DNA from: Neoarius graeffei | Lineage: Eukaryota; Chordata; Actinopteri; Siluriformes; Ariidae | Assembly: GCF_027579695.1 (NCBI RefSeq) | Contig: NC_083582.1 | Span: 35,969,964-36,033,963, forward strand | DNA: 64,000 nt | Reading direction: 5' to 3' | Program-made: the position numbers and the translations under genes | Shown: one piece after another, positions 1 to 64,000 of the stretch | Layout of the letters: the number at the start of each line of letters is the position of its first letter | How positions within the stretch are numbered: the first letter of the stretch is position 1 | The notes under the pieces: generated by a model | Databases searched by the model: none | What the model was told of the DNA's origin: nothing | Seen by the model: only the letters and a program-made list of their open reading frames with translations

Positions 1-840
1 AACATCATGTGATAATTACAGCTGGGGTCAGACACACACACTTTCTTTCATGCAAGCAAGACTTAATCGGTCTTCAACATGGTTAATTTTAGCGCTGTTT
101 TTGCTTGTTCAAACAGAGAAATCGATAAAAGGCGTTACCGTCTCCCGCTATCAAGAAAAATGCTTCAAGAACAATGAGGAAATGAGTGGTTAAAGAATAC
201 GATGAGAGGAGCTCAGCCTGAAAACTCCAGAGAAATTCACAATTGTATTTAAAACATATTTTACAAAAACAAAGTCGGAAGTGAGGATGGGAGAGTTCGC
301 TTAAGAATCTCGTTTTATCTTTTTTCTGCTCGCATTCGAGTCAGCTCCTTCATGAAAGTGTTTGATTTTCTTGCAGGTGAAGCTGCTTCCTTATTCGACA
401 CAGAAAACCCACATTGGTTTCAAACAACTCAGGCATTTAAAAAAAAAAAAAAAAAAAAACCCTCAACAAGGAGCAACATGCGCGATAAATCCTGAAAGAA
501 GAGAACAGATTAAGGAGCAGAGAGAGCTGGAGCTTTGTTTCTGTTATCAGAGGAACACAGTCCTGTGCAAAATGTTTATATATCAGGGGACTTTTTTTTT
601 TTTTTGTTCTCTCATCCACCTGTAGGTTTATTTATAAAAACAACAACAACAAAAAAAAAACCTGTGCTCTGTTATGACAGACTGGCTGCACTGATTCAGT
701 TACAAGTTGCCAGGTCTGTATAAAACACCCACAACCTACACACTAAACTATAATTTTAAACTCGTCTGTCATGGTGCAGCGCAGTTTTTGTTTTTTTTTT
801 AAACCTAGAGGTGGATGACATGACCAGAAAATAAATAAAT

Positions 841-870
841 AAATAAATACATACATACATACATACATAC
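841..870. repeat. ATAA/ATAC microsatellite
   Basis: A short run of AAAT then ACAT tetranucleotides (AAATAAATAAAT followed by ACATACATACAT) within the THAP-bearing TIR element. The other copies of that element have only short traces of it here, so it expanded in this copy. Confidence 0.7.
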
Positions 871-1013
871 TCAAACACAAGGTTGTTCAAAAGTCTTGGC
901 ACCCTATTATAGCTTTCTATTTTATGATTTCTACATTATCGAGTAATGAACCTACACAAAACCACACCAGACTTAACAGCTGCCTGCATGTGAAATGAAA
1001 ATAAACCGACTAA

Positions 1014-1346
1014 TGCTGGGCATACACTGTGCGATTTTTGGCCCGATTTTCACTCGTGCGACTATTTTGGCGATCGGGCCGAGTTTTGGCTCAATCGTGT
1101 GTCTCGGATCGTGTAGTATACACGGGGTAACGATAAGCGATTAACACCTCACGACCTCCTCCCGATCGATCGGATGAAAATCAAACCTGTTTGAAATCCT
1201 GAGCATCGGATCGTATAGTGTGAGAACAGGAATCGTAAGCTGCGTGCTGTTTACCCCTGCGATTCACTCGTACAGTGTGAGAAGCAGCTGAATACCACGG
1301 TTGGGAAAAAAAAAAAAAAAAAAAAACGCACAGTGTATGCCCAGCT
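1014..1346. mobile_element. PIF/Harbinger-like MITE
   Basis: The 333-bp insertion has near-perfect terminal inverted repeats, TGCTGGGCATACACTGTGCG at the left and CGCACAGTGTATGCCCAGCT at the right, and is flanked by TAA on both sides. The other copies of the host repeat run straight through CGACTAAGGCAGG here, giving an empty-site comparison. A 3-bp TWA-type duplication is the hallmark of PIF/Harbinger. There is no coding capacity; a run of 21 A lies just inside the right TIR. Confidence 0.8.
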
Positions 1347-1840
1347 TAAGGCAGGAAAAACTATTTTAGATAAAACTGTTATGTTACAAGTAAAAAGTAA
1401 CCAATAACCAAACTTAATAATAAACTTAATCAATAACCAAACTTCAACTCAGTGTGTGATCTTCATTTTATGTTGCAGTTCACAACTATTCTATGGTTTT
1501 CCATAAAGTAGCACTCGCAAAATAGGGGGCAAGTGATAATATGGGGGAGGAATGGAAATTTACCCCCACTTTCCCCCCAGGGCAGGTGGGTTTAAAAGTT
1601 AACGTCGAGCCCTGAATTAACCCAACATGCAAGTGCAAGTCCTCCCTTTGTACTTATGCTACGAAAACCATTTGCTCAAATCCGTCCCAGAACACCTCGG
1701 TTTGAGTGAACGCATCTTGATAGTAGTTTACACTTCTACTTGCGATTCGGTCGAAAAAAATACACGTTAAAACCAAGTGCAAAAAGGTTTGCGGAAAAAC
1801 GCCTCTTCTTGGCCAGCCCACTTAGCTGAGACTGACCTTA

Positions 1841-2589
1841 AGCCCAGCGCACACCTTCCTGATTCCATCGGGGCTTTGTGCGTCAGGCGATCAGTTACGA
1901 GCATACAGGCCCGATTTGATCAGTTCAAAATTCCCCCGCACACATTTGTGAGACATCGTACACATTCAGCCTGAACAGATGGTCACGTGTTCAAGATATC
2001 ACGTGATGTATAAAATAAAAAATATACATACATAAAGTAGTATTAAATTTTGAATATTAGAATCAAAAAGGGATAATCCCAACTAGACAAATCAATAATA
2101 AGAATTGATTCTAAATTTGTTCAGTCGTTCTTAAAATTCAACTTGTTCCGGGATTCTGGCCAAGCGATTTCTGTACCTCTGACAATGCTATAATACTTTA
2201 CCAGGCATTTTCAAAGCGGACACGATTACAGCCATAGCCTCGTTCCTCTTTTCCCGTTTGCTGTAATCAGGTGAACTAACGTCATAAAGACAGGCGGACG
2301 CTTCCCAAAACGACACAAGTTGTGCTTCCCAGTCTGCAGTCCACGTGTGATCAATCCTGGCACTCCAGTTGGCTGTTTAAAAATTATCGTAATCCATGAG
2401 ATCATAATAACAACACGCACACTACCGAATGTGTTGCGTATGAGGAGATCGCATCCGAAAATATCAAGACCAGTTTGATCTGAACTGATGAAATCGGCTA
2501 CGAGGTGCCGCCACACACATTCAGGATTCGCAAGCGATTTAATCGGCCCGACAAACTCGTAAGCGAATCGGGAAGGTGTACGGTGGGCT
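1841..2589. mobile_element. Palindromic MITE, Harbinger-like
   Basis: The ends are inverted: AGCCCAGCGCACACCTTCC at the left and GGAAGGTGTACGGTGGGCT at the right, flanked by TTA on both sides. Homology between the arms continues inward (GATTCCATCGGG on the left versus CTCGTAAGCGAATC on the right), so the element is partly palindromic. The 155-codon frame on the minus strand inside it resembles nothing recognisable and is treated as chance. Confidence 0.65.
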
Positions 2590-2610
2590 TTACTTACTGC
2601 ACCTTTAAAG

Positions 2611-3634
2611 CAGAGATGCACCGATTGACCGGCTGCCGATCGGAATCGGCCGATTTTCACGTGATCGGCCATGACCGGCGACCGGCCGGTCAAAATTAAA
2701 ATATGCCGATTTTCTGCCGATCAAAACTTGTGTATCACATAGAGATGAAAGTGGAAATACTCGTAATTCGCAACTAAAAAGGCTGCAGCTACACTGGCAG
2801 CTTGAACATGCTTTCTAGTGCGATTGTGTTGCGCTTGCGCAGAACAGTGTCAGTCCTGAGCGCCTAACGAGCACCGGCGCGCGCGCCGTTAACAAAAAAA
2901 AAAATTCACGATAGTTAATTTTTTTTTTTTGTGCCAGATATTGGATGTGAAAAGAAGAAAACATTTGTGGTTGTGTGAATTTCCCATTACAGGAATTAAT
3001 ACGTTAGCCTATTACCAAACATCTAGTTAGATTTGTACAAAGAGAGAAAGAAAAAAATGTCTTTTTGTTTGTTTTACGACCTTGGTTGCACTTGATTCCA
3101 TTGGAAATTACTCTACAAATACACATTTGACAAAGATGATAGAATGGCTATGGTTTAAGTATGACTGGAAATTATTTTTGTATTTTGATACTGAATGAAG
3201 AAATGGGTTGTTCTATAAGGCATAAGTTTTCAGATGTAAATAGGCTTATGAAAGTGTGTTCCGTAGCAGTTGGCAAATAATATATGAGGGGGAAGTTGTT
3301 TTTGTGCCAGATATTGGATGGGAAAAGAAAAAATGTTTGTGTGAATTTCCTATTACAGGAATTAATATGTTAATACCAAACATGAAGAAAGATTTTACAA
3401 AGAACAATGTCTTTTTGTTTGTTTTCAACCTTTGAGGTGTTGAAAATTTATTACTGAAAATCTGGCAGAATGTTCTATTAAAGAAAAGATAAAAAGAAAA
3501 TAGTCTTTGTGTGTGCTGTGAAGTGGTTTGAAAAAATGAAATCGGAATCGGCCAAAATCGGTATCGGCAGGTCACACTCCATGGAAAATCGGAAATCGGA
3601 ATCGGCCCAAAAAATTGCAATCGGTGCATCTCTA
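2611..3634. mobile_element. hAT-like non-autonomous element
   Basis: The ends are CAGAGATGCACCGATTG and CAATCGGTGCATCTCTA (inverted), and the 8-bp duplication CTTTAAAG lies at 2603-2610 and 3635-3642. An 8-bp duplication plus CAG-type ends indicates hAT. Subterminal regions are rich in ATCGG repeats. No transposase is visible. The internal stretch near 2800-2890 is similar, in inverse orientation, to about 51640-51740 inside another element. The insertion point is at the extreme left end of the Kolobok-like element at 3641. Confidence 0.85.
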
Positions 3635-3640
3635 CTTTAA

Positions 3641-4334
3641 AGTGCATATCACACGTAAATTCAGGAGCAAGATCAATGTAATTCTCCTATTTTATATTAA
3701 ACTTTGGTCAAATATCTGTCACATTTTGTGCAATTTTTTTACCTTGCGCAATACCAGAAAAATTCAGTTGAAATCAAGCCATTTGAGGCGAATTGGTCCG
3801 CCTCTGAAAAAACTTGGCATTTGGATTTCCCAGGAAACATTGATTTTTGTGACGTCGCGTGCGGGACGCCTCCCTCTGAATCCTACGTCAGCGCTGGTTT
3901 GTTTATGAGAAAACGACCTGGTGGTTTTCTGCAAATTTCTTCAACGTTCTCGCGTAATTATTAAAATGGTTAGCAGATGTATCGTAGGAGGGTGTAGCAA
4001 CATTAGATTCTTCAGCCAAATGTGAAGTAACATTGCGCTCAGGTGGCAATTCTATATTTCAATACAAAATCGCTAGCTGCTAAACTTGATCCACACAGGC
4101 TGTGCACTGAACTCGTGCAAGCTCTCACAGCCTGCTGGCGCTTCCGCATGTGACCAGACGTGACGTCACGAATCTGGCTCCAGACTCCCTTGGGATTTTT
4201 CCAGATGCATTTTAATTTTATTTTTTTCTGCTGTAGACAGATGGCCTTGTGCAAAATTACCCTTCTGGATGAGTGTGTAAAGGGACATACTTTCATATAA
4301 AAAAAAAAAACGAATTTGGTCCAGGATATGCACT
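3641..4334 (+). mobile_element. Kolobok-like THAP element, copy K1
   Basis: The ends are AGTGCATATC and GATATGCACT with TTAA immediately outside each (3637-3640, 4335-4338). TTAA duplication together with an internal THAP-type start (ATG near 3966, MVSRCIVGGCSN) points to the Kolobok superfamily. In this copy the THAP frame stops after about 17 codons. It abuts copy K2, with only TTAAACTTAA between them. The element is non-autonomous: no nuclease domain is seen. Confidence 0.7.
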
Positions 4335-4669
4335 TTAAACTTAAAGCGCACATCACGGGTAAATTCAGGAGCAAGATCAGTGTAATTCTCCTATTTTATA
4401 TTAAACTTACGTCAAATATCTGTCACATTTTGTGCAATTTTTTTGCCTTGCGCAATACCAGAAAAATTCAGTTGAAATCAAGCCATTTGAGGTGAATTGG
4501 TCCGCCTCTGAAAAAACTTGGCATTTGAATTTCCCGGGAAACGTTGATTTTCGTGACGTCGCGTGCGGGACGCCTCCCTCTGAATCCTACGTCAGCGCTG
4601 GTTTGTTTATGAGAAAACGACCTGGTGGTTTTCTGCAAATTTCTTCAACGTTATCACGTAATTATTAAA

Positions 4670-4843
4670 ATGGTTAACAGATGTATCGTAGGAGGGTGTA
4701 GCAACACCAATCTTGATGGGATTAGTACTCATCGTTTCCCAAAAGACCGGACAACGAGAGAGAAATGGGAGCGCTTGGTCTACACAGGCTGTGCACTGAA
4801 ACCGTGCAAAGCTCGCGCAGCCTGCTGGCGCTTCCGCAGGTGA
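4670..4843 (+). pseudogene. Truncated THAP zinc-finger frame in Kolobok-like element K2
   Basis: This is a 57-codon open frame starting MVNRCIVGGCSNTN. It has the Cys-x4-Cys pair, an HRFP motif and a KWER motif typical of the first half of a THAP (C2CH) DNA-binding finger. It ends at a TGA in CGCAGGTGACGTC before the CxxH half and the AVPTIF box. CAG|GTGACG could instead be a former splice donor. The same 57-codon frame survives in the copy at 48743-48916 with about two amino-acid changes. THAP fingers bind transposon ends in P and Kolobok elements; whether this half-domain binds anything is unknown. Confidence 0.6.
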
Positions 4844-5062
4844 CGTCACGAATCTGGCTCCAGACTCCCTTGGGATTTTTCCAGATGCGTTTTGTTGTTT
4901 TATTTTTTTCTGCTGTAAACAGATGGCCTTGTGCAAAATTACCCTTCTGGATGAGTGTGTAAAGGGACATACTTCAGTGGTGGCTGGCTCATAGGGGGCG
5001 CTCGGGCGCCGCCCTCCCAGATGTGGAGGGGAAAAAAATATATATATCTCGATATATATTTT

Positions 5063-5436
5063 GGCGGCACGGTGGTGTAGTGGTTAGCGCTGTCGCCTCA
5101 CAGCAAGAAGGTCCTGGGTTCGAGCCCCGTGGCCGGCGAGGGCCTTTCTGTGCGGAGTTTGCATGTTCTCCCCGTGTCCGCGTGGGTTTCCTCCGGGTGC
5201 TCCGGTTTCCCCCACAGTCCAAAGACATGCAGGTTAGGTTAACTGGTGACTCTAAATTGACCGTAGGTGTGAATGTGAGTGTGAATGGTTGTCTGTGTCT
5301 ATGTGTCAGCCCTGTGATGACCTGGCGACTTGTCCAGGGTGTACCCCGCCTTTCGCCCGTAGTCAGCTGGGATAGGCTCCAGCTTGCCTGCGACCCTGTA
5401 GAAGGATAAAGCGGCTAGAGATAATGAGATGAGATA
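5063..5436 (+). mobile_element. tRNA-derived SINE, copy S1
   Basis: This copy of the window's most abundant SINE has a tRNA-like head with GTGGTGTAGTGGTTAG (A-box region) and GGTTCGAGCC (B box). A body of about 300 bp follows, then a tail of ATGAGATGAG repeats. A flanking duplication GATATATATTTT lies at 5051-5062 and about 5433-5444. Such elements are transcribed by Pol III and mobilised by LINE machinery. The long open frames crossing the body on both strands recur in every copy and are not genes. Confidence 0.9.
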
Positions 5437-6296
5437 TATATTTTTACAAATTTTATTATCAATGTCAGTTTTACTTAATAGTGTGTGCCTACATGCGATC
5501 TGAATTATTTAAACAATATTTCCACCAACTGACTCTCATTCAATGGTGAATTTCCACCGACAGACGCGTATCATTTCTCTTCTTGGGCGCTCGGCAAAGC
5601 GCCCCAGAAGTGCAGCGGAATAGCCAATCGTGTATGGTTGCTCGGGAAAAATCATAAATATTTGGCCAATCAGCATTGCCGAATTTAATGGTTTTGGGGC
5701 GCTGGAAATTTCGCCCCTGCTACAGAAAATGCATCTCTTTCTCTCTCTGTCTTTGATGTTCAAAACTTGACTTTTGGTTCATATTGGACAATAATCACAC
5801 AGCTTTGTCATAGTTTGTATTCACAACAAGAGTGTCAACACTGTGTTTCGCTCCCCCTCTCACTGTCTCGTTTCACAGAAATACACCGAGCTCAGAACAC
5901 ACAGACACACACACACACACCTCATTTCATAGTCACTCTCTCACACAGAAATCTTACACTACGTTCACACTGCAAGGCTTAATGCTCAACTCCGATTTTT
6001 TTGTGAGGTCGTTCACATTAACAAATATATGCGACTTGTATGTGATCCTCAGTATGAACGAAAAGCGACCTAAAAGTGTTCCGCATGCGCATTGCAGGAT
6101 ACGACGACGTCACACGCAGTGAGCATGGCCAGTGTTTACGGAAGTAAAACCGCCCGGTTGCGGTATGACCCATCCAATCTAGCTTGAATAGCTGTATCCC
6201 CCCAAATGGAAATCAGCTCCCTAACCTCTGCGTCCTTCCATTGAGAAGATTCAGAACCTTCACAGCCCGAAGCGTCCCTCGCATTGATGTCATGCG

Positions 6297-6683
6297 CAGG
6301 GGCGCAGATACGTTTTTTGAACTGGGGGGGGGGGGGGGGGGGGGAGAACAAAGCTGCCAGCAAACCAACCCCAACCCCGATATGCCTGTCAAACTTGTTG
6401 TGGGTTACCATAGCAACCAAGCTCGAGCTCGCAACCTGTGCAGTCTGCGCAGCTCAATCAACCGAATATCAGTCTTTGTTTTATGTGAGTTGTTGCAACT
6501 ATGTATACACTGCTGTGCACCTCAATAAACCGAATGGTAATTAGTCTTTTGATTTTTCCGTGAGGTTTGCCTTATGCAAAGAAAGACAGCATAGACGTTT
6601 TTTCCTCCCTATAAGTGGGGGGGACCGAACGAGGTGAATTTAAATCTGGGTGGGACGAGTCCCACCCTCTATCTGCGCCCGTG
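6297..6683. mobile_element. hAT-like MITE
   Basis: The left end is CAGGGGCGCAGATACG and the right end CTATCTGCGCCCGTG, flanked by an imperfect 8-bp repeat (GTCATGCG / ATTATGCG). It contains a run of 18 G at about 6326-6343. It is non-coding. Confidence 0.65.
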
Positions 6684-6971
6684 ATTATGCGCCATGTTGT
6701 TGTAACTTTTTTGAGAGACCCGCCGCCTACTTCAGCGCAGAATAGTGACGTTTGTGGCTTGTTGATGACGTGTAAGTCGGACGAATGCGACCTGGCGGTT
6801 CAGACTGAAGTCGCATATGAAAAGAGCGGATAGGAATCGGAATTAGGACCACATATCCAAACGGCCTGGGTCGGATTTGAAAAAAATCGGATCTGTGTCG
6901 TTCATATTGTCAATAAAAGATCGGATACAGGTCACATATGGGCGAAAAGATCGGATTTGAGTCACTTCAGG

Positions 6972-8174
6972 CAGCGCTCGAAACTAACGGTGTCCCGATG
7001 TCCCGGGGACCATAAAAAATGTCATCGGGACACAAAATTATCATATCTGGGACAATCCCGGGACAATGGAAAAAAATAGATCTAGAAAAAAAAGTTCTAC
7101 ATTAATATTATTTACAAAGCCGTCACACATACGTAGACATTCACCTAATTTGTCAATTTTAATTTTAAAACGTTAACAGCGAAAAATACATAGTAGCTAC
7201 ACTTTCGATGCACCTGCATCCGTAGGCTACAGAGCAGCGCATTCTGTTCTAGAATCTTCGGCCGGAGTCCGCATTATATGGACTTGGAATGGAATTGCTA
7301 GCGCACACGCTGCGCCGACTCTTGCCAGAACAAAAATGCTGAAGTGGTTGAAGCAGACCGACCGCGGGGAAGAAACTGAAAGCCCAGACATAACGTCTTC
7401 GGGACCTTCAGGATCCAAAGTGTCATCGCCTGGTCTGCAGGCAACGCTAGCAACTGAATGAACTTAATGAACACTGTTAGACACGTTATAAAATACAACA
7501 GGAATGATGTGGATGATATTGACGGAAGATACCGTTCAACAGAATAAGTGAGTTTTCTTGGTGTCTTTCTAGTTCAGAAAGTTTAGTCAGTCAGCAGCAC
7601 AACTAGGCTCGGACCTGCCACTATGTTGATGTTGCTAACATTTGCACCCGGCAGCGAAAGTTCATAAAATGGATAACGGAAAGTTCATAAAAATGGATAA
7701 CGGTAATGGTGAAAATTATAAGTTGGCCTTATAAGTGCCAACAGATATTCAAGGTACAAGTAGATGAAATGAACATAAAAGGGGTCTTATTTTCAACTAA
7801 AGTGTACTGCAGATGTAGGGAGTTGAAACATTTTCTGAATGAGCTAGTTGGCCCCTTTAAATAAACGGGTATCTATTCATACAGTGAGATCGCCAAAGTT
7901 TAATAAACATTAAAATGCAATAACTGTAATTTTGAAGTAGATGATGTATAGGACATGTGTCGCTTGTGTCTTGTGACTTATTGTAAAAATGATATAAAGG
8001 GTTCAAAATCGCATAGTTACAAATATAATAGTAACTTCGTATGATAATATTAACCACTGGTTATTTCAGAGAGGAAAAAAATGGGGACACTATTGCTTCC
8101 ATTCGGGACAATACAACACAGAATTCGGGACCACTGGGGGACACAAAGAAAAAAAAAGTTAATTTCGAGCCCTG
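6972..8174. mobile_element. hAT-like element, third level of the 4975-8580 nest
   Basis: The ends CAGCGCTCGAAACTAAC and GTTAATTTCGAGCCCTG are inverted; the flanking sequence is ACTTCAGG on the left and ACTTCAGC on the right (7 of 8 match). GGGACA/TGTCCC motifs cluster near both ends. No transposase frame was recognised. Confidence 0.75.
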
Positions 8175-8689
8175 ACTTCAGCCTGCAGTGTGAACGTAGC
8201 CTTACACTCACCTTAGAATCAGACACACTCACCTTAGAAACCTTCCTCCCTCTCTCGCTCATTCACACTCTCACACACACAGTTGATTTGTATAGATTTA
8301 GCTGAAATCGTACCCTTGCTGTAAACTTCTCTCAAGAACTTGAGTATTGTATTGTATTTGAAACCGTTCCTTTCCAAAGCATAAATGGAGCCTAATATAG
8401 CTGTAAATTGTTAATTTACTTTCTCTGTGAAACTGCTGATTTTGAGAAGGAAATTAAATTATTATTGTGGAATTGTCATTTCCTGACTGTTCATTTGAAT
8501 GCTTATACTGGACTAGGCAGGGAACTCTACTGGCACACACCAGCCCCACCAAGAATTTTTTTTTTCACCAGCCGCCACTGACATACTTTCATATAAAAAA
8601 AATAAAAACACACACTTGTTTGGTCCAGGATCTGCACTTTAAACTTAAGTACAATTTCAAAGCACTGATGTAGTGACGTCATAGATAGA

Positions 8690-9545
8690 AAACATGACGG
8701 GAGCGCGTGCGACGCGCAGGCGCGTCATCCAGCTTGTTTCCGAGCGTTAACTTACTGTCTGCACAGCACAGCGCACTGACGCTTTAACATGGACACACAG
8801 GAAGGAGTTTAATCGTGAAACTGACCTACTTTGTCCACGCCGTACTTGTGGCCCGCGACCTGGTGCGAGAGCGGCACGCAGCCGAGAGGTCCTGTGCGCG
8901 GCCCCGCGTGCTGCTGCTGCGCGCTCCTTTCCTTCACCCCCGGTCTCGTGAGGCGCGCGCCCGGGCTCACGGCGGCGCGCCCGAGCTCTAACCTGCCCAG
9001 CGTGACCGATGAGTCCATTTCTCCGACGCAAACGACGCTTTGTGAGGGCAAAAAAAAAATAAACGCACGACAGTCCGGTTCGCTACATTACGACACACGT
9101 CTCGCTTTTCAGTCTTCCAGCACGAAGAACCGAGTCCAGAACAGCCGCCGCGCGAGTCCAGCTGCATGAAGCGGATGCCATCACTCACGCCTTTTTATAT
9201 CCGCGTGTCAGAGTGTCAGCGCGCGCCCACGGCACTGTGATTGTGTCACCGTGAGTGGAGACAGAGCCGGGCCACATCCCACTTCCTCACTTCAGAGATG
9301 TTTACACACAGCCGCTCCTCTAATTACTCCGAGATAGGGGACAGGAGGGGCAGAACCCCACCCGGAAACAAAAACAGCCACGCCATCCAATTTAATCGAG
9401 ATTAAACCCCAAGCTGTATCAAAAACACCTCCTCATTCTCATCAACGCTTGCTCTGCTGCTACTTCTTCTTCTTCGCTGCCTCCTCATCCCAGAAGGCAC
9501 GAGGTGCGCGTGACGTCACGCGTGACGTCGAACAGCCACAAAGGT
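8690..9545. promoter_or_regulatory. CpG-rich promoter region of ipmk
   Basis: CpG density and G+C rise sharply here relative to the AT-rich flanks and surround the ipmk start codon. About 500 bp upstream of the ATG lies CGTGACGTCACGCGTGACGTCG (about 9509-9530): two tandem CRE-like TGACGTC motifs, one a full TGACGTCA palindrome. No clear TATA box is at a defined start site, although TTTTTATATCC occurs near 9192-9202. Confidence 0.6.
8826..9018 (-). CDS. ipmk: ipmk exon 1 (inositol polyphosphate multikinase, N-terminus)
   Basis: The minus-strand frame from the ATG at 9018 begins MDSSVTLGRLELG and ends PLSHQVAGHKYGVDKVG, which matches the N-terminal VPLSHQVAGHxYGxDKVG block of vertebrate IPMK. 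IPMK is a nuclear and cytoplasmic kinase that phosphorylates inositol phosphates and PIP2; its catalytic PxxxDxKxG and SSLL motifs lie in later exons outside the window. The donor is placed at GTCAGT (8825-8820), which keeps the conserved Gly; GTAGGT three bases upstream on the coding strand is an alternative. The leader before the conserved block is not conserved, as expected. The exon sits in a CpG-rich block. The next exon was not found, so intron 1 covers at least the first 8.8 kb. Confidence 0.85.
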
Positions 9546-9900
9546 CACAACAGACAACTATGTATTTATCTACCTAGGAACTATTTTTCATTTCACGTAA
9601 ATTTATAAAGTGTACCTTATTCCAAATATAAAGAATTGTAATAAAAGCCATCTTTGTAAACCACGAGTTCTTACGGGTTTTTTTAATTACTTCCGGGTCA
9701 CGAGCTATCATGTTAAAAGTCACGTAGGCTTTCCAGACTGAAATCATTTATTTCATCATATTCCTTCTTAATGGTTGGATGAGAGAAAGATAAAGCCAAA
9801 AAAAATGTAAACCACTAAATACGATTCGATTTAGAAATTCACGTTTCAACATTCATTGTTGAAACAGACTTCGATGAATATATTCCATCAATATTAAAAG
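9546..9900. other. Unassigned intergenic DNA
   Basis: AT-rich DNA between the ipmk promoter and the first Tc1 element. No exon, RNA gene or repeat boundary was recognised. Confidence 0.5.
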
Positions 9901-9942
9901 ATACAGTGCTGAGCGTAAATTTGAAAAGTAAATAATATCTCA

Positions 9943-10319
9943 GGGCGGCACGGTGGTGTAGTGGTTAGCGCTGTCGCCTCACAGCAAGAAGGTCCTGGGT
10001 TCGAGCCCCGGGGCCGGCGAGGGCCTTTCTGTGTGGAGTTTGCATGTTCTCCCCGTGTCCGCGTGGGTTTCCTCCGGGTGCTCCGGTTTCCCCCACAGTC
10101 CAAAGACATGCAGGTTAGGTTAACTGGTGACTCTAAATTGAGCGTAGGTGTGAATGTGAGTGTGAATGGTTGTCTGTGTCTATGTGTCAGCCCTGTGATG
10201 ACCTGGCGACTTGTCCAGGGTGTACCCCGCCTTTCGCCCGTAGTCAGCTGGGATAGGCTCCAGCTTGCCTGCAACCCTGTAGAAGGATAAAGCGGCTAGA
10301 GATAATGAGATGAGATGAG
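9943..10319 (+). mobile_element. tRNA-derived SINE, copy S2
   Basis: Full-length copy of the same SINE as 5063-5436, with B box GGTTCGAGCC and a GAGATGAGATGAGA tail. Perfect target duplication ATAATATCTCA at 9932-9942 and 10320-10330. It is inserted in the left inverted arm of Tc1 element A, so it postdates that element. Confidence 0.9.
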
Positions 10320-10687
10320 ATAATATCTCAATGAACACTAACAATTTCCAAAATGTTGACAAGACAAAGTTTAATATAACATCTGTTTAACTTATGACGT
10401 GAAAGTAAGGTTAATAATATAACTTAGATTACACATTTTTCAGTTTTACTCAAATTAGGGTGGTGCAAAAATGAGTACACCCCACAACAAAAACTACTAC
10501 ATCTAGTACTTTGTATGGCCGCTATGATTTTTAATGACGGCACCAAGTCTTCTAGGCATGGAATGAACAAGTTGGCGACATTCTTCAACAATGACCTCTT
10601 TTAGTGACTGGATGCTGGATGGAGAGTGATGCTCAACTTGTTTCTTCAGAATTCCCCAAAGAAAAATGATTTCTTTCCACCACAAAG

Positions 10688-11634
10688 GTGAAGGCTACAA
10701 GAAGATCAGCAAAGCTTTACTTATCAGTCAGAAGTGGTACAAAAATTTAAGAAAGCTGGAACTGCAACCATCTCACAGAGACGTCCAGGTCGTCCACGGA
10801 AGTTAACACCTCGACAGGAGCGTCTTCTGATGAGAAGGGTTGAAGAAAATCGGCATGCAAGTTCACTGCAGTTATCTAAAGAAGTAGAAAGCCAAACTGG
10901 GGTGACTATTTCCCGTGACACAATACGGCGTACACTGCAGAGGAATGGCATGCATGGATGCCGTCCACGAAAGAAGCTTCTCCTAAAGTCCAGGCACAAA
11001 AAAAGCCCACCTAGAGTTTGCCAGGGCCCATGCTGACAAAGATGAAGACTACTGGGACTCTATACTCTGGAGTGATGAGACCAAGATAAATGTTTTTGGA
11101 ACTGATGGCTTCAAAACTGTATGGCGTTGCAAAGGTGAGGAATACAAAGAAAAATGCATGGTGCCAACAGTGAAACATGGTGGCGGCAGTGTCCTTATGT
11201 GGGGCTGCATGAGTGCTGCTGGTGTCGGGGAGCTGCATTTCATTGATGGCGTCATGAATTCACAGATGTATTGGTCTATACCGAAAGAGAAGATGCTACC
11301 ATCACTCTGTGCCCTTGGTCGTCGTGCGCTTTTCCAACATGACAATGATCCTAAACAGACATCTAAGGCCACTGTTGGATTTCTGAAGAAGAACAGGGTG
11401 AAAGTGATTCAGTGGCCAAGTATGTCTCCTGATCTGAACCCAATCGAACACCTATGGGGAATTCTGAAGAGACAAGTTGAGCATCACTCTCCATCCAGCA
11501 TCCAGTCACTAAAAGAGGTCATTGTTGAAGAATGGAAAAAGATCGATGCTGCAAAATGTCACCAATTTGTTCATTCCATGCCTAGAAGACTTGGTGCTGC
11601 CATTAAAAATCATGGAGGCCATACAAAGTACTAG
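10688..11634 (+). pseudogene. Tc1 transposase pseudogene (element A)
   Basis: The reading starts inside the N-terminal helix-turn-helix (GEGYKKISKALLISQKWY in conceptual translation) and lacks the normal start. The HTH/GRPR-like segment (RRPGRPRKLTPRQ) is in one frame up to about 11030. The catalytic part follows in another frame: D1 in LWSDETK near 11075, D2 in FQHDNDPK near 11338 and E in NPIEHLW near 11438, with DD34E spacing. It ends GGHTKY-stop at 11634. The frameshift falls at a seven-A run near 11000. All three catalytic acids remain, but the protein could not be made intact. Confidence 0.85.
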
Positions 11635-11895
11635 ATGTAGTAGTTTTTGTTGTGGGGTGTACTCATTTTTGCACCACCCTAGTTTGAGTAAAACTGAAAA
11701 ATGTGTAATCTAAGTTATATTATTAACTTTACTTTCACGTTACAAGTTAAACAGATGTTATATTAAACTTTGTCTTGTCAACATTTTGGAAATTGTGTTG
11801 AGATATTGTTTAAAATGTTACTTTTCAAAGGGGGTGGACTCATTTATGCTGAGCACTGTAGTTTTAACGGATGCCTTTTCTGTATCAACTCTGTC

Positions 11896-12875
11896 ATATC
11901 TTTACACAAATATGGAACAGTTTTTGTTTCAAGGAACATGACTCAGAAGACATTGCATCATCTGTGTTTAAGCAGTGTCAAGTTTCTCTCCTTTCTAATT
12001 CATTATTGGTTTGTAATGTTTGAACAAGTGGGTCAAGTAACTCGGTGAACTTGGATGAATGTGTGCATTACCGTAAATGTTACCTACAATGATCCAAAGT
12101 CTGTTATGTTTTTCATGGTGTACAATGTGCCACTCCTGCGAGTGCATCTCAAACAATTAGACTATCGTGAAAAAGGTTGTGTTTGTGTGTATGTGTGTGG
12201 GGTTCTTCATAATTTCATATCTTTACACAAATACTATGGAACAGTTTTTGTTTCCAGGAACATGACTCAGAAGACATTGCATCATGTGTGTTTAAGCAGT
12301 CTCAAGTTTCTCATCTCACCATCTCATCTCATTATCTCTAGCCGCTTTATCCTGTTCTACAGGGCCGCAGGCAAGCTGGAGCCTATCCCAGCTGACTACG
12401 GGTGAAAGGTGGGGTACACCCTGGACAAGTCGCCAGGTCATCACAGGGCTGACACATAGACACAGACAACCATTCACACTCACATTCACACCTACGGTCA
12501 ATTTAGAGTCACCAGTTAACCTAACCTGCATGTCTTTGGACTGTGGGGGAAACCGGAGCACCCAGAGGAAACCCACGCGGACACGGGGAGAACATGCAAA
12601 CTCCGCACAGAAAGGCCCTCGCCAGCCACGGGGCTCGAACCCAGACCTTCTTGCTGTGAGGCGACAGCGCTAACCACTACACCACCGTGCCACCCAGTGT
12701 CAAGTTTCTCTCCTTTCTAATTCATTATTGGTTTGTAATGTTTGAACAAGTGGGTTAAGTAACCTGGTAAACTTGGATGAATGTGTGCATTATTGTAAAT
12801 GTTACCTACGGTGTACAATGTGCCACTCCTGCGAGTGCATCTCAAACAATTAGACTATCATGAAAAAGGTTGTGG
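11896..12875. repeat. Imperfect tandem duplication (about 300 bp) split by a SINE
   Basis: The block starting ATATCTTTACACAAATA and running through GAGTGCATCTCAAACAATTAG occurs at about 11896-12192. It occurs again from about 12213, where the SINE at 12313-12695 interrupts it, and resumes to about 12875. The copies differ by small indels. The terminal GTGCATCTCAAACAATTAG is also the inverted-repeat end of Tc1 element B, so the duplicated unit includes one transposon end. Confidence 0.75.
12313..12695 (-). mobile_element. tRNA-derived SINE, copy S3
   Basis: Inverse orientation: the CATCTCATCTCATTATC tail is at the left and the GGTGGCACGGTGGTG head at the right. Flanked by CAGT(C/G)TCAAGTTTCTC on both sides (about 12297-12312 and 12694-12709). 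It is nested in the tandem duplication. Confidence 0.9.
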
Positions 12876-14222
12876 TTTTTTTTTCCTTCATAATTTAATT
12901 AAAAAAGCTAAACTTCTATATATTTTATATTTGTTAGACAAAGTAAAATATTTTAAGCCTTTTTTGTTTTAAATTTTGATGATTATGGCTTATAGCTCGT
13001 GAAAATCAGAACTCCAGTATCTCAAATTATTAGAATATTTCATAAGATCAATCAAAAAAGGATTTACCATACAGAAATGTTCAAATTCTGAAAAAAAAGT
13101 GTGTTCATTTATACACTCAGTACTTGGTTGGAGTTCCTTTACTAAAAATTACTGCATCAATACGCTGTGGCATGGAGGCAATCAGCCTGTAGCACTGCTG
13201 AGGTGTTATTGGAGCCCAGGTTGCTTTGATAGCAGCCTTCAGCTGGTCTGTATTTTCTCATCTTGCTCTTGACAATACCCCATCGATTCTCTCTGGGGTT
13301 CAGGTCAGGCGAGTTGGCTAGCCAATCAAGCACAGAAAAATCATGATCAGCAAACCATTTGGTAGTAGTTTTGGTCCTGTGGACAGGACCACTGGAAAAG
13401 GAAATCAGCATCTCCATAAAGCTTGTCAGCGGTTGGAAGCATGAAGTGCTCTAAAATCTCCTGATAGACAGCTGCATTGACTTTGGACTTGATTAAAAAA
13501 AAAAAAAAAACACAGTGGACCAAACACCAGCAGGACATGACACCCCAGATCATCACAGACTGCAGAAACTTCACACTGGACTTCAAGCACCTTGGATTCT
13601 GTGCCTCTCCACTCTTCCTCCAGACTCTAGGACCTTGATTTCCAAATGAAATGTAAAATATACTTTTATCTGAAAAGAGGACTTTGGACCACTGAGCAAC
13701 AGTCCAGTTCTTTCTCTCCTTAGCCCAGGTAAGACACTTCTGACGTTGTCTCTGGTTCAGGAGTGGCTTGATATTAGGCATCTGACAGTTGTAGCCTCTT
13801 TCCTGAAGACATCGGTGTGGTGGCGGCTCTTGATGCACGGACACCAGCCTCACTCCCCACCTTGTGAAGCTCTCCCAAGTTCCTGAATTGACCTTTCTTG
13901 ACAATCCTCTCAAGACTGCAGCCACCCTTTTCAGCAATAACCTGCTGTGGCTTACCCTTTTCGTGGAAGGTGTCGATGATAGTCTTCTGGACAACTGCCA
14001 AGTCAGCAGTCTTCCCTACGATTGTGGTTACGTGTACTGAACTAGACCGAGAGATACATGGTATATGCGCTGTAGGCGATAATTATTAACATAGAAAAAA
14101 AATGCTTGAAACATTTTAGTTTGCATGTAATGAGTATAGAATATATTAAATTTTCACTTTCTTAAATAACTGATGGAAAATATTGAACTTTTTCAAGATA
14201 TTCTAATTGTTTGAGATGCACT
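12833..14222 (-). mobile_element. Tc1-like element B
   Basis: The terminal motif GTGCATCTCAAACAATTAGA at the left is mirrored by TCTAATTGTTTGAGATGCAC at the right. It carries a minus-strand transposase remnant (13157-14001). Confidence 0.8.
13157..14001 (-). pseudogene. Tc1 transposase pseudogene (element B)
   Basis: Minus-strand pieces in several frames. The N-terminal HTH-like part reads QKTIIDTFHEKGKPQQVIAE. A middle part carries WAKERKNWTVAQWSKVLFSD followed by K, where active relatives have E after the first catalytic Asp. A C-terminal part reads LANSPDLNPRENRWGIVK, in which the usual NPIENLW is changed. A 15-base homopolymer run near 13496 and frameshifts break the gene. Inactive. Confidence 0.8.
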
Positions 14223-14239
14223 AGTATTTCAACAAATAC

Positions 14240-14503
14240 ACTACATGACCAAAGGTACTGTATGCGGACACTGGAACATCATGCCTATGCCAAAGGTGTT
14301 CAGTATGGTTGAGGTCAATGCTCTGTGATGGCATTCATGGTCCTTACTTTGTGCATTATCATACTGGAATAGGTTTGGGCTGTTTAGTTCCAGTGAAGGG
14401 ACATTTTAAAGCTACAGCATAGAAAGACATCCAATAAGATTGTGAGATTCCAACTTTGTAGCAAAAGTTTGGGGAAGAATCACATATGTTTGGTCATATA
14501 GTG
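14240..14503. mobile_element. Tc1-type internally deleted remnant (MITE)
   Basis: The ends CACTACATGACCAAAGGT and TTTGGTCATATAGTG are inverted and TA-flanked. About 265 bp, non-coding. A similar but distinct deleted element is at 42097-42602. Confidence 0.65.
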
Positions 14504-14589
14504 TATATCAAATTATATGAACAATTGTGTTACTTTTCTGAGAACAACATGGGTGATATTCATCCTGGACACAGATGCCCTAAAAATTG

Positions 14590-15819
14590 TAGGGCAGAGT
14601 GGGGAGACTTGGGACAAGTTTTCAGCTTTTCTAGATTGTGTGAAATTCTTTGCAGGTAGTGTCACATTCATATTGCATGAGAGAGTATTTACTATACCCT
14701 CTTACCACAACCATAGTTTCTCAGCTTGTCACATATACTGGCCTTCAGACTTTTTTTTTTTTAATAAATGGGGAAGGGGCAGCACGGTGGTGTAGTGGTT
14801 AGCGCTGTCGCCTCACAGCAAGAAGGTCCGGGTTCGAGCCCCGTGGTCGGCGAGGGCCTTTCTGTGTGGAGTTTGCATGTTCTCCCCGTGTCCGCGTGGG
14901 TTTCCTCCGGGTGCTCCGGTTTCCCCCACAGTCCAAAGACATGCAGGTTAGGTTAACTGGTGACTCTAAATTGAGCGTAGGTGTGAATGTGAGTGTGAAT
15001 GGTTGTCTATGTGTCAGCCCTGTGATGACCTGGCGACTTGTCTAGGGTGTACCCCGCCTTTCGCCCGTAGTCAGCTGGGATAGGCTCCAGCTTGCCTGTG
15101 ACCCTGTAGAACAGGATAAAGCAGCTAGAGATAATGAGATGAGATGAGATAAATGGGGAGAGATGAGACATTGTGCTGGGAGACTTGGGACATAGAAAGA
15201 AAAAAAAAATACCCAGGCCTGCATGTTTAATTTTTTATTTATTATCAAACTTGAACTGTATGAACACACAATGCTGGTACAGCGATAGAAAAAGGTCAGT
15301 TTATCCAAAACATGACGAGACAAAACAGTTCCATTCTCAAGAAGGAATTAAATAAGTTTAATCCTCATGCAGGGACATGTCCATATTTTTAATAAAATTG
15401 TTTAAAAATGTTTGTATTTGTACACCACGGGGGGGGCAACAACAACAACAACCCTGTAACATGAACTGTCCCAACTCTCCCCCTTTGGCCATTTTGGGAA
15501 AAAAAATATCCTTAAAATGTTTTTCACCAGAATTTAAGTTCAATAAATAATACTATAATGTGGTAACTCTAGGCTCTGTACTTTAATTCCTAACTTCACC
15601 AGCGTACATTATGCCATAGAATAGAGATGGAGGCAAAGTAGAAAGTATAAGTTTTGGTTGATAAAATATTGAACTACACAAGCCTTACTGCAGTGTCCAG
15701 CTTCATAGCTCCAAGGGAAGTAGTTTACTCTAAGGGGCAATAACTTCTGATGTATCCAAAATCTGATTGATTGAAATTAATTTATGGGAATCCAAACTGT
15801 CCCAAGTCTCCTTGCTCTA
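14590..15819. mobile_element. Repeat with inverted GGAGACTTGGGACA ends
   Basis: The left end TAGGGCAGAGTGGGGAGACTT is partly mirrored by AAGTCTCCTTGCTCTA at the right. The motif GGGAGACTTGGGACA recurs internally near 15178 and inversely near 15460. No target duplication was found, so the class is undetermined. It contains SINE S4. Confidence 0.45.
14775..15148 (+). mobile_element. tRNA-derived SINE, copy S4
   Basis: Same family (AGCACGGTGGTGTAGTGG head, B box, GAGATGAGAT tail). Target duplication (AT)AAATGGGGA on both sides. Small deletions lie near the B box and in the TGTCTGTGTC segment. Confidence 0.85.
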
Positions 15820-16239
15820 GTATTTATAAAAATGTATCAAAAAAAAAATCAATAAATGACTTGAACTGACATGAAATGTATAGCGAATTACTCTAGAGGC
15901 TAAGATCAAGAAGAGCAAAATCACTTGCTCCTGAGAGTAAGATATAGTTTACAGCTGACAGATGTGAATAAATGTGTACAATAAATGTAAATATATCTGA
16001 AATGCATACACGAGGCCAAAACTAACCAAGAAACTTCGAGAAAAGGTTAAAAAAAAAAAAAAAAAAAAAAGTGATGCAGTACTTGTATCTATTAGTCTTC
16101 ACTTTTCAGGGTTCTGGGACAAGGCAACAATGATGACCTCATCTGCTACAAGTCATGTTATATGTCCTGCTGTGGTATTTTTATACCCCTGCTCCGAAGG
16201 AGGTGGGGTATACTGGTTTACCTCTGTCCAGCCGAAACA
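15820..16239. other. Unassigned intergenic DNA
   Basis: AT-rich, with a run of about 21 A near 16049. No exon or element ends were recognised. Confidence 0.4.
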
Positions 16240-16725
16240 CCCTTTTTCTCAGCAACCACAAATCATAGCCACTTGGTACCAAACTTCAGCTTGGGGTTCT
16301 ATACCCTGTATACCATTTTCAGGTCTGCCGCACATCGACTTCCTGTTTACCAACTGAATGTATTTACGAAACGTATAGGGTGGAGTCACACAATTTTCAT
16401 AACACTCTTCTCAGCAACTACAAATCACAACTGCTTGATATTTGGTACTGAGCTTCAGCTTGGGGTTTTATACCCTGTATACCATTTTCAGGTCTGTCGC
16501 ACATCGACTTCCTGTTTACCGACTGAGTATTAATTATGAAACATAGGGTAGATTTACACAATTTTCGTAACACTCTTCTCAGCAACTACAAAACACAACC
16601 GCTTGATATTTGGTACCGAGCTTCAGCTTGGGGTTCTATATCGCGTATAGCGTTTTCAGGTCTGTCCCACATCGACGTCCTGTTTACCGACTAAGTGTAC
16701 TTACGAAACATATAGGGTGGATTTT
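16240..16725. repeat. Tandem array, about 165-bp unit, three copies
   Basis: CTCAGCAAC(C/T)ACAAA begins units at about 16248, 16410 and 16578 (spacing 162 and 168). Each continues through CTTCAGCTTGGGGTT, GTCTG(C/T)(C/T)(G/C)CACATCGAC and CCTGTTTACC. Divergence between units is moderate. Similar short arrays could exist elsewhere in the genome. Confidence 0.8.
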
Positions 16726-17657
16726 GACGCTATTTCAAGAAGTAAAATGCTACTTCAAAATGATAGTTTACCAGGATGCTATTTGAAATCCCTGGGGAGA
16801 ACACTGCTCTTTACTTGTTTCAGGATGAATTATTTGTTGAAGTCAACATTCATAGTAAGTGTCCTATTCCTCTGATTTCTTGGATTCTGATATAAGCGAG
16901 AGGGGGGGGGGGGGGACGTAAGTGAGCAGTAGCTCACAGCTGATCTTGTTAATACCCAGATTACAAAGAAAGCCAAAGCAAAGCCTTTTCTTACTTCGAG
17001 GATACCATGTGAAAGTCTCACAAGACGGAGATCTGCACTGTTATGTTGCATGTCCCTTTTTCTTTCCTTTTTTCCCCCCAGGACTATAGTTTGTTGCACT
17101 CATCTTCAGTCAAACCGGTCATGTTATAGTGCTGTTTTTGGAGCTCACAATGTTTTCCATCATGTAATGTAATGTGTTGCACTGTAGCCTGCAGGCATTA
17201 GATTTAAAACTACGGTGCACAAATTGCCTCAAATGAGTAAGTAATTGAGGAAGCAACTGCAATGGAAAAAATCTCTTATCATTTAATTATGATTACTGGT
17301 TATTATCTGGCATACAAACAGTCCAAAGTAGAGAATAACAAAATTCTATGTGACTTCCTTCCTCTGGGAAGAGATGTAGAGACAGGATGACTTTTTTTTA
17401 AATATAGTGCTTTCCCAAACATTCCATATGAGCAAGATGAGCACATTATTTGGAAAGTGAAGTATTACGCATGTCTAGATGTTAATTCAGATAGTGTTGT
17501 ATTTTGGAATATAATAAGTGGTAAACTATAATACTAAGTAGAAAACAAAAAGTATTATATTGACATGTGAAGATCATAATTATTCATTATCTTGAGTGAA
17601 AAAAAAAATTATGGATTCTGAGTCTATCCTAAGAACACTAGACAGGAGACAGGACGA
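16726..17657. other. Unassigned intergenic DNA
   Basis: Contains a 14-base G run near 16901. No coding exon or transposon end was recognised. Confidence 0.4.
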
Positions 17658-19259
17658 CAGTTTCTTGCAAAAGTATTCATCCCCCTTGGTGTTTGTCCTG
17701 TTTTGTCGCATTACAAGCTGGAATTAAAATGGATTTTTTGGAAGGTTAGCACCATTTGATTTACACAACATGCCTACCACTTTAAAAAGGTGCAAATTGT
17801 TGTTTTATTGTAACACAATAATTAAAATGGGGGGAAAAAAATCTGGAGTGTGCATAGGTATTCACCCCCTTTCGTATGAAACCCCTAAATAAGAGCTGGT
17901 CCAACCAATTCACTTCATAAGTCACATAATTAGTTAAGATCCACCTGTGTGCAATCAAAGTGTCACATGATGTCTGTACAAATCAACCTGTTCTGGAAGG
18001 ATCCTGACTCTGCAACACTACTAAGCAAGCAACATGAAAACCAAGGAGCCTCTAAACAGGTCAGAGACAAAGCTGTGGAGAAGTATAGATCAGGGTTGGG
18101 TTATAAAAAAAAAATATCCCAAACGTTGAATATCCCAGGGAGCACCATTAAATCCATTATAGCAAAATGGAAAGAATATGGCACCATTACAAACCTGACA
18201 AGAGAAGACCACCCACCAAAACTCACAGACTGGGCAAGGAGGACATTAAGCAGAGATGCAACAAAAGACACCAAAGAGAACACTGAAGGAGCTGCAAAGA
18301 TCCACAGTGGACATAGGAGTATCTGTCCATAGGACCACTTTAAGCCGTACACTCCACAGAGCGGGGCTTTATGGAAGTGTGGCCAGAAAAAAAGCCATTG
18401 CTTAAGAAAACACATTTGGAATTTGTCCAGCAATATGTGGCAGACTCCCCAAACATATGGAAAAAGATTCTCTGGTCAAATGAGACTAAAATTGATCTTT
18501 TTGGCCATCAAGGGAAATGCCACGTATGGCGCAAACCCAACAGCTGAGAACACCATTCCTACAGTGAAGCATGGTGGTGGCAGCATTATGCTGTGGGGAT
18601 ATTTTTCATCTGCAGGGACAGGAAATCTGGTCAGGACAGAAGGAAAGATGGACGGCGCTAAATACAGGGCAATTCTGGAGGAAAACCTGTTTGAGTCAGC
18701 CAGAGGTTTGAGACTGGGACGAAGGTTCACATTCCAGCAGGACAATGACCCTAAACATACTGCTAAAACTACACTGGAGTGGTTTAAAGAGAAAACATTT
18801 AAAAGTCTTGGAATGGCCTAGTCAAAAGCCCAGACCTCAATCCAGTTGAAAACCTGTGGCATAACTTGAAGATTGCTGTACACCAATGCAACCCATTTAA
18901 CTTGAAGGAGTTGGAGCAGTTTTGCCTTGAGGAATGGGCAAAAATCCCAGTGGCTAAATGTGCTAAGCTAATAGAGATATACCCCAAGAGACTTGCAGCT
19001 GTAATTGCAGCAAAAGGTGGCTCTACAAAGTATTGACTTTGGGGGGTGAATACCTATGCACACTCCAGATTTCTGGGTTGTTGTTTTTTTTTTCCATCTC
19101 ATCATTTGTGTCACAATAAAACAATTTGCACCTTTAAAAGTGGTATGTTGTGTAAATTAAATAGTGCTAACCCCCCCAAAAAATCAATTTTAATTCCAGC
19201 TTGTAATGCAACAAGACAGGACAAACACCAAGGGGGATGAATACTTTTGCAAGACACTG
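17658..19259 (+). mobile_element. Tc1-like element C
   Basis: Starts CAGTTTCTTGCAAAAGTATT and ends AATACTTTTGCAAGACACTG, with TA outside on the right. It belongs to the same family as element D (39988-41994). Long inverted repeats include TTACAAGCTGGAATTAAAAT at the left and its inverse near 19183. Confidence 0.85.
17949..19036 (+). pseudogene. Tc1 transposase pseudogene (element C)
   Basis: The HTH part reads VEKYRSGLGYKKKISQTLN, and the part from [18 protein letters not shown] through [17 protein letters not shown] carries the second catalytic Asp. The first catalytic position reads LWSNETK: the Asp codon is now AAT (Asn). Frameshifts lie near 18250, 18300 and 18790. The C-terminus ends at GGSTKY. 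Inactive on two independent grounds. Confidence 0.85.
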
Positions 19260-19682
19260 TACATCCCGGATAGGAACCAGTCCATCGCAAGTCACAACCA
19301 CATATACACCTAGGAGTAATTTATTCACCTACCAGGATGTTTTTAGGAAGGCCATGCAGACTCTGTGTGAACATGTGAAACGCCACACAGAAACTCAAAC
19401 TCAGCATCGAATCAGGGACTCTGGAGCTGTGAAGCTGCAACACGAGTTCACATAACGTGAATGAAACAAATCTTCCTACAGATTTGAAATCGAAAAACCG
19501 ACATTATCCCATGCACCATTACCGTTTTAAATCGCACCTAGCTCAAGTGAAGTTTATTCAATCAGCCCTTTATGGAACTGAGACAACAGGACTGTCAATT
19601 TGCAGACAGGAGTCATGATGCAATGATGTGATTCATGATTCAAATGAGGGCCCACCTGAAAAATCCACCAGCTCCACCCACT
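19260..19682. other. Unassigned intergenic DNA
   Basis: Possibly another degraded repeat: GATAGGAACCAGTCCATCGCAAG near 19269 resembles SINE-tail-like text. Nothing could be assigned firmly. Confidence 0.35.
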
Positions 19683-19812
19683 TTCCATCCTTACATTACA
19701 TTACAGGCACTGAGCAGACACTCTTATCCATAGCGACATACAACAGAACCCTGACATACCCACAGCAGTCAGCAGCCTGGGGAGCAGTTGGGGTTAGGTG
19801 CCTTGCTCAAGA
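19683..19812 (-). mobile_element. Outer SINE, 3' portion (left half of a split SINE)
   Basis: On the minus strand this is the 3' part of a second SINE family (CTTATCCATAGCGACATACA segment, ending in TAATGTAATGTAAGG). It is interrupted at CTCAAGA by the 7.7-kb composite 19813-27492 and resumes at 27493 with CAAGAGCACTTCCTG. Joined at the CAAGA repeat, it reads through like an ordinary SINE of this type. Confidence 0.75.
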
Positions 19813-21181
19813 CAGGGCTTGACATTAAGGATTGCCTGGGGCAAGTGAGACATGCATTCGGGCAAGTAGGATATGTCCCCGACATGCCCGACCGAGCAAG
19901 TTGAAATGAGCATATATTTCAAACTAGCACCACAAAACTTAGGCTTTGTGATCTTTTATTTCAGTTCCTAAAAAAAAAAAAAAAAGAAAAAGTGTCCCTC
20001 ACTATGTCTCTGCCATTATGCCTTGGCTGTTTCTTAGTCTCAGTTTCATTTACTGCTTCGCAAGTTATTTTATATCCCCCGCTGTTGTAGCATGGTACGC
20101 GTACTGTTTATAGACCCCTTGTGCATGACGTCTGGCATCACGTGATAATTATAGCTGGGGTCAGACAGACACTGTCTTTCATGCAAGCAAGGCTTAATCT
20201 GTCTTCAATATGGTTCATTTTAGCGCCGTTTTTGCTCGTTCAAACAAAGAAATAGATAAAAAGGCAATTACCGTCTCCCCGCTATCAAGAAAAACATTAA
20301 CAAATAGAAGCAAATGCTTAAAGAATGATGGGGAAATGAGTGGTTAAAGAATACAATGAGAGCTCAGCCTGAAAACTCCAGAGAAAATCACTATTGTATT
20401 TAAAACGTATTTTACAAAAAACAAAGTTGGAAGTGAGGGTGGAAGAGTTTGCTTAAAAATCTCTTTCTGCTCGCATTCGAGTTAGTGCCTTCATGAAAGT
20501 GTTCGATTTTCTTACAGGTGAAGCCGCTTCTTTATTCGACACAGAAAACCCATATTGGTTTCAAACAACTCGGACATAAAAAAACTCAACAAGGAGCGAC
20601 ATGCGCGATAAATCCTGAAAGAACAGAACAGATTAAGAGCAGAAAGAGCTGGAGCTTTGTTTCTGTTCTCAGAGGAACACAGTCCAGTGCAAAATTTTAT
20701 ATACATAAAAAAAAATAAAATATTTTCTATATAATTTAATTTTTTTTAAATCATCCACCTCTAGGTTTATTTAAAAAAATAAAAATAAAAAAATAAACCC
20801 TGTGCTGCATCATGACTTACCGGCTGTACTGATTCGGTTACAGGTTGCCAGGTCTGTATAAAAACACCCACAACCTATACACTAAACTATAATTTTAAAC
20901 TCAAACATTATCCTGTCTCATGACACAGTGAGGGTTTTTTTTTTAAACCTAGAGATGGATGATCTCACAAAAAACAACAATATATTCTCAAAACACAGTA
21001 CTGTTCAAAAGTCTTGGCACCCTATTGTTTTCTTCATACAAACTGTTATAGATTTCTATTTTATGATTTCTACATTATCAAGTAATGAACCTACAATCTG
21101 AGAGAGTTTTACACAAACACACTGAACCTTACAACAGCTGCATGCATGTGGAATGAAAAACCAACTAAGGCAGGGAAAACT

Positions 21182-21556
21182 CATCTCATCTCATTATCTC
21201 TAGCCGCTTTATCCTTCTACAGGGTCGCAGGCAAGCTGGAGCCTATCCCAGCTGACTACGGGTGAAAGGCGGGGTACACCCTGGACAAGTCGCCAGGTCA
21301 TCACAGGGCTGACACATAGACACAGACAACCATTCACACTCACATTCACACCTACGGTCAATTTAGAGTCACCAGTTAACCTGACCTGCATGTCTTTGGA
21401 CTGTGGGGGAAACCGGAGCACCCGGAGGAAACCCACGCGGACACGGGGAGAACATGCAAACTCCACACAGAAAGGCCCTCGCCGGCCCCGGGGCTCGAAC
21501 CCAGGACCTTCTTGCTGTGAGGCAACAGCGCTAACCACTACACCACCGTGCCGCCC
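21182..21556 (-). mobile_element. tRNA-derived SINE, copy S5
   Basis: Inverse orientation; perfect target duplication GGCAGGGAAAACT at 21169-21181 and 21557-21569. Inserted in the THAP-bearing TIR element. Confidence 0.9.
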
Positions 21557-21585
21557 GGCAGGGAAAACTATTTTGGATAAAATTG

Positions 21586-22116
21586 TTATTGTCCATTACA
21601 AGTAAAAACTAACCAATAACCTCCTTCCTTCCTCCCTCCCTCCTCCTTAGGCAGCCTTCGGTCTCGAGACTGTGGATAGCGCCATGGAAGGTAATTTTCT
21701 GGGTTTATAAGCAGCATCTGGAGTGGCCAAGGAGCCCTATTCTGTTGTGGCAGTCCTTTCCGCACTTGTTGCAGATGAAATCTGTAGGTTGCTGCTGGCT
21801 TTGTTGTCCGTTTCCTTATTGCTCTTTTCTCCTCCAACTGGCAGGCACGTCTTTCATCACCACTCTTCACTGCTTTCGTGACAGCACTCCACCAATGGCT
21901 TCGGTCATCTGCAAGGGACTCCCAAGTTTGGATGTTGATACCAGCAAGCTTCAGGTCACGCTTACACACATCCTTGTACCGGAGCTGCAGTCTGCCAGCA
22001 GGGCGGGATTCCTTAGCCAAAGCACCATAGAGAAGGTCTTTTGGGATGTGGCCACCCTCCATTCGATGGATGTGGCCAAGCCATCGAAGACGCCTCTGGC
22101 TCAGCATAAGGTGCAT
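21586..22116 (-). pseudogene. LINE C-terminal domain fragment
   Basis: Contains RRLRWLGHIHRMEGGHIPK and YKDVCKRDLKLAGINIQTW, features found after the RT domain in many APE-type LINEs. The following zinc finger (CNKCGKDCHNRIGLLGHSR) is readable only in a shifted frame near 21700-21770, so there is a frameshift just before it. Confidence 0.8.
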
Positions 22117-22158
22117 GCTAAAGAGACCTGCTCTGTCCAGGACCTCAGTGTTGGGAAC

Positions 22159-22509
22159 TCAGTCCTGCCAGGAGATGTTGAGGATTCGCCTAAGACATTG
22201 AAGGTGGAAGCTCTTGAGCTGGTTCTCCTGCCTGGCATATGTTGTCCATGATTCACTGCCATAGAGCAGGGTGCTCAGGACACATGCCTGGTACACTTTG
22301 AGCTTGGTGTTCTCTGTGAGATGCTTGTTGCTCCACACCCACTTTCTCAGCTTGGACAACACAGCAGCGGCCTTGGCGATACGTTTGTCGATTTCCGCAT
22401 CCAGAGAGAGGTTGCTGGAGATGGTCGAGCCCAGGTAGGTGAAACTGTCAGTGGTGTCAAGCTCCATCACCGATGTTAATGACTGGAGGATCGTTGGTAT
22501 CTTGACCAA
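22159..22509 (-). pseudogene. LINE thumb/connector fragment
   Basis: Carries SFTYLGSTISSNLSLDAEID, KVYQACVLSTLLYGSESWT and HLQCLRRILNISWQD, typical of the region downstream of the RT palm in LINE ORF2. It overlaps the RT fragment in a different frame, so a frameshift near 22480 separates them. Confidence 0.85.
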
Positions 22510-23059
22510 TCACCTTTTTCTTCTTGATGCTGATGGTCAGCCCAAACTCATGACAGGCCTTCACAAAGCGGTCGATCAGTCTCTGAAGCTGTTCCTGTGT
22601 GTGGGAGGTCAGCACTACATTAGCAAAAAGAAGTTCCTTGATCAGAACGTGCCGGACTTTGGTCTTGGCTTTAAGGCGGGCTAGGTTGGACAGCTTTCCG
22701 TCACTTCTTGTGTGTAGATGGACTCTGTCCTCTGAGTCGCTGAATGCATATGCCAGCAGCAGGGAGATAATGATTCTGAACAGAGTTGGAGCAAGGACGC
22801 AGCCCTGCTTCACTCCGCTGCAGATCTCAAAAGGCTCAGAGGTTGATCCGTTGGAGACTGTGCCTTTCATGCCTTCGTGGAATGAGGTTATGATGCTGAG
22901 CAGTTTTGGGGGGCAGCCAATCTTGCCTAGCAGCTGGAAGAGGCTGCGTCTGCCCACCAGGTCAAAGGCCTTGGTGAGGTCTATAAAGGCCAAGTACAAG
23001 GGCATCTGCTGCTCACGGCACTTCTCCTGTAGCTGGGGGACAGCAAAGCTCATGTCCAC
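22457..23059 (-). pseudogene. LINE reverse transcriptase fragment
   Basis: RT palm motifs are readable: LAFIDLTKAFDLVGR (motif A, catalytic Asp present) and CSGVKQGCVLAPTLF (motif B). The motif C box that should read FADD is LLFANVVLTSHTQEQLQRL, so the catalytic Asp pair is lost. A stop lies just upstream (23060-23090), before the sequence that would read NGFRAERSTV. The enzyme is inactive. Upstream RT N-terminal text (23208-23450) includes LSSGKAPGEDAIPPEVIK. Confidence 0.9.
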
Positions 23060-23207
23060 GGTTGATCTCTCTGCTCTGAATCCATTCTAGGATTCAGGAT
23101 AGATGCGTTCAGCCAGGGTTTGCAATCAGGCCAGTACCACTCAGGCAAAAACCTTTCCCATGATGATCAACAGCGAGATGTCACAGTAATTGTTGCAGTC
23201 GCTACGA

Positions 23208-23450
23208 TCACCTTTGGTTTTTGTACAGGGTGACGATCTTGGCATCACGCATGTCTTGGGGTACCTTGCCCTCCTTCCAGCACTGACACAAGAGCTCATG
23301 GAGTGGCTTCAGCAGCACTGGCTTCCTGCTCTTGATGACTTCAGGGGGGATGGCATCCTCACCTGGTGCTTTGCCGCTGCTGAGAGCATTGATGGCCTTG
23401 CTCAGTTCTTCAACAGTGGGTTCTGCATCCAGCTCCTCTAAGACCGGCAA
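23208..23450 (-). pseudogene. LINE RT N-terminal fragment
   Basis: LSSGKAPGEDAIPPEVIK and PVLLKPLHELLCQCWKEGK are the SGKAPGxDxIPxE and downstream segments that precede the RT palm in ORF2 proteins. A frame break separates it from the palm fragment at 22457-23059. Confidence 0.85.
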
Positions 23451-24191
23451 GTCTTCTATGGCATCCAGGGCTTTCTGGGAGAGAGTTTTCTCTGGAGTAG
23501 AGCTCCTTCAACCCATCTCCCCATCTGCTTTTCCTGGTCCGTGATGACTTCCCCGGTCTTGGTCTTCAGCTGAGCGGTCTTCTTTATGGGTACGCTATGG
23601 CTTGTTTGATTCCCTCATACATGCGTCGGACGTTGCCAGTGTCAGAGGCAATCTGGATGGAGGAACAGAGGTGCTGCCAGTAATCGTTGGCACACCGGCG
23701 TGCTGTCTGCTGGGCCTTATTGCGGGCGAATCTTAGTGCCTGCAGGTTTTTCTGGCCAAGGTTGCATTTGTAATCAAAGCAGTCCACTTGGACTCGATTA
23801 CAGGCTCCATCTAGGGCTGTGCGATATATCGAGTATATTCGATATATCTCCGAAAATTCTGTGTGAGATACATAAAATTATTATATCTTAACTATTGAGT
23901 ATTTTATGGTCATCTGCCGACTTGCGTTTGTTTCGTGTTTGGTGCGTTTGTTTAAAACATTTTCCGGTGGTTTTCTCCCGGTCCCTCAGACAGTAATGTG
24001 AGAGGCTGCCTAAGGGTTAAAAAAAAAAAAGTCACACACTTGCCAACCAATCCCGGGCAACATCTAGGTGCTGAAAGGAACTTGCGGGAAGATTTTCTAG
24101 TTTCAGTTTACAGCGCTGACTCAGTTCGTGCAATCGCTGGTGTTGCATAGGCTACCGTGTAAGCTCTGTCAATTTCAGCGACAAATTAAAA

Positions 24192-24629
24192 ATGGAAGCA
24201 GACAAATTGGTTCCTAAAATAACTAGTAAGGGGTCAGTCATCTGGCATTTTTTTGGATATCGCGAGGAGGACATGGAACAGCAAATGCCAGTTTGTAAAG
24301 TGTGCAAAAAAACTGTCATCACGAAAGGCAGCAGCACTACAAATATATTCCATCACCTGAAAACTCACCCGGTACAGTATGAAGAGTCTCTTAGACTCCA
24401 AACTACTTGCCCACAAGCTACCCCCCCCCCCACACACACACAAGCTAAACAAATGACCATAGCGGCCTCGTTCTCCAAAGCCACCCCATATGAGAAAACG
24501 AGTCAGAGATGGAGAGCTATCACGGATGCAATCACTAACTTCATTGCCGAAGACATGATCCCAATTAGTATAGGTGGAAAAACCAGGCTTCCAAAAATTA
24601 CTAAAAAACACACTCGATCCCAAATATGA
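24192..24629 (+). pseudogene. hAT transposase N-terminus (BED zinc finger), truncated
   Basis: A 145-codon frame: residues about 16-60 form a BED-type finger (SVIWHFFGYREED, then VCKVCKKTVITKGSSTTNIF and HHLKTHP), giving a C-x2-C ... H-x4-H pattern. A later part (ASFSKATPYEKTSQRWRAIT, DAITNFIAEDMIPIS) matches the start of the hAT core as in ZBED-like proteins. After a frameshift near 24600, EKPGFQKLLKNTLDPKYELP continues the homology. The RNase-H-like catalytic region and dimerisation domain are absent. Confidence 0.85.
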
Positions 24630-24837
24630 GTTGCCTGGTTGCAGACATTTTACAGAGAAGGCAATACCAGAATTATACACATCTGAGAGGCAGAGCCAGA
24701 AAACATTCAGTTCAAAAGTGTGCAAAGAGAAAAATTATGTTTTACAGATCTCCCTCTTCTCTCCCTCAATCTCTCTCTCTATTGTGAATGTTCCAGTGGT
24801 TCTCAGTAGTCAGGTTAATAGCTTGGAGCTCTACCTC

Positions 24838-25206
24838 ATCTCATCTCATTATCTCTAGCCGCTTTTATCCTGTTCTACAGGGTCGCAGGCAAGCTGGAGC
24901 CTATCCCAGCTGACTACGGACGAAAGATGGGGTACACCATGGACAAGTCGCCAGGTCATCACAGGGCTGACACATAGACACAGACAACCATTCACACTCA
25001 CATTCACACCTATGGTCAATTTAGAGTCAACAGTTAACCTAGCCTGCATGTCTTTGGACTGTGGGGGAAACCAGAGCACCCGGAGGAAACCCACGGGGAG
25101 AACATGCAAACTCCGCACAGAAAGGCCCTCGCCGGCCACGGGGCTCGAACCCGAACCTTCTTGCTGTGAGGCGACAGCGCTAACCACTACACCACCGTGC
25201 CGCCCC
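24838..25206 (-). mobile_element. tRNA-derived SINE, copy S6 (innermost of the nest)
   Basis: Inverse orientation; target duplication GGAGCTCTACCTC at 24825-24837 and 25207-25219. An internal deletion of about 12 bp removes part of the CGCGGACACGG segment. It is the youngest layer of the 19683-27582 nest. Confidence 0.9.
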
Positions 25207-26043
25207 GGAGCTCTACCTCCATTTTTTAAAATAATTTAATGAATGAGCACTTTTCTTTTTTAGGCTAAATGTCTCTCAGTGTTGAGCTTGCACTTTATTG
25301 ATTTGAGCTCTGAGCAGCTCTGTATTGTATTGACCCTTTGCTGCAATTTTCAAGATTGTTTTTGCAGTTTGTGCCACATCCTTGTTGAATAAAAATAGTC
25401 TTATTTCAACTCAATTGTGATTAATCACTAACATGAAAAACATGTTGTTGAAAACCACCTGTAAAATTAACCAAGAATGTTATTTAATCTGCAGGGATTG
25501 TAGTGAAAACAGTAAAGAGTAAAAGTTAGATTTCATGGGGTCTTTTAGAGGAGATTTTAATATATCGAGATATATATCGTATTTCGTGAAATGGAGAAAC
25601 TGTATCGGGATATTCATTTTTTCCCATATCGCACAGCCCTAGCTCCATCTCTGCGATGTTTGCCTCAAAATCAGTGTTCTTCAGATCCTTCTTGCCGTAC
25701 GTTGTTATGGCGGCACTGTAGATGGTACTGCGAAGGGAGGCTCAGGTTTCTTCTGCACTGCCAGCTGATGTCTTGGGGAGAGTCTGACACAGCAGTTCCA
25801 CAAACTCTTGGCTCTTCTTGGCGTACGCCATCTTGCTGGTGTTAATTCTCGGCTGACCTTTTTGTTTGGAGCAGTAAAGCTTCTTGGGCCTGAGCTTCAC
25901 TCTTGAGATGATTAGAGTGTGGTCGGTATCAGTCAGCGCTGTGATAGGCTCTGATGTTGGCGATGTTGTTCAAAGAGTCGCGCCTGACAATGGCACCAGC
26001 TGGACCTGGTCAATGTTTTGACTGGGGGTGTCTTCAGGACACC

Positions 26044-26724
26044 TTATGGCATGTCTTGTTGTGGAAGGTGTTTGTAACACAGATTGTGGAAGCAGCACAG
26101 CTCCAGGAGCTTCTGCCAGTTTTCATTCATCTTCCCGATGCCATGGTGTCCGAGTACAGCTGGCCAAAACTCGTGGTCGGCACCAACCCTAGCATTGAGG
26201 TCACCTAGGAGGATCATGTGCTTTTGCATGGGGATACTGCTGGTCCTGGTGTCAAGCGACTCGTAGAACTGGTCCTTGACCTCTACCGCTATCTGTAGAG
26301 TGGGGGCATAGGCACAGATGATGGTGACTGGGTCTTGCGTGGTGGACAGGCGTAGGCTGAGTAATCGCTCTGTGCCATCTGTTGGAGGCTTGATCATGGA
26401 AAGCAGTGCATTTCTGACAGCAAAGCCTGTCCCGTGCTCTCTGGCTTCCTCTGTGCTCTTGCCTTGCCAGAAGGTGGTGTAGTGCTCCTCCTTCAGCGTG
26501 TCACTGTCTGGGAGTCTGGTTTCCTGCAGGGCTGCTATGTCTACTTTCAGTCTGAGCAGCTCCATGTTGATCACCGTGGTCTTTCTGGTGTCGTCCACTA
26601 CCTCGAGATTGTCCATCAGTCCTGGACGCATGGTCCTGACATTCCAGCTTGCTATACGAAGAGCTGGAGGCTTCGTTTTATGATGTTTGCCTGGCGCAGG
26701 TTTGACGATCCACTTGTCGAGCAC
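26044..26724 (-). pseudogene. LINE APE-type endonuclease domain
   Basis: A 226-codon minus-strand open frame with the apurinic-endonuclease motifs in order: IASWNVRTM (Asn), IAALQETRLPDSD (Glu), HGTGFAVRN, ICAYAPT and HMILLGDLNARVGAD (the Asp and Asn of GDLNA). The terminal SDH-type motif would lie after the 26044 stop. This domain nicks the target to prime reverse transcription. It is the best preserved part of the LINE, but the element as a whole is broken. Confidence 0.9.
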
Positions 26725-27492
26725 TGAGACTCTAAGCTCCAGGCACCCACTGAAGCAGGCAGACCGTGGCAGGTCAGCACCTTACTGGTCGAGGGCTGCT
26801 CGACTTGAGGTGGGCGATAGCTGACCAGTGGCACGTGATGGCCCCTCCCACCGATGAAGACAGCCCCTGGCATCAGACTCTACACCAGTTGAGCTAGGAC
26901 TTATAACCGGTAAATGCTGTCTTCCTTGTTGTATTCTCACCACATGTCGGAGACTGGAGTGACCTCTCCAGGGCGCATGCCAGGGCGAAGTGTATGTTGG
27001 CCTTGCCCTGCCTAGACAACAGGGCCCCCTTCTCAACCTCATTGACAGAGTCCAAAGAAGTGCAGGGCACTACGTTTGGGGACGACTTGGTTGCAGAAGC
27101 TGCTGGAAGGGTGACAGAGTCCATGACCAACTGTCTGCGGGGCTTCACTCTGGGTTTTTCTGTTGGGGTTAGCTCCCTTAGCCTTGTGCTCTCCTGAGAC
27201 TAACCCACAAGGCAGTGGGGCCATTTGCCCATAGCTGGCTCCAACAGTGCGTTTTTTTTTTTTTTCAGGAAAAACTATTTTGGATAAAATTGTTATTGTC
27301 CATTACAAGTAAAAACTAGCCAATAATCAAACTTCAACTCAATGTGTGATCTTCATTTTATGTTGCAATTCACAACTATTCTATGGTTTTCCTAAAATAA
27401 AAAAGTAGTACTTGCAAAATAGGGGGCAAGTGAAAATTTACCCCCACTTGCCCTCCAGGATAAGTGGGTTTAAAAGTTAATGTCGAGACCTG

Positions 27493-27582
27493 CAAGAGCA
27501 CTTCCTGTTGGTCCAGGGAATCAAACCGGTGACCTTTTGGTCCCAAAACTGCATCTCTAACCATTAGGTCATAGCTTCCCCT
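27493..27582 (-). mobile_element. Outer SINE, tRNA-like head (right half of a split SINE)
   Basis: On the minus strand it begins GGGGAAGCTATGACCTAATG, with an A-box region (ACCTAATGGTTAGAG) and a B box (GGTTTGATTCC), then CCTGGACCAACAGGAAGTGC. It continues at 19812 after removal of the inserted 19813-27492 element. Confidence 0.75.
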
Positions 27583-27634
27583 CATCCCCGGGCGCTCTCA
27601 TGTGGCTGCCCACTGCTCTGAGTGTGTGTGCGCC

Positions 27635-27670
<36 letters not shown>

Positions 27671-27752
27671 CACTGCTTCAGATGGGTTAAATGCAGAGGA
27701 TGAATTTCACTGTGCTTGAAGTGTGCATGTGACAAAGGTTTCTTCTTCATCA
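27583..27752 (+). mobile_element. SINE 3' fragment with (GT)n
   Basis: This is the inverse of the tail region of the SINE at 43570-43936 (segments CACTGCTCTGAGTGTG, TTCACTGCTTCAGATGGGTT, TTTCACTGTGCTTGAAGTGT). A (GT)n run of about 35 bp lies at 27635-27669. The tRNA-like head is missing. Confidence 0.7.
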
Positions 27753-28243
27753 TCAAGATGAGATACAGCATTAAAAGGTTATAAAAAGGAGAAAAACAGA
27801 GGCAAAACATTTTAAAGCAAATTTTAATGAAAAATTTAAAAAAAAAGTTGTATTTTAACTATACAATTAAAACAAAAAAAAATCTAAAATGGATCTGATT
27901 AAATGAGAAACATGGGTTGTTAAATTTCCCTCTCCCGGGGTTACTGCAGCTGTACAACGGCATGCCACTCTTAAAACCGATACAGAATATGAGAGAGAAA
28001 ATGCAAAGTGCCTGACACTGCCTGAAGGGGGCTAAATGAGGGGAGTAAACGCACAAAGTGAATAACTGCTTCGTTTTTGTTTTGTGCAAAGAAAACACTC
28101 CCCTCTGAAATACTACTTCAGCTCTTCTTATCAGTCATTGCAAGATGGTCAATGTCATCAATACAATGTATTCAATAATAAAACCTAAGTACTTGAAGAT
28201 ACTAAAATTGACAGTGATCTGTGACTTAATGTCCATCAAGTCT
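27753..28243 (-). other. Probable 3' UTR of ube2d1
   Basis: Sequence immediately 3' of the ube2d1 stop codon on the minus strand, free of recognised repeats. The variant signal ATTAAA (minus strand) at about 27828-27823 is a candidate poly(A) signal. The extent is inferred, not seen. Confidence 0.4.
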
Positions 28244-45677
<17,434 letters not shown>

Positions 45678-46809
45678 AGCGCCTGTGTGTGTGTGAGCTC
45701 CAGAAGCGTGCCGATGATAACGTGTCCGAGTTTATTGCTATAGAAAAGCTAACAATACTTTCTATTTCCCTGAGAGAAGCGATGATGGGACCGAAGCGCC
45801 AGAAACTTCTCCTTCCTGGATCGAGGGGTTCAATTACAAACGCCTCAGCACCCCGTGCACACTTACACAGGCCACTACCGCACACAGCGAGGTGGAGCGA
45901 GCCTATCTAGTGCACTGCGTGTTAAATAGCGCGCGGGTTCGGATCGAGCTGGAGCTGTTTGCCAACGTCAAAATAAAAGTCTTACGTCAGAAGCGAGTTG
46001 ATTTGTGAACAAGGTGTTTATTTATTAGTCGTAGATTCGCCGATTCGATGTAACCGGAATGGACACACACACACACACACCACTACTTAGATAAACAATA
46101 TTTAAATAATACAAGAAAACATGCTTCATTTATTTGTTCATTATCGAGTTTCACTTTTGATTTTGGAAAACTTTTTATTTAAATTAAAAGTTCAAACGAT
46201 TACATTAACACAACTAACCAAACAATCCCGGGACTCATTATTTAATATAAGTTAACAAAAGCGTTATTATATACAGTGTTTGTTTGTTCATTTAATTTAT
46301 ACACCGCTTTATCCCTTCATTCATTAACTCGTAAACATAACTTACTTGTTTAACTATTTAAAAAATTAACACAAAGAAGACAGTTCCTATAACGCTTGAG
46401 AACAAACGCCTTGTCAGTACATACTGCAAAAATGTTTTATCAATAAAGATAAATCAGCACATTCTCAATCCCTTATTTAATTTGATTTGATTTTGCATTT
46501 CAGCACACTCTCTGATTTACATCCATTTGAAAATGTTTAAGCATGGCATTCTTCCCAGCTCGGTTTATTTTGTTTATCACAATAACGCGTAACTCTGGGT
46601 ATAAACATAGCGAATGTGCCGCTGTGAATTTCAGACTAGTTTGTTGTGATCCCACAATGCACCTGGGCTGCAAAAGGCGCTTTCCATGCTGCTGCAGAGG
46701 AGCTTCCTGTAGCTAACAGGACAAATAATAATAACAACTTCGCAAATTATAGCAACTTCTTTTATTTTGTCAGAAATAAGAGAGAGAGAGAGAGAAAGAA
46801 ATTTCCAGT
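45678..46809. promoter_or_regulatory. Intergenic region between divergent ube2d1 and tfam
   Basis: 1132 bp between the two start codons. G+C-rich on the ube2d1 side (about 45690-45960), AT-rich in the middle. Contains a CRE-half-like CTTACGTCAG near 45981 and a CA repeat at 46068-46080. On the tfam side GATCCCACAATGCACCTGGG lies near 46650. No TATA box at an obvious site. 5' UTRs of both genes must lie here. Confidence 0.6.
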
Positions 46810-46892
46810 ATGGCTCCATTTAGCTTAATGACAGTGGGCGCTAATCTTTTGGCCAAATCTTGGGGTCTGTTTTCAAGTGCAGTTACTGTAAG
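46810..46892 (+). CDS. tfam: tfam exon 1
   Basis: ATG at 46810, donor AAG|GTAAAA. Encodes the presequence MAPFSLMTVGANLLAKSWGL then FSSAVTVR. This ATG is the first in a frame that splices correctly to the HMG exon. Confidence 0.85.
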
Positions 46893-47033
46893 GTAAAACT
46901 CCGCTCGCTCTCTCTCTCTGTGAGATAGATAGATAGATAGATAGATAGATGTGGACTCCTTCCTGAGCTGTTTACTTGCATGTAGCATCATGAAGAGCTT
47001 TCTTTTAATATAGTAGTGTGTGATTGATTGATT

Positions 47034-47096
<63 letters not shown>

Positions 47097-47164
47097 GTGG
47101 ACTCCTTCCTGAACTGTTTACTTGCATGTAGCATGAAGAGCTTTCTTTTAATATAGTAGTGTGT

Positions 47165-47195
<31 letters not shown>

Positions 47196-47263
47196 GTGGA
47201 CTCCTTCCTGAGCTGTTTACTTGCATGTAGCATGAAGAGCTTTCTTTTAATATAGTAGTGTGT

Positions 47264-47298
<35 letters not shown>

Positions 47299-47366
47299 GT
47301 GGACTCCTTCCTGAGCTGTTTACTTGCATGTAGCATGAAGAGCTTTCTTTTAATATAGTAGTGTGT

Positions 47367-47425
<59 letters not shown>

Positions 47426-47496
47426 GTGGACTCCTTCCTGAGCTGTTTACTTGCATGTAGCATCATGAAGAGCTTTCTTTTAATATAGTAGTGTGT

Positions 47497-47547
<51 letters not shown>

Positions 47548-47618
47548 GTGGACTCCTTCCTGAGCTGTTTACTTGCATGTAGCATCATGAAGAGCTTTCT
47601 TTTAATATAGTAGTGTGT

Positions 47619-47657
<39 letters not shown>

Positions 47658-50600
47658 GTGGACTCCTTCCTGAACTGTTTACTTGCATGTAGCATGAAGA
47701 GCTTTCTTTTAATATAGTAGTGTGTGATAGATAGATGGATGGATGGATGGATGGATGGATGGATGTGGACTCCTTCCTGAGCTGTTTACTTGCATGTAGC
47801 ATCATGAAGAGCTTTCTTTTAATATAGTGTGTGAGATAGATAGATAGATAGATGTGGACTCCTTGATCTGTTTACTTGCATGTAGCATGAAGAGCTTTCT
47901 TTTAATATAGTGTGTGAGATAGATGGATGGATGGATAGATGTGGACTCCTTGATCTGTTTACTTGCATGTAGCATGAAGAGCTTTCTTTTAATATAGTAG
48001 TGTGTGTGTGATCTCGGCTTGCAGGTGCACTTGTGTCGCTCCAGCGTTAAAACACTTCAGCACTACAGCTGGTGGTCCTCCAAAAAGGCCTCTGACTGCG
48101 TACATGCGATACGTGAAGGAACAGCAGCCCATCGTGGTCAAACAGAACCCAGGTAATCCTGTCCATACTGTGTGTTATAAATCCTGTATCTCTAATAACT
48201 CCGCCCACCCCGAAAAGATCTTTTCAGGAGAAAGTAGTCAGTCTTCTTCTTTTGGCCGCTCCCAATTAGAGGTCGCCACAGCGGATCTTTCGTCTCCATT
48301 GCTCTCTGTCCTCCACATCCTTCTCTACCACTTTCATGTCCTCTCTCACCATATCCATGTATCTCTTCTTTGACCTTCCTCATTTTCATGTGCCTGGCAG
48401 CTCCATCCTCAAGATACTCTGCATCTCTTCTCAGGATGTGCCCGTACCATCTCAGTCTCACCTCTCTTAGCTTAATCCCCAAGCTCTCTACATGTGCTGT
48501 CCCTCTGATGTGCTCGTTCCTTATCCTGTCCAACCTCATCACTCCCATCGCAAACCTTAAAGTGCATATTCTGGACCAATTTCAGGTGTTTTTTTTTTTT
48601 TTTTATATGAAAGCATGTCCCTTTACACACTCCTCCAGAAGGGTAATTTTGCACAAGGCCATCTGTCTACAGCAGAAAAAAAATAAAATAACAAAACGCG
48701 TCTGGAAAAATCCCAAGGGAGTCTGGAGCCAGATTCGTGACGTCACCTGCGGAAGCGCCAGCAGGCTGCGCGAGCTTTGCATGGTTTCAGTGCACAGCCT
48801 GTGTAGACCAAGCGCTCCCATTTCTCTCTCATTGTCCGGTCTTTTGGGAAACGATGAGGACTAATCCCATCAAGATTGGTGTTGCTACACCCTCCTACAA
48901 TACATCTGTTAACCATTTTAATAATTACGTGATAACGTTGAAGAAATTTGCAGAAAACCACCAGGTCGTTTTCTCATAAACAAACCAGCGCTGACGTAGG
49001 ATTCAGAGGGAGGCGTCCCGCACGCGACGTCACGAAAATCAGTGTTTGCCGGGAAATCCAAATGCCAAGTTTTTTCAGAGGCGGACCAATTCGCTTCAAA
49101 TGGCTTGATTTCAACTGAATTTTTCTGGTATTGCGCAAGGTAAAAAAATTGCAGAGAATGCAGAATGTTACAGATATTTGACCAAAGTTTAATATAAAAT
49201 AGGAGAATTACATTGATCTTGCTCCTGAATTTACCCGTGATATGCAGTTTAAGGCCCTGTCACACTTATTTGGAATTAGCAGGAATCAAGCAGAACCAGG
49301 GGTGGCACGGTGGTGTAGTGGTTAGTGCTGTCGCCTCACAGCAAGAAGGTCCTGGGTTCGAGCCCCGTGGCCGGCGAGGGCCTTTCTGTGCAGAGTTTGC
49401 ATGTTCTCCCCGTGTCCGCGTGGGTTTCCTCCGGGTGCTCCGGTTTCCCCCACAGTCCAAAGACATGCAGGTTAGGTTAACTGGTGACTCTAAATTGACC
49501 GTAGGTGTGAGTGTGAATGGTTGTCTGTGTCTATGTGTCAGCCCTGTGATGACCTGGCGACTTGTCCAGGGTGTACCCCGCCTTTCGCCCATAGTCAGCT
49601 GGGATAGGCTCCAGCTTGCCTGCGACCCTGTAGAACAGGATAAAGCGGCTAGAGATAATGAGATGAGGTACCCTATGGGTCCATGTGGTTCCTGCTTATA
49701 AATAAAATTGTTTTCTGATCCCATGTCCACACAGTAAATATAGCTCATATATTTACTCTATGAGGCAGTAGGCACAAAAATGAAGTGTAATCCAAAAATG
49801 AACAATTTTTTTAAAAAATCACAGAAGTAAAGTATACCAAGTGTCTGTACTTTATATTATTCTACTCTTACCTCTTACGGTTTTCGAAACTGAAACCTCA
49901 GAACTGAGGCTGACATACACACGCTGTCGCCATGACCCAAACTCTTATTTCGCGGAAAAGGTCCGGTGCTAGAGCTCAGTGGTCTCAGTACTCTTTTTGA
50001 CAACTTCCTGTAAAAATAGGGATCATTTTCGGTCATGTTTCTGTGCTTGGGAGGATTTGGTGGTGGTGCTTTTGATGGCTTTGAGTGAGAGCTTACACCA
50101 TAGATGGTCATCCTCCAGGGCCACTAGCATACCAAGATGAAAATTGCCCCTTTTCCACCAAAGCAGCTCCAGGGCTGGTTCGGGGCCAGTGCTTAGTTTG
50201 GAACCGGGTTTTCTGTTTCCACTGACAAAGAACTGGCTCTGGGGCCAGAAAAACCGTTCCAGGCTAGCACCAACTCTCTGCTGGGCCAGAGGAAAGAACC
50301 GCTTACGTCAGTGGGGGGGCGGAGTTGTTAAGACCAACAACAATAAGAAGACCGCGAAAGATTGCCATTTTTAAGCGACGAGAAGCAGCAGCTGTACAAA
50401 CGCAAAGTCATTTATTATTATTGTTGTTGTTGCTGCCGCTGCTGCTTCCGTGTTGTTTTTGCTTCGATATTCGCGCCAAGGTTTATGCAAACGTAGCGAC
50501 GTAACTGACGTATACAGCGACGTAATGACGTATACGGTGACGTAACTGATGTATACAGCGATGTAATGACGTGTCTCCTCTTAGCACCGCGAGCGATGGA

Positions 50601-53600
50601 AAAGCAAACTGGTTCTCAGCTGGCTCGCGAGTTGAATGAGTTGTGAACCAGCACCAGCACCGGCCCCGAACCAGCTCTGGAACTGATTTGGTGGAAAAGG
50701 GGTAACAGTGGATCTCTGGTGGGCAAAAGTCAGGAAGTGTGGAAGATATCCTTTGTCATTAAAGATGGTGAAAGCTCTTTTGTCATGCTTCCATGGTTGA
50801 AGGGACATTCAGCATTATGGGGGACATTTTAGAAGATTATTCAGGCAGCGTGAAAATCGAGACCTACAGTGCTGTGCAAACACAGGGATCGACATTAAGG
50901 ACTGCCTGATTGCCCAGGGCAAGTGAAATATGCATTCGGGCAAGTGGGATATGTCCCCGATGTGCCCAACCGAGCAAGTTGAAATGAGCATATACTACGA
51001 ACTAGCACCACAAAAATTAGGCTTTGTGATCTTTTATTTCAGTTCCTAAAAGTGTCCCTCACTACGTATCCGCCATTATGTCTTGGCTGTTTTCTTAGTC
51101 TCGGTTTCTTTTACTGCTTCACAAGTTATTTTATATACCCCGCTGTTGTAGTATGGTACGCGTACTGTTTATAGACCCCTTGTGCATGATGTCACACATC
51201 ACGTGATAATTACAGCTGGGGTCAGACAGACACTGTCTTTCATGCAAGCAAGGCTTAATCTGTCTTCAATATGGTTAATTTTTGTGCTGTTTTTGCTCGT
51301 TCAAACAGAGAAATAGATAAAAGGCATTACCGTCTCCCGCTATCAAGAAAAATATTAACAATAGTGATGAAAGTGTTCCAGGATTTCCCGGAATTATGGG
51401 TTTTTAGATTTTTCTGCCGGATTTTTTCTGCTAATGACCCGGAAATCTGGATATTTGACAAAACTCTTGAAAATCTCCGGTTTTTCGACTGGAGAAATTT
51501 ATTTTTCAGATTTTTCGCATTCCTAGACGTGGCATAATACTTCGCATCGTCCTTGCATGGGCGCCGTCCTTAAATAGCCTAAATGTAGTTCACTGATTAA
51601 AGACAGGTGTTCTTTGATAACGGCGCGTGTGCCGGAGCTCGTTAGGCGCACGCGCCAGTGCCTTCAGGTGCACGTGCTAAGGCACGCAGGACTGACACCG
51701 TTCTGCGCAAGCGCACTAGAAAGCATGTTCAAGCTGCCAGTGTAGCTGCAGTCTTTTTAGTTGCAAATTACGAGTATTTTCTCGTGTTAATTCGCCAAGT
51801 CAAAACAAGCAAAACTTTCCTCCTTCTTTCGACGTGAAGAGGTAAGCAATTTATAATTTTTTTTTTTTCCCCATCAAAGTTGCATTTTGTGGTTTCGAAG
51901 CTAAGTTTTAGTGCCGTTTCTAGAACACGACATCAAGAAAACGTGGAAGAAAGCAATAATGGAAGAGCCGGTTTGCCACTTTTCCACTACCAACGCGGCT
52001 GAGTCGGGCTGAGCCATGCCGTGCTGAGTCGAGCTGAGTGGGGCTGTTGGAGTTGCATTTCGACTACAACCGCGCTGAACCGTGCTGGCTGGAAGTGGGT
52101 GGACACATTGGGTGGAGTTAGCGAAAGTGGGTGGACGTCACGTGATGTCGTTAAGCAGCGCAAACAGTGACATCAGTGACCTTTTAAGCGGTAGTCTCAC
52201 AACCCGGATAGTAAACAATAAACATGGAGTCGTTAGTGTTGCTGGTCTTGGTGCTGTGGCTTGTTGTCACCGACAACGCCAACAGATACTGGCAAGAGCG
52301 TATAGATGAGGCGAGGCGCATAAGGCTTCAGAAATTCTCGTAATTCGTAATTCTTCTTCTTCCGGGTTTGCGGTGTTTACAGATCCCAGCGCGCTCGCGG
52401 GGTGTGTGTGGGCATGTGAGGACACTCCTCCTCACCAATCAGTGCACAGGGGAGTGTCTGCTCACGCCCCTAGCCCCACTCGGCTCGGTTTGGCTCGCTT
52501 CAGCCCCACTCCAAAACCGTGCGAGTTTTAGGGGCTAAGCAAGGCCGAAGCGAGACGAGTCGTGCTGTTTTTTGGTAGTCGAAACGCGAGCCGTGTCGGG
52601 CTGAAGCGAGCTGAAAAAGGGTAGTGGAAAAGGGCCAATGCGGCCTAAAACTAGCAATGGTAATTATTTTTTGTTACATAATGTACTCAGGCTGCCAGTC
52701 AGTGTGTGACAGACCCCCGAAAAATCCTTTTTATTTCTTTTATTTATTTCAGTTTATTTAACCCTTTGGTAGTGATAACACTAAATTACAAGGGAGGCCA
52801 AATACAATACAATAACACACACAAAAAACGTATTTAGTCCCTACTGAACTTATAGGTCACAAAGTTGCTAAGTCGGTCGGTCCTAGCTACGCCCCTGATT
52901 TACATGAGAAATTTGGTCTTCATTGGCGTGTTTAAATTTACAGACAATACAAACTAATGTCAACAATTGGCTTCAGCTCGCGTAAATATGAATTGGAAAT
53001 GTTTAGTTCACTTTAGCTTCTGCAAACGCACAACTCTACTGAAAGATTGATAAACGAGGCTCAACGTCCCCAACACTGAAACCTGAAAGCTTTAGAAACT
53101 CTAACAGACCTTTACTTTTTAACAGCACTGTTTTGGGATTTTGCTGAGTTTACCTTCAACTGTCTGATTTTTTTCAAAGTAATGAACTGTGTAGCAGGAA
53201 AATCGCCGCGTTTTCTAAATGCACTCCTGAAAATTACTCATTAACTCGGAGAATTAAATTTTGATAGTTTTGGCATGTTAATCATTAATGCACATGAAAG
53301 AAAAAGGCTTAAAATTTATAACTTGTTTTAGTGAAAATAAGTACTAAAATGCACTAGAATGCAGGGTTTTGCGTGTTATGTTATTAAAATATTTTCGGGG
53401 GACGTTGCCCCGCCATTTCAGGGTTTTTTCCTTTGCTCCACTTTCATCTCTATCACAAATGGAAGCAAATGCTTAAAGAACAACGGGGAAATGAGCGGTT
53501 AAAGAATACGAAGAGAGGAGCTCAGCCTGAAAACTCCAGAGAAATTCACGATTGCATTTAAAATGTATTTTACAAAAAGAAAGTCGGAAGTGAGGATGGA

Positions 53601-56600
53601 AGAGTTAGCTTAAGAATCTCAGGTTTTTTGTTTGTTTGTTTTCCCTCTTCTGTTCGCATTTGAATTAGCAGCTTCATGAAAGCGTTTGATTTTCTTACAG
53701 GCGAAGCCGCTTCCTTATTCGACACAGAAAACAGATTGGTTTCAAACAGCTCGGGCATAAAAAACTCAACAAGGAGTGACGTGCAATAAATCCTGACGGA
53801 ACAGATTAAGAGCAGAGAGAGCTGGAGCTTTGTTTCTGTTATCGGAGGAACACAGTCCTGTGAAAAACATTTTATTATTATTATTTTTTTAAAATCATCC
53901 ACCTCTAGGTTTATTAAAAAAAAAAAGCTCTGTGTCATGACAGACCGGCTGCACTGATTCAGTTACAGGTTGCCAGGTAATAGGGGTGGGCGATATGTAT
54001 CGTCTGCGATGTCATCGTGAATGTTGTTTTGACGATGTGTAATTTTGCATTATCGAGTTTTTTTAATTAAGCCGCCAAAAATCAATACAGAGCGGAGCAG
54101 ACCCGGCGCCAAACACGGACTGACGGATGGGCCTTGAATTGCTTTGGGGGGGGGGCACACATTTTATACGCCAAGCCAGGGCAACACAACTGTTTCTAGC
54201 AACCCAGGAGAGCAGCACAGACGTGACGAGTTAAATATTCTAAGAAACCTATAAAGCAACCAAAACAACTTTCCAAAATGTATCAAACATTGCTCAGCAT
54301 ATTAAAAGTTTTTTTTTTTTTTGCTCCGCTGGCCTCACAACGCACAAAGCTGATTTCGGGTATCTACTGGAATATGTCGTGATATGATCCCGTCCAGCAA
54401 TAAAATGTGATTGGCTGAGACAGCTGCTCATTTACCCAGATACCATCTGAAGAAAAAATGCGATTGGTCGGTTGGTTCATTCCATGTCATTAACCCATTG
54501 GTTCCCAAGAAATATTAGTCCACGTTTATAGCAATGATCCAGAAATTATTACTAGTGTTTCTGTACTCACGGATAATAATGAATGAACCGATCAGCCGAT
54601 TTCGAATAGTTTCAATACATTTTAAATTGAGCACATTTTTCTTTATTATTGTTATACTGAAAAACTTTGACTTGTAGTTTACGTTTTTTTTTTTGAGGGG
54701 GAAAAAAAAAACAAAGAAGAAGCTGTGACGGGCTCCTATCAGGCCAAGTGCTGTCACTCGCCGGCCACTTTCAGGCATCTTTTTCGGATTAGTGAGACCA
54801 GACCCTCTGAACATGAATGGGGAGATATCAATGCTGGACTCTGTGAAAACTAACGGTCGCGAAGAGCATATGATTGAAATCGCCATGAAAAGTTGATTAT
54901 ACTTGAGTGTTAGGTTGGTTCTCATGACTCAGAAAAAGCTTTAAAATCCACTTTTCTCGTGGATTATTTTGACACTGCGCAGGCGCAGTACTTCTGTAAC
55001 GGCAGGAGAGGGACAGCGGAGCACGAAGCTGCAAGATGATTGGAAAGCTGTTGGTTCAGATCGACATATGATTGGTTGTTGGCAGCGGAACAGGCGGGAT
55101 ATTTGCAGACCCGTACTGCCGTCAGAGACGGTTGATTAGAATGTTTGCTGCCGTTACGAACTGTCAATTGAATTATTCATTTTTATTAATTTAAAGTTGT
55201 TTAAGAAAATAAATATGGCTTTTCCTTAAATGCTTGTCACTGCAATGATTCTTTTAGTCATTGTAATTATTGTAATCTTTAAGCAAGTGTTTTTTTTTTT
55301 AAATATCGTCAAAATATCGTTATCGTTAAAATCCTAAAAAATATCGAGATATTATTTTTTTTGCCCATATCGCCCACCCCTACCAGGTAAACAATTTTAA
55401 ACTCGAACATTATCCTATCTGTCATTACGCGGCATTTAAAAAAAAAAAAAAAAAACCTAGAGATGGATGATACGACAACAAAAATAAATAAATATTCTCA
55501 AACACCGTACTGTTCAAGTCTTGGCACCCTATTGTTTTCTTCATACAAACTTTTGTTTTAGATTTCTATTTTGATTTCTACATTATCGAGTAATGAACCT
55601 ACAGTCCGAGAGAGTTCTACACAAACACGCCGAACTTTACAACAGCTGCATGCATGTGAAATGAAAATAAATCGACTAAGGCAGGAAAAACTATTTTGGA
55701 TAAAATTGTTATTGTCTGTTACAAGTAAAAAGTAACCAACAACCAAACTTCAACTTAATGTGTGATCATTTTATGTTGCAGTTCACAACTATTCTATGGT
55801 TTTCCTTTAAAAAAAATAAAAAATAGTACTCGCAAAATAGGGGGCGAGTGATTTAATACTGGGGGCAAGTGGAAATTTACCCCCACTTGCCCCCCAGGGC
55901 AAGTGGGTTTAAAAGTTAGTGTCGAGCCCTGTGACATCAGTGCAGATGCAGTTCCATGCTGATCCAAAATATGCCAAAGTGGACACGGCTGTCTGCAGAA
56001 ACGTGCATAAAGCATACAGGATCAGCAAGGAAGTTGTGGGAAAGTCAAAAACTCAAGTCTCGTGGTGTGACAATTCCTACAGTTGTTCCTCCATCAAAGA
56101 GGAAGTTTCAGGAGACTCTGCAGTCAGATGTGGACAAGTCCATTTAGCTTCGTGAGACTAGTGTTGTGTCCAAGAGGAAGAAGACCATGTGATCGTGCTG
56201 TTGACTAAAGGCCAATTTATGCTGACAACCCAGTCCTTGCAGATAGCGTCTGCGTAGCCCCCCCACCTTCGCAGACGCTCTGCGCGCACCTCCCAAAAAT
56301 TGTGACCACCGCAGAAGCCTCGCAGACAAGAGGGCTCTGATTGGTCCACTCTACATCCGCTGTACACGCACTTCCGCTTCCCTACTTTCCCGGTTTGTTT
56401 TGTTTTCACGACCGCCATTTTTAAAAACACGAGCGAAGATGGAGCAGCACGAAGAGCGGTTGATCGAGGAAGTGAGGAAGTACGTACATCTATACGACTC
56501 CAGTTCTAGTCATTATAAGTAACCGGAGGATAAACACTCCACTAACCACACCCACCAACTACTCCTAGCGATTTCGCGCCCCCTTGCGTTGTGGCGGTGA

Positions 56601-56769
56601 ATAACATCACGCACGCCTGTTACTCCCCGCTAAACGATAAATTACAACTGTCTGCGAAAAGCTATCTGTGAAAGCCTTGTCGCAAGAGCATGCAGAGGCC
56701 CTAACACTGAAGGAGTCCGGACACAAATGTGTATGCTAAAATGCAGGAAATGTAAGGGGGGAACCTAAG

Positions 56770-56800
<31 letters not shown>

Positions 56801-59800
56801 TTTCCAGGCTAGCATGCCCCCAGATCCCCCCCAAGCCTCCTTCTCGCACCCCTGATTATTCATTGAACCATCAGGATCTTTTGCATATTGAAAAAAGTTC
56901 AACGACGTGCCAAGATTTTCTGCACCCCTATTCAGATGGGATTCGTTTATCGGGGGGCATCTGTGCTGACTTTTTACGTGTCTCCTTAGTGATCAAACTC
57001 ACATCTGGAGAACAGTGGGAACGATGGTGATCAGTGACTGGCTTGTTGAAACACAGGCTGCGTATTGGCGACATTCACGACAGCTTACGCGACAGAACAG
57101 GATACGGCGTAACAAGAATTGTTAGGGTGTAATCAGCAAAGCTTCCTTCACGCACTATTAATTAAAGGTGCTGACTGCAAAGTTGAATTCTGGGTAAAAA
57201 TGTTCTATTTCTGTTGCTGTTTTGAGATGAAATTGAGGAGTTGGGCTGCTCCACATGCGCGCGCGCACAGCGAGTATCCTTTGTGTAAGTGTTTTGCCGA
57301 GATAAAAAGCGTCCTGCGTTTTATGATTCCGGAGATTGCTGAAGCAAGCGAGCAGCAATATCACATGACCATCGTGGGCTGTGTTTGACCTACTTTTAAC
57401 CAAAACAAGTCGGCGTGGGCAAACATGGCGGACGTGGCTCTCCTGCCAGTGGAAAAGAAAAGGAAAATATGAAAGCGAATCAGCTAGAAAGCGCGCCAGA
57501 AACGTGATGGAAACCAAAAGGTTGTCCGTGAGAATTTTCGTGAAGGGACAGATCGACTGGAGGATGAAACGAGCACGAAATCTGATGAACATGCATCATT
57601 TTGATCTTCCAGAGAAAGAAACGAGAATACAAAAGCAGGAACAGAGAAAAGATCTATATTCGTCTTTCACGAATAGATCTGTGAAACAATGTCAATCACA
57701 AATTACTTCCCTGCGACTCGGAACTCTCCGAGGTCGATGCAGAGTCACGATGGTTTCCTCACGTCGCCATCTTGGTGTGACGCGGTTCCATAGTTATGCT
57801 AATGAGTTCAAGTTCCTCGCGTACAGCTCGACGGAAACAGCCGAACTGTTTACCACAAGAGGGAGGATATTCGATCCCAAAACCGAAAAGTGACCCTCAG
57901 CACATCAAAAGGATCGCATCTCTTCTGCATAATATTGTACTTGCGGGACATCGGAAAATGCCATGCGCAATAAAAAAATGAAGAAAATTTCAGATTACTT
58001 TGCAGTCAGCACCTTTTTTTTTTTTTAAGATTTTTTTTGGGCTATTTTCACCTTTACTGGATAGGACAGTGTAGAGACAGGACAGGAAATGATCGGGAGA
58101 GAGAGACGGGGAGGGATCGGGAAATGACCTCGGGTCGGAATCGAACCCGGGTCCCCAGATTTATGGTATGGCGCCTTAGCCACCTGAACCACGACGCCCC
58201 CCCAGTCAGCACCTTTTAATGTGAACAGCTTGAGGAAGTGAGCGCTGGTGCTGTCATTTTACGGAAATGTAAATCGTTGCATGGTGTAATGATGATGATG
58301 TAATGCAAGTTCACACCGATTTCTAGACAAATGCTTTCATTTCCAAATTGTAAAATGCAATTCTTCAGTCAATGTGTTTGTTGTGTCTACGTACCTAGAA
58401 AGAAAGCACAACTTTATTCATCACACACTTGTGAAATTTCCTCTCTGCATTTAACCCATCTGAAGCAGTGAACTCACACTTGCGCACACACACATGAGCA
58501 ATGAGCACACACACATATACACCCAGAGCAGTGGGCAGCCATGCTAACAGCGCCCAGGGAGCAGTTGGGAGTTTGGTGCCTCGCTCAAGGGCACCTCAGC
58601 CCAAGGCCGTCCCGTATTAACCTAACCTGCATGTAGGGCTGCACGATATCAGAAAAATATGCGATATTCGATAACATGACTGAATATCTCGATATCGATA
58701 TGTATCACGATAATTAAATATATAATGTTTTTCTTACCTCTACTCGCCGTTCTGCCCTGTATCTAGCATTTAAAAAAAAAAAACACCCAATGCATCGCTT
58801 CCATTCCAACATTATTTTTTATTGGAAAAACATTGCTACACCTGCAATGGTGTCCATCAATCATCTTTAAATCTCTTAATTTTTGTGAGCGCAGCAGAAA
58901 ATGTCTTAAGCTGAAGTAAACAAAAAACTGAAAACTACATTACATTAACATAAAGCATTCAAAATGGCAATTTCAGCGGCTCCCGGGAGATGAAGGTGAG
59001 CGACACAGATTCACCATAAACTCAAACACAATCTGTTAATAACACATGCGGGTGAGAGAGCAGTGGTGGGTGTGTGTGTGTGTGTGTGTGAGTGAGCGAG
59101 CGAGCGGTAGTGTGTGTGTGTGAGAGGTAGTGTGTGTGTGTGTGTGTGAGAGAGAGCGCGAGAAAGCATAATGTTTTTATGCTTCTGTACAGCAGTGTTT
59201 GTCCCAGTGAGCCGCCCCACCACTGTTTTACATGTCTTGCAAAGTACCTGAGTTTGCAGTACATCACCCCTCCTGAATCCAAAGTACTTCCAAATAGCAG
59301 ACGTGCATTTTTTTTTTTTTTTTGGAAACCAGTTCCTCCTCACACAAGTTTGTCTCACCATACTTGCTCCCGCCTTCCGCCATCACCACGAGGCTTTTAC
59401 TTGTTTTGCAATAGGGGGCGGAGTTATCCCGCGGCGCTTGTTGACATTCAAATGTGATTGGACGGCACAGAAAAATGTGCCTTTTATCGAAATTTAAGTA
59501 ATTTTTGCGGTATGTGTATCGCAAACTATGATATCGCGATATCGATACTTTTTCGATATATTGTGCAGCCCTACCTGCATGTCTTTGGACTGTGGGGGAA
59601 ACCGGAGCAGCCGGAGGAAACCCACGCAGACACGGGGAGAACATGCAAACTCCGCACAGAAAGGCCCTCGCCGGCCGCTGGGTTCGAACCCAGGACCTTC
59701 TTGCTGCGAGGCGAGAAAATCTGACCGTTAAAGCAAAAACTAAATGTTCAAAAGCTTTGTATCATGTGTCCAGATGATCTCCAAATGTAGAAACTTGTGT

Positions 59801-59993
59801 TTCATCACTGTTCCATTTCTAGTATGGATTTGATGAGTATGTGGGTATATTAATATTTGCTGTAGCCTGCTTGTGTGTAACTCGGGACTAAAACCAAACC
59901 GTCATTTCCATCAAACCTCCAGATATCAGAGTTGTGGACGTTGTCCGAAAGATAGCACAGCAGTGGCGAACCCTGACACCAGAGGAAAAACAG
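46810..59993 (+). CDS. tfam: tfam, exons 1-3 (5' part of gene; continues beyond the window)
   Basis: TFAM packages mitochondrial DNA and activates its promoters. Exons 46810-46892, 48025-48152 and 59923-59993 join in frame to 94 codons ending at a codon boundary. Residues 1 to about 42 are a likely mitochondrial presequence (few acids, MAPFSLMTVGANLLAKSWGL start). GGPPKRPLTAYMRYVKEQQP begins HMG box A, and DIRVVDVVRKIAQQWRTLTP then EEKQ is its second helix, matching the layout of vertebrate TFAM. All four visible splice junctions are GT/AG. Exon 4 (rest of box A, linker) was not found before 64000. Introns 1 and 2 are almost entirely repeats. Confidence 0.93.
46893..48024. repeat. VNTR with embedded GATA microsatellites filling tfam intron 1
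   Basis: Ten units each begin GTGGACTCCTT at 46951, 47097, 47196, 47299, 47426, 47548, 47658, 47765, 47854 and 47941 (spacing 87-146 bp). Each has CTGTTTACTTGCATGTAGCA, GAAGAGCTTTCTTTTAATAT and then a GATA run of varying length; the runs near 47738 and 47920 contain GGAT. Unit length differs mainly by GATA number. Confidence 0.95.
48025..48152 (+). CDS. tfam: tfam exon 2 (start of HMG box A)
   Basis: Acceptor CTTGCAG, donor GTAATC. Encodes CTCVAPALKHFSTTAGG then PPKRPLTAYMRYVKEQQP and IVVKQNP. Phase 2 in, phase 1 out. Confidence 0.95.
48228..48556 (-). mobile_element. RTE-type LINE 3' fragment
   Basis: Minus-strand frames read MGVMRLDRIRNEHIRGTAHV and LREVRLRWYGHILRRDAEYL, typical of the C-terminal end of RTE/Rex3-like reverse transcriptases. 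The 3' UTR-like text AGATCCGCTGTGGCGACCTC follows. 5'-truncated. Located just inside tfam intron 2. Confidence 0.8.
48561..49248 (-). mobile_element. Kolobok-like THAP element, copy K3 (inverted)
   Basis: TTAA at 48557-48560 and 49249-49252; ends AGTGCATATT and GATATGCAGT. Highly similar, in inverse orientation, to K1 and K2 at the other end of the window. Confidence 0.8.
48743..48916 (-). pseudogene. Truncated THAP frame in K3
   Basis: 57 codons starting MVNRCIVGGCSNTN, equal in length and end to the frame at 4670-4843; the differences seen are Pro for Thr in GIS(T/P)H and Met for Thr in RT(T/M)R. The second half of the THAP zinc site is absent. Confidence 0.6.
49301..49668 (+). mobile_element. 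tRNA-derived SINE, copy S9
   Basis: Full-length copy (GGTGGCACGGTGGTGTAGTG head, B box GGTTCGAGCC, GATAATGAGATGAG tail). It lacks one GTGTGAAT repeat relative to S1. No clear target duplication was seen. Confidence 0.9.
49669..50143. other. tfam intron 2, unassigned
   Basis: No coding exon or repeat end was recognised. Confidence 0.4.
50144..50705. mobile_element. MITE with TTGCCCCTTTTCCACC ends
   Basis: TTGCCCCTTTTCCACCAAA at the left and TTTGGTGGAAAAGGGGTAA at the right are inverted. Internal GAACCGG/CCAGCTC motifs are mirrored. Around 50495-50575, GACGTA(A/T) repeats (TGACGTATACAGCGACGTAA) form a short array. Same general style as the 36271 and 51975 elements. Confidence 0.7.
51362..53452. 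mobile_element. TIR element with TAGTGATGAAAGTG ends
   Basis: TAGTGATGAAAGTG at the left, CACTTTCATCTCTA at the right. The host repeat copies give the empty site (ATTAACAAATAGAAGC). The block 51640-51790 is similar, inverted, to part of the hAT at 2611-3634 (TTCTGCGCAAGCGCACTAGA). Contains the 51975-52636 MITE. No transposase was recognised. Confidence 0.7.
51975..52636. mobile_element. MITE with GGCCCTTTTCCACTACC ends, copy 2 (inverted)
   Basis: TGCCACTTTTCCACTACC at the left and GGTAGTGGAAAAGGGCCA at the right; about 90 percent similar by eye to 36271-36953 over its length, in inverse orientation. Confidence 0.8.
53981..55382. mobile_element. hAT-like element with TAGGGGTGGGCGATAT ends
   Basis: TAGGGGTGGGCGATAT and ATATCGCCCACCCCTA are inverted, and the 8-bp duplication CCAGGTAA lies at 53973-53980 and 55383-55390. 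AAATATCG-rich subterminal DNA. No transposase domain recognised. Confidence 0.9.
55932..57160. other. tfam intron 2, mostly unassigned
   Basis: 55960-56155 has an open frame (DPKYAKVDTAVCRNVHKAYR) with retroelement-like composition but no recognised domain. 56205-56706 starts AGGCCAATTTATGCTGAC, a common start of fish MITEs, without a convincing partner. A 32-base T run is near 56770. Confidence 0.35.
57164..58217. mobile_element. TTAA-type element with AAAGGTGCTGACTGCAAAG ends
   Basis: AAAGGTGCTGACTGCAAAG near 57163 is mirrored by CTTTGCAGTCAGCACCTTTT near 57998, with TTAA adjacent on the left and, after the SINE at 58012-58203, on the right (58216-). Likely a piggyBac- or Kolobok-type MITE. 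The 170-codon frame inside matched no domain. Confidence 0.6.
58012..58203 (-). mobile_element. tRNA-derived SINE, third family
   Basis: On the minus strand: GGGGGCGTCGTGGTTCAGGT head, A-box-like TGGCTAAGGCG, B box GGTTCGATTCC, ending in a T/A-rich tail. Target duplication AGTCAGCACCTTTT on both sides. Confidence 0.85.
58634..59573 (-). mobile_element. hAT element with BED-finger remnant
   Basis: TAGGGCTGCACGATAT and ATATTGTGCAGCCCTA are inverted, and the 8-bp duplication CCTGCATG lies at 58626-58633 and 59574-59581. Minus strand encodes a BED finger remnant. A (GT)n/(GA)n block lies at 59065-59160. Confidence 0.9.
59011..59420 (-). pseudogene. hAT BED zinc-finger fragment
   Basis: Minus-strand text KKKKKCTSAIWKYFGFRRGD then VLCKTCKTVVGRLTGTNTAV is the first half of a BED finger (aromatic pair plus C-x2-C). 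An upstream frame MAEGGSKYGETNLCEEELVS gives the likely true start; a poly-A length change between them shifts the frame. The rest of the transposase is deleted. Confidence 0.8.
59923..59993 (+). CDS. tfam: tfam exon 3 (HMG box A, helix 2)
   Basis: Acceptor CTCCAG, donor CAG|GTGAGTAAG. Completes Asp and encodes IRVVDVVRKIAQQWRTLTPE then EKQ; ends in phase 0. Confidence 0.95.
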
Positions 59994-60228
59994 GTGAGTA
60001 AGTGCTTGCTTGCTTGCTTATTGTGTCCTTTGACAAATATAAGCTGAAGGAAACAATCATGTGGTGAAATGCTCCAAGAAATATCCTTTCTGCTTTCTCC
60101 AGTCTGAATCAGAAATATTTCCTCACACTGTGTAGGTTGTGATGTTTCAGAAATAAAATAGAAAGTTGGCGAGGCTTGAACTAGGCACATCAGGTGAAAA
60201 TTCACATTCAATCCAAATTGCTTGAAAC

Positions 60229-61410
60229 CAGGGCTTTGAACCGGTTCAAGGAACGAAAACCGGGAACTTTTTCTATTTCACATGGAACAGAAACAAAACC
60301 AGAAACTTTATTTTTTATGTTCCGGAACAGAAACGCTTATTAAAAATAATGGTAACCGGTTAATACTGGTTTTTATTTCGTTCCCCAAAGTTTCCGTAGC
60401 CTACAAATAAAAAAAGTCATTCTTCTCCTGCGCAAGTTTCTATGACCCGCTGGGGTTCACTTCCTGTGTGACGTTCGCTGACTGAATGGAGAGAGCGGGA
60501 GGGTGGACTACTATCACGTCTCCACATCTTAAATAAGAGGTAAATATTGCAGTCTATCGTTATTCAAAAACGTCAATTTCAAACATATCAATATATTTGT
60601 CCACGTTAATGAGAGGCTCGCGAACATTAAATGACGTTAACCTCTGTTAGCCTATCAATGCATACAGGGCTTTCCATACTAGCCAGCCATGACAAATAAG
60701 TAGCCAGCCCGGGGGGGGTGTTAAACACAAACTCCGCCGAGCGCGCGCGCGCGCACACCGCATGTCGGGGCCGCGGATCAGCGAAGTCGGCGGGGAAATT
60801 TGTGGTTATTATCGGTACAAACAGCGCGAATCACAACTTAAATGAGTGCGGTTCAGTTTGACATTGTCAGTCCGTTAGATAAACATTTAATTTTATTAAA
60901 ATCGAAAATTAATATTTAGAGCCTGTGGGCTACAAAAATAATAGTCATTAAAGTAGCCGGCTGGACTTAATTGTGTGCCGGCTGTATGGCCGGCAGCCCG
61001 CGCTTGTGGAAAGCCCTGTATAGGGCCTGACTAGCCTTTGGTAACACACTAAACAAATTATCTTTCATTTTTGGCACTTTTTCTGTTTGTGTAGATGGGA
61101 AGACACACTGAGAATCCAAATCGCCAACATTTGAAATAATTGTTTTGAATTATTTCTTGTCTTATTTAATGAAGGTTGTAATAGAATTAGCCTACATTTG
61201 GCTTAAGCTGGATGAGACAGAGATATAATTTTATAGCCATTTGTTAAACAGCTGACAGTGAACGTAATTAACCGTTCCGGGAACGAAATTTTTTTGTTCT
61301 AACCGGTTCGGGAACGTCTATTTAATGGTGGAACCCAAAACCGGAAACGTTAAAATTCCGTTTCTGTTCGGAACGAACCAATAGGAAAAAAATTCTGGTT
61401 CAAAGCTCTG
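60229..61410. mobile_element. hAT-like element in tfam intron 3
   Basis: CAGGGCTTTGAACCGGTTC at the left and TTCTGGTTCAAAGCTCTG at the right; 8-bp duplication CTTGAAAC at 60221-60228 and 61411-61418. GGAACG/CGTTCC motifs abound near both ends. Contains 60665-61018. Confidence 0.9.
60665..61018. mobile_element. MITE with CAGGGCTTTCCA ends
   Basis: CAGGGCTTTCCATACTAGCC at the left and GGAAAGCCCTG at the right; GCCGGC and AGCCAGCC motifs are mirrored. A CGCGCGCG run is near 60744. Target duplication not evident. Confidence 0.65.
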
Positions 61411-61418
61411 CTTGAAAC

Positions 61419-62444
61419 TGCTCTCGTTGAATTCAGAATTGAATGCAGAACAACTTGCGTTTTACAGAATTAAAATGTGTTTACTCGTTCTTGAGATATT
61501 ACCCATCAAAGATTGGAAAATGGCTTAATTTTTAGAAAACTTCCGTAATATTCTGTTTGAGGATCACATGGTCCAAAATGGGCCTCATTAACCAATGAGA
61601 TCAACTTTTTTTTTTTTTTCTCCCTTTAATAACTTTTTCTATTTTGTTAAGATATTTACATGGAAATTGGCAGGCATATAGATAGTTGTATACTGAATAA
61701 AAAATTAGAAAAAATAGTAAAAACATATTATGCAAATTAGTATTTCATTAGTATTAATTATGTAAAACTGTTAAATTGGTACACTCAATAAAAAAGTAAT
61801 AACAGATTATTTCTAATACCCTCTTTGTGCTCTGTAGGCCTTTGTATTCCTCAAAAGTAGGGCCGAGTAGTGTTTGTAATATTAAAGAATATAAATGATT
61901 ATATTCGCAGCTTTCAAGGCGAACCTTGAAAAAACTGTGAGCCACATCCAATAAACAATCCCAATTAACTGAAATTGGCACTCGTGTTTCTGACTTCCAT
62001 TTTTTTGAATATCATTCCAATCACTAATATCTCTATTTTTTATCAAAACCACTAGTTATATTTTAAGTTATTTATTTACATGAATCATTTTGACTTGAAA
62101 AAATAAGTAGGTAAAGCTATGAAAACTCACTTCAAAGTCTCCCGTGAATCATAACATCAGAACTAGCAGATGGAAAGTTTTGCTGAATACTTCATCAGAA
62201 ACAGTGAGAGCAAGAGAACATCCCTGTAAAAGTTATATGATTGATGTTCACAAGTAATCCAGTTGGAAACTGATCAGAAGAGAGAGAGAGCCTGAGTGCT
62301 TTCCCATGACTCAGAAAGCACCGGTAGTTTCCTGACGTCACGCGAGGAGAGAGTTTTTACTCTGTTGTACCAACTTCAACCTGCCGCTGCTGCCAAAGTA
62401 CTGAACAGATCTTAACGAGAAATTTATTTGGAAAGCAGAAATTA
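61419..62444. other. tfam intron 3, unassigned
   Basis: AT-rich; no tfam exon 4 or element ends recognised. A stretch near 62330 (CTGACGTCACGCGAGGAGAG) is CRE-like. Confidence 0.45.
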
Positions 62445-64000
62445 CAGTGGTGCTTGAAAGTTTGTGAACCCTTTAGAATTTTCTATATTTCTGCATAAAT
62501 ATGACCTAAAACAACATCAGATTTTCACACAAGTCCTAAAAGTAGATAAAGAGAACCCAGTTAAACAAATGAGACAAGAATATTATACATGGTCATTTAT
62601 TTATTGAGGAAAATGATCAGATATTACATATCTGTGAGTGGCAAAAGTATGTGACCCTCTAGGATTAGCAGTTAATTTGAAGGTGAAATTAGAGTCAGGT
62701 GTTTTCAATCAATGGGATGACAATCAGGTGTGAGTGGGCACCGTTTTATTTAAAGAACAGGGATCTATCAAAGTCTGATCTTCACAACACATATTTGTGG
62801 AAGTGCATCATGGCACAAACAAAGGAGACTTCTGAGGACCTCAGAAAAAGCGTTGTTGATGCTCATCAGGCTGGAAAAGGTTACAAGACCATCTCTAAAG
62901 AGTTTGGACTCCACCAATCCACAGTCAGACAGATTATGTACAAATGGAGGAAATTCAAGACCATTGTTACCCTCCCCAGCAGTGGTCGACCAACAAAGAT
63001 CACTCCAAGAGCAAAGCGTGTAATAATCGGCGAGGTCACAAAGGACCCCAGGGTAACTTCTAAGCAACTGAAGGCCTCACTCACATTGGCTAACGTTAAT
63101 GTTCATGAGTCCACCATTAGGAGGACACTGAACAATAATGGTGTGCATGGCAGGGTTGCAAGGAGAAAGCCACTGCTCTCCAAAAAGAACATTGCTGCTC
63201 ATCTGCAGTTTGCTAAAGATCACGTGGACAAGCCAGAAGGCTATTGGAAAAATGTTTTGTGGACGGATGAGACCAAAGTAGAACTTTTTGGTTTAAATGA
63301 GAAGCATTATGTTTGGAGAAAGGAAAACGCTGCATTCCGGCATAAGAACCTTATCCCATCTGTGAAACATGGTGGTGGTAGTATCATGGTTTGGACCTGT
63401 TTTGCTGCATCTGGGCCAGGACGGCTTGCCATCATTGATGGAACAATGAATTCTGAATTATATCAGCAAATTCTAAAGGAAAATGTCAGGACATCTGTCC
63501 ATGAACTGAATTTCAAGAGAAGGTGGGTCATGCAGCAAGACAACGACCCAAAGCACACAAGTCGTTCTACCAAAGAATGGTTAAAGAAGAATAAAGTTAA
63601 TGTTTTGGAATGGCCAAGTCAAAGTCCTGACCTTAATCCAGTCGAAATGTTGTGGAAGGACCTGAAGCGAGCAGTTCATGTGAGGAAACCCACCAACATC
63701 CCAGAGTTGAAGCTGTTCTGTATGGAGGAATGGGCTAAAATTCCTCCAAGCCGGTGTGCAGGACTGATCAACAGTTACCACAAACGTTTAGTTGCAGTTA
63801 TTGCTGCACAAGGGGGTCACACCAGATACTGAAAGCAAAGGTTCACATACTTTTGCCACTGACAGATATGTAATATTGGATCATTTTCCTCAATAAATAA
63901 ATGACCGAGTATAATATTTTTGTCTCATTTGTTTAACTGGGTTCTCTTTATCTACTTTTAGGACTTGTGTGAAAATCTGATAATGTTTTAGGTCATATTT
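62445..64000 (+). mobile_element. Tc1-like element F, right end cut by window
   Basis: Begins CAGTGGTGCTTGAAAGTTTG after TA (62443-62444). Right inverted arm visible from about 63840 (GGTTCACATACTTTTGCCAC) to TAATGTTTTAGGTCATATTT at the window end; arms of about 200 bp match closely. Carries an uninterrupted transposase. In tfam intron 3, same orientation as tfam. Confidence 0.9.
62810..63832 (+). CDS. Tc1-like transposase, apparently intact
   Basis: 340 codons from ATG 62810 (MAQTKETSEDLRKSVVDAHQ), the usual length for Tc1-family transposases. The open frame extends upstream to 62699, but that part lies in the inverted-repeat region. Bipartite DNA-binding HTHs lie at about residues 8-105: GKGYKTISKEFGLHQSTVRQ, then RPTKITPRAKR and the second HTH VNVHESTIRRTL. 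Catalytic DD34E: D1 in LWTDETK (about residue 154), D2 in [11 protein letters not shown] (about 244), E in DLNPVEMLW. The glycine-rich box HGGGSIMVW precedes D2. Cut-and-paste transposition at TA sites. Only Val and Met around the Glu differ from the more common NPIENLW; no stop or frameshift. Whether it is expressed is unknown. Confidence 0.92.
   Translation: MAQTKETSEDLRKSVVDAHQAGKGYKTISKEFGLHQSTVRQIMYKWRKFKTIVTLPSSGRPTKITPRAKRVIIGEVTKDPRVTSKQLKASLTLANVNVHESTIRRTLNNNGVHGRVARRKPLLSKKNIAAHLQFAKDHVDKPEGYWKNVLWTDETKVELFGLNEKHYVWRKENAAFRHKNLIPSVKHGGGSIMVWTCFAASGPGRLAIIDGTMNSELYQQILKENVRTSVHELNFKRRWVMQQDNDPKHTSRSTKEWLKKNKVNVLEWPSQSPDLNPVEMLWKDLKRAVHVRKPTNIPELKLFCMEEWAKIPPSRCAGLINSYHKRLVAVIAAQGGHTRY

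Follow-up and report, generated by a model that had tools for sequence, protein, structure and literature searches.

Five transposable elements appear to have been inserted into a resident tRNA-type SINE and into one another, at approximately positions 19686-27587 of the window, by which we mean the whole 64,000-nucleotide stretch of Neoarius graeffei DNA that was analysed. The window lies on contig C14 of a genome of 2.34 Gb (38 contigs), all of which was covered by the searches for the oldest SINE, the LINE and the hAT. Its repeats resemble those of bony fishes. Read from its sequence, this nest is real. Its history almost certainly runs from the old SINE through a TIR element, a LINE and a hAT element to SINE C; SINE B probably followed the LINE. 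The boundaries of the elements, their duplications, the insert-free sister sites and the nesting order are observed directly; coordinates are collected in Table 1.

Table 1. Components of the transposon nest and adjoining features, in order of position in the window.
Feature	Position	Strand	Remarks
Candidate 5-bp duplication CATCC of the oldest SINE	19686..19690	.	Partner at 27583-27587; weak
Layer 1, 3' half of tRNA-type SINE (oldest)	19691..19812	-	Head at 27582; includes left CAAGA, 19808-19812
Layer 2, left part of TIR element (TIR CAGGGCTTGACATTAA)	19813..21168	.	Paralogues at 3-1614 (c1) and 50883-55931 (c2)
Side SINE (SINE B)	21182..21556	-	13-nt duplications 21169-21181 and 21557-21569; read as inside the left LINE duplication
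Left copy of LINE 61-nt duplication	21559..21619	.	59/61 identical to right copy; single copy in c2
Layer 3, 3' part of LINE	21620..23811	-	Reverse transcriptase; includes left GCTCCATC, 23804-23811
Layer 4, left part of hAT	23812..24837	+	BED-finger reading frame; perfect terminal repeats
Layer 5, SINE C (family of SINE B)	24838..25206	-	13-nt duplications 24825-24837 and 25207-25219
Layer 4, right part of hAT	25220..25641	+	Joined to left part without the SINE in 40/40 scored sister matches
Layer 3, 5' part of LINE	25650..27265	-	Endonuclease domain; preceded by right GCTCCATC, 25642-25649
Right copy of LINE 61-nt duplication	27266..27326	.	59/61 identical to left copy
Layer 2, right end of TIR element (TIR inward = CAGGTCTCGACATTAA)	27327..27492	.	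Paralogue comparison
Layer 1, tRNA-like 5' half of oldest SINE	27493..27582	-	Starts with right CAAGA, 27493-27497
Tail of other SINE family adjoining layer 1	27588..27752	+	Matches 43574-43671 and 58431-58560

The duplications quoted in an earlier note on this DNA, CAAGA around the TIR element, GCTCCATC around the hAT and GGAGCTCTACCTC around SINE C, are all present and exact, each directly at the end of its element. The note had every boundary but one marked in this way; the quoted cases stand, and the LINE, for which none had been quoted, is flanked by a 61-nt duplication. From base composition, the chance of a match at a fixed boundary is about 1e-3 for CAAGA, 2e-5 for GCTCCATC and 2e-8 for each 13-nt duplication. 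The layer order it gave (old SINE, TIR element, LINE, hAT, SINE) is borne out by insert-free copies at every junction, and removal of the layers, the check it had proposed, leaves joined flanks that continue in sister copies of the same genome.

The oldest element is a SINE, as the note had said; its start, which had been set at 19683, lies near 19691 by reading. The stretch 27588-27752, which the note had included in the nest, forms the tail of another SINE and does not belong to layer 1. CATCC, the sole word of at least 5 nt shared between 19655-19690 and 27575-27600, is a weak candidate for the duplication of the oldest SINE. A sixth, outermost layer was considered and rejected: the left flank of the oldest SINE matches the upstream part of the SINE with that adjoining tail no better than shuffled sequences do (924 and 356 of 1000 shuffles scored as good or better).

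When the left half of the oldest SINE was searched against the genome, 42 matches were obtained, the window among them, with the best 40 of 1738 first-look candidates scored. The window locus and seven further loci were fetched. All seven of the latter cross the junction between this SINE and the TIR element (one by only 7 nt), and six of the seven continue from the left half into the tRNA-like head. From what is known of such families, a TIR DNA transposon would have entered the resident tRNA-type SINE and made a 5-bp duplication. The joined SINE lacks about 8 nt that are present in six long copies. In the BLAST alignments the gap falls 5 nt beyond the junction for four of the six and exactly on it for the other two; for these two, shifting it by a further 5 nt gives an equally good fit (counted by hand). 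The gap is taken as a separate small deletion. The shortness of CAAGA and the presence of the gap near the joined junction both count against the reading of layers 1 and 2.

The LINE and SINE B sites in the TIR element were judged from its two paralogues within the window, c1, which is cut by the window edge, and c2. Both sites are uninterrupted in c2. The other paralogue lacks the LINE; in it, 29 additional nt lie near the LINE site, and a small inverted-repeat element borders the SINE B site. c2 is interrupted by a hAT-like element with 17-nt terminal repeats and by a further 2.1 kb. Each of the three TIR-element copies found in the window is interrupted. Deep nesting here looks ordinary, and the value of the locus is its set of insert-free controls.

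The LINE has two domains above cut-off in the profile search, RVT_1 (E 3.5e-17) and Exo_endo_phos (E 2e-07), and ends in AAGG-like repeats at 21620. Together with its target duplication and 5' truncation, the two domains place it among the AP-endonuclease non-LTR retrotransposons. A PDB search with the endonuclease part returned no LINE; its four matches are weak, and two are to AP-site lyases (E ~0.5). In a search for LINE relatives among viral contigs, six stretches fitted a pattern and none was confirmed. The window copy is read as 5'-truncated because about 240 nt of additional upstream sequence are present in five sister copies. It is truncated at an A tract, which is not a misplaced poly-A tail: the sisters have an A-rich stretch there, with LINE sequence beyond.

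Thirteen sister LINE stretches were fetched, and seven sister copies were checked for duplications. Clear ones were present in three of the seven, with lengths of 10 nt (L022), 11 nt (L026) and 12 nt with one mismatch (L023); two were ambiguous, lying in simple or tandem repeats, and two show no duplication. At 61 nt, the duplication of the window copy departs from the 10-12 nt of the three clear cases, and duplications made by target-primed reverse transcription are described as "typically no more than 20 bp" (PMC13295347). The 5'-truncated LINE would have entered the TIR element by this process with an unusually wide stagger of 61 nt. It is conceivable, and on balance improbable, that the family can make duplications several times the usual 10-12 nt, with the second-strand cut about 60 nt away; if so, the window LINE in the TIR element would be a snapshot of a long-duplication mode.

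The layer within the LINE has an 8-bp target duplication and short terminal inverted repeats, as hAT elements do. The repeats are 17-nt arms with 100% complementarity (23811-23827 and 25626-25642), each of which includes one base of flank at its outer end. A zf-BED match (E 8.1e-06) was found in the one frame tested (24120-24626), and there is no transposase core in that frame. Eleven sister copies with a readable 5' end were fetched. An 8-bp repeat is exact at six of these (L035, L041, L046, L049, L051 and L053) and has one mismatch at four (L034, L039, L040 and L044), copies with a shared flank being non-independent; L042 was compared only up to the shared flank.

The joined LINE flanks gave 20 matches. 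Eleven span the full query, two are the window's own halves, and two more extend across the junction over slightly more than half of the query; the remaining five are weaker (67-82% identity) and fall outside the copies that were read. All 13 sister LINE copies that were read cross the hAT junction without an insert; in one of them, 12 nt are deleted at a point 7 nt short of the junction. Two of the three frames, the likely LINE coding frame among them, are open across the joined junction, and frame continuity was therefore set aside as evidence. A probably non-autonomous hAT would have inserted at a point that separates the endonuclease part of the LINE from its reverse transcriptase part, with an 8-bp duplication.

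The joined SINE C site is spanned by all of the scored matches, which are the best 40 of 940 candidates, and SINE C is absent from all 20 sister hAT copies that were read. A gap of 6-7 nt at this position in six of the 20 is probably a subfamily difference. Both duplications of SINE C carry a C at a site where none of the 20 sisters does, so this change probably preceded the insertion, in which the SINE would have entered the hAT with a 13-nt duplication.

SINE B has six other full-length family members in the window, SINE C included. Target duplications were seen by eye at the ends of six of the seven full-length copies; among these six, one duplication has a mismatch and another lies in an AT-rich repeat. 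None was seen by eye at the copy at 49299. The heads of SINEs B and C, which look tRNA-like, contain putative A and B boxes recognised by eye. ARAGORN found no tRNA gene over the window, and a literature search by SINE sequence found no paper.

Divergence values agree with the nesting order. The three TIR-element copies differ pairwise at 145/1165, 162/1473 and 150/1130 sites (11-13%). The window hAT differs at 51/1422 sites from the leave-one-out majority of five others, which share one flank and are non-independent. Against the same kind of majority, SINE C has 11/350 differences and is the most diverged of the seven full-length family copies, SINE B has 5/358 and is fourth lowest, and the other five range from 1/359 to 7/352. 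SINE B is possibly the younger of the two SINEs, on a sample of seven copies, which is few, with subfamilies pooled.

Three other explanations of the locus were weighed. Assemblers err in repeat-dense DNA such as this, and the mosaic might be an assembly chimera of unrelated repeats. A misjoin would yield neither matching duplications of 5, 8, 13, 13 and 61 nt at the element ends nor insertion sites that continue in sister copies, and we consider a chimera extremely improbable. The second alternative concerns the order of SINE B and the LINE. The further SINE that the earlier note had placed beside the LINE in the second layer is present, and reads as lying within the left copy of the LINE duplication. 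Its own duplication, GGCAGGGAAAACT, is identical at both ends. At one diagnostic site both SINE B duplications carry G, and the right LINE duplication (CAGGAAAAACT) and both TIR-element paralogues (GGCAGGAAAAACT) carry A. Because of this pattern, one nucleotide in three comparison sequences, we infer that SINE B probably entered after the LINE: the LINE would have come first, followed by a change from A to G in its left duplication and then by SINE B. Conversely, SINE B may have entered first, with the LINE landing later at a point 2 nt away. Since the LINE duplication begins 2 nt into that of SINE B, the geometry allows either order, and a divergence that ranks fourth lowest among seven is not strikingly young. 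Entry of SINE B first would require the diagnostic site to have changed twice, however, and is quite unlikely.

The remaining alternative concerns the TIR element, which the earlier note described as THAP-bearing and inserted at CAAGA. The element and its insertion site stand; the THAP label was not confirmed by profiles. The peptide start of translated c2, MVNFCAVFA, presumably resembles that of a THAP domain, but searches with pieces of the degenerate paralogues c1 and c2 matched 0 Pfam families, and a sequence search with c2 found no THAP chain in the PDB. The element could be a non-autonomous member of the P superfamily with a degenerate THAP domain, like Izanagi of medaka, for which such a domain is reported and which is likewise a short THAP element split by a LINE (PMC2820524). 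The target duplication, however, is 5 bp at the nest copy and not the 8 bp of the P superfamily; at c2, the only other copy from which a length was sought, no clear duplication was seen by reading. Izanagi (PMC2820524) and Pdre2 (PMC10983969) have 8-bp duplications, and the TIR sequences given for them are unlike those of layer 2. Because of the 5-bp duplication the TIR element is not filed under P, and membership in that superfamily is rather unlikely.

The nest is a well-supported instance of an already known kind, and changes nothing in known transposon biology. SINEs B and C combine a putative tRNA-like head with a conserved middle part and a repeated tail. Their middle part presumably resembles that of V-SINEs, and they are candidate members of that group. 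The V-SINE superfamily of vertebrates (Ogiwara 2002) is cited and tabulated in PMC3747384. Interruptions of transposons by other transposons, from which the nest is read, are an established tool (PMC2517846). As described there, the approach provides genome-wide mammalian statistics on selection, whereas the nest is one fully resolved locus. A TIR element of fish split by a LINE is also in print: Izanagi, in the dmrt1bY promoter of medaka, is interrupted by Rex1, and the short element is dated by divergence from a consensus (PMC2820524). The nest could be used to check dating of this kind. Izanagi and Rex1 represent two levels with an 8-bp duplication (PMC2820524), whereas the present locus has five levels, a 5-bp duplication and a TIR sequence of its own. 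It is compact, and each layer has an insert-free control in the same genome, which makes it usable as a worked example.

One 3' flank is common to 10 of the 20 sister hAT copies fetched with their flanks from the same genome (L034-L053), and a second to four of them. Because these flanks are shared, the hAT seems to have been carried along within two larger repeated units.

The target duplication of the LINE in the nest is 61 nt long (window 21559-21619 and 27266-27326). Among seven sister LINE copies, the three with a clear duplication have one of 10-12 nt.

Further features of the window are listed in the table. The two paralogues of the nest's TIR element, c1 and c2, both contain insertions. 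The small inverted-repeat element of c1 lies at the edge of the site that is occupied in the nest by SINE B, the side SINE beside the LINE. In c2, the sequence reads CCAGGTAA on both sides of the hAT-like element, and the longer insertion contains a 25-nt inverted-repeat pair that is 84% complementary.

Additional features of the window
Feature	Window position	Characteristics
Small inverted-repeat element in TIR copy c1	1010-1350	30-nt arms, 90% complementary
Insertion in TIR copy c2	51362-53454	~2.1 kb
Second hAT-like element, inserted in TIR copy c2	53981-55382	Terminal repeats 17/17
SINE of two-type make-up	43571-43950	From sequence comparisons, front half of SINE B type, back half of the type of the SINE tail adjoining the nest (27588-27752)
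Open frame	62693-63829	379 codons; Tc1/Sleeping Beauty-type transposase domains
Partial HMG box	47993-48367	

The stretch with the HMG box presumably resembles the mitochondrial transcription factor TFAM.
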